Shown: one piece after another, positions 1-55,372 of the stretch | How the letters are laid out: every line of letters starts with the position of its first letter | How positions within the stretch are numbered: position 1 is the stretch's first letter | Assembly: GCA_012727425.1 (NCBI GenBank) | Contig: JAAYHQ010000032.1 | Location: forward strand, 1-55,372 | Length of the DNA stretch: 55,372 nt | Direction of reading: 5' to 3' | Origin: Bacillota bacterium | Lineage (GTDB): Bacteria; Bacillota; UBA4882; UBA10575 | Translations under genes and position numbers: made by a program | The notes under the pieces: generated by a model | The model's database searches: none | Seen by the model: only the letters and a program-made list of their open reading frames with translations | What the model was told of the DNA's origin: nothing

Positions 1-194
1 ATCATAATTCCGAAATCGCAAACCCCATTGGCCACGGCACCCGCCACCAAAAAGGCGTAATCCGGATAATCACAGGCCTCCGGTTGGTAACAACCGTAAT
101 CCTGGCATTCGTGGCCCAGTTCCTCCTGGATATAGACTTTCAATTTCTCTTTCAACGCATAGCCGCCATGGTCACCTGCAATCGCGATCTTCAT
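1..194 (-). CDS. rpiB: Ribose-5-phosphate isomerase B-like protein, 3' end cut by window edge
   Basis: The first 64 residues of an RpiB/LacA/LacB-family isomerase are visible; the gene runs off the left edge. The N-terminus (MKIAIAGDHGGYALKEKL) has the family GDHGG substrate-binding loop at residues 7-11, followed by the CDYPDYA segment that matches the VDYPDYA region of RpiB. The family interconverts ribose-5-P and ribulose-5-P or other aldose/ketose phosphates in the cytoplasm. Its ATG overlaps the TGA of the upstream microcompartment vertex gene in an ATGA junction, so the two are translationally coupled. That pairing suggests a microcompartment-associated isomerase rather than the housekeeping copy; this is inference. 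Substrate cannot be fixed from this fragment. Confidence 0.88.
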   Translation of the reverse strand, partial: MKIAIAGDHGGYALKEKLKVYIQEELGHECQDYGCYQPEACDYPDYAFLVAGAVANGVCDFGIM

Positions 195-505
195 CCGTCC
201 GCCTCCTCCTGTCTTCCTTTCGCAAAGATCTTTTTCCCTTCAATATCAATGAAATCTACTATGGCCATGATCGTGGCATCGACCGGTGTGTTATTGGTCA
301 AGATGGTTTGCCGGGCGGAACTACCCCCAACGACCAGAACAATCTCGGAAAGGCCGGCCCCAACCGCATCAATTGCCACCACCGGTTTCCCCTCATCCTC
401 TAACGTCAACAGGCTAACCGGCTGCACAATCTGCATTTTAAGCCCTTTTAACTTTTCGTCCTTCTTCGTACTGACCACTGTACCGATTACTCTCCCTGCG
501 TACAT
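191..505 (-). CDS. eutN: EutN/CcmL-family bacterial microcompartment vertex (pentamer) protein
   Basis: This 104-residue protein is the length of EutN/CcmL (BMC-P) proteins, which form pentamers that cap the vertices of bacterial microcompartment shells. The N-terminus (MYAGRVIGTVVSTKKDEKL) and the middle segments KMQIVQPV, VAIDAVGAGLSEIVLVVGGSSAR and DATIMAIVDFID follow the family pattern. The start ATG has a TAGGAGGA ribosome binding site seven bases upstream (513-520). It is the first visible gene of a leftward unit with the rpiB-like gene overlapping its stop codon. Hexameric shell proteins and the signature enzyme would lie beyond the left edge. Confidence 0.92.
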   Translation of the reverse strand: MYAGRVIGTVVSTKKDEKLKGLKMQIVQPVSLLTLEDEGKPVVAIDAVGAGLSEIVLVVGGSSARQTILTNNTPVDATIMAIVDFIDIEGKKIFAKGRQEEADG

Positions 506-567
506 TAAATTATCCTCCTACTAGGGCGCCGTATTTTTTACTGAAAATTTGTTAATGAGATGTTTTA

Positions 568-672
568 CATATGTCCATTCGCAGTACTATATTCGACCTG
601 CTTTATTAATATCCTCCTTTTTTACAAAATTTTTTTATCAAAAGATAAAATGTGTTTTTAGCATATGTCCAT
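568..672. repeat. Two 11-bp direct repeats upstream of eutN
   Basis: CATATGTCCAT occurs at 568-578 and again at 662-672, 94 bases apart, both upstream of eutN. Similar bases flank both copies (TTCGCAG after the first, GCAGG after the second). Each copy contains the palindrome CATATG. They could be binding sites for a regulator of the microcompartment operon, but nothing here proves it. Confidence 0.4.
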
Positions 673-781
673 GCAGGTGCTGAAGCGTCAACTCCGAAAA
701 AACGATGAAAGAAAATCCGCTGTTCACAGTAGTTTAACAAATAAAAAAGGGACGGCCCCTAGTCACCAACACCATCTCCCG

Positions 782-815
782 ATTGTCAACCCGATATTTA
801 TTTGTGGTTGACAAT
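782..815. promoter_or_regulatory. BirA operator upstream of bioY
   Basis: A perfect 10-base inverted repeat, ATTGTCAACC at 782-791 and GGTTGACAAT at 806-815, is separated by 14 bases. This matches the arrangement of BirA (biotin protein ligase/repressor) operators in Gram-positive bacteria. The right arm contains the -35 hexamer of the bioY promoter, so a bound repressor would block RNA polymerase directly when biotin is plentiful. Confidence 0.9.
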
Positions 816-836
816 TAGGGAAAAATAGACCATAAT
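808..836 (+). promoter_or_regulatory. Sigma-A promoter of the bioY operon
   Basis: The -35 hexamer TTGACA (808-813) is separated by 17 bases from the -10 hexamer CATAAT (831-836). Transcription should start near 843, about 40 bases before the bioY start codon. The -35 element sits inside the right half of the BirA operator. Confidence 0.85.
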
Positions 837-885
837 GAATTATAATTCCATAGTTTAGTGTGTATATAAGGAGGAGCTTTTCCAG

Positions 886-1473
886 ATGGGTCAAGCAAAA
901 CCGTTTAAATCACTACCAACACTAAAAGAGGCCCAGACCGGGGTCGATCTACGGATGACCGTCAACGTTGCCCTGTTTACCGCCCTGATCATCATTGGCG
1001 GCTACATAAGTATACCGCTGCCGGTCGGCCCTGTGCCCATTGTCTTGGCGGATTTCTTTGTTATGGTTACCGGACTTTTCCTCGGTTGGAAAGGGGGATT
1101 GACCGCGGTGGCGCTCTATCTTTTCCTGGGCCTCCTTGGGCTGCCCGTCTTTGCCGGCGGCGCTTCCGGACTAGCCGTGCTGTTTGGTCCGACGGGTGGT
1201 TTTTTATTTGGATACTTGTTGCTCGTCGGTGCCGTGGGTTTGCCGGCAAACAAAGAAAAACTGTCCCTGGGCAAAGCGCTCACGGCTTTAACCGTCGGGA
1301 ATCTGCTGCTCTATAGTGTTGGGGTGCCATGGTTGAAAGCAGTGCTCCAGTGCGGTTGGGGTGCCGCTATGGCCGCCGGACTGGTTCCCTTCATTCCGGG
1401 TACCGTGATTAAGATCATCGTGGCCGTTGCTTTGGCCCGTGTTCTGCGCCCCCGTTTCCAACCAGGCTACTAA
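886..1473 (+). CDS. bioY: BioY biotin transporter S component
   Basis: This 195-residue membrane protein is the substrate-binding S component of an energy-coupling-factor biotin importer. It has about six hydrophobic segments. The loop PLPVGPVPI (44-52) and the glycine-rich GLPVFAGG and FGPTGGFLFGY segments (about 85-110) are BioY hallmarks. The ATG follows AAGGAGGA (868-875) at ten bases. It lies first in an operon with a dedicated ATPase and T component and directly behind a BirA operator, so both sequence and regulation point to biotin. Confidence 0.95.
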   Translation: MGQAKPFKSLPTLKEAQTGVDLRMTVNVALFTALIIIGGYISIPLPVGPVPIVLADFFVMVTGLFLGWKGGLTAVALYLFLGLLGLPVFAGGASGLAVLFGPTGGFLFGYLLLVGAVGLPANKEKLSLGKALTALTVGNLLLYSVGVPWLKAVLQCGWGAAMAAGLVPFIPGTVIKIIVAVALARVLRPRFQPGY

Positions 1474-1524
1474 ATCATTCCGTGAAAACGAATAATTATT
1501 TTCAAAGTGGGAGAAAGCAAAGCA

Positions 1525-2274
1525 ATGTCAATAATCGAAACACAAGACTTAACCCATATTTTCCCCGACGGGACCGTCGGTATTGAACAGATCAATTTAA
1601 AGATCAACGCCGGCGAATTTGTGATCATTGCCGGGGCCAACGGTTCAGGAAAAACCGTCTTCGCCCGCCACCTCAACGGCTTGCTTACACCGACCAAGGG
1701 TCAAGTGCTGCTCGACGGTCAACCCATAACCAAGAATTTAATCGAAGCCAGAAAAAAGGTCGGGCTGGTCTTCCAGGATCCCGACCGGCAGTTTGTGGGT
1801 CAGACCGTCGCCGAAGAAGTTGCTTTTGGTCCCGAAAACCTTAATCTGCCCCCTGCGCAAGTAGATTCAATTGTCAAAGCATCCTTGGCTTTAGTCGGCC
1901 TAAGCCGGTTTTCCCACCAAAGTCCCCGTGTTCTTTCGGGCGGCTTAAAGCGCAAACTGGCCATCGCCGGGGTCTTGGCCATGAAACCGCAGATCATCAT
2001 CCTGGATGAACCCTTTACCGGTCTCGACTATCCTGGAGTGGTTCAAATTCTGCAACAAATCTTACGCCTCCATGCCGCGGGCCATACGATCCTGTTGATC
2101 ACCCATGAGCTCGAAAAGGTGCTGGCCCATGCGGGCCGGCTGGTCATCTTCTACCAAGGGAGATTGGTGGCGGACGGCAGGCCAGAAGCCGTCGTCCATG
2201 GAGTGGAAAGGTATGGCGTTCGCATGCCTTTGCGGAAGGGCGAGGAGGTTAAAGAACTGTCATGGCTGAAATGA
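1525..2274 (+). CDS. bioM: ECF transporter ATPase for biotin uptake (BioM-like)
   Basis: This ABC ATPase powers the BioY importer. Counting from the ATG at 1525 (249 residues), the Walker A motif GANGSGKT is at 37-44, the Q-loop Gln at 84, the signature LSGGLKR at 138-144 and Walker B IIILDEP at 157-163. The acidic FGPENL segment after the Q-loop is typical of ECF A components. A GTG at 1507 would add six residues, but GGGAGA (1509-1514) serves as ribosome binding site only for the ATG at 1525. It is the single A component of this operon, so this looks like a dedicated (group I) transporter distinct from the shared EcfA1/A2 at 37852-39482. Confidence 0.9.
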   Translation: MSIIETQDLTHIFPDGTVGIEQINLKINAGEFVIIAGANGSGKTVFARHLNGLLTPTKGQVLLDGQPITKNLIEARKKVGLVFQDPDRQFVGQTVAEEVAFGPENLNLPPAQVDSIVKASLALVGLSRFSHQSPRVLSGGLKRKLAIAGVLAMKPQIIILDEPFTGLDYPGVVQILQQILRLHAAGHTILLITHELEKVLAHAGRLVIFYQGRLVADGRPEAVVHGVERYGVRMPLRKGEEVKELSWLK

Positions 2275-3029
2275 CTCTCTTCCGTTATCTGCACCGGGAT
2301 ACCGTCTTACACCGGATGGATGGCCGCCTAAAGCTGGGCTCGATGCTGCTGCTCAGTGTGTCCGCCAGTTTAGCCGGCGCATTACGCCACTATTTAGTAC
2401 TGTTCTGCCTTCTCTGCATCGCTTTACGTGTGGCCAAACTCCCTTGGGCGGCCTTGTTGAAGGAACTAAAGTTTTTCGCCCTCATCATTTGGGTGGTTCT
2501 CAGCATTAACGCCACTACCATCCCCGGGGACCCCATCCCCAACCTGCCACTGCCCGGCGTTACTGTCCAAGGCGTTATTACCGGTCTCCGCTTTGCCGGC
2601 CGGTTAATCAACATTATTCTAATCTGTGTCGTTACCACCGGAACCACACCTTTACGAACCTTGCGGCACGTTATTGAATGGTGCTTGCGCCCGCTTCCTT
2701 TTGTCCCGGAGGTAAGGATTGCAACCATGATCCAGCTCACTTTTGCACTAATCCCCGTGCTCTTTATCGAATTTGCCGAAATGAGCCGCGCCCAAAAGGC
2801 CCGTTGTCTTGAGGTGCGGAAAAATCCCATCAAGCGCATGTATTATACGGTTTTGCCCTTCCTCGAACAGACACTGCACCGTACCGATCAGATCGTAGAG
2901 GCCATGGAAGCGAGGGGTTATTCGGAAATACGGACCAAAGCCGCGTTTAAAAGCAAAACCAGCGACTGGCTCATCTTCACCCTATGCCTCTTCGTTTTCC
3001 TTGTGATTGTGTTTACCAAAAGGGGGTGA
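2262..3029 (+). CDS. bioN: ECF transporter T component (BioN-like)
   Basis: This 255-residue integral membrane protein is the transmembrane coupling subunit that links BioY to its ATPase. It has several hydrophobic segments and a cytoplasmic region carrying the two coupling Ala-Arg motifs of EcfT proteins, A180-R181 (AQKARCLE) and A217-R218-G219 (MEARGYSE). The start overlaps the end of the ATPase gene by 13 bases, indicating translational coupling and matched stoichiometry. Confidence 0.92.
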   Translation: MAEMTLFRYLHRDTVLHRMDGRLKLGSMLLLSVSASLAGALRHYLVLFCLLCIALRVAKLPWAALLKELKFFALIIWVVLSINATTIPGDPIPNLPLPGVTVQGVITGLRFAGRLINIILICVVTTGTTPLRTLRHVIEWCLRPLPFVPEVRIATMIQLTFALIPVLFIEFAEMSRAQKARCLEVRKNPIKRMYYTVLPFLEQTLHRTDQIVEAMEARGYSEIRTKAAFKSKTSDWLIFTLCLFVFLVIVFTKRG

Positions 3030-3035
3030 GGGGAG

Positions 3036-3446
3036 GTGGCGTTCCCACTAAAAATTCGCGCCCATCATCTTCTCTGTCTGCAAGGATTTCAGGGTTTTGG
3101 CTATAATGACGCTTTTGTCGATCATTTGCAAGAAATCGTCACAAAACTAAAAAACCACCCCGACTTGCTGATCGAGGTGGTTACTACTTGCGATACCGTC
3201 TGTAGCGGGTGTCCCCATTGTCGGGAAGCGGAATGCCGGCAAGATGAGGGAACCGAGCACCAAATGGAAATGTTGGATTTGGCCGTCCTCAAAAAGACGG
3301 GGCTCGAAGCAAACCAAACGGCCACGGCAGAATGGTTTTTCACGAAGATAAACACCACATTTTCCACCCGCGCCCAACGGGCCATGCTCTGCGGGGACTG
3401 CCAATGGAGTCCGGTCTGCACGTGGTATCTGGGGAGTTGTCCGTGA
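3036..3446 (+). CDS. DUF1284 cysteine-rich protein
   Basis: This 136-residue soluble protein matches the DUF1284 pattern: an N-terminal RAHHLLCLQGF block (8-18) and many cysteines. C52, C56, C59, C62 and C67 form one cluster and C119, C122, C128 and C135 another, which could ligate an iron-sulfur cluster or zinc. The start is GTG at 3036, six bases after the bioN stop, with purine-rich GAGGGGAG directly upstream. Its place as last gene of the biotin importer operon is visible; any role in biotin use (for example an Fe-S related step) is inference. The family has no established function that I know of. Confidence 0.8.
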   Translation: MAFPLKIRAHHLLCLQGFQGFGYNDAFVDHLQEIVTKLKNHPDLLIEVVTTCDTVCSGCPHCREAECRQDEGTEHQMEMLDLAVLKKTGLEANQTATAEWFFTKINTTFSTRAQRAMLCGDCQWSPVCTWYLGSCP

Positions 3447-3449
3447 CCG

Positions 3450-4415
3450 CTACCGGACCTGGTTGATAAAACCAACGACCTCTTTTTCGTAGTTTTCAGG
3501 ATCATCAAAAAAGACATCGGCGTGGGCACTGTCTTCAACCGTATACATCCTTTTCTTACCGTGGGGAACAGCCGCATAAAGATCGCGCCCCATAAAATAC
3601 GGGGTGACCACATCAGCCCGGCTGTGGATGACCAAAACCGGTACTTGTGTTTTTCCAATGTGCCGGGCAACTTCGGCATCCTCATAGGAAAACCCCAGTT
3701 TCCACCGGGTCATCAGGTTTCCCATGGCCATTAAAAAACCAACCGGAATCCCCCCCAAATCCATGTTCGCCATTCCCTCGGCCATCATCTGGCGCATGCT
3801 GCTGACCGGTGAGTCGATAATCGCAAAATCCAGGTTGGCATTGGCATGGGGGGACCCGAGATAAATACCGACCGTGGCCCCGCCATAGGATACGCCCCAG
3901 GCCCCAATCTTCTTCCCTGCACTGAGCTTGGTTTTTACATAATCCACATAATCGCGGAGATCGTGACTTTCCAGATAACCGAAGGTGGTGTACGGTGCCG
4001 TATTCTCCCCCGCGCTCCGTTGATCGTAGGCCACCACATTGTAACCGTTTTTCAGAAATACCTCGGCCCAAGGATAAACAGAAATCCGGCTGCCGCCAAG
4101 GCCGTGAACCATGATGACCGTATCCTCATCCCAGTTCCCGTCAACGCTGATGAAGTCGGCAGGGATGAGATGGCCGTCCAAGGTCGATGGGATCGAAACC
4201 GTTTCAATAATGTACTCTTCTTTGAAGTGCGCTAAAGCAAAACCTCTTTCCTGCAAAAAAGATTCCATCCGCGCGGAACTGGTTGCCTCATTCGTCGACA
4301 ACTGCATGGCGCTTTTAAAGACGGCAACGCCGGTATAATAGCAAACCGCCAGACCAAGAAGGAAGAGAAGAACCACCCCCGTTATCACCATAAACCTCTT
4401 TTTTTTCGCTGTCAC
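3450..4415 (-). CDS. Membrane-anchored alpha/beta hydrolase
   Basis: This is a serine hydrolase of the alpha/beta fold with an N-terminal membrane anchor. Counting from the ATG at 4439 (329 residues), the hydrophobic helix is at 17-36, the nucleophile elbow GVSYGG places Ser at 184, and the likely acid and base are D276 (SRADVVTP) and H306 (SAHADVF). HGLGGS at 112-117 would supply the oxyanion hole. The more likely start is GTG at 4415, because AAGGAG (4427-4432) lies 11 bases upstream of it and inside the longer reading frame. The substrate is unknown; relatives are annotated as esterases or acyl hydrolases. It converges on the DUF1284 gene with only three bases between stop codons. Confidence 0.85.
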   Translation of the reverse strand: MTAKKKRFMVITGVVLLFLLGLAVCYYTGVAVFKSAMQLSTNEATSSARMESFLQERGFALAHFKEEYIIETVSIPSTLDGHLIPADFISVDGNWDEDTVIMVHGLGGSRISVYPWAEVFLKNGYNVVAYDQRSAGENTAPYTTFGYLESHDLRDYVDYVKTKLSAGKKIGAWGVSYGGATVGIYLGSPHANANLDFAIIDSPVSSMRQMMAEGMANMDLGGIPVGFLMAMGNLMTRWKLGFSYEDAEVARHIGKTQVPVLVIHSRADVVTPYFMGRDLYAAVPHGKKRMYTVEDSAHADVFFDDPENYEKEVVGFINQVR

Positions 4416-4533
4416 CCTGCACGCCACTCCTTCTCTCATGAAGCCAAGAAGGGCTCACGTCCCCACTTTGCTTCCGCCGCCGGCCAACGCTCCGGCAAAG
4501 CTCACGTCCTCCCGTTTTTCTTCCTTGACGGAT

Positions 4534-4653
4534 TTAAAACACCCCAAACTTCAAGTTGAGACTGGTAACAACACCTTTTAGGTCCTCGTCGGTAATTCCG
4601 GACAAATTCACGCCATCAATATACCGGTAACCCACGCCCAAACTTGCCCGGAA
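4534..4653 (-). pseudogene. C-terminal fragment of an outer-membrane beta-barrel-like protein
   Basis: Read on the minus strand, the 39 codons before the TAA at 4534-4536 encode FRASLGVGYRYIDGVNLSG followed by ITDEDLKGVVTSLNLKFGVF. Alternating hydrophobic and polar residues and the terminal aromatic Phe are typical of the last strands of an outer-membrane beta barrel. Nine codons further upstream the frame meets a stop, and no start codon with a ribosome binding site is present, so only the 3' end of a gene remains. The assignment rests on pattern alone. Confidence 0.4.
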
Positions 4654-4791
4654 ATTAGTTCTACATATCAATGGTCTTTATCCATCGGTGTATGTTAGCA
4701 ACCCGCTTTATCCAGGCCTCTCTGGAAATTGTTGCTATAAACATATATTACCATCGATTATTTCCCAAGACAAGGTGTATTTGGCCAATAT

Positions 4792-4827
4792 AAAAGCCTT
4801 GGTTTCTGATCAGAAACCAAGGCTTTT
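4792..4827. terminator. Perfect palindromic terminator after the V-ATPase operon
   Basis: A 36-base perfect palindrome starts with AAAAGCCTTGGTTTCTGA and is flanked by T-rich sequence on both strands. It sits 10 bases past the stop codon of the V-ATPase D subunit gene and would end that leftward operon. It could also stop rightward transcription. Confidence 0.88.
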
Positions 4828-4837
4828 TGGTAGGCAA

Positions 4838-5461
4838 TTACCTGTTTCGCACAATATCTTTAACCTTCATCAACCGGACCAGGTTAGCCCGTTCGTTCTC
4901 CTCCAGCTTCATGGTGATGTACTTAATCTGGGTCCGCAACTGGGGAATAAGCACATACTCCAAGGCGTTCACCCGGCGGCGGGTCCGTTCGATCTCGGCC
5001 GCCATCAACTCAACGGTCTTCTCCACCTGGGCCAGTTCGATCATGGTCTGAAAACTGTTGGCCAAAAGGTCGATGGCCTCATCAAACTCGGCCGAGGTTT
5101 CGGTCATTCCAAAACCGTTGCCCAAAGCGGGTGTCATCGCCAGTTGAAAGAGGGGTACTTCCACACCCATCCGGGAAACGGTCCTTGCTTGCAACGCCGC
5201 TTCCCCCCGGGAAGTAGTAATCGCCGCTTCCAAAACCGACCGGGAGATGACGGCTCGCGCCATGGCCAACCCACCAAGGGCCGTATCTAGGTTCTCCTCC
5301 ACTTGCCGGCGTAAGTTCCGGTTCTCTTCCACCAAGTCGAAGAAGTCTTTCATCAACTCGTCCAGTTTATCTTTGAGCAGCTTATGGCCACGCACCGCCG
5401 TCGCCAACCGCTTCTTGAGCCGTGTCAACTCCATCCGGTTTGGGTTCACCCGGATCTCCAA
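4838..5461 (-). CDS. ntpD: V-type ATPase subunit D
   Basis: The D subunit is the central rotor shaft of the V1 sector, turning inside the A3B3 hexamer. The protein is almost entirely long coiled coil, with the family N-terminus (VNPNRMELTRLKKRLATAVRG) and a C-terminal helix ending VRLMKVKDIVRN. A TTG at 5461 is the best start because GGGGGTGAT lies seven bases before it; an upstream in-frame TTG at 5476 lies within that ribosome binding site. It is the last gene of the operon, 43 bases after the B subunit gene. Confidence 0.92.
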   Translation of the reverse strand: MEIRVNPNRMELTRLKKRLATAVRGHKLLKDKLDELMKDFFDLVEENRNLRRQVEENLDTALGGLAMARAVISRSVLEAAITTSRGEAALQARTVSRMGVEVPLFQLAMTPALGNGFGMTETSAEFDEAIDLLANSFQTMIELAQVEKTVELMAAEIERTRRRVNALEYVLIPQLRTQIKYITMKLEENERANLVRLMKVKDIVRNR

Positions 5462-5504
5462 TCGATCACCCCCCAAGGCCTGAAGTAGTAATTTCTGCTC
5501 TGCC

Positions 5505-6878
5505 CTACGCTTCCGGGTAGTACTTATCGAGATACTCTTGGCGAATCCGCTTCAATTCACCCCGTGGGATAAGGCGTAACAACTCCCAGCCGAGGTCAAG
5601 GGTCTCTTCGATACTGCGGTTTTCCTCAAACCCTTGCCGTACATAACGGTCTTCAAACTCATCGGCAAAAGCGGCAAACTTCTTATCCAGATCGGTCAGG
5701 GCCGCTTCCCCAAGGATGACCGCCAAGTCCTTAGCCTCTTTCCCCCGGGCGTAAGCCGCAAAGAGCTGGTTCATGGTGTCCGCATGATCTTCGCGGGTCT
5801 TGCCGGCACCAATCCCCTTGTCCTTCAAACGCGAAAGCGACGGTAAGACATCAATGGGGGGATAGATTCCCTTCCGGTGGAGTTCGCGGCTGAGGATAAT
5901 CTGGCCTTCCGTAATATATCCGGTTAAGTCGGGAATGGGGTGGGTTTTATCGTCTTCCGGCATCGTCAGGATTGGAATCAGGGTAATAGACCCGTCAATC
6001 CCCTTAATCCGGCCCGCCCGTTCGTAAAGGGTCGCCAGGTCGGTGTAAAGGTAACCCGGATAACCCCGTCGCCCCGGCACTTCTTTCCGCGCCGCGGACA
6101 CTTCACGAAGGGCCTCGGCATAGTTGGTCATGTCGGTCAAGATCACCAGTACGTGCATGCCCAACTCAAAAGCCAAGTATTCCGCAGCGGTTAAGGCCAT
6201 CCGCGGGGTGGAGATCCGCTCAATGGCCGGGTCATTGGCCAGGTTCATGAAGAGAACCGCCCGTTCAATAGCGCCGGTCCGCCGGAAGTCAGAGATAAAA
6301 TAGTCGGCTTCTTCAAAAGTAATCCCCATCGCGCCAAAAACAACAGCAAAGCGTTCCCCCTGACCCCGCACCCTGGCTTGGCGGGCAATCTGTGCCGCCA
6401 GTTGGGCATGGGGCAAGCCGGAACCCGAAAAAATCGGCAGCTTCTGCCCGCGGACCAGTGTATTCAGGCCGTCAATCGCCGAAATTCCAGTCTGGATAAA
6501 TTCGGACGGATAATCTCTCATATACGGGTTGATCGGCGTCCCGTCGATATCCAATTTCATTTCGGGAATGATCGGTGCGCCTTTATCTTTCGGGCGTCCC
6601 ATGCCGTCAAAGACCCGCCCAAGGATGTCGGGGGAGACTCCCAGTTCAATACTGCGCCCCAAAAACCGGACACGACTGTCGTGCAGATTCAAGCCGGCCG
6701 ATCCTTCAAAGAGTTGGACCAGGGCTTTATCTTTATTGACTTCCAAGACGCGTCCCCGCCGGATCTCGCCACTGGCCAGCTGAATCTCGACCAGTTCCTC
6801 ATAATTGGCCGCGGCCACCTTATCCACTAACATCAACGGACCGACGACTTCCCGTACGGTACGGTATTCTTTCAACAT
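5505..6878 (-). CDS. ntpB: V-type ATPase subunit B
   Basis: The B subunit (457 residues) is the non-catalytic nucleotide-site partner of subunit A in the V1 head. The phosphate loop is replaced by [18 protein letters not shown], the degenerate loop of B subunits. The blocks [21 protein letters not shown] and [20 protein letters not shown] are also characteristic. Its ATG follows the TAG of subunit A without any intervening base, consistent with coupled translation and 1:1 stoichiometry. Confidence 0.96.
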
Positions 6879-8642
6879 CTAAACCACCTCCCCGGCAAGC
6901 TCCGTGTCTTTGGCCAGTTGTTCGAGATCAGCCTGTAGCTTGGTGAATTCCTCCATCTTGTCCTCGGAAATAAACTTGGCCTGGGCAATACGTTCCCGGA
7001 TCTTTAAGGCGAGAATTTCTTGGATCCCCACTCCTCTCTCCAACAGAGCCAGGCCCACGTCGGCAAAGGTGAGGACGATCCGTAAGAGCGCCAACTGCTT
7101 ATCGAGGGAGGTATAGGTATCAATTTCATGGAAGGCGTTTTGATGAAGGTAGTCTTCCCGGATCGAACGGGCCACTTCCAGCGTCAGCTGATCCCGCGGG
7201 GAGAGGGCGTCGAGCCCGACCAAGCGCACGATCTCTTCCAGTTCGGCCTCCTGCTGGAGAATGCGCATCGCCCGGCGGCGGAGATTAACCCATTCTTCCC
7301 CGATCTCGGTCCGGAAATAATCATCCAACCGTTCGTTGTACAAGGAGTAACTTTGCAGCCAGTTAATCGCCGGGAAGTGACGGCTGTAGGCCAGTGCCGA
7401 ATCCAAACCCCAATAGACTTTGACCACCCGCAGGGTGTTCTGGGTCACCGGTTCAGAAAGGTCGCCCCCCGGAGGCGAAACGGCACCAATCGCGGTAATC
7501 GAACCTTCCCGTCCGTCCTGGCCTAAACAACGGACGCGCCCTGCCCGCTCGTAAAATTCAGCCAGCCGCGAACCCAAATAGGCCGGATAGCCTTCTTCAC
7601 CCGGCATCTCTTCCAACCGTCCCGAAATTTCCCGGAGCGCCTCCGCCCAACGGGAAGTGGAGTCGGCCATAATTGCCACGTTATAACCCATATCACGGAA
7701 GTACTCCGCAATGGTAATCCCGGTATAAATCGAAGCCTCCCGCGCCGCCACCGGCATATCGGAGGTATTGGCCACGAGAACGGTTCGCTTCATCAAGTCC
7801 TCACCGGTCCGGGGGTCACGCAACTGCGGAAATTCATTTAAAACGTCGGTCATTTCGTTCCCCCGCTCGCCGCAACCTACATACACAATGATGTCGGCGT
7901 CGGACCACTTGGCCAATTGGTGTTGGACCACCGTCTTTCCACTCCCAAAGGGCCCGGGAATCGCCGCCGTCCCGCCACGAGCGATCGGGAAGAAGGTATC
8001 GATGATCCGCTGTCCGGTCGTCATAATCCGGTCCGGGGCCAGTTTCTCCCGGTAGGGACGGGCCCGGCGCACCGGCCACCGTTGCATCATGGTCAGTTCC
8101 CGCGGTCCCGCTTCCGTCTCGACCACGGCGATCGTTTCCTCAACCGTAAAATCGCCCGCTTCAATTTTGGCAATTTTTCCTTTTACCCCCGGCGGGACCA
8201 TAATCCGGTGCTCAACAACAACGTTCTCTTGGACTACACCAATGACATCACCGGGTTCCACTTCATTGCCCACCGCCAGCCGGGGGGTAAAAGTCCACTT
8301 TTTATCCCGCGCCAGGCCGGGGACCTCAATCCCCCGGGCCAGGCGGTTCCCTTGCAAGGCTAAAACATCAAGCGGACGTTGGATCCCGTCGTAAATTGAA
8401 CTAATGAGCCCGGGTCCCAACTCCACGCTTAGCGGCAGACCGGTCGAGACCACCGGTGCGCCGGGGCCAATCATACTCGTGTCTTCATAGACCTGAATCG
8501 AGGCCACTTCCCCGCGGAGCTCAATAATCTCCCCAATTAACCTTTCGTTCCCAACCCGGACCACATCAAACATCTTCGCGCCCGGAATGCCTTCGGCCTC
8601 CACCAAAGGTCCGGCCACTCTGATAATTTTTCCCGTACTCAC
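6879..8642 (-). CDS. ntpA: V-type ATPase catalytic subunit A
   Basis: Subunit A (587 residues) carries the catalytic ATP site of V1. The P-loop GPFGSGKT is at 230-237, followed by the GERGNEM motif near 258-264, and the bulge domain characteristic of A subunits is at about 115-190. The start is GTG, whose GTGA overlaps the TGA of subunit F. The length and motif set are those of an intact, active subunit. Confidence 0.97.
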
Positions 8643-8980
8643 TTGTTACCGACCTCTTTCCCCTTTTCGATATCGACACCAACCGCTTTCTCCACAATCC
8701 GGCGGATCCGTTCCGCCGCGTAGCCTTGACTGCCGGCCACGCCCGGAATATAGGTGATACAGGGTAACGGTCTGCTACCCCACTCCTCGATCTCATCCGT
8801 AAAGCCCTGGGCGATCGATTCTGTGATGTAGATCACCCCGTAATTCTGGTCGTCCTTTAACTTAAAAAGAACATCTCTGGCTTCTTGACCGCTGGCCACC
8901 GGAAAAAGCTCCAACCCCAAGAGGCCGAAACCCCGAATCAAATCCTCTTCTCCGATGACGGCCATTTTAAATGTAGACAT
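8639..8980 (-). CDS. ntpF: V-type ATPase subunit F
   Basis: Subunit F (113 residues) binds subunit D in the central stalk. It has the Rossmann-like small alpha/beta fold pattern: [18 protein letters not shown] at the N-terminus and [12 protein letters not shown] in the middle. The gene overlaps subunit C by 14 bases at its start, where AGGAGG serves as ribosome binding site, and subunit A by four bases at its end. A second ATG five codons in is a possible alternative start. Confidence 0.92.
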
Positions 8981-9908
8981 TCCGCAACCTCCTCCTGACC
9001 GTCTCCTCCGGAAGTTTATTCAACTTACCGGTGAGCACCAGGCGCAGATTAAGGATCTCCCGTTCTTTCGCCAGCAGATAGCCGATCAACGGTTCGAGCC
9101 CCAGGGGAATCCTTTTGGCCTCCGCGATCATTTCCAAGAGCAGATTATCAATGGTCCGCTCCAGATCGGGAAGGGCGCGTTCCATTCCTTCCTCCCCAGG
9201 CCCCAAGTTCCGGTAAGGAGTATACGCTAAAACCTTTGTCAACGGCAGTTGGTTTTCGGCGTATTGCTCCAGCAGATTGCGGTCAAGTACTCCCGGCTCC
9301 ACCATAAATCTGGTGAATTCTTGAGCGGAAACGCCCTTTTTCCGTAAACGAAGAAAGATCATCAGATTTAAGAGATCCCGCCGTGCCCGCCAGTAATCCC
9401 GAAGCAGGACCGGACCCTTGTCCAGGATCCGCTGGCCATACCGGTAGTAAGCCTGATCCAAGGCGGCCGCCCGTTCCGGCCCACTTTCGGGCAGTTGGGC
9501 CAAAGTGGCGGCAATTTCCCGGGGTAATCCGGTATAATCACCGGCAGCGACCATCCGTTTCAGCTCGGTAAAGGGGATAACCCCCAGCCGACTCGGTTGG
9601 CCACGCCCGTCGGCCACGACCAAGAGCTTTAAGTTGTGCACATCCCAGCGGTGTAAGAAGACCAAAAGTTCGGGGGCATCGTCGGTCAAACCGCGCAGAA
9701 AACGATAAACCCCCTCCAGTTCCGCTTCAAAAGCCGCTTCGTAATCGACGGCCAACGTTTCCGCGGAATAGTCCGTTTCCGCCAACAAACGCAGGGCTTC
9801 CTGGACCGAAGCCGTTTTGAGCAGCCGCTCAAAAAAACTAGCGGGGAGCAATTTCGTCTCAAGGATACGTATCCGCCCAACGGCGTAGGCGTAATCTCTT
9901 TCTGCCAT
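8967..9908 (-). CDS. ntpC: V-type ATPase subunit C
   Basis: Subunit C (313 residues) is the socket that joins the central stalk to the membrane c-ring. The protein is all-helical with the AC39/C-subunit features YAYAVGRIRILETKLL near the N-terminus and the final LAKEREILNLRLVLTGKLN. The ATG at 9908 is preferred over a TTG one codon upstream, because the GGGGAG ribosome binding site is spaced five bases from the ATG. Confidence 0.93.
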   Translation of the reverse strand: MAERDYAYAVGRIRILETKLLPASFFERLLKTASVQEALRLLAETDYSAETLAVDYEAAFEAELEGVYRFLRGLTDDAPELLVFLHRWDVHNLKLLVVADGRGQPSRLGVIPFTELKRMVAAGDYTGLPREIAATLAQLPESGPERAAALDQAYYRYGQRILDKGPVLLRDYWRARRDLLNLMIFLRLRKKGVSAQEFTRFMVEPGVLDRNLLEQYAENQLPLTKVLAYTPYRNLGPGEEGMERALPDLERTIDNLLLEMIAEAKRIPLGLEPLIGYLLAKEREILNLRLVLTGKLNKLPEETVRRRLRNVYI

Positions 9909-9923
9909 CAAAACTCCCCCCCG

Positions 9924-10526
9924 TTATGAAAATAGAATCCCGGCAACCTCCGGAAAGAAGCGGTCTTCTAAATCGGCAACAATTGATTCCAAGGAAGCAT
10001 TGACTTCGTAATTGGAACTGAGGAGGAGGAATCCTCCTCTAATCGCTGCCGGTTCCGGCCGTAATTGTAAATTCCCACTGCGGCCGTTCTTCACCAATTC
10101 CTGATTCACTTGCGCAATAATCTTTTGCCAAAGTTCTCTTTCAGCAGCAGAAACCGCGATCGTTTCTTCCCCGCTCTCCACCGCCGCCCAAAGCAGTTCT
10201 TGATAAAGGGCGGCCTTTTCTGCCGCCGGCATCGCAGTTAAAGCGTCCAATGCCTGTTCGAAAGCGGCATGGACCAATTCCTGCTTCGTCTGCAAAAGAC
10301 GCAGTTTTGCTTCAAGCTCGGCCTCCCGGATTAGGCGGCGCGCTTCTTCTTCACCCCGGCGACGGTATTCCTCCCGGATGGCCTCAACCTTTTCGGTCGT
10401 TTCTTTCCGGAAATCCGCCGCCAAGCGCTGTGCTTCTTCCCGGCTTTGGGCCGCAATCGCTGCGGCTTCCTCCCGGGCGGCCTCCATAATCCGGCTCGTC
10501 AGTTCCGTTAATTCTTGGGCCATCAT
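9924..10526 (-). CDS. ntpE: V-type ATPase subunit E
   Basis: Subunit E (200 residues) forms the peripheral stator stalk with the H/G subunit. Residues 1-100 are a charged coiled coil rich in Ala, Glu and Arg, and the C-terminal half is the globular domain that binds the V1 head (RGGFLLLSSNYEVNASL). Two ATG codons in tandem open the frame after AGGTGGG. Twelve bases separate it from subunit C. Confidence 0.9.
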   Translation of the reverse strand: MMAQELTELTSRIMEAAREEAAAIAAQSREEAQRLAADFRKETTEKVEAIREEYRRRGEEEARRLIREAELEAKLRLLQTKQELVHAAFEQALDALTAMPAAEKAALYQELLWAAVESGEETIAVSAAERELWQKIIAQVNQELVKNGRSGNLQLRPEPAAIRGGFLLLSSNYEVNASLESIVADLEDRFFPEVAGILFS

Positions 10527-10535
10527 TTATCCCAC

Positions 10536-11000
10536 CTAAAGCGTAATCGTGTTATAGAGGAAGAACGAGATAATAAAGGCTAAAATAGCGTAAGTCTCAA
10601 CCAAACCGGCATAAACGATCCCCTTCGCGGCTTCTTCCGGCCTTTTCGCGACGATGCCCACCCCGGCCGCCGCGACCTTGCCCTGGTATATCGCAGACAA
10701 CAAGCCGACAACACCAATGGGTAACCCGGTAACGAGAAAACGGAAACCGGCTTCCAACGAAATCGGCCCGGGCACCGCTGCAAACTTAAAGACCATCAGC
10801 ATGCCGATAACAAAACCGTAAATACCTTGCGTCCCCGGAAGGGCCGTCAGGACCAGAGTCTGCCCGAATTTTTTCGGATCCTCGGTGACCACGCCCGCCG
10901 CGACGCGCCCGGCAATGCTCACTCCTAAAGCGGAGCCAATTCCCGACAACAAGACCGCAATTGCGACGCCTAGAAATGCATACAGAGTTCCTAAAGCCAT
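10536..11000 (-). CDS. ntpK: V-type ATPase subunit K (c-ring proteolipid), predicted Na+ type
   Basis: Subunit K (154 residues, four membrane helices) is a duplicated c-subunit that forms the ion-carrying rotor ring. Only the second hairpin carries the ion-binding carboxylate (E135 in GLVETYAIL); the first has Gln (T57, Q58 in LPGTQGIYG). L54, T57, Q58, Q106 and E135 correspond to the residues that coordinate Na+ in Enterococcus hirae NtpK (L61, T64, Q65, Q110, E139). I therefore infer that the enzyme couples ATP to Na+ rather than H+. Pump or synthase direction cannot be told from sequence. Confidence 0.95.
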   Translation of the reverse strand: MALGTLYAFLGVAIAVLLSGIGSALGVSIAGRVAAGVVTEDPKKFGQTLVLTALPGTQGIYGFVIGMLMVFKFAAVPGPISLEAGFRFLVTGLPIGVVGLLSAIYQGKVAAAGVGIVAKRPEEAAKGIVYAGLVETYAILAFIISFFLYNTITL

Positions 11001-11004
11001 CTTC

Positions 11005-12954
11005 CTATACCTCTCTTTCCTTTTTTAAGAAAATATTTATATTCTCCAGTTTAAAAGGAGCAAAAGGCCTCCCGCCACCGGTAAAAAAGGTACCGAAAAA
11101 CTCCAAATACTGTAATCTGCTGGCATGCACGTAAGCACCGAGCAGGTTGAGGCCAAAATTAAGCCCATGCCCGATGACGAAGATGAGTACGGCAAAGAGC
11201 CAGCCCAACGGTGCACCCCACAACATTTCCACAAACAAATTGATGATTGACGCCATCACCGCTCCGGAAAGGCCCAGAGCCATCAGCCGGGAATAGGAGA
11301 GAACGTCACTGAAGAAACTGACACTCCCGTAGATGTCCAACAACCCGGCGGGGATCGCTTTTAGAATCTCAACCAATCTTCTTTTCCCCCGGGCATTGCC
11401 GGCGATCAACAGCAGCGCCGCAATGAGGGTTCCGTATTTGAACTGTTCAGTGTAGGCGCCTAGCCCGATGTAGGAGCCGCCAACCATGAGCAAAATTCCG
11501 GTCAAAAAGAGGAGCCAAACGCCTTTTCCCCAGACCGCTTCCGCAACATCGCCATTTTTTATACAGATCCACGCGCTGATGATCGTCCCGACATACAACT
11601 GAACCAAGCCCAATCCTAGGGAAAGAACCAAGAGAAGCTGAGGATTCTCTACCACATTAAAAGCGCCGTTAAAGAAGGAATAGCCAAAGATACTTGAAGT
11701 TATCAACCCGAAGAAGACAGCGCCCAAACCGCTGAGGATGAACAACTTCGCCATCTTCCGCCCGCCCGGCCCCATCGTTATCTTCGCCATAAGCGCCGCA
11801 CAGATCAGGGCCAGCAGGGCGCCATAACCGGCGTCGCCCAATGCCATGCCGTAACACAAGAAGTAAAAGGGGGCAATCGCCGCCGAGGGATCCACCTCAT
11901 CCTGCCGCGGATAACTGAAGGATTCCACCAGTCTTTCAAAGGGGGTAACCAGCTTTTTGTTCTTCAAGAGAATGGGGATCTCCTCTCCGGCCTGCGGTTC
12001 GGAAAAGCGTAAACAATGGGGCAACTTGAGCGCAGAAATCACTTTCTCCACCCGTGCCGCCTGCGCGGCAGGGACCCAACCGTGAAGGCCAAAAACCGCC
12101 TTCCCCACCAACAATTGGCGTTGGGCTTCCACTTGCCGCTTCTGGTTATGCCAGTAATCATACAGGGTCTGGAAGAACGGGCGTTCCGCCGCCAGTTCCA
12201 TCAAAGTAGCGGCATGTTTGGCCATCTCCGCTGCCAGTTGCTCCATTTTTTCATTTAAGGCCGCCAGCCGCTCACCAACGGTTCCCGTGGTCAGCTCCGG
12301 CCATGCCGGCACAAACCCTTTCTCCCGTAAAATCTCCGCCGCCCGTGTTTCCCGCCAGCAGAAAAAGACGGCATAGATCCGGCTTTCGTGCTCACCAATC
12401 TCCTGGTAACAGTGGGCAATCTCCTCTTCCGCCAACGCTTGTGATAAAAGCTGGGGATCCCGGTCGTAACTGCCAAGGAAAACCGCGATCCGCCGTGAGC
12501 CGCGCCACGCTTCCACGGGAAGATCCAGTTTCGCCCAGGGCTGTAAAGCCTTAATCTCCCGTTCGGCCTTGGCTTTTTCCTGCTCAAGCAGGCTATATGC
12601 TTGCTCGATGGTAAATATCTGGTCGGCCAGGGCTTTGGCTTCGTCCCGTTTCGCCAAGTAATTTTGTTGTTCCTCCCAAGTTAAGACTGTCTTGATCCCG
12701 GAGAACTGTTCAACAAAATTTGGCTTTTGCGGCGCAAAACGTTCAAAAACAGCTAAGACCCGGGTGATCTCACCCAGCCTTTCCTCAATCTGGCGGAGCT
12801 TGGCTGCGATCTCCTCTTCCGTTTCCAAACGTTTTTCTTCCGTGGTCGGTTCGATCAGTTCCACTAAACCAAGGCGTTGCAGTTCCGAAAGAAAAGAGGA
12901 TTTGTGCTCAGCTAAGCCGTATAGCTCCAGGCGTTTCATCGGTACAATAGCCAT
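11005..12954 (-). CDS. ntpI: V-type ATPase subunit I (a-subunit)
   Basis: Subunit I (649 residues) is the membrane stator that forms the ion half-channels next to the c-ring. The N-terminal 330 residues are cytoplasmic with coiled coils, and the C-terminal half has about seven or eight membrane segments, including the family block FYFLCYGMALGDAGYGALLAL near 370. The VLSYSRLMALGLSGAVMA segment near 560 contains the Arg expected to face the rotor glutamate. The ATG abuts the stop of the upstream H subunit gene, and four bases separate its stop from subunit K. Confidence 0.95.
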   Translation of the reverse strand: MAIVPMKRLELYGLAEHKSSFLSELQRLGLVELIEPTTEEKRLETEEEIAAKLRQIEERLGEITRVLAVFERFAPQKPNFVEQFSGIKTVLTWEEQQNYLAKRDEAKALADQIFTIEQAYSLLEQEKAKAEREIKALQPWAKLDLPVEAWRGSRRIAVFLGSYDRDPQLLSQALAEEEIAHCYQEIGEHESRIYAVFFCWRETRAAEILREKGFVPAWPELTTGTVGERLAALNEKMEQLAAEMAKHAATLMELAAERPFFQTLYDYWHNQKRQVEAQRQLLVGKAVFGLHGWVPAAQAARVEKVISALKLPHCLRFSEPQAGEEIPILLKNKKLVTPFERLVESFSYPRQDEVDPSAAIAPFYFLCYGMALGDAGYGALLALICAALMAKITMGPGGRKMAKLFILSGLGAVFFGLITSSIFGYSFFNGAFNVVENPQLLLVLSLGLGLVQLYVGTIISAWICIKNGDVAEAVWGKGVWLLFLTGILLMVGGSYIGLGAYTEQFKYGTLIAALLLIAGNARGKRRLVEILKAIPAGLLDIYGSVSFFSDVLSYSRLMALGLSGAVMASIINLFVEMLWGAPLGWLFAVLIFVIGHGLNFGLNLLGAYVHASRLQYLEFFGTFFTGGGRPFAPFKLENINIFLKKEREV

Positions 12955-13266
12955 TTATCCTCTAATCCTTTCTTTGATAAAATCTACGACCGCGGATCCT
13001 TTCGCCGCGGCTTTGCTGCGGAGATCCTTGATCTCCAGATCGGTCCGCCGACGCAACTCCTGAACGGTCTCTTCTGCCTCGGCCACCCTTCTGGCCAGTT
13101 CAGCCTGGCCTTCTTTCCGCGCGGTCGCCAGCATTGACTCCCGTTCGGCGGCCAATTCTTGTTGCTGTTGGGCCAGATACGCCTCGGCTTCTTGTTTTGC
13201 CGCATTAACTAGTTGGTCCGCTTCTTCCTCGACTGCCGTCAACTCTTGCCAGATCGCGTTCACCAT
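12955..13266 (-). CDS. ntpG: V-type ATPase subunit H/G (peripheral stalk)
   Basis: This 103-residue protein is a continuous charged helix (for example KQEAEAYLAQQQQELAAERE) as found in the AhaH/NtpF-type G subunit that pairs with subunit E in the peripheral stalk. It is the first gene of the operon, upstream of subunit I. Naming differs between bacterial and archaeal systems. The assignment rests on size, coiled coil and position, since such helices have low sequence identity. Confidence 0.85.
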   Translation of the reverse strand: MVNAIWQELTAVEEEADQLVNAAKQEAEAYLAQQQQELAAERESMLATARKEGQAELARRVAEAEETVQELRRRTDLEIKDLRSKAAAKGSAVVDFIKERIRG

Positions 13267-13377
13267 TTTCTTCCCCCCTTCGCAAGATTAACCAGAAGTG
13301 GTGAGAACAATAGCCTCTTTTCGACAACAAATGACAAAAGTCCTCTTGAACAAAATTAAAATTCTTGTTTCATTTCC

Positions 13378-13596
13378 TTAACTTTCCCCTTTAGCCAGAA
13401 AGATCAGGCCGGTTAGCCCCACCAGAAAACCGGCCACCGCACCCAAAACTCCAGTCAAGTGTTCGTACCCATAACAACGACCGCTCAAATAACCAAGGTA
13501 GAACCCGAAAACCACGGAGATGGTCAAGCCGAAAGCCGTGACGAACAGGACCAGTCCGCGCAACCGCCGTGGTTTTTTTCGCTTGCCCCGTCCCAT
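13378..13596 (-). CDS. Small AtpZ/AtpI-like membrane protein
   Basis: A short protein (72 residues from the ATG at 13596; 81 if the TTG at 13623 is used) has a basic N-terminus (GRGKRKKPRRLRG) and two hydrophobic helices separated by a short polar loop (GRCYGYEHLTG). The second helix pattern GAVAGFLVGLTGLIFL resembles the Gly-rich AtpZ/AtpI proteins that accompany F-type ATP synthases and have been linked to Mg2+/Ca2+ transport or ring assembly. Here it lies 111 bases upstream of a V-type operon. The longer start would overlap the upstream cobalamin protein gene; neither start has a strong ribosome binding site. The family assignment is by pattern only. Confidence 0.55.
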   Translation of the reverse strand: MGRGKRKKPRRLRGLVLFVTAFGLTISVVFGFYLGYLSGRCYGYEHLTGVLGAVAGFLVGLTGLIFLAKGES

Positions 13597-13606
13597 CGCG
13601 GCAACA

Positions 13607-15232
13607 CTAGTTTCCACCGGCAAGGCGCACTTTTTCGCCGATCACCTGCTGCGTTTCCTCATCCCAAAGCCGGCAAGCTCCCTGGTGCATGCGGGTTTTG
13701 ATCTTGCCCGGAGCCACTGTTGACCCTTTCAACTGCGGGGCATCCAAGATCCCCAAAGCGACGGCTTGCGCCAGCGTTTCCGGATCAGAGAAGGGATCGG
13801 CGGTTTTCCCCGCCCCCAGACGCCAAATGGCGTCCAAGATCAGTTCCGCTTCAGCAATGAGTTCGTCGCGGCGCGCCACCACCCGCCGGTCCGTGGTCGG
13901 ATCGGGGGCGTCGTACAGGCAGTTCTTCAACACACCATGCACAATCTCACAACTCTCGATAATCTCCGTGGGTGTGGCAATATGGTCGGCTTCACAGTAG
14001 GCAACCACATGGATAATCTGAGGCGCCAAAGCCAGTCCCAAAACGGTGGAAGCGGCCAGTTGTCCCTTGGCCACATGCGGTTTCACGGAAAGACTGGCCA
14101 ACCCGGCCCGGACCTGCCGGTAGACGCGAAAGTCCCCATCTTCCAAACGGGCAACCAGTTCCAACCCGGCCAAAGCTTTACCCAAATCCATGACCCCGCT
14201 GGTCCCCGGTGGGTTGTTCAGCATAATTTGGGCGATATAATCTTTCACCCCGGCCTTTTTGGCATTGTAGGCGGCCAGGTAAAAGGCGGCCACGGCCACC
14301 GAATCGGGTGCGCCCCTGAGACTCCAGTGGTGGGCTTCATTCACTTCAACTGGAATCCCGCGGGCCCCGTGCCAAGCCATGGCTTCCTGGTTCTCCCGGA
14401 TCGCTGCGGCCACCGGGCGATTGGCCCGCCCGTCCAACTGGCTATACCAGTATAACGGGATGGCGGCCCACGCGTTTTTAATCGTCCGCGCCGTCATTTC
14501 CGCCCATTTAAGCAAATCCCGCGTCCCGCTGTAACAGCGGAGGAGCGGCCGGTTGCCCGTCCGGGACGCCTCATAAAGACGGACCAGATCCTCTTCGCGG
14601 CGGAGGGGAACACCACCGGCCCCCTCTTGCTGCGGATCCATCTCCGCGGGCCGGAAAAAGGATTCCTGGGCATTTTGGTCCGGGCCGATCGAGATAACGT
14701 CGAGAACTTTTGCCGCCGCCAGCCGGGCAACGCCTTCGACTGTCTCTTCCAAACTGGGCAGGCCAAAATGGTGTCGGATCAGCGGATAAGGCTGTTTTTG
14801 CGCCAGACGCTCCACCAGGGTATCCCCGCTTAGCCGCGCCGCCTCACCCGTAGTCTCCCCTTTCAGGAAAGAAACTACCGCGCCTTCTTCCTCTTCCCCA
14901 CTGAAGATTCGGCAAAAAAGCCCGCTCTCCGCCGCCACTTTGGCCACCGAAGGGGTCCCGCCAAAAATGATCTTTTGGTGACTAAGACCCGCTTCTTGCA
15001 GGGCGTTTTTCAGTTCCGCAAAAAGCTTGTCCGCAACCTCCGGGGTCAAGCGGTAGCTTAACGCCAAATAATCCGGCTCCACTTCTTGCAGGGCGCCGAT
15101 GATCTGGGCCGGTTTAACCCCGATGCCCAAGAAAGTCGTCTGGTAACCGCAGAGTTCGGCCAGGTTAAGGAAATTATGGACCCCGGCGACATGCACGCAA
15201 TTCCCCAGGGTCGCGGCGATAATTTTCTTCAC
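13607..15232 (-). CDS. Cobalamin-binding protein with glutamate-mutase E-like barrel (fused mutase candidate)
   Basis: Residues 1-125 form a B12-binding domain: CVHVAG (12-17) stands at the place of the DxHxxG motif, followed after 41 residues by Ser59 and then Gly91-Gly92. This is nearly the classical spacing and keeps the cobalt-coordinating His14, but Cys12 replaces the usual Asp. The rest (about 160-541) resembles the glutamate mutase E barrel in its C-terminal order: VVAYCEADHIATPTEI, then ALGILDAP, then GKIKTRMHQGACR. I infer a single-chain relative of the GlmS-GlmE adenosylcobalamin mutase. The substrate is unknown. The GTG start overlaps the stop of the upstream opine-dehydrogenase-like gene by one base, with GGAGGGTGAT as ribosome binding site. 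Confidence 0.7.
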   Translation of the reverse strand: MKKIIAATLGNCVHVAGVHNFLNLAELCGYQTTFLGIGVKPAQIIGALQEVEPDYLALSYRLTPEVADKLFAELKNALQEAGLSHQKIIFGGTPSVAKVAAESGLFCRIFSGEEEEGAVVSFLKGETTGEAARLSGDTLVERLAQKQPYPLIRHHFGLPSLEETVEGVARLAAAKVLDVISIGPDQNAQESFFRPAEMDPQQEGAGGVPLRREEDLVRLYEASRTGNRPLLRCYSGTRDLLKWAEMTARTIKNAWAAIPLYWYSQLDGRANRPVAAAIRENQEAMAWHGARGIPVEVNEAHHWSLRGAPDSVAVAAFYLAAYNAKKAGVKDYIAQIMLNNPPGTSGVMDLGKALAGLELVARLEDGDFRVYRQVRAGLASLSVKPHVAKGQLAASTVLGLALAPQIIHVVAYCEADHIATPTEIIESCEIVHGVLKNCLYDAPDPTTDRRVVARRDELIAEAELILDAIWRLGAGKTADPFSDPETLAQAVALGILDAPQLKGSTVAPGKIKTRMHQGACRLWDEETQQVIGEKVRLAGGN

Positions 15233-16353
15233 TACACATCACCCTCCAATGCCAACCGCCGGATCTCCGCCACCGTCAAACCCGCCAGGCCCATCTTTTC
15301 AATGGTCCGTCCTTCGGCCCAGTAATCGGTCTGGTTCATCAAGGAGGCCAAATGAATAATGTTTTCAATCGTCGGCGTCGGGACGTTTAAGTGTCGTCCC
15401 AGGGACGCAATGGGTACCAGACTCATCGAGACATCCTCCCAAAGATACCGGTGGTCAACCATGGACGGCGCGTTGATCCCTTTGTACCCCGGGTTATTGC
15501 GCATCGCTTCAAAGAGGGTTTTCCCGGGGGCGTCATAGGCCACATACAACCATTCCCGGGCCGACATCGCCCGGATCCCCAGGGCTGCGGCGACCGCCAC
15601 CCGTTCCTGATCGATGGCTTCCAGCACCCGGGCGACGGACGGGGTCACCCCTTCCATGTAAAACTGGAACTCACCACGGGTCGACTCAATCCGGGCGGCG
15701 TTCAGGACCGTCAACGCCGGGTGGAAGATGGCCCCGATATTGTTCAAACTCGTCTTCAGGACATTATCCCCCGGCACAAATTGGGGAAAGATCTTGCGCA
15801 GTTTGGCCACCAATTCCGCCGTTAAGTTCCCCGGGAGCGCGGCGATGGGAATATTGTTCTTCACACCAAAGATCCGGACCTGCGCCGGATTGATATTCCG
15901 GCTGGCGTATAAAAGGGTCTGGGCTTCGCCGAGAATAACTTGGGCTTTACAACCCATGCGCCTTAAGACCGCCCGAAACTCCAAAGCCCCTCCGGTACGG
16001 CCCGGATTCAAGAGAATATACTGCCCGTCGCGCAGGTGGGGTGCCGCCTGTTCCGCAATGAACGCATGGCCGTTGGCAGGCACGACCACCATCAAGATTT
16101 CCGCATCCTGAATCGCCTCGGCAATATTACTGGTCGCCAGATTAATCGGGCCAAACCCTTCAATCTCCCCGGAAAGCTCGATGCCACCCATCAAACGGAC
16201 CGGCTCCAGACGCTCTTCGGAGCGGTTGTAGAGATTTACTTTATATCCAGCCATCGCCAAATGTCCGGCCATTGCCATCCCGCCATGTCCAGCCCCAAGC
16301 ACACAGATGCGCGGATCGTGATCTAGATCCTTTCGTTCATTGATCAAAACCAT
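15232..16353 (-). CDS. NAD/NADP octopine/nopaline dehydrogenase-family protein
   Basis: This 373-residue protein has an N-terminal Rossmann domain with the dinucleotide loop GAGHGGMA (about residues 20-27) and a C-terminal all-helical domain containing NNIGAIFHPALTVLNAARIE, the typical octopine/nopaline dehydrogenase block with its conserved His. Such enzymes oxidise or form N-(carboxyalkyl) amino acids or act on related 2-oxo acid/amine pairs. The ATG has AGGTGA upstream. Overlap with the cobalamin mutase-like gene implies a shared pathway, possibly handling an amino acid or its keto form; this is inference. Confidence 0.85.
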   Translation of the reverse strand: MVLINERKDLDHDPRICVLGAGHGGMAMAGHLAMAGYKVNLYNRSEERLEPVRLMGGIELSGEIEGFGPINLATSNIAEAIQDAEILMVVVPANGHAFIAEQAAPHLRDGQYILLNPGRTGGALEFRAVLRRMGCKAQVILGEAQTLLYASRNINPAQVRIFGVKNNIPIAALPGNLTAELVAKLRKIFPQFVPGDNVLKTSLNNIGAIFHPALTVLNAARIESTRGEFQFYMEGVTPSVARVLEAIDQERVAVAAALGIRAMSAREWLYVAYDAPGKTLFEAMRNNPGYKGINAPSMVDHRYLWEDVSMSLVPIASLGRHLNVPTPTIENIIHLASLMNQTDYWAEGRTIEKMGLAGLTVAEIRRLALEGDV

Positions 16354-16414
16354 AATGCTATCACCTCACCCTTCGTCAACTTTTTCCTTCCGAAAGTGCC
16401 TAGGTTTACTAAAG

Positions 16415-16441
16415 ATTTTACCACAAAATGTCGTCTGTCAG
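16415..16441 (-). promoter_or_regulatory. Possible promoter for the opine-dehydrogenase/mutase pair
   Basis: Read on the minus strand, CTGACA (16436-16441) and TAAAAT (16415-16420) are 15 bases apart, and the -10 is preceded by TG, making an extended -10. The short spacing weakens the call. It lies between a terminator and the gene, where a promoter would be expected. Confidence 0.35.
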
Positions 16442-16545
16442 AAGTAAAGAGATCTAATTCTATCCTATAACTGGCATGGCTTCCTTATTCCTCTTCGCAA
16501 AACACCCAGCTCAGAAAGGGGTTAGCGCAAAAGAAACCAAGGAAT

Positions 16546-16585
16546 AAAAAAGGAAGAGGTGAGGGGTCTCCCGTCTTCCTTTTTT
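16546..16585 (-). terminator. Intrinsic terminator after the hydratase gene
   Basis: A 12-base stem (AAAAAAGGAAGA against TCTTCCTTTTTT) with a loop that can itself pair ends in a T run on the minus strand. It lies 20 bases past the hydratase stop codon and separates that gene's transcript from the downstream dehydrogenase-mutase pair. Confidence 0.85.
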
Positions 16586-16604
16586 CTTTTTGGTCACCAC
16601 GTGC

Positions 16605-18938
16605 TTATTGGTGGCTGGCGTAATAATTAATCAATGAACCCGCCAGGATAATCTCCCGCTCCCCGGCGGTGAGGTTTTCCAGTTTGAGCCGGATAGTGTC
16701 GCCACCGGGAAGAAGATAGGCGGTAACCGCATCCGCCCCGGAACGGACCGCCTCCCGGATCCCCGGGATATACAAATAGCGGTCGACGGTTATTTTCACC
16801 TGGTCCGCCGGGTCAATGGTGAACGGCAGCATTCCCCAGTTGATCAGGTTGCTCCGGTACCGTTTGGTCGCATACTCAATGGCCAGATTGGCCCAACCCC
16901 CCAAGACTTTCTGGCAGGAAGCCGCTTGTTCGCGCGCGGAACCGTCGCCCGGTTTCACCGCAAAGATCGCGCTCCCCAACCCAGTATCGGCCACTAATTT
17001 TTCGGCCGTTTCTCCGGTTACGGCCGCGGCTGCCGCAAAAAGTTCCCGCAGTTCCGGCGGGAGCGTCTGCCCCACCGTCCAGGCCCGCCGCTCGGCCTCC
17101 AGACGGGCAATGGCTTTGGCCTTCGGCACATAATCCGGCTCCTTCCGGGAGAGGGTAAACTCGGCCAGCTTCAAGGGGTTGGAACGGTAGGAGGACGTCT
17201 CGCCGGAGGGGATCAGTTCGTCCGTAGTCGTCACCGGATCGGTAATGACTGCGGCCAGTTTCAGAATTAAACCGGCCGGCAGCGGAATCATCTCCGGCCA
17301 ATCCGTAATGTTCGGACCGTACTTTAAATCGACACCCGGATCCGCTTTGCCATACCCGTTATAAACCCGGTGTTCATAGATCTGCGGGTCAAAATCGTAA
17401 CGAACCGTTTTGGGCGGTGGCAACTCCAGTTCGGTGGCGGCCGTTAACACGCCCCCACGGAGGGCCGTCGCCGCAATCGAACGGGCGTCCATCAGGGCCA
17501 CCGCCGCCAACTGACCGTCCCGCGGTTTCGACCCCTCCCGGTTGGGGAAATTACGGGTCGTATGACGGATACTCAACATCCCGTTGGCCGGGATGTCCCC
17601 GGCCCCGAAACACGGACCGCAAAAAGCCGTCCGCAGAGTCACGCCCGACCGCAGCAGCTTCGCCGCGGCCCCTGCGTTAAGCAAGGCCAAATTAACCGGC
17701 TGGCTCGCCGGATAGACACTGAGGGCAAACTCGCCGGCGCCGGTAGGTCTCCCTGCCATCAGCTCGGCCATGAACCAGATATTCTCAAAGGTCCCCCCCG
17801 CACAACCAGCCACCACCCCTTGGTCGACGAGCACCTCCCCGTCGCGAACCTTCCCCATCAGGTCCAGCTTGATCTCGGGGTAAGGGAATAACTGTTTCGC
17901 CTCGGCCTCAACCTCCGCCATGATGTCGCGGGCGTTCTCCTTGAATTCCCGGATCGAATAGGCGTTGCTCGGGTGGAAGGGAAGGGCAATCATCGGCTCG
18001 ATTTTACTCAGATCGATCTCAATCAACCCATCGTAATAGCTAACCGCCGCCGGCGCCAACCGGCGATAATCATCCGGACGGCCGTGGGCCTCAAGATACG
18101 CCGCCACCTGCTCATCGGTCTGCCAGATCGAACTTAAACAAGTGGTCTCCGTCGTCATCACATCGATTCCGTTCCGGTAATCAACGGATAAATTGGCCAC
18201 CCCCGGCCCGATAAACTCGAGCACCTTATTCTTAACATAACCGCTGGCAAAGACCGCTTTAATCAGAGCGAGGGCCACATCCTGCGGGCCGACACCCCAG
18301 GCGGGCTCGCCTTTCAAATAGACCGCGATGACCTCCGGGTAAGCCAGGTCGTAAGTGCGCCCCAAAAGCTGCTTTACCAGTTCCGGACCGCCTTCCCCGA
18401 TCCCCATTGTTCCGAGCGGGCCATAGCGGGTATGGCTGTCGGAACCCAGAATCATCCGTCCGCCACCCGCAAACATTTCCCGCATGTACTGGTGGATAAC
18501 CGCTTGGTGCGCCGGGACAAAAATCCCACCGTATTTACGGGCCGCCGATAAACCGAAAACATGATCATCCTCGTTGATCGTCCCCCCAACCATACACAGG
18601 CTGTTATGGCAGTTGGTCAAGACATAAGGAAGGGGGAATTCCTTTAAACCGCTGGCTTTCGCTGTCTGAATGATCCCGACATAAGTGATATCGTGGGAAG
18701 CCAGGGCGTCAAATTTCAGTTTTAAACGCTCCGGGTCGCCGGAGGTGTTATGAGCCGCGAGAATTCCGTACGCAATCGTTCCCGTTTTTGCCGTTTCCCG
18801 TTGCAAAGCTTCGGTCGGAACCGGAGCCAGCCCTTCCTCCTGTAAACGCTGGTTAATCTCCGCCGGTGTCCGGTCCGCTTCCACAAACAACCGGTGGTGT
18901 AGATAATAAACACCTTTATTGCCATGAATCTTTACCAA
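16605..18938 (-). CDS. Aconitase-superfamily hydratase (YbhJ-like)
   Basis: This 777-residue protein has the aconitase fold signatures: GSDSHTRYG at 165-173, one cluster cysteine at C379 ([12 protein letters not shown]), two more in CGPC (C440, C443), and [10 protein letters not shown] at 461-470 for substrate phosphate/carboxylate binding. These three cysteines would hold a [4Fe-4S] cluster used for reversible hydration of a hydroxy-di/tricarboxylate. Overall it resembles the uncharacterised E. coli YbhJ class rather than AcnA, AcnB or LeuC. The start is TTG at 18938 with GGGGGA upstream. It has its own sigma-A promoter and terminator but points the same way as the dehydrogenase and mutase genes. 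Its real substrate is unknown. Confidence 0.85.
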
Positions 18939-18972
18939 ATAAATCCCCCGCTTCGTACGATCTCATTACCCA

Positions 18973-19001
18973 ATTAAAACATGACTTCCCACCCCTGTCA
19001 A
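18973..19001 (-). promoter_or_regulatory. Sigma-A promoter of the hydratase gene
   Basis: On the minus strand TTGACA (18996-19001) and TTTAAT (18973-18978) are separated by exactly 17 bases. Transcription should start near 18966, about 30 bases before the TTG start codon. Confidence 0.85.
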
Positions 19002-19032
19002 GGCAACCGCCGGGCCGGGGACCAAGATATAA

Positions 19033-19050
19033 TGTATACCTGTATACCTG
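19033..19050. repeat. Tandem 8-bp repeat upstream of the hydratase promoter
   Basis: TGTATACC occurs twice in direct succession (19033-19040 and 19041-19048), about 35 bases upstream of the hydratase -35 element. Each unit contains the palindrome GTATAC. This is a plausible operator. A related TGTATACCTGT is also found at 19640-19650, inside the rubrerythrin gene, where codon content may explain it. Confidence 0.45.
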
Positions 19051-19053
19051 AAT

Positions 19054-19093
19054 AAAAAAGGACTACCAACCGGTGGAGCCGGCCGATAGTCCT
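19054..19093 (-). terminator. Intrinsic terminator after rubrerythrin
   Basis: On the minus strand a GC-rich hairpin (AGGACTA against TAGTCCT, with further pairing of CGGCCGG and CCGG inside) is followed directly by TTTTTTATT. It ends the rubrerythrin transcript before the hydratase promoter region. Confidence 0.88.
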
Positions 19094-19153
19094 CGTTCAT
19101 AAACAGATGTCATGTTGTTACGCTGTTACGCGCCTGGAATCGGCGCACAGCTG

Positions 19154-19720
19154 TTAACACTGAGGAGCGAAATAAGCTTGGGGATGGGCACATGCCGGGC
19201 AAACAGCGGGTGGCTCCGTTCCCTCGTGGATATAACCGCAGTTGTGGCAGATCCAAGTAACCGGCTTGTCCTTCTTAAAGACGGTTCCCTCTTGGATGGC
19301 CGCCAAGCGCTCTTTAAAGCGGCGTTCATGGTTTTTCTCCGAAACGGCAATCGACTCCAGGACCTTGGCAATATCCTCAAACCCTTCCTCCCGGGCGATC
19401 TGTGCATACTCCGGATACATCTGGGTCCATTCAAAATTCTCGCCCGCCGCGGCCTGTTCCAGGTTTTCAGCGGTGTTCCCCAGTTTCCCGGCGGGGAAAC
19501 CGGCCTGGATTTCCAGATCGTAGCCGCCTTCCAAGAATTTAAAGAGCCGTTTGGCGTGCTCTTTTTCGTGATTGGCCGTCTCCTCAAAGAGTTTGGCAAT
19601 CTCCACATAGCCTTCTTTCTTTGCTTGCGAAGCATAATATGTATACCTGTTCCTGGCCTGCGACTCACCGGCAAAAGCAGTCAAAAGGTTCTTCTCCGTA
19701 CGGGTTCCCTTTAAACTCAT
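19154..19720 (-). CDS. rbr: Rubrerythrin
   Basis: This 188-residue protein reduces hydrogen peroxide in anaerobes. The four-helix ferritin-like domain supplies diiron ligands in FAGESQARNRYTYYA, the EETANHEKEHA segment (NHEKEH) and the later SEKNHERRF block. A C-terminal rubredoxin-like domain (about 150-188) has CHNCGY and CPACAH for the Fe(Cys)4 site. AGGAGAGG precedes the ATG. It is monocistronic, with its own terminator downstream. Regulation by PerR is plausible for this family but I saw no clear PerR box. Confidence 0.96.
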   Translation of the reverse strand: MSLKGTRTEKNLLTAFAGESQARNRYTYYASQAKKEGYVEIAKLFEETANHEKEHAKRLFKFLEGGYDLEIQAGFPAGKLGNTAENLEQAAAGENFEWTQMYPEYAQIAREEGFEDIAKVLESIAVSEKNHERRFKERLAAIQEGTVFKKDKPVTWICHNCGYIHEGTEPPAVCPACAHPQAYFAPQC

Positions 19721-19833
19721 TATTCTCCTCTCCTTTCCTTATCTCGCTTATAACCTGAACCTCATGGCAAGAGATGAGCGCCTTGGCGCACCAACCCCAT
19801 TTCGCCCATCACCAATATTGCCACTTCAATGGA

Positions 19834-19862
19834 ATTATATCCAATTCCCAAGACCCGGTTAA
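19834..19862 (-). promoter_or_regulatory. Possible promoter of rubrerythrin
   Basis: On the minus strand a consensus TATAAT (19834-19839) is preceded at 17 bases by TTAACC (19857-19862), a weak -35. It lies just past the stop of the upstream transporter gene, a suitable place for a separate rubrerythrin promoter. Confidence 0.45.
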
Positions 19863-19865
19863 GTC

Positions 19866-21548
19866 TTACCGCCCGACGCTAATCTGGTCCAAAACCGCCT
19901 CGGCAATGTTGTTACAGTGGTCCGCAATCCGCTCCAGATTGCGCATTAATTCATTGAAACTAATCGCGGCCTTCGGGTTACACGCGCCCACACTCAACCG
20001 TTCGAGGTGATTAACCCGGGCCTCTTTTTCGATCACATCCAATTCGCTTTCCATCTCCAAAACTTTCATCGCCAGCGCCGCACTGTTCTTTTCCAAGGCC
20101 CCCAAACATGCGGTAAACATTTGGTTCGTGAGGTCAAAAACCTTCTTTAAATCCGCCACCGCCATCTCGGAGAAGGTAATATGGTCTTTCTCTAAAAAAA
20201 CCTCCTGTTCCTTGATGTTGGTACAATGGTCTCCAATCCGTTCCAGATCACCCGTAATATGCATCAGATGGGCTAAAAGATTGGACTGCCGCTCCGTAAG
20301 GGTATTACGGGAAACGATAGTGGATAGATAATGGGTGATCTCCGTCTGTAAATAGTCCAGCGTGTCTTCCTTTTCCTGAACGCCGTTGGGATCGTCTTCT
20401 GCTTCCCCGGTATGGAGGTAGTTTTCCACATCCGCCAGCATCTCCTGGGAGATCTTCCCCATCCGCAGGAGTTCTTTAGCTGAAAGGTTCAGAGCAATGT
20501 CGGCATTATTAAGCACATGGGTCTCGAGGAAGCGTACTTTGCGTTCGGCAATGGGTTCTTCCCCCGGAAGCATACGGGTGACCAAACGGGCTAAAAAATT
20601 GGTGAACGGCAGCCAAATCAGGGTATTAACCGCATTAAATGAAGTATGGGCATTGGCAATCTGGCGGGAAACGACGTCCGCCGCGGTAATACCGCCCGCC
20701 GGATTGGGCGCCGGTGAGATCCGGTAGACCAGGAGAATAAAAGGGGTGAGGAACAACAGGCAGATTACGGTCCCTAAGACGTTAAAAAGGGTATGGGACA
20801 AAGCCGACCGTTTTGCGGCGTTATTGGCCCCAATCGAGGCCAGAATCGCCGTGATGGTGGTGCCAATGTTACTGCCCAGCAGGATCGGGACCGCTCCTTC
20901 GAGAGGGATCAAGGCACGAACCGCACCGTCCACGACCACCGGCTGGGAAGCTAGGCTTTGCAGTACCCCAATGACTGCGCTGCTGCTTTGGACGACTACC
21001 GTTATGACTATACCAACCAGTACCCCCCAGAACGGGGTGTTACTTACTTTGGTAATCAGGCTGAGGGATGTCGGATTGCTCGCCAATGGTTTCAAAACAG
21101 TAGACATGGTATTGATCCCGACGAATAAAAGACCAAAACCGAAAATGACTTGGCCAAGGTACCTGGCAAACTTCTTCTTCCCAAAAAAGTAAAGAGCAAA
21201 GCCGAGACCAGCAATTAGATAGGCGTAATCATCCAGCTTAAAAGCGATGATTTGAGCTGTGATTGTGGTTCCAATATTGGCCCCCATAATGACCCCGATC
21301 GCCTGTTGCAAGTTCATCAACCCGGCATTAACAAATCCGATCACCATCACGGTGGTGGCACTACTGCTCTGAATAACTGCCGTGACAACGGTACCGACGA
21401 TCACTCCGATTAACGGGTTTTTGGTAACGGCTTCTAAAATCTTACGTAGGCGTTCACCGGCCACCTTTTTCAGGCCTTCACTCATCAAGTCCATACCATA
21501 GATGAAGATGGCTAAACCGCCGACCACCCCAAAGATTAATTCCCGCAT
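19866..21548 (-). CDS. Na+/phosphate cotransporter-family protein with PhoU domain
   Basis: This 560-residue protein has the NptA/YjbB organisation: two inverted membrane repeats, each with a QSSSA motif (VTAVIQSSSATTVM near 60 and VVVQSSSAVIGV near 190) and a GxNIGTT motif (GANIGTTIT and GSNIGTTIT), then a cytoplasmic PhoU-like helical domain from about 350 with LERIGDHCTNI and LERIADHCNNI. It probably moves phosphate with Na+, or exports it; direction differs among homologues. TGGAGG precedes the ATG. Phased repeats upstream may bind a response regulator. Confidence 0.93.
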   Translation of the reverse strand: MRELIFGVVGGLAIFIYGMDLMSEGLKKVAGERLRKILEAVTKNPLIGVIVGTVVTAVIQSSSATTVMVIGFVNAGLMNLQQAIGVIMGANIGTTITAQIIAFKLDDYAYLIAGLGFALYFFGKKKFARYLGQVIFGFGLLFVGINTMSTVLKPLASNPTSLSLITKVSNTPFWGVLVGIVITVVVQSSSAVIGVLQSLASQPVVVDGAVRALIPLEGAVPILLGSNIGTTITAILASIGANNAAKRSALSHTLFNVLGTVICLLFLTPFILLVYRISPAPNPAGGITAADVVSRQIANAHTSFNAVNTLIWLPFTNFLARLVTRMLPGEEPIAERKVRFLETHVLNNADIALNLSAKELLRMGKISQEMLADVENYLHTGEAEDDPNGVQEKEDTLDYLQTEITHYLSTIVSRNTLTERQSNLLAHLMHITGDLERIGDHCTNIKEQEVFLEKDHITFSEMAVADLKKVFDLTNQMFTACLGALEKNSAALAMKVLEMESELDVIEKEARVNHLERLSVGACNPKAAISFNELMRNLERIADHCNNIAEAVLDQISVGR

Positions 21549-21651
21549 TGGAAACCTCCATCTACGTCTTTCGAATTTTGCCCAAATTTCCGGTTATAAT
21601 TTCGCCTTCCGCCAGAGGAAACCTTTTCCCGTGGATTCCGCCCAAAAACTT

Positions 21652-21685
21652 AGATATTGAAAGATATCTGCAGATATATTGATAT
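21652..21685. repeat. Phased AGATAT repeats upstream of the phosphate transporter gene
   Basis: AGATAT occurs at 21652-21657, 21662-21667 and 21672-21677, exactly 10 bases apart, followed by TGATAT at 21680-21685. Two of the copies together form the 14-base palindrome at 21664-21677. Hexamers separated by four bases are the layout of OmpR/PhoB-type response-regulator sites. The array lies between deoC and the transporter gene, upstream of the latter. Confidence 0.5.
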
Positions 21686-21731
21686 TCCACCCATTTCTGG
21701 CCCGGTTTTTGGCCCAAAAATTAATTGGATT

Positions 21732-22520
21732 TTAACCCTCCAGCCGACCCTGGGCGATAAATTCCTGGATAATCTTCACTCCTGCACTGGCACCGATCCG
21801 GTTGGCCCCAGCTTTCACCATAGCCACCGCCGTCGCCAAATCGCGGATCCCACCGGAAGCTTTGACGCCCATCCGTCCACCGGTGACAAGACGCATTAAG
21901 GCCACATCCTCAACGGTGGCCCCGCCCTTCCCAAACCCGGTGGACGTTTTCACAAAATCGGCCCCTGCGTACTGCGCAAGTAAACAGGCTTTAATCTTTT
22001 CCTCCGTAGTTAATAAGCCGGTTTCGATTATCACTTTAGTTAACGCTTGAGCCCCGGCTGCCTCGACCACCGCTTTAATCTCTTGGAAAACCAGGTTATA
22101 AAAACCGGACTTTAAAGCCCCAATGTTAATTACCATATCAATTTCCTCCGCCCCACTGGCCACTGCTTCGCGTGTCTCCGCGGCTTTCACCAGATAAGTA
22201 GTGGCGCCCAGCGGAAAACCAATCACGGTGCATACTTTAACCGAACTTTCCCCCAAAAGACGCACCGCCAAACTTATGTTGGCCGGATTGACACAAACGG
22301 AAGCAAAACCATACTCTTTGGCTTCAGCACATAAACGTTCGATCTCGCTATAAGTGGCCTCCGCTTTTAACAGTGTATGGTCAATGATTCTGGCTAAATC
22401 AGCGGGAACATTGAGGGGGACGGGCTCAACCTTTTGTGCCGTCGGTTTCACAAGCTGAAACCCTTCCTCACCCAATTCAACCGTTAATTCCCGGTCAATC
22501 TTGGCAATCAACTGTTCCAT
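21732..22520 (-). CDS. deoC: Deoxyribose-phosphate aldolase with N-terminal extension
   Basis: The core (about residues 42-262) is a class I DeoC aldolase: IIDHTLLK near 45-52, Schiff-base Lys191 in KTSTGFG and Lys220 in GVKASGG. It cleaves deoxyribose-5-P to glyceraldehyde-3-P and acetaldehyde. Ahead of the core is a 40-residue extension beginning [16 protein letters not shown], an amphipathic helix, then a Pro/Val linker. This layout resembles microcompartment encapsulation peptides. The ATG at 22520 is chosen because GGAGG lies ten bases upstream; a TTG two codons earlier is only four bases from it. Some free DeoC enzymes also have N-terminal extensions, so targeting is inference. Confidence 0.93.
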
Positions 22521-22644
22521 CGCCAAAAAACCTCCGTTTATAAATTTTTCCAGCTAAGGTTTCTTGGCAAACGCAGTATTTCCTGCCGTAGCTTGCATTA
22601 TTCTTCGAAAATTAACCATTAAACAATAAAATTTAAAATAAAAA

Positions 22645-22667
22645 AAGAAAGGGACAAGCCCTTTCTT
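22645..22667 (-). terminator. Intrinsic terminator after the CBS-domain gene
   Basis: On the minus strand the stem AAGAAAGGG/CCCTTTCTT with a five-base loop is followed by a run of seven T in all. It lies ten bases past the CBS gene stop and separates it from deoC. Confidence 0.92.
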
Positions 22668-22677
22668 GAACCCGCGC

Positions 22678-23118
22678 TTACATCCGCTTTGGTGCAGCCG
22701 GCTGAGAAATCTCCCCCAAAGTTGTGGCCACTTCAACCTCGGTTTTGGCCTGAGTCGCCAGATCGCCCAGGGAGACCATCCCCACCAGGCGGTTGTTTTC
22801 AACCACCGGTAACCGGCGAATCTGCTGCCCCGACATCAATGCCGCCACCTGGTGGACATCCGTCTCGGGAGAAGCCGTCACCACCGTCCGGGTCATCACC
22901 TCGCGGACTGGTGTCGTGGTGATATCTTGGCCATGGGCCACGCTCCGGACCACAATATCCCGGTCGGTAACGATCCCGACCAGATCCGGCCCTTCGCAGA
23001 CCGGAAGCGAACCAATATCGTGCCGTTGCATCAAGCGGGCCGCCTCAACCACGGTTGTCTCCGGACTAACCGTCGCGACATTATCAGTCATAATCTCTTT
23101 TATTTTCAGCAGTATCAA
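22678..23118 (-). CDS. CBS-domain pair protein
   Basis: The protein (about 146 residues) consists of two tandem CBS motifs: KIKEIMTDNVATVSPETTV with GIVTDRDIVVRSV, then VREVMTRTVVTASPETDV with GMVSLGDLA. Stand-alone CBS pairs bind adenosyl nucleotides and act as energy or stress sensors in the cytoplasm. The start is uncertain: the first in-frame TTG at 23118 directly abuts GGGGG, so initiation may occur a few codons later. The partner is unknown. Confidence 0.85.
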   Translation of the reverse strand: MILLKIKEIMTDNVATVSPETTVVEAARLMQRHDIGSLPVCEGPDLVGIVTDRDIVVRSVAHGQDITTTPVREVMTRTVVTASPETDVHQVAALMSGQQIRRLPVVENNRLVGMVSLGDLATQAKTEVEVATTLGEISQPAAPKRM

Positions 23119-23193
23119 CCCCCTTTAACCTAGCTTGCCCGTTGTCCGGGAATTAATACAAGGTTCGACGGGGTTAATGCCTGCTCTTTATCC

Positions 23194-24549
23194 TCACTCC
23201 AACTCCTCCGCGATGACACCGGCAATCGCGCCGACGATCCTTCGGATCTCCTGCTCATCCGGTCCTTCCGCCATCACGCGGATTAACGGCTCGGTGCCGG
23301 AAGCGCGGACAAAAATCCGGCCTTTCTCACCCAACTGTTGCCGATAGCGGTCAATCACCTCATTGATCCGCCTGTTATGCACCCATTCTTCTTTTCTGGC
23401 CACGGGCACATTCTGTAGAATCTGCGGGAATTTACGGATTTTCTTTTTCAACTCGGAAACCGGCTGGTCCGCCTGGAGAAAGGCCTCCATCAACTGGAGG
23501 GAGGTGAGAATACCGTCACCGGTACTATTGTGTTCCAAAAAAATAATATGGCCCGACTGTTCCCCACCTAAAACCAGGCCCCGCTCCAACATGGCGGATA
23601 AAACTTGCCGGTCACCGTTCTCCGTCACCACCACGCGGCCGCCGGCTGCCTGAAAGGCCTCGATCAAACCTAGATTGCTATAGACGGTGACCGCAATCGT
23701 CTTATGGGGCAAACGGCCGTCCGCCAAAAGCTGAAAACCACAGATCCCAAGGATCTGATCGCCGTCAACCACCTCTCCTTTTTCATCAACCGCAATTACC
23801 CGGTCGCCATCACCATCGTAGGCAAAGCCAATCTGGGCGCCCTGACGGACCACTTCCTCCTGCAGCGCGGAGGGATCGGTCGAACCGCACCGGACATTGA
23901 TCCGGGACCCGTCGTCTTCCGCATGAAGGGTCACGACCTTTGCGCCAAGCTCGGTAAAGACTTGCGGTGCCATGCGGTAGGTGGCACCAAAAGCACAGTC
24001 CAGTACCACGGTTGCGCCGGCGAAACGACGGCCGATTGTGGTAGCCAGGTGCTTGACATACTCCTCTTTGTCCGTGGTCCGGTCTAAAACCCGTCCCACC
24101 TCCAAGCCAACCGGACGCTGAATCTCCTTACTCCGTTCACCGTTCAGATAACTTTCAATCTCCGCTTCAAGCTCATCATGGAGTTTATACCCCTGCGCGT
24201 CAAAGAACTTAATCCCGTTATCGGCCACCGGGTTATGGGAAGCGGAGATCATCACCCCGGCATCCGCTTTCAACTTACGGACTAAATAAGCAACCCCGGG
24301 CGTGGGGACGACACCCAACAACTCGGCCTGGACGCCGGTGGAGGTAATTCCGGCGACCAATGCCGCTTCCAGCATCCCTCCGGAAACCCGTGTGTCCCGG
24401 CCGACCAGCAACCGGCCTTGCCCGGCCGCTTTCCCCTTTTTCCTTACCAAAGTATGGGCCCCGGCCCGTCCTAGTTGAAAAGCCAGTTCCGGAGTGAGAT
24501 CCCGGTTTGCTATGCCACGTACCCCGTCGGTTCCGAATAATCGGCCCAT
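23194..24549 (-). CDS. glmM: Phosphoglucosamine mutase
   Basis: GlmM converts glucosamine-6-P to glucosamine-1-P for peptidoglycan precursor synthesis. The 451-residue protein starts MGRLFGTDGVRGIAN, has the phosphoserine loop SASHNP (Ser104), the Mg2+ loop DGDGDR and the C-terminal phosphate-binding RASGTEPLIRVM. AAGGGAGGAG precedes the ATG. All four domains are complete. Confidence 0.97.
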   Translation of the reverse strand: MGRLFGTDGVRGIANRDLTPELAFQLGRAGAHTLVRKKGKAAGQGRLLVGRDTRVSGGMLEAALVAGITSTGVQAELLGVVPTPGVAYLVRKLKADAGVMISASHNPVADNGIKFFDAQGYKLHDELEAEIESYLNGERSKEIQRPVGLEVGRVLDRTTDKEEYVKHLATTIGRRFAGATVVLDCAFGATYRMAPQVFTELGAKVVTLHAEDDGSRINVRCGSTDPSALQEEVVRQGAQIGFAYDGDGDRVIAVDEKGEVVDGDQILGICGFQLLADGRLPHKTIAVTVYSNLGLIEAFQAAGGRVVVTENGDRQVLSAMLERGLVLGGEQSGHIIFLEHNSTGDGILTSLQLMEAFLQADQPVSELKKKIRKFPQILQNVPVARKEEWVHNRRINEVIDRYRQQLGEKGRIFVRASGTEPLIRVMAEGPDEQEIRRIVGAIAGVIAEELE

Positions 24550-24606
24550 CTTGCTCCTCCCTTACTAACAACCATTCTGTGTCGTCTGCCCGTAATTCCT
24601 GCTTGT

Positions 24607-25125
24607 TTAACCGGCTGCGAATTGGGCGACAATTTCCCGGCCAAAGGCTTCTGCCGCCTCCGGCCCATTTCCGGTAATGATCCGGCCATCCCGTTCGACA
24701 CTCTGACCGGTATAAACGGCCCCGGCTTTTTCCAATTCGGGAATACCATCGGGATAAACCGTGGCCCGTTTTCCCTTTAAAAGACCGGCGCGGGCCAGGA
24801 TCACCGGTGCAATACAGATCGCGGCCACCACTTTCCCGGCTCCCGCAAAATCACGGGCCAAGGCATGAACCGCCGCATCGTCAAAATACTGGGCCGAACC
24901 GCCTCCGCCAACAAAAACAAGCACCCCGTAGTCATCGGGCTTGATGTCGGAAACAAGAAGGTCGGGCCGGACTTTCAGCCCCAATTTTCCGACCGCTTCC
25001 TCCGTCGTGGTGGACGCCGTCACCACTTCAATCCCGGCCGCCGTCAGAATATCCTTCGGCACTTGGTATTCTTCATCCCGAAACTGCTGTTCGGCAATGA
25101 CCAAAACCGCTTTCTTTTTCACCAC
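24607..25125 (-). CDS. DJ-1/PfpI family protein
   Basis: This 172-residue protein belongs to the DJ-1/ThiJ/PfpI superfamily. The nucleophile elbow is AAICIAPVILA with the reactive Cys after AAI, and an Glu in the N-terminal FRDEEYQVP segment could activate it. Members act as glyoxalases, deglycases, chaperones or proteases; the exact activity cannot be assigned. The gene lies between gltX and glmM with 57 and 75 base gaps, and starts at GTG after GGAGGG. Confidence 0.9.
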   Translation of the reverse strand: MVKKKAVLVIAEQQFRDEEYQVPKDILTAAGIEVVTASTTTEEAVGKLGLKVRPDLLVSDIKPDDYGVLVFVGGGGSAQYFDDAAVHALARDFAGAGKVVAAICIAPVILARAGLLKGKRATVYPDGIPELEKAGAVYTGQSVERDGRIITGNGPEAAEAFGREIVAQFAAG

Positions 25126-25200
25126 AGTTCCCTCCTTACTTTACTTGGCAAACGCTTCGCCTTCCTGCTCGTCGCTGGTCAATCGTCGCTTGCGCCACGC

Positions 25201-26688
25201 TTAGCTCTCTGCTCCCGCCCGTTCCAAGACCGCAACGGCTTGCTTGAGCCGCTTCAGCACTCTCTCCCGGCCCAAAGCCGCCAAAAGCTCAAACAGACCC
25301 GGCGTGGCCGTCTGTCCGGTCACCGCCACCCGCACCGGCATAAAGAGTTGCCCCGGTTTGATCTGTAGCTTCTCCGCCAGCGCCCGTAAGGTTTGCTCCA
25401 GATTTTCCTCGTTAAAGTCCGTAACTTTCTCCAGGACGGTGGCAGCTTCCGTCAGGAGCAGCGCCGTCTCGGCCACCGTGCCCTTCTTCCCAAGCAGGAG
25501 TTCCGGTGCCGGCGGGTCAATCTCCTCCCGCAGGAAATAACCGACCGCCTGGGAAATATCGGACAAAAGCTTGATCCGCTCCTGCACCAGAGGCATCAGC
25601 CGGACTAAATAAGCAAAACGTTCGGGTGGGCACGGGTCCGGCAGTAACCCGTCCTTTTGTAAAAACGGAAGCACCCGTTTGGCCAGTTCTTCATGGGATA
25701 ACTTCCGAATGTAAATCCCATTGAACCAGTCCAATTTGTCGAGGGAGAAATTCACCGGCGACGTATTGATCCGTTCCACCGAAAAGGCCGCCACCGCTTC
25801 GTCCAGGGTGAATATTTCCTGGTCGGTTGCCGGATGCCAGCCCAAAAGCAGCAGGAAATTGACGAGCGCTTCGGGCAGGTAACCCTTGGCCTTAAACTCG
25901 CTGACCCCGGTCGCCCCGTGACGCTTGCTGAGTTTACCTTTCCCGTCCGGCGCCAGAAAGATCGGCAGATGAATGAAGGCCGGCGGCTCCCACCCGAAAG
26001 CGGCATACAGTAAAAAATGCCGGGGCAGGCTGACGATCCATTCCTCGCCGCGGATCACATGGGTGATCCCCATCAGGTGGTCATCCACCACACTGGCCAG
26101 ATGGTAAGTGGGGAAACCATCTGATTTTAAAACCACAAAATCATCCAGCGTCTGGTGGTCGAAGAGCATCTCGCCCCGGAGTTCGTCATGGACCTTGGTC
26201 TGACCGGTCAGGGGCGTTTTAAACCGGATCACGTATTGCTCTCCGGCCGCCAACTTCTTCTCCACCTCTTCGGCCGGCAACTCCCGGCAAAACCGGTCAT
26301 AACCGGAAGGCTCCCCCGCCTGTTCCTGCTTTTTCCGCATCTCCGCCAGGCGTTCGGGCGTGCAAAAACAATAATAGGCCTTCCCGGTTTGGACCAGTTG
26401 GGTGGCGTACTGGTGGTAAACGGCCAACCGCTCCGACTGGAAATAGGGGCCGGCATCCCCACCGACATCCGGTCCTTCGTCCCAATCCAGTCCCAACCAA
26501 CGCAGACTATCTTTTATATCTTGAACCGCATCGGCCACCAACCGGCTTCGGTCCGTATCTTCAATCCTTAAAATAAACTGGCCCCCGGTCTTCCTTGCCA
26601 ACAGCCAATCATAGAGCGCCGTCCGGGCGCCACCAATATGTAAATAACCGGTGGGGCTGGGCGCAAACCTTACTCGTACCGCATCCAT
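25201..26688 (-). CDS. gltX: Glutamate--tRNA ligase
   Basis: GltX charges tRNA with glutamate. This class I synthetase (495 residues from the ATG at 26688) has the HIGH-type motif PSPTGYLHIGGAR and the KMSKS-type motif KLSKRHG, plus the catalytic-domain block FILRIEDTDRSR. The ATG at 26688 is eight bases from GAGGTG; an in-frame TTG two codons upstream is too close. Whether it is discriminating or also charges tRNA-Gln depends on whether gatCAB exists elsewhere. Confidence 0.97.
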   Translation of the reverse strand: MDAVRVRFAPSPTGYLHIGGARTALYDWLLARKTGGQFILRIEDTDRSRLVADAVQDIKDSLRWLGLDWDEGPDVGGDAGPYFQSERLAVYHQYATQLVQTGKAYYCFCTPERLAEMRKKQEQAGEPSGYDRFCRELPAEEVEKKLAAGEQYVIRFKTPLTGQTKVHDELRGEMLFDHQTLDDFVVLKSDGFPTYHLASVVDDHLMGITHVIRGEEWIVSLPRHFLLYAAFGWEPPAFIHLPIFLAPDGKGKLSKRHGATGVSEFKAKGYLPEALVNFLLLLGWHPATDQEIFTLDEAVAAFSVERINTSPVNFSLDKLDWFNGIYIRKLSHEELAKRVLPFLQKDGLLPDPCPPERFAYLVRLMPLVQERIKLLSDISQAVGYFLREEIDPPAPELLLGKKGTVAETALLLTEAATVLEKVTDFNEENLEQTLRALAEKLQIKPGQLFMPVRVAVTGQTATPGLFELLAALGRERVLKRLKQAVAVLERAGAES

Positions 26689-26807
26689 CCGCAAAACACC
26701 TCTTCTGGCTAAAAATTTTCATAGTTTATGATCGTCTTTATCTACCTTTTTTGCTTTGTTCCCCTTTATTTCGTCCTCTCACTGAAAGATTCCTGCCCTG
26801 AACGCAA

Positions 26808-26840
26808 AGACAGCCGCCCGCGTGCGGGCGGCTTCTGTCC
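26808..26840 (-). terminator. GC-rich hairpin after mazF
   Basis: GCCGCCCGC and GCGGGCGGC pair around a CGT loop, extended by flanking GACAG/CTGTC bases. On the minus strand it lies six bases past the mazF stop and is followed by CTTTGC, a poor T tract. It likely ends the mazEF transcript. Confidence 0.7.
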
Positions 26841-26845
26841 TTACT

Positions 26846-27199
26846 TTAATCAATCGGGGTCAACCCCAAACTAATCTTGACCGCTTCATCCACCTTGACC
26901 ATAATATCGTCGCTCAACTCGCCAATCTTCTCACTCAAACGTCTTTTGTCGATTGTGCGGATCTGCTCACACAGGATCACCGAATTCCGATCCAACTTTG
27001 TATGGTTCTTTTTGATCTCCACATGGGTGGGGAGACGGGCCCGTTTAATCTTGGAAGTAATCGCCGCCACGATTGTCGTCGGACTGTACGTGTTCCCAAT
27101 ATTGTTCTGGAGGATAATCACCGGCCGCAGTCCTCCCTGTTCCGAACCGACCACCGGGTTCAAGTCGGCAAAGAAAAGGTCGCCTCGTTTGACGATCAA
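26846..27199 (-). CDS. mazF: MazF/EndoA-type mRNA interferase toxin
   Basis: This 117-residue PemK/MazF toxin cleaves mRNA at short sequences. It closely matches Bacillus EndoA in length and in blocks such as [20 protein letters not shown] and IVAAITSK; the catalytic pair R25 and T48 are at the same positions. It starts with TTG that overlaps the TGA of the antitoxin gene by four bases. The hairpin at 26808-26840 follows it. Confidence 0.95.
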
Positions 27200-27474
27200 G
27201 AATCCTCACCCACCACCAGTCGGTCCAGGTAACGGTCGAACTCCTCCATATCCTGGCTGAGTCCTTCTTCCGCCAGTTCCAAATTGAGGGGGCCCATCTG
27301 CCGGTAACCGGCCGCCACTTTCTCCCGTTTTTCGGTCCGCGCTTTTTCCGCTAATAAATGGCGCATGGCGTCACGAATAAAGGCGCTGCGGCTGCTGTAC
27401 TCCCGGTCCGCGACGCGATCCACCTCTTGAAGCAAACTTTCGGGAAGAAGAACTACCACCCGACGGTTGACCAT
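27196..27474 (-). CDS. mazE: MazE/EndoAI-type ribbon-helix-helix antitoxin
   Basis: The antitoxin (92 residues) has an N-terminal ribbon-helix-helix DNA-binding domain ([37 protein letters not shown]) and an acidic C-terminal tail that would wrap around MazF. It should repress its own promoter; a TATAAT on the minus strand at 27515-27520 is a candidate -10 without a clear -35. In Bacillus the homologous pair follows alr; here it lies between thiN and gltX. Confidence 0.9.
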
Positions 27475-27660
27475 TCCTTAGCACCCCCAGGTTATTCTCC
27501 ACGATCACACTATTATTATATACTTTTGGACAAATTCCAGTCCGACTGGGGTCCGTCTCTTTTTAACCGGTGGAATGCTGCTGTAAGGTATAGGGAATTG
27601 TATGGTTGGTTCTTTTCCTGCGACTACTGGTTTGAAGAGACAAAAATACCGGAAATTCCG

Positions 27661-28404
27661 CTAATTACTGTTTCGCGGAGAAACTGCTGTTTCCTGCTTT
27701 TCTCCCCTTGGCAGTCTTTGGAAAAGCGCAGTTCCTTCCGGGCAATGCCGTAACCCTTCCACAATGATCAGCAGCGAACCGGAGTCCAGTCCGATCGCGA
27801 CCGGTTTGCGTAAAAATTCATTATGTATCCCCCGGGTTGTTCCCAACTCCAAGGTAGCCTTGTCCAGAGTGTATTTGGCCCCGCTAATACTAACCCCCCG
27901 GGCTGTCATGGGGTAGGGCAAGAGGGAAAAATGGCCGTGGGGAAAGGGAATGATCCTGAGCTTTTCCTGACCGGTAAGTAAAGTAACCGCCTGTTCATCG
28001 CCGATTAACACCAAGTCCATTCCGGCCTGCTTCATTCTGTAGAGCAGTGCGATGTTGGCCAGGGTATGGTCCAGACGCCCGCCCAACGCCCCAAAGACCA
28101 GTGCTTCCCGGTAGTCCTGTGCGATGAGCTGACCAAAGGCCAGTTCCAGATCGGTCCAGTCCTTCTCCACTTGATAACCGAGGACCTGAACCCCTTTGGC
28201 TCTTAAATCCTTTTCATAAGACCGCGGCAACGAATCAAAATCCCCCAACAGAAGCTGGGGCTGATAGCCTAAATCAACGAGGAGTTTTCCTCCCCCGTCC
28301 ACGGCCAGTAACAGATCATAACCGGCCATCAACGCCGTCCGGAGAAGTCCGGTATGGACTGGTCCCCCGCCGACCAGAATTGCCTTTTTACCGGTCCCTC
28401 GCAT
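27661..28404 (-). CDS. thiN: Thiamine diphosphokinase
   Basis: The enzyme transfers pyrophosphate from ATP to thiamine, giving thiamine diphosphate. The 247-residue protein shows the TPK blocks AVDGGGKLLVDLGYQP, LLGDFDSL, EKDWTDLELAF and GALGGRLDHTLANI, and a C-terminal beta domain with TTRGIHNEFL. The ATG at 28404 is preferred: GGGGG lies five bases upstream, whereas the upstream in-frame TTG at 28434 falls inside the rpsI terminator. Confidence 0.93.
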   Translation of the reverse strand: MRGTGKKAILVGGGPVHTGLLRTALMAGYDLLLAVDGGGKLLVDLGYQPQLLLGDFDSLPRSYEKDLRAKGVQVLGYQVEKDWTDLELAFGQLIAQDYREALVFGALGGRLDHTLANIALLYRMKQAGMDLVLIGDEQAVTLLTGQEKLRIIPFPHGHFSLLPYPMTARGVSISGAKYTLDKATLELGTTRGIHNEFLRKPVAIGLDSGSLLIIVEGLRHCPEGTALFQRLPRGEKQETAVSPRNSN

Positions 28405-28430
28405 TTCATCCCCCGCTTCCCAGGCGCAAA

Positions 28431-28460
28431 CCAAAAGACACGACCGGATAGTCGTGTCTT
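28431..28460 (-). terminator. Intrinsic terminator after rpsI
   Basis: The stem AAGACACGAC/GTCGTGTCTT with a six-base loop (28445-28450) is followed by TTGG on the minus strand, five bases past the rpsI stop. The stem is strong but the T tract is short, so some read-through into thiN is possible. Confidence 0.8.
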
Positions 28461-28465
28461 GCCCA

Positions 28466-28873
28466 TTAACGTTTGGAGAATTGCGGCGCTTTTCTCGCCT
28501 TTTTCAAACCGTATTTCCGGCGTTCTTTCACCCGTGGATCGCGGGTTAAGAACCCGGCGCGTTTCAACGGTATCCGATACTCGGGATCCACTTTCAATAA
28601 AGCGCGGGCAATGCCATGGCGGATGGCTCCGGCCTGTCCGCTGATGCCGCCACCGCGCACAGAAGCAACCACATCAAATTTCCCAACGGTTCCGGTCTGG
28701 TGAAAAGGTTGCTCCACCATGACTTCCAAGACTCTACGCCCAAAGTAATTACTGATCTCTCTCTTGTTAATCAGAATTTTCCCTTGGCCGGGCACCAACC
28801 AGACCTTGGCAACAGCCGTTTTCCGCCGTCCGGTCCCATAATATCTCGGTTCCGCGTTGTTTGCACTAGGCAA
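28466..28873 (-). CDS. rpsI: 30S ribosomal protein S9
   Basis: S9 (135 residues) binds the 16S rRNA head, and its C-terminal Lys/Arg tail ([12 protein letters not shown]) reaches the P-site t[19 protein letters not shown] near the N-terminus and [14 protein letters not shown] are diagnostic. The start codon is TTG, nine bases after GGGAGG. It follows rplM in the standard two-gene operon. Confidence 0.97.
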
Positions 28874-28894
28874 GGTTCGTTACCTCCCTTCGAC

Positions 28895-29329
28895 TTAGCC
28901 CTTGATCTCCAACGGCTCGGGTTTCTGAGCCGCGTGGGGATGATCCGGTCCACGGTAAACTTTCAACTTTTTGATCTGGGCACGCCCTAACCGGTTGCGC
29001 GGAATCATCCCAGCGACCGCTTTCCGCACCACAAACTCCGGTTTTGTCTCCATTAACTGTTGGTAAGACCTTACCTTCAATCCTCCCGGGTAACCGGAAT
29101 GGGAATAATACTTCTTTTGTTGTAATTTTTTGCCGGTCAGGACAACCTGTTCCGCATTGACAATAATCACATGATCGCCACAGTCAACATTGGGGGTGTA
29201 ATCCGGACGGTGTTTCCCCCGGAGAATCCCCGCAACTACACTGGCCAATCTCCCCAGGGTCTGACCTTTGGCATCAACCACGTACCATTTTCTTTCTCTC
29301 TGATCTGGTTTGGCCAGATAGGTTCGCAA
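28895..29329 (-). CDS. rplM: 50S ribosomal protein L13
   Basis: L13 (144 residues) is an early assembly protein of the 50S subunit. The start is the TTG at 29329, eight bases after GGGAGG, giving the expected N-terminus [20 protein letters not shown] with Met first. The reading frame is open for 31 codons further upstream, but that part is the transcribed leader. The C-terminal half has [12 protein letters not shown], the family signature. Confidence 0.96.
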
Positions 29330-29415
29330 CTTTAAAACCTCCCTTGCAACCGAGGTGTAAAACCTTCCGACTCGGGGCTCACAGTCTTCAGGTAAGATTA
29401 ACCTCTTCGATGCAC
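29330..29415 (-). promoter_or_regulatory. rplM leader, possible L13 autoregulatory element
   Basis: About 85 bases of leader lie between the predicted transcription start and the rplM TTG. It contains complementary GAGG and CCTC segments near the ribosome binding site. Leader RNAs that bind L13 are known in Firmicutes rplM-rpsI operons; I could not confirm the fold here. Confidence 0.35.
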
Positions 29416-29421
29416 TCCTCA

Positions 29422-29450
29422 ATTATACCAAGAAGATATATTTAGGTCAA
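29422..29450 (-). promoter_or_regulatory. Sigma-A promoter of rplM-rpsI
   Basis: On the minus strand TTGACC (29445-29450) and a consensus TATAAT (29422-29427) are 17 bases apart. It is divergent from the trp promoter about 100 bases away. Confidence 0.9.
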
Positions 29451-29546
29451 GGGTAAGCACCGAAAAGATCGGGTCAACGACCGGTACCCCGGTTACTACG
29501 GCAAAACTGTCCTTAGCACCGAACAACTACCAATTTTCAAAATTAT

Positions 29547-29575
29547 CCGACAGTAAATACTGGATTGACTATAAT
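29547..29575 (+). promoter_or_regulatory. Promoter of the trp operon
   Basis: CCGACA (29547-29552) is followed after 17 bases by a consensus TATAAT (29570-29575). The -35 matches four of six positions. Transcription would begin near 29582. Confidence 0.65.
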
Positions 29576-29786
29576 TAGTGAAAATTGGCAAAGCCAGCAA
29601 CCATTCGTTCCCGCATACTACAACCCAGGTGGACAAGTCCAACCTCATCGCCAAAATTTGGTTCCACCAAAAGTATCGTATAGTTTAGCGCAGGTGCAGC
29701 ATAGAAATGTAGGGAGGAGCTTCCCGCCCGTTTCCCCGCTGGGGAACCGGATAACACCGGGTAGTCCTTGCTCTTTCCTTTGCCTT

Positions 29787-29829
29787 GAGTTTAGCTTAGC
29801 ATAGTTGAGTTGAGTCAAGACGAGCCGAG
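29787..29829 (+). promoter_or_regulatory. TRAP (MtrB) binding array in the trp leader
   Basis: Nine NAG triplets occur at an exact 5-nt period: GAG 29787, TAG 29792, TAG 29797, TAG 29802, GAG 29807, GAG 29812, AAG 29817, GAG 29822, GAG 29827. Eight are the (G/U)AG form that the Trp-activated TRAP ring binds, with two-base spacers that vary in sequence. Bacillus subtilis TRAP binds eleven such triplets in the trp leader. The array ends three bases before the antiterminator strand, so bound TRAP would favour the terminator. Confidence 0.88.
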
Positions 29830-29831
29830 AA

Positions 29832-29914
29832 GTATGGTTCTTGCTGTTCATTACCTTATTCACTTTTGTTCAGTGCGCAAAAGACCATGCTCCTAGGAGT
29901 CGTGGTCTTTTTTT
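29832..29914 (+). terminator. trp attenuator: antiterminator and intrinsic terminator
   Basis: The terminator hairpin pairs AAAGACCATG (29880-29889) with the CGTGGTCTTT side (901-910 of the same line) around CTCCTAGGAG, and runs into TTTT (29911-29914). The competing antiterminator pairs GTATGGTTCTT (29832-29842) with AAGACCATGC (29881-29890), with one bulged base and one G-U pair. The two structures are mutually exclusive because both use 29881-29890. Confidence 0.88.
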
Positions 29915-29936
29915 ACTTTCCGCAAAATAAAGAAAA

Positions 29937-29957
29937 GAGGAGCTGAGTTGAGTTGAG
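29937..29957 (+). promoter_or_regulatory. TRAP-like triplets over the trpE ribosome binding site
   Basis: GAG triplets at 29940, 29945, 29950 and 29955 keep the 5-nt period, with one more GAG at 29937. They overlap the Shine-Dalgarno GAGGAG and the TTG start of trpE. TRAP binding here would directly block trpE translation. Confidence 0.65.
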
Positions 29958-31506
29958 ACCAGAATCGTTTTTTACGGACCTGCCCCCCCGGCACCTCCCC
30001 TCCCCCAACGACTGCTGTCAGGTAAACCGCTTGGGTTTGGAACGGTACCGCCAATTGGTGGCTGCCGGGTACCATTATATCCCGGTCTATACCGAACAAC
30101 CCAACGACGCGGAGACCCCAATCACGATCTTTACCAAGTTAACCGAAGGAAAAGGCCGGTTTTTGCTGGAAAGCTTTGAACGAAACCACCAGAAAAGCCG
30201 CTACTCCTTTATTGGCTGGAACCCGTTGCTGACCCTAAAAGCAACAGGTGATGAATTGACGGTCATGACTAGAGATGGCATGACGGTCCATAAGGGAGAC
30301 CCGCTGGCGGAGGTCAAGAAGAAGTTGGACGCTTTACGGGTCGCTCCCCTGCCGGAACTAGCCCCCTTTTATGGCGGTGCCATCGGTTATCTCGGCTATG
30401 ATTACGTGCGGCAGATGCATCATCTGCCGAGCACAACCCGGCCGGTAACCGACTTGCCCGATCTTTACTGGGTTGTCCCCCAATATCTCGTTCGGGTTGA
30501 CCATCTGACCCACAAAATAACCGTGATCGTCTTGACGCGGGTCAATCCGGCGGATCCGGATAAGGATTATGAAAATGCCGTCCGGGAACTGGTGTTGATC
30601 AATAACCGGTTGGACCGGACCCTCCCCATGGCCCCGCTCCCCAACGTGGTCCCGGCCAATCATCCCGTTTCCCGGTTCACAACACTTTCCCGCCGTGAAT
30701 ATATGGACCGCGTCTTACAAGTGAAAGAATATATCCGGACCGGGGAAGTCCAACAAGTAGTGCTCTCGCAAAGGATCATCCAAGAATACACCGGCGACCC
30801 CTTCGGCTTCTACCGGGTACTCCGGTCGCTTAACCCTTCACCTTACCTTTTTTACCTCGATTTTGGCGACTTCCAACTGGCCGGTTCTTCACCGGAGACG
30901 ATGGTCCGCCTGGAAGACGGTGTGGTCACCTTAAAACCGATCGCCGGAACCCGGCACCGTGGGGCAACCGCCAGCGATGATGAACGGCTCCGGCAGGAAC
31001 TCTTGGCCGACGAGAAAGAGCAGGCCGAACATATGATCCTGGTTGAACTTGGCCGGAATGAACTCAACCAGGTCTGCCGGTTTGGGAGCATCCGCCTGAC
31101 CGAACTCATGACGGTTGAGATTTATTCCCATGTCATGCACCTCGTCTCTGTCCTGCAGGGCGAATTGCTGCCGGCCTTTTCCGGTACTGACCTAATCCGG
31201 GCAGTCTTCCCGGCCGGCACTCTGACCGGCGCCCCAAAACCACGCGCCCTCGAACTCATTGAAGCACTGGAACCAACCCGCCGGGAGTTTTACGGCGGTT
31301 GTGTTGGTTACCTGGGCTTCAACGGAAACCTCGATACTTGTATTACCATCCGGACGGTCTTATTCTACGGTAATCAGGCCCATTTGCAAGTTGGTGCCGG
31401 GATTGTCGCCGCTTCCGATCCGGCAAAAGAATATGAAGAAACCCTGAATAAGGCGGCAGCCCTCTTGATCGCCCTAAACCGGGCCCAAGGCCGCGCCACA
31501 AGTTAG
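29953..31506 (+). CDS. trpE: Anthranilate synthase component I
   Basis: TrpE (517 residues) makes anthranilate from chorismate with ammonia from TrpG. LLES at 71-74 is the tryptophan feedback-inhibition motif. The chorismate-binding C-terminal domain has GSSPETMVRLEDG, IAGTRHRG, DEKEQAEHMILVELGRNEL and FPAGTLTGAPKPRA. The TTG at 29953 is ten bases after GAGGAG; this gives an N-terminus about 25 residues longer than many homologues, and later TTG codons near 30030 are possible starts without a good ribosome binding site. No trpG follows, so the glutaminase must be encoded elsewhere. Confidence 0.95.
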   Translation: MRPESFFTDLPPRHLPSPNDCCQVNRLGLERYRQLVAAGYHYIPVYTEQPNDAETPITIFTKLTEGKGRFLLESFERNHQKSRYSFIGWNPLLTLKATGDELTVMTRDGMTVHKGDPLAEVKKKLDALRVAPLPELAPFYGGAIGYLGYDYVRQMHHLPSTTRPVTDLPDLYWVVPQYLVRVDHLTHKITVIVLTRVNPADPDKDYENAVRELVLINNRLDRTLPMAPLPNVVPANHPVSRFTTLSRREYMDRVLQVKEYIRTGEVQQVVLSQRIIQEYTGDPFGFYRVLRSLNPSPYLFYLDFGDFQLAGSSPETMVRLEDGVVTLKPIAGTRHRGATASDDERLRQELLADEKEQAEHMILVELGRNELNQVCRFGSIRLTELMTVEIYSHVMHLVSVLQGELLPAFSGTDLIRAVFPAGTLTGAPKPRALELIEALEPTRREFYGGCVGYLGFNGNLDTCITIRTVLFYGNQAHLQVGAGIVAASDPAKEYEETLNKAAALLIALNRAQGRATS

Positions 31507-31577
31507 ACCGGCAAAGGCCCGCTTTGTTTCACCACAACGTGAGGCTGTTTAAATGGCCCTTAACTTTAATCACAGTC

Positions 31578-31595
31578 GAGAGGAGTTGAGCCGAG
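31578..31595 (+). promoter_or_regulatory. TRAP-like triplets over the trpD ribosome binding site
   Basis: GAG triplets start at 31578, 31583, 31588 and 31593, again at a 5-nt period, and the last one abuts the trpD ATG. They include the Shine-Dalgarno AGAGGAG (31579-31585). Four triplets alone are few for a stable TRAP site, but their phase and position match the leader arrays. Confidence 0.6.
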
Positions 31596-32621
31596 ATGAT
31601 TAAGGAGAGTTTAACCAAGTTGGTCCGGGGTGAAAACCTGGACGAAAGCGAGATGATCGCCGCCACCAGCGCGATCATGGAAGGCCGCGCTTCACCCGCG
31701 CAGATCGGCAGTTTTTTAACGGCGTTGCGTTTCAAAGGCGAAACGGTGGCCGAGATCACCGGTGCGGCCCGGGTGATGCGGGAAAAGGCCGTCAAGATCA
31801 ACTTTAAAGCCCCGACCGTCATTGACACCTGCGGGACCGGCGGCGACGGCGCCCAAACCTTTAATATTTCGACCACGGTTGCCTTTATCGTGGCCGCGGC
31901 CGGTATCCCCGTGGCCAAACACGGCAACCGGGCAATCTCCAGTCGCTGCGGAAGCGCCGATGTGCTGGAAGCCTTAGGGGTTAAGGTTGATCTTTCCCCG
32001 GCGCAAGTTGAAGCCTGTCTGGAAGAAACGGGCATCGGCTTTATATTTGCCCCCCTTTTTCACCAGGCGATGAAGCATGCCGCTGGTCCCCGCAAGGAAC
32101 TGGGGTTCCGGACTGTCTTTAACCTCCTGGGGCCGTTGACCAATCCGGCCAACGCCAACTGCCAATTGGTCGGGGTTTTTGATCCCGCCCTGACCGAAGT
32201 GGTGGCGCAAGTATTACACCGCCTCGGGGTCGCACGGGCGGTAGTAGTTCACGGCGGTGACGGCCTGGATGAATTGTCGCTGGACGGGGTGAACAAAGCC
32301 AGTATCTTACGGAACGGTCAGATCTCAACCGTCCATTTCCAAGCATCGGATCTGGGCTTGACAACCGCCCCCAAGGCCGCCTTGACCGGCGGTGGTCCTC
32401 TGGAAAACGCCCGGATCACCCAGGCGATCCTGCAGGGGGTCGAAACCGGCCCACGGCTTGATGTTGTCCTCCTCAATGCGGCCGCCGCCTTGTTCGCCGC
32501 CGATATGGTCGGCGATTTCAAAGAAGGGATCGCCTTCGCCCGTAAACTGGTGCAGGAAGGAAAGGCCTATGCCAAATTGGAACAATTACGCCAGGTGGGG
32601 AGGCAAGCCCAGTGTTCTTAA
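31596..32621 (+). CDS. trpD: Anthranilate phosphoribosyltransferase
   Basis: TrpD (341 residues) joins anthranilate to PRPP. The PRPP loop GTGGD is at 80-84 and KHGNR at 108-112; TVIDTCGTGGDGAQTFNIST is diagnostic. It is the stand-alone form without a fused TrpG. A 89-base gap after trpE contains the triplet array that covers its ribosome binding site. Its end overlaps trpC by ten bases. Confidence 0.97.
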   Translation: MIKESLTKLVRGENLDESEMIAATSAIMEGRASPAQIGSFLTALRFKGETVAEITGAARVMREKAVKINFKAPTVIDTCGTGGDGAQTFNISTTVAFIVAAAGIPVAKHGNRAISSRCGSADVLEALGVKVDLSPAQVEACLEETGIGFIFAPLFHQAMKHAAGPRKELGFRTVFNLLGPLTNPANANCQLVGVFDPALTEVVAQVLHRLGVARAVVVHGGDGLDELSLDGVNKASILRNGQISTVHFQASDLGLTTAPKAALTGGGPLENARITQAILQGVETGPRLDVVLLNAAAALFAADMVGDFKEGIAFARKLVQEGKAYAKLEQLRQVGRQAQCS

Positions 32622-33403
32622 AACGGATTTTACAGGCGAAAGCGGCCGAAGTAGCGGCGCGGAAGGTGCAAACCCCCTTTGCCCAATTGGAACAAAAGAT
32701 CAAACACGCCCCGGCGATCCGCCCTTTCCGGCCCAGGCTGACCGGGGAGCGGATTCAGGTGATTGCCGAGATCAAACAGGCTTCACCTTCAAAGGGCCTG
32801 CTTTGCCCCAATTTTCAACCGGTCCGTCTGGCGCGGACCTATGAAGCATCCGGTGCCGCTGCCCTTTCGGTCTTAACCGACGAAAAATTCTTCCTTGGCT
32901 CCCTGGACCACTTGGCACAGGTCAAAAAGGAGACCGCAAAACTTCCGGTCCTCCGGAAGGATTTTATCATTGATCCGTATCAAATCTACGAGGCGCGTGC
33001 CTACGGTGCCGATGCAGTCCTGTTGATCGTCGCGGCTTTGACCCCGCCTTCACTGGCCGCCTATCTGAAGGAAACAAAAGCCTTGGGGATGGATGCTCTC
33101 ATCGAAATCCACAACCAAACGGAACTGGCCGTTGCCCTGGAAGCGGGGGCCGATCTCATCGGGATTAATAACCGGGATTTAAGGACCTTCAAAGTTGACC
33201 TGGAAACCACCTTCCGTTTGCTGGAGGAAATCCCCAAGGACAAGGTGGTCGTCGCCGAAAGCGGAATCAAAAGCGGTGGTGATCTAAAACGGTTGGCCTT
33301 GGCCGGGGTCAACGCGGCTTTAGTGGGGGAAGCTCTGGTCACCGCCGCTGATCCGGGAGCAAAAATCAAAGAACTATGCGGAGACGCCCATGGTTCCGGT
33401 TAA
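32612..33403 (+). CDS. trpC: Indole-3-glycerol phosphate synthase
   Basis: TrpC (263 residues) closes the indole ring in the fourth step of the pathway. The TIM barrel shows VIAEIKQASPSKGLL, VLRKDFIIDPYQIYEARAYGAD, GINNRDLRTF and VVAESGIKSGGD. The start is GTG, eight bases after GGGGAGG, inside the end of trpD. Its end overlaps trpF by 14 bases. Confidence 0.97.
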   Translation: MFLKRILQAKAAEVAARKVQTPFAQLEQKIKHAPAIRPFRPRLTGERIQVIAEIKQASPSKGLLCPNFQPVRLARTYEASGAAALSVLTDEKFFLGSLDHLAQVKKETAKLPVLRKDFIIDPYQIYEARAYGADAVLLIVAALTPPSLAAYLKETKALGMDALIEIHNQTELAVALEAGADLIGINNRDLRTFKVDLETTFRLLEEIPKDKVVVAESGIKSGGDLKRLALAGVNAALVGEALVTAADPGAKIKELCGDAHGSG

Positions 33404-34010
33404 AATCTGCGGGATCACCAACTTGCCCGACGCCCTGCTCTGCCAAAGATACGGCGTTACCGCCCTAGGCTTTGTATTTGCTCCCTCACCACGCCAAGTC
33501 ACCACCGCACAGGTGGCGGCGATAACCCGCCATCTCTCCCCTTTCATCCTTAAAATCGGGGTTTTTGTGGATGAAGATCCCTACCGCATTCACCGGATCA
33601 TGCAGGAATGTGGCCTTGACCTGGCCCAGTTGCACGGGGACGAGACCCCGGAACACTGTAACGTCTTGGCGGGACGGGTGATCAAGGCCTTTCGGGCCGG
33701 CCGCGACCGCCCCGCCCCACAATGGCAAGGGGCGGCCCTCCGCGGGATCCTCGTCGATTCTTACGCGGCTAATACCTATGGCGGAACCGGCCGGGTTTTC
33801 GACTGGAACTTGGTGGCGGACTACCGCAAGCTTGGTTTTCCGCTGATCTTGGCCGGCGGCTTAAACCCGGACAACATCGGTGCTGCTCTCCGCCGTGTCC
33901 AACCGGACGGGATCGATCTGTCCAGCGGCGTTGAAAAGCACCCGGGGGTAAAGGACCCGGAAAAAATCGCCCGCTTGATGGCAACACTCAGAAGTTTCGC
34001 CCCCAAATAA
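33390..34010 (+). CDS. trpF: Phosphoribosylanthranilate isomerase
   Basis: TrpF (206 residues) isomerises phosphoribosylanthranilate to the ribulose form. KICGITN near the N-terminus carries the catalytic Cys, and the phosphate-binding blocks LAGGLNPDNI and GIDLSSGVEKHPGVKDPEKI are typical. It is a separate gene rather than a trpC fusion. A 134-base gap separates it from trpB. Confidence 0.96.
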   Translation: MVPVKICGITNLPDALLCQRYGVTALGFVFAPSPRQVTTAQVAAITRHLSPFILKIGVFVDEDPYRIHRIMQECGLDLAQLHGDETPEHCNVLAGRVIKAFRAGRDRPAPQWQGAALRGILVDSYAANTYGGTGRVFDWNLVADYRKLGFPLILAGGLNPDNIGAALRRVQPDGIDLSSGVEKHPGVKDPEKIARLMATLRSFAPK

Positions 34011-34144
34011 ACCGCAGGATTGGACCCAACCTGAAAACGTGGGCAAGTTGGTTTCTACGGGTAAATGACCCGAAATCCACCTGGTATACAAATAAAACCA
34101 CCGGGGCAAAGGTTCTTCTCCGCTGATCTAAAAAGACCAAGGAG

Positions 34145-35341
34145 GTGTCTCCCATCGCCAGCTTTCAAGAATGGTATTTTGGTGAATACGGCGGCCGCTA
34201 TGTGCCCGAAACCCTAATGGCCGCTTTAGACGAATTGGCCGCGGCTTACCAGCGCTACGCCACCACGCCCGAATTTCAACAGGAATTGGCCGAACTTTCC
34301 CGCTTTTACGCCGGCCGGCCCACTCCTTTGTATTATGCCGAACGGTTCAGCCGTGAACTTAGTCAGGGCCGCATCTACCTTAAACGGGAAGATCTGACCC
34401 ATACTGGCGCCCATAAGATCAATAACGCTTTAGGCCAAATTTTACTGGCCAAGCGGATGGGGAAACGGCGGATCATTGCGGAGACCGGTGCCGGACAACA
34501 CGGGGTTGCTACCGCCACCGTTGCCGCCAGGTTCGGTTTGGAATGCGTGGTTTACATGGGCGAATTAGATATGGCCCGGCAAGCCCTGAACGTCTTCCGG
34601 ATGAAACTATTGGGGGCCGAGGTCCGGCCGGTCACTTCTGGAAGCAGAACTTTAAAGGACGCCACCAATGAGGCGATTCGGGACTGGGTGACCAATGTGG
34701 ATGATACCTATTACCTCATTGGCTCCGTTGTCGGACCCCACCCCTATCCGGAGATCGTCCGGGATTTCCAAACGGTAATCGGCCGAGAGACCAAGGCCCA
34801 ATTGGCCGAACTTGCCGGCCGGCTTCCCGACTACGTAGTGGCCTGTGTGGGCGGGGGAAGTAATGCGATGGGGGTTTTCACCCCCTTTCTCCCGGACCCA
34901 AACGTAAAACTGGTGGGGGTTGAGGCGGCCGGCAAAGGTCTGAATACCACCGAACATGCCGCCGCCCTGGCCAAAGGTAAGCCGGGCATCCTCCATGGCG
35001 CCAAAAGCTACGTTCTCGCCGATCCGGACGGGCAAATCATAGAGGCTTCTTCCATCTCGGCGGGCCTGGATTACCCCGGCGTTGGACCGGAACACAGTTT
35101 CTTAAAAGACAGCGGCCGGGTGGAATACCAGACCATTGATGATCAGGAAGCCTTAGACGCCTTCGTCTTTTTAACCCGGACCGAAGGGATCATTCCCGCC
35201 CTGGAAAGCGCCCATGCCGTCGCGGCGGGCATGAAACTCGCCCGCAAGCTCAAACGGGATGAGATCATGGTCATTAACCTTTCCGGCCGGGGCGACAAGG
35301 ATATCCCAACGGTCGCGGCGACAATGGGGGTGAAATTATGA
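34145..35341 (+). CDS. trpB: Tryptophan synthase beta chain
   Basis: TrpB (398 residues from the GTG at 34145) joins indole and serine using PLP. Lys91 in [13 protein letters not shown] forms the Schiff base, and GGGSNAMG binds the PLP phosphate. The start is unusual. The GTG at 34145 lies inside the AAGGAGG ribosome binding site (34139-34145). The only codon at proper spacing from that site is ATC at 34154, so initiation may use ATC. No TRAP-type triplets were seen here. Confidence 0.96.
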
Positions 35342-36117
35342 ACCGAGTAGCCATGCGCTTCGAAGAACTGAAGAAGACCGGTCGCAAGGCCTTTATTCCT
35401 TATATTGTTGGCGGTGATCCGGATTTGACCAGTTTACCGCTGGTCCTGGAGACCCTGGTGCAAAGCGGGGCCGACCTGATCGAAATCGGGGTCCCTTTTT
35501 CCGACCCGTTGGCCGACGGACCGGTGATCCAAGCGGCCAGTGTCCGCGCCCGGCAAAATGGTTGTACCCTGGATAAACTCTTTTCCACCCTCACACCGGT
35601 AGCCGCCCGGCTTCCGGTACCACTAATCTTGATGGTCTACTACAACCAGCTCTACCTCAGGGGTGTCTCCCGTTTCTTAGCGGAAGCGAATACGGCCGGG
35701 GTCGCCGGACTAATCATCCCCGACCTGCCGCCGGAGGACGCTACCGAGTTGCGTGCCTCAGCCGCTGCGCTCGGGATCGGCTTGAATTTTTTAGTCGCGC
35801 CCACCAGTAAGGAAGAACGGATTCGTTTGGCGGCCGCCGCCAGCACCGGATTCTTATACACAGTCTCCGTCAAAGGGGTGACCGGAGCACGGCACACCCT
35901 GCCCCCCGAATTACCCGGCTTCATCCAGCGGGTTAAAACCCTGAGCCCGCGCCCGGTGGCCGTAGGTTTTGGGATCAACACCCCGGAGCAGGCCCGGATG
36001 ATCGCGGGCCTCGCTGACGGAGTCATCGTCGGCAGCGCTCTGGTCCAGGCTATTGCCGAAGACCCGCAATTAAAAAAAATGGCTTCCCTCGCCCGTACGC
36101 TAAGAGAGGCCATTTAA
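35338..36117 (+). CDS. trpA: Tryptophan synthase alpha chain
   Basis: TrpA (259 residues) splits indole-3-glycerol phosphate and channels indole to TrpB. The catalytic Glu49 ([12 protein letters not shown]) and Asp60 have the same numbers as in the E. coli enzyme. Its ATG overlaps the trpB stop in an ATGA junction. It is the last gene of the operon and converges on truA. Confidence 0.97.
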
Positions 36118-36177
36118 AATTTGTTGTTAAAATTAGTCGAACGAGCTAAACAAAGGTTAATCTCCAAACCGGCGCTT

Positions 36178-36202
36178 GCCCCCGGCGCGGCGCGCCGGGG
36201 GC
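36178..36202. terminator. GC-rich hairpin between convergent trpA and truA
   Basis: GCCCCCGGCGC (36178-36188) and GCGCCGGGGGC (36192-36202) form a perfect 11-base stem around GGC. It sits between the two convergent stop codons. Neither side has a T tract, so it would be an unusual or Rho-independent-poor terminator, or an mRNA 3' end stabiliser. Confidence 0.6.
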
Positions 36203-36214
36203 ACCCTGGCCGCC

Positions 36215-36952
36215 TCAGTACTCCACACTCATCAGCGTAAGCCCCTGCGGCGGCGCGGTCGGCCCGGCCGCCCGCCGGTCCCCGCGGTCCAGAATCTCCC
36301 GGACCAGCGTGGGCTCGGCTTTCCCGCTGCCAACCAGCAATAAAGTTCCGACAATGTTCCGAACCATCTTATATAAAAAGCCGTTTCCGGTCAGAGTAAA
36401 GTAAAGCTCTTCCCCAACCTCCTCCACCGCCACCCGCTCCAGCCGGCGCACCGTCGTCACCACCGGTGAACCAGCGGCGGCAAACCCTTTAAAGTCATGT
36501 TCGCCTACCAAAGCAGCGGCCGCTTCCCGGATCTTCGCCACATTCAAAGCATAAGGATAATGGTAGGAAAAACGCCGGAGGAAAAGATCGGGCCACCGGC
36601 GGCGGGAGACGATGTACTGGTAAGTCTTGGTTTTTGCACTGTACCGGGCATGAAAAGACGACGGCACCGCTTCCGCCTGATAAACAATGATGTCCGGCGG
36701 TAGATTGGCGTTCAAGGCCGCCGGCCAACGGTCGACGGGGATCCGGGCCGTGGAAGTAAAACTGACCACTTGCCCTTTGGCGTGGACCCCCGCGTCCGTC
36801 CGCCCGGCGGCGATCAGTTTGGGAACTTGTCCGGTTAAACGCTGTAAAGCCTTCTCCAGTTCACCTTGGACCGTCCGTTCCCCCTGCGCTTGCCGCTGGT
36901 ATCCGGAAAATTCCGTCCCTTCGTAGGCGATGGTCAGTTTAATAGTGCCCAT
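36215..36952 (-). CDS. truA: tRNA pseudouridine synthase A
   Basis: TruA (245 residues) forms pseudouridine at positions 38-40 of tRNA anticodon arms. The catalytic Asp53 is in GRTDAGVHAKGQV, and FLYKMVRNIVGTLL near the C-terminus is diagnostic. The AGGAGG upstream is 13 bases from the ATG, a little long. In most Firmicutes rplM follows directly; here the trp operon lies between them. Confidence 0.96.
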   Translation of the reverse strand: MGTIKLTIAYEGTEFSGYQRQAQGERTVQGELEKALQRLTGQVPKLIAAGRTDAGVHAKGQVVSFTSTARIPVDRWPAALNANLPPDIIVYQAEAVPSSFHARYSAKTKTYQYIVSRRRWPDLFLRRFSYHYPYALNVAKIREAAAALVGEHDFKGFAAAGSPVVTTVRRLERVAVEEVGEELYFTLTGNGFLYKMVRNIVGTLLLVGSGKAEPTLVREILDRGDRRAAGPTAPPQGLTLMSVEY

Positions 36953-37117
36953 CCCCGTCCCGTCACCTCCTACCGCGGCCTCTTTACCCTGGCCTACCCC
37001 TTAAAACACCTTACCTCTTTGTCTGACCAGTTCCCTCGACCCATATTTACCCGGCCAGAGCTCAATCGTCATCTATACTACCTTGAAATTACTTGACTAT
37101 GACCCCCGGACTTGTGG

Positions 37118-37852
37118 TCACCAGATCAACTTGTATCCCCACCACACCAGGACAAAACAGAAAACCAAAACGGCACCGGCACTGTCCTTCTTCCCCCACG
37201 CCAGCGCATAGAGGGAACCCCGGGGCGCGCCGGGAACATACCCTCTTGCCTCCATGGCTTGGGCGATCTCCAACGCCCGCCGGAGCGCTGAAATGAAAAG
37301 GGGGATCACCATGGCGATTAAACCTTTCATCTTCTTGGCCCAGTTCGTCTTGAAATTAACCCCGCGGGCCTGTTGCGCCAGCATGATCTCCCCCGCTTCG
37401 CGCAGTAACAACGGGAAAAAACTCAGGGTTAAACCAAAAACCATTGCCATCTCCCCGACCGGCAGGACTCGCTTGAGCGGGAGAAGGGTGAGCTCCAGGC
37501 CCTTGATCAAAGTTAAACTCTCCGTCACCCCGAGCAGCCAGGAGCTCATCAATAAAAGGTTGATCAAACGCAACAGATAACATAAGGCTGTGGGCAGACT
37601 GCCCGTCCACAGGTTTAGAAGGAGGGCGATGAGTAAAAGCCACCGAAAGGTCTTCACCATATGCCATCCCCGGCGTAACGGCAACTGCCCGGTAACGAAG
37701 AGGAGAAGATGAAGGGCGAGGAGGAAGATTTGGCCACCCAAACTCTTTTCCGTAACCACCAGGGTCGCCCCGGCCAGTACCACCAGCAGTTTAAGCCGGG
37801 GATCCCGTGCATGCCAGAACGAACCGGCCGGGTAATACGCCACACTGTTCAT
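37118..37852 (-). CDS. ecfT: Energy-coupling factor T component EcfT
   Basis: EcfT (244 residues) is the shared membrane coupler for vitamin S components encoded around the genome. It has five or so hydrophobic segments and the coupling motifs AQQARGVNF and MEARGYVPG with the invariant Ala-Arg-Gly. Its start overlaps the ecfA2 stop by one base (TGATG). Confidence 0.95.
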   Translation of the reverse strand: MNSVAYYPAGSFWHARDPRLKLLVVLAGATLVVTEKSLGGQIFLLALHLLLFVTGQLPLRRGWHMVKTFRWLLLIALLLNLWTGSLPTALCYLLRLINLLLMSSWLLGVTESLTLIKGLELTLLPLKRVLPVGEMAMVFGLTLSFFPLLLREAGEIMLAQQARGVNFKTNWAKKMKGLIAMVIPLFISALRRALEIAQAMEARGYVPGAPRGSLYALAWGKKDSAGAVLVFCFVLVWWGYKLIW

Positions 37853-38682
37853 CAGCCGATCCCCTCCTTCACCCGTTCCCGGCAGAGGCGGGACAATTCG
37901 TTCCAGGCCGCGGCTGGGGTCGCCGGTGCGGTGTTGACCGGCGCGCCCGCCGCCGCCAGCCGGTGCAACAACCCAAGCAGGAAAGGTAGTTTAAGGTCCG
38001 GCGCCACCCTGGCGGCCTGCTGCGCCCAGTCCCCCCAGGTCGTATCGGCCCGCAGTTCCCCGTCGACCAAAACCAACACCCGGTTGGTGAGCGCATACAG
38101 AAAGTCGGGATCATGCGAAGCGATCAAGTAACTGATGGCCGTCTCCGTCCTGATCCGCGCCAAGATCCGGCGCAGGGCTTCCTCGCCCGGGCCGTCCAAC
38201 CCAATCGTCGGTTCGTCCAAGAGTAAAAAACGGGGTTTCATGGCCAGCACCGAAGCCAAAGCGACCCGCCGTTGTTCTCCGCCGGACAGTTGTAGGGGCG
38301 AAACCGTCCACTTGTCCCGGGGCAGTTCCACCGCCGTTAGCGCCCACTCCACCCGCGCGGCGGTCTCGGCCGGATCCAGGTCCAGGTTTTCCGGGCCAAA
38401 AGCCACCTCTTCCCGGACCGTAGCGGCAAAAAAACCCCGGTGGGGTTCTTGGATGGAAAGGACAATGGGTCCATCCTGCCCACGGACAGAGATCTGACCG
38501 GAGGTTGGCGGACGCAACCCGGCAATGACCTGTAAGAGAGTGGATTTCCCGGAACCGATCGGTCCGAGCAAAGCAACGGCTTCGCCGGTTTTTAAGGAGA
38601 AACTAATCTTGTTGAGGGCCTTCCGCGGCGGTTCCCCCGCCCGGGTATAGACCACTGAGACATCTGCTAACTTTACTTCCAT
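37852..38682 (-). CDS. ecfA2: Energy-coupling factor ATPase EcfA2
   Basis: EcfA2 (276 residues) is one of two ATPases of the shared ECF module. Walker A GPIGSGKS is at 40-47; QEPHRGFFAATVREEVAFGPENL contains the Q-loop and acidic segment; the signature is LSGGEQRR and Walker B FLLLDEPTIGLD. The C-terminal tail is longer than usual and Ala-rich. It overlaps ecfA1 by ten bases. Confidence 0.94.
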   Translation of the reverse strand: MEVKLADVSVVYTRAGEPPRKALNKISFSLKTGEAVALLGPIGSGKSTLLQVIAGLRPPTSGQISVRGQDGPIVLSIQEPHRGFFAATVREEVAFGPENLDLDPAETAARVEWALTAVELPRDKWTVSPLQLSGGEQRRVALASVLAMKPRFLLLDEPTIGLDGPGEEALRRILARIRTETAISYLIASHDPDFLYALTNRVLVLVDGELRADTTWGDWAQQAARVAPDLKLPFLLGLLHRLAAAGAPVNTAPATPAAAWNELSRLCRERVKEGIG

Positions 38683-39482
38683 AACACCGACACCAATTCA
38701 CTTTCATTAGCCACAACCGGGCTGTTAATTCCCAGCTCATAAGCGACTTGTGTTGCCGGCGGGAGGGTGATGCCCCAGGCGCGGGCTTCCTCGGCCATGG
38801 TCAGCAGCGTTGCCGGTTGGCCACGCCACACTACCCGGCCTTTGCACATCACCAACACCTGATCGGCGGCCATCACTTCCGCCAGACCATGGGTAAACCA
38901 GATCATACTCTGCCCTTCCGTTCTCAGATCCCTTAAGAGCTGGGTAATGCGTTCTCTGGTCCCTGGGTCCAGCATCGCCAGGGGCTCATCAACCAGAATC
39001 AATTTAGGTTTTAAGGCCCAAATATCAGCCAAAGAGAGTAAACGCTTCTCACCCCCGGACAACGAATGGGGCTGAGCGGTTCGTAAAGCAGTCAACCCGA
39101 ACCGGACCATTTCCGCGTCGACAATCCGCCGGATCGCCCGGGAGGACATGATCCTGTTTTCCACCCCGAAGGCAATCTCCCGCTCAACGGTACTGGCAAC
39201 AAACTGATTATCCGGGTGCTGAAAGACAATCCCCACCCGTTGATAGATGTCTTTTAGCTCCTCATCGTTGGCCGTGCAGTAGCCATCAACCAGAACCCGG
39301 CCTGCCGTTGGTTTAAGCAGTCCACAGCACAAACGGGCCAGAGTTGATTTACCCGACCCGTTGGCACCAAGGACCGCCAGAAAAGTCCCCGGTTCGAGCT
39401 CCAGATTAACCTGACAAACCCCGGTCTTTGCAGATCCGGGGTAGCAGTAGGAGACATTATCCAAAACGAAGAAGCGCGCCAT
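38673..39482 (-). CDS. ecfA1: Energy-coupling factor ATPase EcfA1
   Basis: EcfA1 (269 residues) pairs with EcfA2. Walker A GANGSGKS is at 39-46, VFQHPDNQFVASTVEREIAFG carries the Q-loop, the signature is LSGGEKR and Walker B LILVDEP. It starts five bases after the rplQ stop with a weak GGTG ribosome binding site, so coupling to rplQ translation is likely. Confidence 0.95.
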   Translation of the reverse strand: MARFFVLDNVSYCYPGSAKTGVCQVNLELEPGTFLAVLGANGSGKSTLARLCCGLLKPTAGRVLVDGYCTANDEELKDIYQRVGIVFQHPDNQFVASTVEREIAFGVENRIMSSRAIRRIVDAEMVRFGLTALRTAQPHSLSGGEKRLLSLADIWALKPKLILVDEPLAMLDPGTRERITQLLRDLRTEGQSMIWFTHGLAEVMAADQVLVMCKGRVVWRGQPATLLTMAEEARAWGITLPPATQVAYELGINSPVVANESELVSVLWK

Positions 39483-39486
39483 GGTC

Positions 39487-39825
39487 TTACACCAGTTCGA
39501 TCAGGGCCATCGGCGCAGCATCGCCACGGCGGGGTCCGATCTTCACCACACGGGTGTAGCCCCCGTTCCGATCCGCATACCGGGGCGCCACTTCATCAAA
39601 GAGTTTTTTGACAACCGCTTTATCCACAATCACCTTCGCCACTTCACGCCGGGCACTCAGGTCTCCTCTTTTCCCTAAGGTGATCATCTTTTCGGCCAAC
39701 GACCGGATCTCTTTCGCCTTCGTCTCCGTGGTGGTGATCTTCTCATGTTTAATGAGTTCGGTCACCAAATTGCGGAAAAGCGCTTTCCGTTGTCCCGTCG
39801 GGCGGCCTAAACGTCGTAAATTCAT
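39487..39825 (-). CDS. rplQ: 50S ribosomal protein L17
   Basis: L17 (112 residues) begins [20 protein letters not shown], the family signature with little variation, and ends in [13 protein letters not shown]. It follows rpoA after a 74-base gap and is the last ribosomal gene of the alpha operon. Confidence 0.97.
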
Positions 39826-39899
39826 GTAATTCCCTCCTTTTGGATGAAATTGGACCGGGTTGGTAGTATAATTTTATCAGTTGAGAAAGGTGGAAGGAA

Positions 39900-40844
39900 T
39901 TATTCATCCGACTTCCGGAGGGAAAGTCCAAGTGCGGCCAGCTTCGCTTCCACTTCCTCCAGGGATTTCTTCCCGAGGTTCCGCACTTTCATCATGTCCT
40001 CCGGCGTCTTTTTGATTAGTTCTTGTACCGTATTAATTCCGGCCCGCTTCAGGCAGTTATAAGACCGGACCGACAAATCCAGCTCTTCAATGTTCATCTC
40101 CATGATTTTGTCCTTGGATTCTTCCTCTTTTTCCACCATAATCTCGGTCTCGCTTACCGTCTCACTTAAATTAACAAAGAGCATCAGATGTTCGGTCAGG
40201 ACTTTCGCCGCTAAACTAACAGCTTCCACCGGATTAATACTGCCGCTGGTCCACAACTCCAGAACTAATCGGTCATAGTCCGTAATCTGACCAACACGGG
40301 TGTCTTCCACCACATAATTGACCTTATGCACCGGGGTAAAGATGGAATCGACCGGGATCGTCCCGATCGCATCATCCGGTTTCTTATTCCGTTCGGCCGG
40401 AACATATCCCCTTCCCCGGTCGAAAGTGATATCCATCACCAGGTTGCCGCCTTCACTCACGGTGGCAATATAATGGTCCGGGTTTAAGATCTCCACATCG
40501 CTGGGGACCATGATATCGGCCGCCGTTACTACTTTGTGCTCGCGCACTTCAAGCCGGGCAACCTGCGGACCTTCCCCGTGCATCTTTACCTTTATTCCTT
40601 TAAGGTTCATAATGATCTCAACGGTATCTTCCACTACATTCGGGAGCGTTGAAAACTCATGCAGGACGCCTTCGATCTTCACCGCCGTAACCGCCGCCCC
40701 CGGTAAAGACGACAAGAGCACCCGCCGTAACGAATTCCCAAGGGTCGTGCCGTATCCGCGCTCCAAAGGCTCGATAATGAAACGACCGTACCGTTCATCC
40801 TTGATTTCGTCGATGATCACCTTGGGCTTTTCGATTTCAATCAT
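39900..40844 (-). CDS. rpoA: RNA polymerase alpha subunit
   Basis: RpoA (314 residues) nucleates RNA polymerase assembly. The N-terminal dimerisation domain has [29 protein letters not shown], and the C-terminal domain (about 245-305) has [19 protein letters not shown] and [12 protein letters not shown], which bind UP elements and activators. ATG start after a good ribosome binding site. Confidence 0.98.
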
Positions 40845-40890
40845 GCAAAAACCTCCCTTCTATCCTTAGGTCCAAGCATAGACCTTGAGT

Positions 40891-41523
40891 TTAACGGGAG
40901 TAGAGTTCGACAATGAGGTGTTCCTGAACCGGAACGTCGATCTGTTCCCGCGAAGGAATGGACAGAACCCGGGCGGTCCAGTTGTTGGTATCCAATTCTA
41001 ACCATTCGGGAATATTTTTACCATCATTCGCCTCGAGAATACCTTTGATCAACGCTGATTTGGTGGCATTCTCTTTCAAGGTAATCACATCGCCCGGTTT
41101 GACCTGGTAAGAAGGGATGTTCACTTTGCGGTCATTAACCCGGAAGAACCCATGTCTGACCAACTGCCGCGCTTCCCGCCGCGATCCGGCCAGCCTTAAC
41201 CGGTAGACCACATTGTCCAACCGGGTCTCCAAGAGCTGCAGCAGGTTCTCACCGGTGATACCCTTTTTCCGTTCGGCAAGCTCAAAGTACCGGCGGAACT
41301 GGGCCTCCAAAATACCATAGATACGGCGGAGTTTCTGTTTTTCCCGAAGCTGCAAGCCATATTCGGATAATTTCCGGCGCGCCTGGCCCTGACCATGTTG
41401 ACCGGGGGGGTAACTACGCCGGTTAAAACTGCATTTATCGGAAAGGCAACGGTCCGCTTTGAGAAACAGTTTCTCCCCTTCGCGACGACATAGCTTACAT
41501 ACAGAACCGAGATATCTTGCCAT
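40891..41523 (-). CDS. rpsD: 30S ribosomal protein S4 (zinc-binding form)
   Basis: S4 (210 residues) is a primary 16S rRNA binder that starts 30S assembly. C9, C12, C26 and C31 in the N-terminal region can hold zinc, the C+ form. [25 protein letters not shown] is the S4 RNA-binding domain. In Firmicutes S4 often autoregulates its gene; no leader structure was identified here. Confidence 0.97.
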
Positions 41524-41545
41524 CTGGTTTTTACACCTCCTCTAG

Positions 41546-41941
41546 TTAGACCCGACGCCGTTTTGGTGGACGACAACCATTGTGCGGAATCGGCGTAACG
41601 TCTTTAATCATGCTCACTTCCAACCCGGCGGCTTGCAACGAGCGGATCGCCGCTTCCCGTCCCGCACCTGGTCCCTTCACATAAACCTCAACTTGCTTGA
41701 GACCATATTCCATCGCTGCTTTGGCCGCATTCTCTGCTGCCATTCCCGCCGCGTAAGGGGTATTCTTCCGCGAACCTTTAAAGCCCATTGCCCCGGCGGA
41801 AGACCAGGACAGAACATTACCGTTCAGGTCGGAGATGGTAATGATTGTATTGTTGAAGGTTGATTTAATATGGGCGGCACCGTTTTCCACATATTTCTTC
41901 TCTCTTCTTCTGCCTCTAGAACCTTTTCGCGGTGAAGCCAT
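41546..41941 (-). CDS. rpsK: 30S ribosomal protein S11
   Basis: S11 (131 residues) sits at the platform of the 30S subunit. The blocks [37 protein letters not shown] and the C-terminal [17 protein letters not shown] are diagnostic. It lies between rpsM and rpsD as in nearly all bacteria. Confidence 0.98.
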
Positions 41942-41955
41942 TGGTCATCCCTCCT

Positions 41956-42327
41956 TTATGCTTTTCGTTTACGTCCTACGGTTTTCGCCGGGCCTTTTCT
42001 GGTCCGGGCGTTCGTTTTGGTGCGTTGCCCGCGAACCGGTAACCCCCGACGGTGGCGAAGCCCACGGTAACTTCCAATCTCGATGAGCCGTTTGATGTTC
42101 ATGCTCTCTTCCCGCCGGAGATCCCCTTCCACTTTATAATCATGATCGATCACTTCACGGAGCTTTGAGATCTCGTCTTCGGTCAGATCCCGCACTCTGG
42201 TATCTGGACTAACCCCGGTTTTCGCCAAAATCTCCCGGGATAAGGTTAACCCAATACCATAAATATAAGTCAAAGCAATTTCCAATCGTTTATCCCTTGG
42301 TAGATCGACACCCGCAATACGCGCCAA
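41956..42327 (-). CDS. rpsM: 30S ribosomal protein S13
   Basis: S13 (123 residues) contacts tRNA and the 50S subunit from the head. [20 protein letters not shown] and [21 protein letters not shown] are diagnostic. The start codon is TTG, eight bases after AAGGAGG. Confidence 0.98.
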
Positions 42328-42343
42328 CCTTCTTCCCTCCTTA

Positions 42344-42457
42344 TTAACCCTGTTTCTGCTTATGCTTGGGATTGATACAGATTACCATAACCCGCCCCTT
42401 GCGGCGGATAATCTTACAGTGTTCACAGATCGGTTTAACTGACGGCGCAACTTTCAA
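42344..42457 (-). CDS. rpmJ: 50S ribosomal protein L36 (zinc form)
   Basis: This 37-residue protein, [19 protein letters not shown] followed by a basic tail, is L36. C11, C14, C27 and H32 form the zinc site. The start is TTG at 42457 with AGGAGG upstream. It lies in its standard place between infA and rpsM. Confidence 0.96.
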
Positions 42458-42519
42458 TGGTGTACCTCCTCACTTTTTTTAAAACTACTACCCGAGCCGA
42501 GGGAAAATGCAAAGAAGGA

Positions 42520-42738
42520 TTATTTATAACGGTAGACAATACGGCCCCGGGTTAAGTCGTAAGGAGATAATTCCACCGTCACCCGGTCCCCGGCCAAGAT
42601 GCGAATAAAGTTCATCCGCATTTTCCCGGATATATGCGCCAAGACGACATGACCGTTGGCCAATTCCACCCGGAACATGGCGTTCGGCAACGGCTCAATT
42701 ACTGTCCCTTCGACTTCGATAATATCATCTTTGCCCAA
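42520..42738 (-). CDS. infA: Translation initiation factor IF-1
   Basis: IF-1 (72 residues, the exact usual length) blocks the A site during initiation. The OB fold is seen in [37 protein letters not shown] and [12 protein letters not shown]. The start is TTG at 42738, after AAGGAGAGG. The first 14 bases overlap the end of the upstream KOW-protein gene, which shares the frame region upstream. Confidence 0.97.
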
Positions 42739-43042
42739 GGTTAACCTCTCCTTCCTTTTTATTTTCCCCCAAACGCTGGATAGCGTCGACAATCTCTGCA
42801 TTCGATACCGGTTTGCCGGCAGACAGTTTTTCCGCAACCGCCGCGTCCACTTGAAGAGTGAGGGAAAGGTGCTTCCGGTTTTTCTTCTTCGGCCGCTCAA
42901 CCGGGCGTTTATCACCATCGGCCACCAGCACATAATCGTCATTGAGCAAACCGACAATGAGAAAAATACTCCCGGCATCCCGTCCACGCGTGGAGATGAC
43001 TTTCTGTCCTAAACGGAGTTCGGTCACCGCTGTTTTTACCAT
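42725..43042 (-). CDS. KOW-domain (L14e/L27e-like) RNA-binding protein
   Basis: This 105-residue protein has an N-terminal KOW-like segment ([23 protein letters not shown], about 8-30) as in the archaeal/eukaryotic L14e and L27e family, then a basic stretch ([14 protein letters not shown]) and a helical tail. It overlaps map at its start (ATG inside the last codons of map) and infA at its end. Similar genes sit between map and infA in many Clostridia. The position suggests a ribosome- or rRNA-associated role; function is not established to my knowledge. Confidence 0.8.
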
Positions 43043-43830
43043 TGCACCACGCCCCCATCTTCCCTCCCACATGCTTTGATTTGGGTTAAAACCTCCGGTT
43101 CCCCCTCAGTCACCAAAACGGTATGCTCGAAATGGGCCGAATAAGACCCGTCCACCGTCGTCACGGTCCAGTGGTCATGCGGGTCAACTTTCACCTGGTA
43201 AGAACCGGCATTGACCATCGGTTCAATCGCCAGGGTCATGCCGGGCTTTAAAACCGGGTTGTAACGTTGCAAAGGGGAAACATAGTTTGGAACCTGCGGC
43301 TCTTCATGCATGGCCTGGCCGATGCCATGGCCGACAAAATCGCGCACCACCGAAAACCCATTACTCTCCACATGTTCCTGGATTGCCCGGGAGATCGCCG
43401 ACAACCGGTTGCCCGCCCGGGCGGCGTTGATCCCCTTCCACAAAGCTTCGCGTGTTACCTCCAGTAACCGCCGGTGCTCGGGGGCAATCTCACCTACTCC
43501 TACTGTTACCGCCGCATCTCCATAGTATCCTTTATAAACCACACCGAAGTCCAGACCAATTATATCCCCGGATTTTAACTTCCGCGGTCCGGGAATCCCA
43601 TGCACCACTTGGTCATTGACTGAGGTACAGACACTCGCCGGAAAACCTTGATAACCCTTAAACGCCGGTGTAACACCATACTCCTTGGCCGCCGTCTCCG
43701 CCAGTTCATTCAGTTCCTGCGTGGTAATCCCCGGCTTAATCGCCGCCGCAACCCGCCCCAGGATAAGCCGGGTAATTTCCCCGGCTTTCCGCATCCGTTC
43801 AAGCTCAAACGGGGACTTTCTAGTGATCAT
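43036..43830 (-). CDS. map: Methionine aminopeptidase
   Basis: Map (264 residues) removes the initiator Met from nascent proteins. The pita-bread fold has the metal ligands Asp in GLDFGVVYKGYYGD (two), His in VGHGIGQAMHEEPQVPNY, and Glu in TLAIEPMV and the late FEHTVLV strand region. The ATG overlaps the adk stop by one base (TAATG). Confidence 0.97.
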   Translation of the reverse strand: MITRKSPFELERMRKAGEITRLILGRVAAAIKPGITTQELNELAETAAKEYGVTPAFKGYQGFPASVCTSVNDQVVHGIPGPRKLKSGDIIGLDFGVVYKGYYGDAAVTVGVGEIAPEHRRLLEVTREALWKGINAARAGNRLSAISRAIQEHVESNGFSVVRDFVGHGIGQAMHEEPQVPNYVSPLQRYNPVLKPGMTLAIEPMVNAGSYQVKVDPHDHWTVTTVDGSYSAHFEHTVLVTEGEPEVLTQIKACGREDGGVVQW

Positions 43831-44492
43831 TAGCCCACCCGTTGGCGGATCCCAGTCACGATTGCCTGGTAGACATCGTCGATGGACTGGGCGCCATCTA
43901 CCGTCATTAAAAGTCCCGTTTCACGGTAATACGCAATTAAGGGCGCGGTTTGCCGGGCATAGACCGCAAGCCGGTTCCGGACCGTCGCTTCATAGTCATC
44001 TTCCCGTTGGATCAATGGGCCTTGGCACCGGTCGCAGACCCCGGGCTTTTGTTCCCGCTTGGTCACCACATGGTAGACCTCACCGCAATCCTGACAGATC
44101 CGGCGTCCCGACAAGCGCGCAACCAAGATCTCCGGATCAACCTCAATATTGATCACGGCGGTTAAGGCCTGCCCTTTTTCCGTCAGGTGCTGGTCCAAAG
44201 CAACCGCTTGCGGTACCGTCCGGGGAAAACCATCCAGGAGAAAACCCTGGGCCGTATCGGGCGCGGCCAAGCGTTCCCGGACGATCCCCAAGACCAATTC
44301 ATCGGGGACCAATTCTCCGGCCTTCATATACCTTTCCACCTGCTCCCCCAGGGGGGTTTGCTTTTTTATCGCTTCCCGGAACATGTCGCCGGTGGAGATC
44401 GGTGGGATTTTGAACTCCGCACCGATCCGGGCGGCTTGTGTTCCCTTCCCCGCCCCCGGTGGACCCAGAAGAATAAGCTGCAAAGAACTCAC
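43830..44492 (-). CDS. adk: Adenylate kinase (zinc LID form)
   Basis: Adk interconverts AMP, ADP and ATP. The P-loop LLGPPGAGKGTQA is at the N-terminus, and the LID domain has four cysteines (CQDCGEV and CDRCQG) for structural zinc, as in Gram-positive enzymes. The listed GTG start gives 220 residues; a TTG three codons later (44483), spaced five bases from AGGTGA, gives the usual N-terminus and may be the real start. Confidence 0.97.
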   Translation of the reverse strand: MSSLQLILLGPPGAGKGTQAARIGAEFKIPPISTGDMFREAIKKQTPLGEQVERYMKAGELVPDELVLGIVRERLAAPDTAQGFLLDGFPRTVPQAVALDQHLTEKGQALTAVINIEVDPEILVARLSGRRICQDCGEVYHVVTKREQKPGVCDRCQGPLIQREDDYEATVRNRLAVYARQTAPLIAYYRETGLLMTVDGAQSIDDVYQAIVTGIRQRVG

Positions 44493-44504
44493 CTGCTCTA
44501 TTCC

Positions 44505-45758
44505 TTACTTAAGAAAACCTTCATACTGCCTCATGACGAGCTGGGCTTCAATCTGTTTCATCGTATCGATCGCCACGCCCACGGCGATCAAAAGGCTGGT
44601 CCCGCCAAAACCAATCTGCCGAATGCCCGTCAATGGCCCCAGTAGATAGGGGAGTAACGCAATAAAAGTCAAAAAGAGCGCGCCCGCCGTGGTGATCCGG
44701 GTTAAGATCTTATCCAAATATTCGGCGGTCGGCCGGCCCGGACGAATGCCCGGAATAAATCCGCCGTATTTCTTTAAATTATCGGCCACTTCCATCGGAT
44801 TAAAGGTAACAGCCGTGTAAAAGTAGGAGAAAAGGAAGATAAATAACGCATAAAGGACCAAATAGATCAACTGCCCCGGATAAAGGTATTTCTGCACAAA
44901 CTTATAGAAACCATTTTCCGGGGAAAGAAAACCGGCAATGGTCATCGGGAAGGCCAAGACCGATGAAGCAAAGATCACCGGAATGACCCCGACTTGGTTC
45001 ACACGGAGCGGCAAGTGGGTCGCTTGCCCGCCATACATTTTCCGTCCGACCACCCGCTTGGCGTACTGGACCGGAATCTTGCGCTCCCCTTGCGTAACAA
45101 TGACCACAAAAACGACAACCAGGATGGTCAAGATGAAAAACAAGATTAACCCAAACAGACGGGTACCTCCTTCCCCGACTGTTTGCAGGGTCCGGATGAT
45201 ACTGGGCACGAAACGGGCGACAATACCGGCAAAGATCAGCATGGAAACCCCGTTCCCGATGCCCCGTTCGGAGATGTGTTCCCCAAGCCAAGTCAGAAAT
45301 ACGGTCCCGGCCGTCATCGTCACGACAATGCTAAACAAAGACGCCATATTTGTCGGGTCGACCATGGCCGCCCGGAAGTTCAAGGTAATGGCCAAAGCTT
45401 GAATCAGACCAAGGATGACGGTGCCGTACTTCGTATAACGGGCGAGCACGCGCCGGCCTTCGGGTCCTTCTTTGGAAAGCTCCTGCCAACTCGGGATCAC
45501 CACGGTTAAGAGGTTCATGATGATCGAAGAAGTGATGTACGGTTGGACCCCAAGCGCAAAGAGGGACATGTTGCTGAGCGCCCCACCGGAAAACATATCC
45601 AGGAGACTAAAAAGGCTATGCTCCCCCAAATTAAAGGAGCTCATCCCGGGCACCACAATATAAGAACCTAAGCGAAAAACCGCCAACAGGAAAACGGTCC
45701 ACCACATCTTTTTCCGAAGCTCCGGAATGCGAAACGCGGTTTTTAAAGACTCCCACAT
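44505..45758 (-). CDS. secY: Protein translocase subunit SecY
   Basis: SecY (417 residues, ten membrane helices) is the protein-conducting channel. GIGNGVSMLIFAGI, IPVQYAKRVVGRKMYGGQ and the helix-10 region RQIGFGGTSLLIAVGVAIDT are diagnostic. It follows rplO by one base and precedes adk by 12. Confidence 0.98.
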   Translation of the reverse strand: MWESLKTAFRIPELRKKMWWTVFLLAVFRLGSYIVVPGMSSFNLGEHSLFSLLDMFSGGALSNMSLFALGVQPYITSSIIMNLLTVVIPSWQELSKEGPEGRRVLARYTKYGTVILGLIQALAITLNFRAAMVDPTNMASLFSIVVTMTAGTVFLTWLGEHISERGIGNGVSMLIFAGIVARFVPSIIRTLQTVGEGGTRLFGLILFFILTILVVVFVVIVTQGERKIPVQYAKRVVGRKMYGGQATHLPLRVNQVGVIPVIFASSVLAFPMTIAGFLSPENGFYKFVQKYLYPGQLIYLVLYALFIFLFSYFYTAVTFNPMEVADNLKKYGGFIPGIRPGRPTAEYLDKILTRITTAGALFLTFIALLPYLLGPLTGIRQIGFGGTSLLIAVGVAIDTMKQIEAQLVMRQYEGFLK

Positions 45759-45759
45759 C

Positions 45760-46200
45760 CTATATCACCTCAGCTTTACCACCGGCCGCCTCAATCTTGC
45801 TGGTTGCTGAACCGCTAAAAGCATGGGCTTTTACGGTCAACTTCTTCTCCAGTTCGCCCCGGCCTAATACTTTCACCCCATCGTAAACTTTTTTGATCAA
45901 GCCGTTCGCGATTAAAAGTTCGGGGGTAACTTCGGTTCCATCGTCAAAACAGTTGAGCCGTTCAATATTGACTTCCGCCCAGATTTTACGGTTAAAGTTC
46001 TTAAAACCCCGTTTTGGCAGCCGACGCTGCAAAGGAGTCTGCCCGCCTTCAAAGGCCGGTCCTTTCCCCCCGCCGGAGCGTGCCTTCTGGCCTTTATGAC
46101 CTCGTCCGGAGGTTTTGCCCAAACCGGAACCAATTCCCCGTCCAACTCGTTTCCGTGTGGTTCTTGACCCACAGGCCGGTCTTAATTCCTCAAGCCGCAT
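45760..46200 (-). CDS. rplO: 50S ribosomal protein L15
   Basis: L15 (146 residues) has the Gly/Arg-rich N-terminus [21 protein letters not shown] that winds through 23S rRNA and a globular C-terminal domain ending [29 protein letters not shown] precedes the ATG. Confidence 0.98.
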
Positions 46201-46211
46201 CCTGGCACCTC

Positions 46212-46406
46212 CTATTCCTCAGTTACTTCCACTAAATGTTCTACTTTTTTAATCATCCCTTGGATTACCTGATTATTGGGCACGACGACCGATTGGTTCA
46301 ACCGGCTGAGGCCGAGGGCGGCAATCGTTGCTTTCTGGTCCTTACTCCGACCGATCGTACTCCGCTTCCAGGTAACAACCAGGTTTTTCTGTTTTTTCCT
46401 CGCCAT
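46212..46406 (-). CDS. rpmD: 50S ribosomal protein L30
   Basis: L30 (64 residues) shows [18 protein letters not shown] and [19 protein letters not shown], the family pattern. The ATG at 46406 is chosen over an upstream GTG at 46415, which lies inside the GGGGTGGTG ribosome binding site. Confidence 0.96.
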
Positions 46407-46418
46407 TTTCACCACCCC

Positions 46419-46922
46419 TTAGCCTTGAACTTGTTCCAGCGAAAGCCCCCGTAAGGCAGCCACTTCTTCCGCCCGTTTCAATGACTTCAACCCGGCCACG
46501 GTGGCATTGACCATATTCAAGGGGTTGGATGAACCGATCGATTTGGTCAAAATATCACGAATGCCCGCCAGTTCCAAGACTGCCCGAACCGGTCCGCCGG
46601 CAATCACACCCGTACCCGGCGCCGCCGGCTTGAGGACAACTTTACCGGCCCCGAATCTTCCCACAACCGGATGGGGGATGGTCGTGTTCACCATAGGCAC
46701 GGCAAACATTTTCTTTTTGGCATCCTCAACCCCTTTCCGGATGGCCTCCGGAACCTCACCGGCTTTCCCTAACCCCACTCCGACATGGCCTTGTCCGTCG
46801 CCAACCACCACTAAAGCGCTGAAATTAAAGCGACGTCCACCTTTAACCACCTTGGCGACCCGATTAATGAAGACGACGCGCTCGGTCAACTCCAGATCCT
46901 TGTGGTTAATCCGTTCCATCAT
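46419..46922 (-). CDS. rpsE: 30S ribosomal protein S5
   Basis: S5 (167 residues) takes part in decoding fidelity and mRNA unwinding. [21 protein letters not shown] is its N-terminal RNA-binding loop, and [24 protein letters not shown] is also diagnostic. Two ATG codons in tandem open the frame; the second is better spaced from AAGGAGG. Confidence 0.98.
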
Positions 46923-46935
46923 ATCCCTCCTTTAC

Positions 46936-47310
46936 TTAAAACTCCAATCCGTTCTCGCGCGCTGCTTCCGCCAAGGCCGCAACCCGTCCGTGAAACTTAT
47001 AGCCGCCGCGGTCGAAAACAACTTTGGTAATCCCTTTTTCCTTTGCTTTCTGGGCCAGTATTTTGCCGACCACTTTCGCACTTTCGATGTTCCCGCCATA
47101 CCCGTTAACCTGGCTCCGGATCTCCGGGTCCACAGTGGAAGCGGAAAGCAGGGTTCTCCCCTGGACATCATCGATGATCTGTGCGTAAATATGGTGCAGG
47201 CTTTTATAAACCGACAGTCGGGGCCGCTCGGCGGTACCGGACAGCTTTTTCCGCAGCCGGATATGACGGCGAACCCGAGCTTGATTCCGATCGATCCTCT
47301 TAAACACCAA
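46936..47310 (-). CDS. rplR: 50S ribosomal protein L18
   Basis: L18 (124 residues) binds 5S r[29 protein letters not shown] and the C-terminal [27 protein letters not shown] are diagnostic. The first codon is TTG with GTG next; both are within reach of AAGGAG. Confidence 0.97.
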
Positions 47311-47330
47311 TTTCCACTCCTTTCAGCGGA

Positions 47331-47876
47331 CTATTTCCCGGCTTTCCCAGCTTTACCAGCTTTACGGCGAATTGTCTCGTTAAGATACTTAATCCCTGTG
47401 CCTTTATATGGTTCCGGGGGACGGACACCACGGATCTCAGCGGCCATCTGCCCGACCTTCTGTTTATCCGCGCCTTTCACAATGATCCGGTTCGGCGCCG
47501 GTACCTCAACCTCAATTCCGGGCCGGGGTTCAAACTCAACCGGGTGCGAATAACCGATCGTCAAGACCAGTTTTTTCCCCTGCAAAGCCGCCCGGTAACC
47601 AACCCCGTTGATCTCAAGGGTCTTTTCAAAACCCTTGGTCACCCCTTCAACCATATTCGCGATCAAGCTACGGGCTAACCCGTGCATGGCGCGATAGTGT
47701 CCTTCGTCATTGGGCCGTTCCACTTTCAAGACCGCTCCGTCTTGCACGACCTTTATTCCAGCGGGTATCTCCTGGGTTAACTCCCCTTTTGGTCCTTTCA
47801 CCCGCACCACATTACCGTCAACCTTAAGCTCAACCCCAGTTGGGATCGCAATCGGTTTTGAGCCAATCCTGGACAC
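47331..47876 (-). CDS. rplF: 50S ribosomal protein L6
   Basis: L6 (181 residues) sits near the factor-binding site. It starts with GTG after GGGGGTG, has [13 protein letters not shown] and the signature region [18 protein letters not shown]. The C-terminus carries an unusual [10 protein letters not shown] tail made of repeated AGK units. Confidence 0.98.
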
Positions 47877-47958
47877 TTTCTACACCCCCATTCCAAATCC
47901 GGTTCTTGGTTAAGAAATCAATAATAAATCCCGCGACCACTTATTTGGCACCAATCAT

Positions 47959-48354
47959 TTACCAGACAAAACAGAGGACTTCCCCTCCGACTCCCAACTG
48001 GCGGGCAACTTTATCGGTAACAATTCCTTTGGACGTGGACAGGATGGCGATCCCCAACCCACCGAGCACCTTCGGGATCTGGTCCTTTTCCACATAAACC
48101 CGTAGCCCCGGGCGGCTGATCCGTTTTAGTCCGGTGATCACCCGTTTTTTTCCGTTAAACTTCAAATACAAACGGATCATCCCTTGTTTATTATCCTCGA
48201 TCACTTCGTAATCCTGGATATAGCCCTCCTCCTTCAACAGGCGGGCCAATTCCTTCTTAATATTGGATGCCGGAACCTCCACCTGTTTGATCCGGGCAAT
48301 ATTGGCATTACGAATGCGGGTCAACATATCGGCAATTGGGTCCGTTACGGCCAT
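47959..48354 (-). CDS. rpsH: 30S ribosomal protein S8
   Basis: S8 (131 residues) binds helix 21 of 16S r[24 protein letters not shown] and the C-terminal [28 protein letters not shown] are diagnostic. An 82-base gap to rplF contains no gene. Confidence 0.98.
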
Positions 48355-48372
48355 ACTCCGTTACCTCCTTCC

Positions 48373-48558
48373 TTACCAGCTGGCTTTAACCACACCGGGG
48401 AGCTCGCCGCGGTGGGCCAGATTACGGAAACAAATGCGGCAAATCTGAAATTTCCGCATATAGCCGCGGGGGCGACCACAAAGTTTACACCGGTTGTACG
48501 CCCGGACCGCAAATTTCGGTTTCCGTTTTGCTTTTGCAATCATCGATTTTTTGGCCAT
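48373..48558 (-). CDS. rpsN: 30S ribosomal protein S14 type Z
   Basis: This is the short zinc-binding S14 (61 residues). Two CxxC pairs (CKLCGRP and CRICFRN) hold zinc; the C-terminal [18 protein letters not shown] is standard. ATG start after AGGAGG. Confidence 0.98.
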
Positions 48559-48576
48559 TTGTTCATCCTCCTTTAC

Positions 48577-49119
48577 TTAGGACGCCCGGAAAGGCATACC
48601 GAGGAGTTTCAGCAACTCATAACTTTCCTCGTCAGTCTGGGCGGTCGTGACAATCACCACATTCATCCCCCGAATCTTATCGATCTGATCATAGTTGATT
48701 TCGGGGAAGATCAATTGTTCCCTGAGACCGAGGTTGTAGTTGCCACGCCCGTCAAAGGATTTAGGGGACACCCCGCGAAAGTCGCGGATCCGGGGTAAGG
48801 CCAGATTAAATAGTTTATCGAGGAACTCGTACATCCGTTCGCCGCGTAAGGTCACTTTACACCCGACCGAGGCACCTTCGCGCACCTTAAAATTGGCGAT
48901 CGACTTTTTCGCCTTCGTCACCACCGGTTTCTGGCCGGCAATCAGCGTCAAATCTTTGACCGCTCCGTCGATCAGCTTCGGGTCCTGGGTGGCCTCACCC
49001 ACCCCCATGCTGATGACGACCTTTTCCAGACGGGGAACCTGCATCACATTTTTATAACCAAAACGGCTTTGTAAGCCTGGGATAACTTCCTTCTCGTATT
49101 TTTCCCGTAAGCGAGACAT
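48577..49119 (-). CDS. rplE: 50S ribosomal protein L5
   Basis: L5 (180 residues from the ATG at 49119) binds 5S rRNA and contacts P-site t[18 protein letters not shown] and [20 protein letters not shown] are diagnostic. The ATG at 49119 is eight bases after AGGAGG; the GTG at 49128 overlaps that site. Confidence 0.98.
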
Positions 49120-49182
49120 GGTCAGCACCTCCTCCCAAACTCAAACATTTAGGTGATAAAATCCGTCTCCGGTAATTTTCCC

Positions 49183-49503
49183 TTAATTATGGTGACCGCA
49201 TCTTTTACAAATCCTCACTAATGAACCGTCGGGGGTCCGGTCCCGACCAATCCGCGTCGGCTGACCACAACCGCCACAAACCAACATCACTTTAGCCGTT
49301 GAAAGGGGCATTGGTTTATCGATCACCCCGCCCTGGGGATTGTTTTTGGTCGGTTTGGCGTGCTTTTTGACCAGATTAATCCCTTCAACAAGGACCGTGC
49401 CTTTCTTACGGTACACCCGTTGAATCTTGCCACGTTTTCCTTTGTCTTTTCCGGAAAGCACCACAACTTCGTCTCCCTTGCGGAGATGGGTTTTGACCAC
49501 CAC
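49183..49503 (-). CDS. rplX: 50S ribosomal protein L24 with zinc-ribbon tail
   Basis: L24 (106 residues) is an assembly-initiator protein with a KOW motif (THLRKGDEVVVLSGKDKGKRGK). The C-terminus has CGGC and CKRC, a likely zinc ribbon found in many Firmicutes L24. The GTG at 49503, seven bases after GGGGAGG, is chosen over a GTG 11 codons upstream. Confidence 0.96.
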   Translation of the reverse strand: MVVKTHLRKGDEVVVLSGKDKGKRGKIQRVYRKKGTVLVEGINLVKKHAKPTKNNPQGGVIDKPMPLSTAKVMLVCGGCGQPTRIGRDRTPDGSLVRICKRCGHHN

Positions 49504-49545
49504 GACTATACCTCCCCTCTTGTCAGAATTCGCCACGCAACAAAG

Positions 49546-49941
49546 CTATAAGACCTCGGGCGCCAACGAGACGATCTTCATAAAGTTCTTCTCCCGCAGT
49601 TCCCGCGCCACCGGTCCGAAAATACGGGTACCCCGCGGATTCATCTGGTCGTTGATGATCACGGCCGCATTATCATCAAAACGAATATACGAACCATCGG
49701 GGCGGCGCGATTCCTTCTTCGTCCGCACCACGACGGCTTTCACGATCTCACCTTTCTTCACCCCAACAATGCCGGCCCCTTTGCGGGCAGCCGAAGGGGG
49801 AAGCGCGTCTTTCACCACGGCAACGATCAGATCGCCAACCCCGGCGTAACGTTTTTTGGAACCGCCCAGCACACGAATGCACATCAGTTTTTTCGCTCCG
49901 GAATTATCGGCCACGTTAAGGTAAGACTCCACTTGAATCAT
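49546..49941 (-). CDS. rplN: 50S ribosomal protein L14 with internal insertion
   Basis: L14 lies at the subunit interface and near the RsfS site. [20 protein letters not shown] and [20 protein letters not shown] are diagnostic. From the ATG at 49941 (eight bases after GGGGG) it has 131 residues, against 122-123 normally. The extra nine or so lie around residues 48-60 ([13 protein letters not shown]), in the loop before [13 protein letters not shown]. Confidence 0.97.
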
Positions 49942-50023
49942 GACTGTATCCCCCTTTCCATCCACATTTCCGAGAGGTTATCGCAAGCGGTTATCGCCCA
50001 GCGAAGCAAAGAGCAGGGTCGGT

Positions 50024-50284
50024 TTACTCGGCTTTGCGCACGATCGCCACGACCCGCCAGCGTTTGTCCTTACTCAAGGGCCTGGTCTCCATGATCTTCA
50101 CTTGGTCGCCGATCCGGCATTCGTTGTTCTCGTCATGGGCTTTAAACTTCGTCGTCCGTTTGATGGTCTTTTTATACAACGGATGCTGTTCCAACCGCTC
50201 AACAGCCACAACGACCGTTTTGTCCATTTTATCGCTGACAACCCGGCCAATTCTGGTCTTTCTTCTGCTAAGACGCGCAGACAT
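50024..50284 (-). CDS. rpsQ: 30S ribosomal protein S17
   Basis: S17 (86 residues) binds 16S helix 11. [20 protein letters not shown] and [20 protein letters not shown] are diagnostic. ATG start. Confidence 0.97.
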
Positions 50285-50308
50285 TCCTCATCCAACCTCC
50301 TTTTCCCT

Positions 50309-50509
50309 TCATGCCCTTATTTTCATTTCCCGTTCGTGCATTATCGTTTTCACCCTGGCAATATCTTTCCGGACGGCTTTCACCCGCGCGGTATTGTCCA
50401 GTTGCCCGGTGGCCAGCTGAAAACGAAGGTTGAAGAGTTCGGCCTTGAGGTCAGCGAGTTTCTTCTGGAGCTCTTCACCGGTCATTGCTCTAATTTCTTC
50501 AGCTTTCAT
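50309..50509 (-). CDS. rpmC: 50S ribosomal protein L29
   Basis: L29 (66 residues) is a two-helix protein at the exit tunnel, near the trigger-factor and SRP dock. [22 protein letters not shown] and [15 protein letters not shown] are diagnostic. The ATG at 50509 lies inside the end of rplP, an 11-base overlap. Confidence 0.96.
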
Positions 50510-50933
50510 TGGAATCACCACCCGCTTCCTCGCGTTTTACGAATTTCGTCTTAATCGGCAATTTATGCCCGGCCAGGCGTAATGCTTCACGGGCCAATTC
50601 TTCGTCAACCCCGCTAATCTCAAACATGATCCGGCCCGGCTTCACCACGGCCACCCAGTGTTCGGGAGCCCCTTTTCCGCTCCCCATCCGCGTCTCGGCT
50701 GGTTTTGCCGTAACCGGTTTGTCGGGGAAAATCTTGATCCAAACCTTACCGCCCCGTCGAATATGGCGGGTTAAGGCAACACGGGCCGCTTCAATCTGTA
50801 CGTTCGTAATCCAGCCCGGTTCCACTGCTTGTAATCCGTAATCGCCAAGGGTAAGTTGGGAACCGCGGTAGGCCATTCCTTTCATCCGACCACGCATTAC
50901 CTTACGGTGTTTGACTCGCTTTGGTACCAACAT
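50499..50933 (-). CDS. rplP: 50S ribosomal protein L16
   Basis: L16 (144 residues) contacts A-site t[22 protein letters not shown] at the N-terminus and [20 protein letters not shown] are diagnostic. Its ATG is one base from the rpsC stop. Confidence 0.98.
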
Positions 50934-51593
50934 TTATTTTCCCTCCTCACCCTCAGCAACCTTTTTCTCCGGTAAGACTTCACCTTTATTAATCCACACT
51001 TTTACACCGATCTTGCCGTAGGTGGTGTTGGCTTCGGCAAAACCATAATCAATATCCGCCCGTAGCGTATGCAGGGGGACTTTCCCTTCACTGTAACCCT
51101 CACTCCGGGCGATCTCAGCCCCCATCAGCCGGCCGCTGCACTTAATCTTGACACCCAGCGCCCCCAGTTTCATCGCCCGGCTGATCGCCTGTTTCATCGC
51201 CCGCCGGTAGGAACTTCGGCGTTCCAGTTGGAAACAGATGTTCTCCGCCACCAACTGCGCATTGAGATCGGGCACCTTCACCTCGGCAATGTTCAGCGAG
51301 ACCTGTTTGTCGGTTAACTTCTCCAAACTTTTCCGCAGGTTCTCCACTTCCGTACCACCACGGCCGATCACCATCCCCGGTCGCGCCGTATGGATCGTTA
51401 CTTTCACCCGGTTCGCCGCCCGCTCGATTTCAACCCGGGCGATTCCCGCATTATAGAGCCGTGATTTGATAAACCGGCGGATCTTCAAGTCCTCATGGAG
51501 GAGGGTGGCGTATTCTTTCTCCGCAAACCAACGGCCTTCCCAGTCACGGATGATACCAACCCGAAGACCTACCGGATGAATTTTCTGCCCCAT
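50934..51593 (-). CDS. rpsC: 30S ribosomal protein S3
   Basis: S3 (219 residues) lines the mRNA entry channel. The KH domain [20 protein letters not shown] and [20 protein letters not shown] are diagnostic. ATG start, four bases after rplV. Confidence 0.98.
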
Positions 51594-51597
51594 TTCT

Positions 51598-51936
51598 TCA
51601 ACCCTCCTTCTCTTTCACGATAATGGTGATATGACTTGTTCTTTTCCGAATAGCCGCCGCTCGCCCTTGCGCCCGGGCCCGGTACCGTTTCAGAGTCGGT
51701 CCCTGGTCAACATAGGCTTTGGCCACTATCAAACTATTCCGGTCCAGATCATGATTGTTTTCCGCATTGGCCACGGCTGATTTGAGCACTTTTTGCAAAA
51801 CTTCGGCCGCGGCCCGGGGTGTAAACTCCAGGATCTGCAGCGCTTCGTCCACGTCTTTGCCTTTTATTTCATCCAAAACCTGGCGCACCTTACGTGGAGC
51901 AATCCGTACATAACGCGCTACTGCTTTGGCTTCCAT
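51598..51936 (-). CDS. rplV: 50S ribosomal protein L22
   Basis: L22 (112 residues) has a long hairpin that lines the exit tunnel. [20 protein letters not shown] and the hairpin tip region [20 protein letters not shown] are diagnostic. About 100 gene-free bases separate it from rpsS. Confidence 0.98.
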
Positions 51937-52039
51937 TGACTCGCCTCCCCTCGTTCTTAGGACGAATCCCCATTTTCATCCTTTTGCTTCGCGCACGATC
52001 ATAATATTGAATATTGAATAATCCAAAGAACCGATCGCT

Positions 52040-52327
52040 CTACTTCAAACCGGTGCTCCTCTCCGTCTTCCCGCCGCTATGGCCCCGGAAGAGCCGGGTC
52101 GGTACAAATTCGCCCAGTTTGTGTCCGACCATATCTTCGGTTATATAAATCGGAACATGCTTACGCCCATCATGGATGGCGAGCGTATGGCCAACCATTT
52201 CCGGGAAGATTGTTGACCGCCGCGACCAAGTTTTAATCACGCGTTTTTCGCCGCTTTCATTCATCGCCACGATCTTCTTGAGTAAACTGGGATCAACATA
52301 CGGGCCTTTTTTTAATGAACGAGCCAT
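52040..52327 (-). CDS. rpsS: 30S ribosomal protein S19
   Basis: S19 (95 residues) lies in the 30S head. [17 protein letters not shown] and [23 protein letters not shown]-type sequence (here with HDGRKH) are diagnostic. Confidence 0.98.
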
Positions 52328-52348
52328 TATTCTTCCTCCCTTCCGGTG

Positions 52349-53173
52349 TCATGCCCGACGACGTTTAATGATCAGCCGATCGGATGGTTTCTTTTTCCGT
52401 GTCCGATGACCCAGAGCCGGTTTACCCCAGGGCGTAACCGGGTCCCGCCCGATCGAAGAACGGCCTTCACCGCCACCATGGGGGTGGTCAACCGGGTTCA
52501 TCGCCACACCGCGCACCGACGGGCGGAAGCCAAGCCAGCGTTTGCGCCCGGCTTTCCCAATGGTAATATTCTCATGATTAATGTTGCCGACCTGTCCTAT
52601 CGTGGCCATACATTCCAAGCGGATCAGGCGGACCTCCCCCGAAGGCAACCGCACATGGGCGTACTTACCCTCTTTCGCCATTAGTTGGGCACCCGCACCG
52701 GCGCTCTTCACTAACTGCCCACCGGCCCCCCGCACCAGTTCCAGATTGTGAATGACTGTTCCGGTTGGGATATTGGCCAGGGGCAAAGCATTCCCCACTT
52801 TAATATCGGCCTCCGGTCCGGAGACAACGGTATCGCCGACTTGCAATCCGTCCGGCGCAATGATGTACCGTTTTTCCCCGTCAACGTAGTGGAGGAGCGC
52901 GATCCGGGCCGTCCGGTTCGGATCGTATTCAATGGCCGCTACTTTGGCCGGAATCCCAAATTTATCCCGTTTAAAATCAATCCGCCGGTACATCCGTTTA
53001 TGCCCGCCGCCCCGGTGCCGAACGGTGATCCGTCCCTGGGCGTTGCGGCCACCGGTCTTCTTTAACGGTTCAAGCAGTGATTTTTCCGGTTTGGTCTTCG
53101 TAATCTCTGCAAAGGAGGATACGGAGACAAAACGGCGACCGGGCGAAGTGGGTTTGTATTTCTTAATAGCCAC
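52349..53173 (-). CDS. rplB: 50S ribosomal protein L2
   Basis: L2 (274 residues) supports the peptidyl-transferase centre. [21 protein letters not shown] and the C-terminal [19 protein letters not shown], containing the functionally important His, are diagnostic. The start is GTG after GGAGG. Confidence 0.98.
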
Positions 53174-53202
53174 TTTAAAACCTCCTTTACCGCAAAAGTA
53201 GA

Positions 53203-53487
53203 TCAGACGCCTTCAAAGAATTCGATCCGGCTGCCCGGTTCCAGGGTCACAATGGCCTTTTTCCAGCTGGGGCGGCGCCCCTCATGGCGTCCCATCCTTT
53301 TCATCTTGCCTAACATCTTCATCGTATTGACATCCAGCACCCGCACGTTAAAGATGGCCTCGATGGCCTCTTTGATCTGGATCTTATTGGCCCGCGGGTC
53401 AACCGCAAAGCAATACTTGTTCATCTCCATCAGACGGGTGCTCTTCTCGGTGACAATCGGTTTCTTAATGATATCGCGTGGATCCAT
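53203..53487 (-). CDS. rplW: 50S ribosomal protein L23
   Basis: L23 (94 residues) is the exit-tunnel dock for trigger factor and [23 protein letters not shown] and [23 protein letters not shown]-type sequence are diagnostic. Its ATG overlaps the rplD stop by one base. Confidence 0.97.
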
Positions 53488-54113
53488 TATGCCAACGCCT
53501 CCTCGATCCGGCCCACGGCCTCTTTGGTCAATAACAGGTGGTCGTGGAGTAAAATATCATAAACATTGAGACCATCCGCACTCATGGACGAGACCCCCGG
53601 CAGATTCCGCATGGATTTGGTCACATTCTCATCCTGCGCGGCGAGCACTACCAATGTTTTCGCGTTCGCCACATTCAAATTGTTTAATACCTGAAGGGCC
53701 GCTTTGGTTTTGGGGGTTTCAAATTTTAACTCGTCCAGGACAATCAGCTTGTCATCCTTCACTTTTACGGCCAACGCCGAACGCAAGGCCTGACGCCAGG
53801 CTTTTTTCGGCATTTTAAAACCGTACTTCCGGGGTTGCGGCGGGAAAACAACTCCGCCACCGACCCACAACGGCGATCTTCTGCTGCCGTGACGGGCCCG
53901 GCCGGTCCCTTTCTGGCGCCAGGGTTTGGCGCCGCCACCGCGGACTTCGCCCCTGGTTTTCGCCTTCGCCGTTCCCAGCCGGCGCGAAGCCAGTTGCATC
54001 ACGACCGCCTGGTGTAAAAGGTGTTGGTTAATCTTGGTGGCAAAAACCGCATCGGCCAGGTTCATTTCACCGACCTGTTTCCCGTCCATATTATAAACCG
54101 GTACAATCGGCAT
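53487..54113 (-). CDS. rplD: 50S ribosomal protein L4
   Basis: L4 (208 residues) lines the exit tunnel. The tunnel loop [21 protein letters not shown] and the C-terminal domain with [11 protein letters not shown]-like segments are typical. In some bacteria L4 represses the S10 operon; no L4 leader was identified here. Confidence 0.97.
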
Positions 54114-54144
54114 GCCAATCCTCCTCTCCTCGTGAGTAATCCAC

Positions 54145-54783
54145 CTAGTTCCGTACTTTCACACTCTTTTTGACTTGAACCAAAGCACCGTTCCGGCCGG
54201 GAATGGCGCCCTTTATCAAAAGAAGGTTCCGTTCCGGATCGACCTTGATAATCTCCAAACCTTGAACCGTAACCCGTTGTCCGCCCATCCGCCCGGGGAG
54301 CTTACGGCCTTTAAAAACCCGGCCGACTCCAGTGGCGCCGAGCGACCCTGGCCGCCGGTGGTACATCGAACCGTGCGCCATTGGCCCGCGGTGGAAATTA
54401 TGTCGCTTAATGGCACCGGCAAAGCCTTTCCCCTTAGCCCGACCAGTCACGTCCACCAATTCTCCCTCTTTAAACAGGGAAACGTCCACGGTTTCACCTA
54501 CTTTGTACTGGTCGGCCTCTTCCGGAGTGATCCGGAACTCCCGTAAATAGCGTAAAGGTTTAACGCCGGCCTTCGCGAAATGGCCTTGCAGCGGTTTGTT
54601 GGTCCGTTTCTCTTTCTTCTCGCCGAATCCCAATTGAACGGCGGTATATCCTTCCTTCTCCTCGGTTTTGATCTGCACAACCATACAGGGCCCCGCTTCC
54701 ACTACCGTGACGGGAATTAAACGCCCCGCGTCATTAAAAACTTGGGTCATCCCAATCTTTTTGCCGAGAATTCCCTGTGCCAA
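54145..54783 (-). CDS. rplC: 50S ribosomal protein L3
   Basis: L3 (212 residues) begins [16 protein letters not shown] and has [23 protein letters not shown] near the peptidyl-transferase centre. The TTG at 54783, eight bases after AGGAGG, gives the standard N-terminus; the in-frame GTG at 54792 overlaps that ribosome binding site. Confidence 0.97.
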
Positions 54784-54840
54784 CCGAGTCACCTCCTAAC
54801 CTTGACAAAAAAATTTCATAAACCGGATAAGAACAACAGG

Positions 54841-55149
54841 CTATAATTTAATTTCAATATCGACACCGGCGGGCAGATCCAAACGCATTAACGCGTCCAC
54901 CGTTTTGGAACTGGGCTCCAAGATATCAATCAACCGTTTATGCGTTCTCATCTCAAACTGCTCGCGCGAGTCTTTATCCACATGGACGGAACGCAAGACG
55001 GTAAAGACACTTCGCTCCGTCGGCAAGGGAATTGGGCCGGCCACAACCGCCCCGGTCCGTTTTGCCGTATCCACGATCTTCTCCGCCGACTGATCCAGCA
55101 CCCGATGATCAAAGGCTTTCAAGCGGATTCTAATCTTCTGATTGGCCAC
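54841..55149 (-). CDS. rpsJ: 30S ribosomal protein S10
   Basis: S10 (102 residues) is both a 30S protein and the NusE antitermination factor. [21 protein letters not shown] and [17 protein letters not shown] are diagnostic. The start is GTG, eight bases after AAGGAGG. Confidence 0.98.
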
Positions 55150-55210
55150 TTCTCGTCCCTCCTTAAAGTGGAGACTTTTCCTGTTAATTTTGTTCTTCCA
55201 TAACCCGGAG

Positions 55211-55236
55211 GCGTGCAGCTAAAAAGCTGCACGCCA
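55211..55236. other. Strong hairpin between tuf and rpsJ
   Basis: GGCGTGCAGC and GCTGCACGCC form a perfect 10-base stem around a six-base loop. On the gene (minus) strand no T run follows (TCCGGG comes next), so it is not a standard terminator there. On the plus strand a run of seven T lies five bases after it. It could be an RNA processing site, a partial terminator, or protect the tuf 3' end. Confidence 0.6.
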
Positions 55237-55246
55237 GGATCTTTTT

Positions 55247-55372
55247 TTACTCAATAATCTTGGTCACCACGCCGGCACCGACGGTCCGGCCGCCTTCACG
55301 GATGGCGAAGCGCAGCCCTTCTTCCATCGCAATCGGGCTGATCAGTTCGATCGTCATCGTGATGTTGTCACC
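55247..55372 (-). CDS. tuf: Elongation factor Tu, C-terminal end
   Basis: The last 41 residues of EF-Tu are visible; the gene continues past the right edge. [20 protein letters not shown] and [19 protein letters not shown] is the near-invariant end of domain III. It precedes rpsJ in the same direction, the usual str-S10 junction. Confidence 0.97.

Follow-up and report, generated by a model that had tools for sequence, protein, structure and literature searches.

The window analysed here, a stretch of 55,372 nt from a Bacillota bacterium, carries on its forward strand a trpEDCFBA operon behind a leader with a predicted TRAP-binding array and an intrinsic terminator. The initial annotation had recognized the array in the leader as a TRAP site and had missed two further TRAP-like arrays within the operon (29930–29962 and 31573–31595). 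The features of the locus are as follows:

29547–29575, + strand: likely trp promoter, CCGACA-17-TATAAT (consensus scan)
29787–29829, + strand: predicted leader TRAP-binding array, GAG, TAG, TAG, TAG, GAG, GAG, AAG, GAG, GAG with 2-nt spacers
29825–29842, + strand: 5' strand of the antiterminator, last TRAP triplet included (folding of six leaders; duplex against shuffles)
29881–29897, + strand: strand common to the antiterminator (3' side) and the terminator (5' arm and loop) (folding)
29881–29914, + strand: intrinsic terminator (attenuator), 12-pair stem, CTAG loop and 7-T run (folding)
29930–29962, + strand: second TRAP-like array of seven NAG triplets, four of them GAG in a row, spanning the trpE Shine-Dalgarno (GAGGAG) and its TTG codon
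29953–31506, + strand: trpE, anthranilate synthase component I, 517 aa, with its TTG start inside the second array
31573–31595, + strand: third TRAP-like array, CAGtcGAGagGAGttGAGccGAG, five NAG triplets, over the trpD Shine-Dalgarno and flush with the ATG
31596–32621, + strand: trpD, anthranilate phosphoribosyltransferase
32612–36117, + strand: trpC, trpF, trpB and trpA, named from reading the translations, in an order conserved in relatives

The gap between trpE and trpD is about 90 nt (window 31507–31595), and trpD follows trpE directly with no trpG between them. No trpG/pabA amidotransferase exceeded the family cut-off in the genome (assembly 95.7% complete); the gene may be missing from the assembly, or ammonia may serve as the substrate of anthranilate synthase.

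Leader array and promoter

The leader array (GAGttTAGctTAGcaTAGttGAGttGAGtcAAGacGAGccGAG) consists of nine NAG triplets, eight of them G/TAG and one AAG, at an exact 5-nt period, as had been noted in the initial annotation, and had no match in 120 dinucleotide-shuffled 55-kb strands. Scanning of both strands of the window with a scorer that permits spacers of 1–4 nt returned only three arrays scoring at least 7, all on the + strand and all within the trp operon. Their scores were 18.5 (29787–29829), 11.2 (29930–29962) and 10.0 (31573–31595), against a maximum of 9.7 in the shuffled strands. The leader array is also the sole occurrence of a zero-mismatch six-triplet pattern in the whole 2.18-Mb genome; the reversed-pattern control for this search was uninformative because GAG is identical when read backwards. 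Five near relatives carry 10–11 triplets at the same place in the leader, and across the relatives the array is kept at 9–12 triplets with differing spacers.

The promoter, which the initial annotation had placed about 200 nt upstream of the array, is supported at that distance, and transcription of the operon is expected to start near 29582. Matching boxes (TTGACA-17-TATAAT) lie at the corresponding place in two relatives, G003 and G007. An Rfam search of the leader returned no known RNA family, and the T-box model (RF00230) had no match anywhere in the window, the trp leader included.

Terminator and antiterminator

The terminator stem (29881–29909) reads AAGACCATGCTC-CTAG-GAGTCGTGGTCTT and is followed by the T-run, with a folding energy of -14.9 kcal/mol; an intrinsic terminator had been noted here in the initial annotation. 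Folding of the 85-nt stretch 29831–29915 gave z = -2.8 relative to shuffles. Direct minimum-energy folding of the leader did not yield the antiterminator as the optimum, and comparative folding was therefore used on six leaders of the genus and family (the genome itself, G000, and G003, G005, G006, G007 and G013). In all six, the element (C/U)AUGGU-CUU right after the array is a copy of the terminator 3' arm and can pair with the 5' arm. With the last two triplets as the start and the terminator loop as the end of the folded segment, the antiterminator reaches -15.3 to -18.3 kcal/mol in the six leaders, as compared with -12.0 to -15.3 kcal/mol for the isolated terminators and -8.8 to -14.2 kcal/mol for the antiterminator without the array. 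The last triplet, as C(C/U)GAG, forms part of it and pairs with the terminator loop region, so that TRAP bound to this triplet would be expected to favour the terminator.

In the window, 29825–29842 pairs with 29881–29897, a strand within which AAGACCATGCTCYTAGGAGTC is present in six of the six relatives compared. The competition between antiterminator and terminator proposed in the initial annotation is supported, with the correction that the 5' strand of the antiterminator, set there at 29832, starts at 29825, inside the last triplet unit. Against shuffled spacers, only 0–18 of 2,000 gave a duplex as good in five relatives; the genome's own duplex was equalled by 41 of 2,000, modestly above chance. 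The six-leader DNA alignment splits the antiterminator strand, and the minimum fold of the genome's whole leader as free RNA is a self-folded array plus the terminator, not the antiterminator. Among the other leaders of the class and phylum that have a terminator, the best antiterminator strand begins 3–13 nt before the array end in most. The Bacillus subtilis-like logic that had been suggested for the leader is supported by the conservation of array, antiterminator, terminator and trpE in relatives.

Arrays at the trpE and trpD starts

The trpE-start array (AAGaaAAGagGAGctGAGttGAGttGAGacCAG) covers both the Shine-Dalgarno sequence and the TTG codon at 29953. Relatives likewise have an array that encloses the Shine-Dalgarno sequence and start codon (ATG or TTG) of trpE, with up to 5–6 consecutive GAG. 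We then counted arrays at gene starts using a threshold score of 9 or more. A trpD-start array is present in 20 of the 33 genomes whose trpD start could be used, including G009, where it is a purine run at threshold, and the array reaches 7–11 triplets in four genomes (G011, G016, G058 and G045). No array was found at any of the 109 other trp starts (0/26 trpC, 0/30 trpF, 0/27 trpB and 0/26 trpA), and none lies at the trpC, trpF, trpB or trpA start of the window. A named-genome TrpE scan, which does not include close relatives, served as the negative control. At its trpD starts, 0 of 48 had an array. Its 80 trpE loci, which total 696 kb and span many phyla, held five arrays of 9 or more, all in Bacillota: four lie upstream of trpE (Paenibacillus and Brevibacillus among them), and the fifth (L216:5429, a Bacillota metagenome-assembled genome) has six GAG at the start of a trpG-like gene after trpE.

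By analogy with B. subtilis trpG, trpP and ycbK, TRAP on the trpE and trpD arrays would be expected to keep ribosomes from entering. The affinity of these arrays may be low, since they have 7 and 5 NAG triplets, respectively, which is below the 9–11 triplets of B. subtilis TRAP targets (PMC4347634), and some of their GAGs are supplied by the purine-rich Shine-Dalgarno sequences.

TRAP gene and anti-TRAP

A search for mtrB, the TRAP gene, had been proposed in the initial annotation, which named a lack of any mtrB homologue as grounds for refutation. The genome does encode TRAP (79 aa; G000:C7:12114-12305), with PF02081 at E 2.2e-38 and the NCBIfam MtrB equivalog at 135 bits against a cut-off of 117. 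Comparison with 1wap indicated that the equivalents of Lys37, Lys56 and Arg58 (B. subtilis numbering), which are RNA contacts of B. subtilis TRAP (PMC7430163), are conserved in this protein and also in the class and phylum TRAPs compared. Residue 60 is Lys instead of Glu; Glu60 of B. subtilis TRAP has been tied to TRAP-driven termination (PMC7430163). Of 29 genomes of the class, 27 encode TRAP, as do 15 of 32 sampled elsewhere in the phylum. The leader is outside a Bacillaceae context, as initially remarked, but this context is not exceptional, TRAP genes being common in the class and occurring in roughly half of the genomes sampled from other classes of the phylum.

For anti-TRAP (rtpA; PF15777), a search that had likewise been proposed, nothing exceeded the cut-off in 61 genomes (the genome itself and 60 relatives), and the B. 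subtilis control was positive. Weak PF15777 matches, mostly in ORFs of about 370–400 aa, are probably DnaJ zinc fingers. A TRAP attenuator does not require anti-TRAP. In eleven relatives (L052, L053, L054, L057–L063 and L069), mtrB directly precedes the trp leader in the same orientation, so that TRAP may be transcribed together with the operon it is predicted to control. In one relative (G008, L078), mtrB lies between rplM and truA, where relatives carry the trp operon, and no trpE was found; TRAP seems to have been retained there after loss of the operon. Three further genomes (G002, G004 and G012) combine mtrB with a TRAP array at trpB2 and gave no trpE match.

Other TRAP-array loci in the lineage

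Contig C81 of the same assembly carries trpB2 (TrpB-like, NF009057) together with a T-box (RF00230, 104 bits) and, beside the start of the gene and over its ribosome-binding site, a TRAP array (G000:C81:1106-2800 region; L006:1470-1832, minus strand). The combination of T-box and TRAP array at trpB2 is repeated in relatives (L107, L108, L115 and L117), and we read UGG at the specifier position of the T-box in L107. Charging of tRNA and free Trp may therefore be integrated on one trpB2 transcript. About 2.9 kb of C81 is 99.9–100% identical to contigs of two relatives (G003:C27 and G008:C83; L104, L105 and L106), even though TrpE is only about 77% identical between G000 and G003, which suggests a misbinned contig or a recent transfer. 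The T-box/TRAP arrangement at trpB2 is independent of a possible misbinning of C81.

Several class and phylum genomes have TRAP arrays upstream of trpP-type transporter genes, some with terminators (L250, L248, L254, L247 and L246), which suggests that trpP is under transcription attenuation in these genomes. In G016, a nine-triplet TRAP-like array abuts the start of a gene for a LysE-type exporter, named from reading the sequence (L257:2104-2060). A GAG-rich array before an asnB-like gene (G000:C7, L072:2120-2081; L218 in G002) is probably no TRAP site. It resembles the repeat before mraZ in G021 (L231), with the period of roughly 10 nt of MraZ operators.

Proposed regulation and alternative explanations

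Considering these features together, the trpEDCFBA operon is very probably under TRAP control, with attenuation at the leader and ribosome blocking at trpE and trpD. Transcription would begin at the predicted start downstream of the promoter. With plentiful Trp, Trp-bound TRAP would wrap the nine-triplet array and cover its last triplet, which would prevent the antiterminator, allow the terminator at 29881–29914 to form and stop transcription before trpE. With scarce Trp, the array would be free, the antiterminator would form and the operon would be read. On read-through transcripts, TRAP would also occupy two further arrays, one across the ribosome-binding site and start codon of trpE and one across the ribosome-binding site of trpD, directly blocking ribosome entry at both genes. 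The arrays, the terminator, the competing pairing, the TRAP gene and the conservation in relatives are seen in the sequences themselves; from these we infer that binding depends on Trp, that termination takes place in vivo and that translation is repressed at the trpE and trpD arrays.

It is conceivable, though unlikely, that only the leader array is a TRAP site and that the GAG runs at trpE and trpD are extended Shine-Dalgarno sequences without regulatory meaning. GAGGAG and GAGAGGAG are good Shine-Dalgarno sequences, the genome has just four consecutive GAG at trpE and at the trpD site, and by our own estimate a few five-triplet patterns with one mismatch are expected by chance per genome. 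The absence of arrays from the other trp starts and from the control trpD loci, however, argues against this explanation, as do the longer trpD arrays and GAG runs at trpE in relatives. A more sweeping alternative, in which the leader is a plain intrinsic attenuator or answers to another Trp sensor (T-box or leader peptide) and the repeat is incidental, is very hard to sustain. The strong terminator could act without TRAP, and a T-box is present elsewhere in the assembly, at trpB2; but the leader matches neither a T-box nor another Rfam family, its array is unique genome-wide and conserved through changes of spacer, and TRAP is encoded.

A further possibility concerns how TRAP would act at the leader, namely mainly by pushing RNA polymerase off directly with the hairpin being secondary. 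Such direct termination has been proposed for B. subtilis, whose attenuator is weak (PMC3913778), and is linked to Glu60 of TRAP (PMC7430163). We consider it improbable here, as the attenuator is a strong stem with seven U and residue 60 of the TRAP is Lys. TRAP control through competition between terminator and antiterminator, with additional ribosome blocking, is the reading we prefer.

For the lineage as a whole, the evidence leans slightly towards a scheme in which TRAP, besides attenuating the trp leader, acts as a separate block to ribosomes at trpE, trpD and trpB2, while a T-box on trpB2, located before the TRAP site on the same transcript, reads uncharged tRNA-Trp, with no anti-TRAP. 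If true, a single mRNA would combine both signals, tRNA charging and free tryptophan, with no protein antagonist involved.

The TRAP attenuator is known in kind; the multi-site arrangement appears to be new, with the reservation that earlier descriptions may exist. In our literature search, which covered a few primary TRAP papers, none joined Limnochordia with TRAP or TRAP leaders with Carboxydothermus and Desulfotomaculum, and earlier trpD sites outside Bacillus are possible. These observations would place the complete TRAP mechanism, with both its protein and its RNA part, deep within an uncultured clostridia-like lineage, in a version where individual trp operon genes carry their own predicted TRAP sites. 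With mtrB often adjoining the leader on its upstream side and no anti-TRAP found, the lineage lends itself to comparative tests of how TRAP control came together, of which of its parts are ancestral and of how the charging of tRNA is sensed when anti-TRAP is missing. In addition, the leaders and ribosome-binding-site arrays of multiple genomes supply a natural series of TRAP-site variants, ranging from 4 to 13 triplets.

Comparison with known systems

The leader resembles the B. subtilis trp leader in its G/UAG array with 2-nt spacers, the antiterminator overlapping the array, the competing terminator upstream of trpE, the operon order trpEDCFBA and the encoding of TRAP in trans. It differs in having nine triplets instead of eleven, in an antiterminator overlap limited to the last triplet, in a strong terminator and in the approximately 200 nt of leader before the array. 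The triplet number, with one AAG among the nine, and the spacers still fall within the range of about 9–11 (G/U)AG repeats, 2–3 nt apart, that marks TRAP-regulated trp leaders. Unlike the TRAP/anti-TRAP circuit of B. subtilis, no anti-TRAP was found here. At the trpE ribosome-binding site, a direct array is present in the window, whereas B. subtilis uses a TRAP-induced structure (PMC2311275).

TRAP-blocked ribosome-binding sites are known from B. subtilis trpG, trpP (yhaG) and ycbK (PMC4347634; PMC13170310). The NAG arrays described here overlap the Shine-Dalgarno sequences in the same manner and a ribosome block is expected, but the targets are trpE, trpD and trpB2, and the trpE and trpD arrays have 7 and 5 triplets as against about 9. 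In B. subtilis, trpD has no site of its own and is controlled through translational coupling to trpE via a 29-nt overlap (PMC2311275), whereas here trpD is separated from trpE by the gap of about 90 nt and has its own array. Given this distance, the trpD site would serve the same end as the coupling in B. subtilis, and the outcome would match, i.e., trpD translation falls with plentiful Trp.
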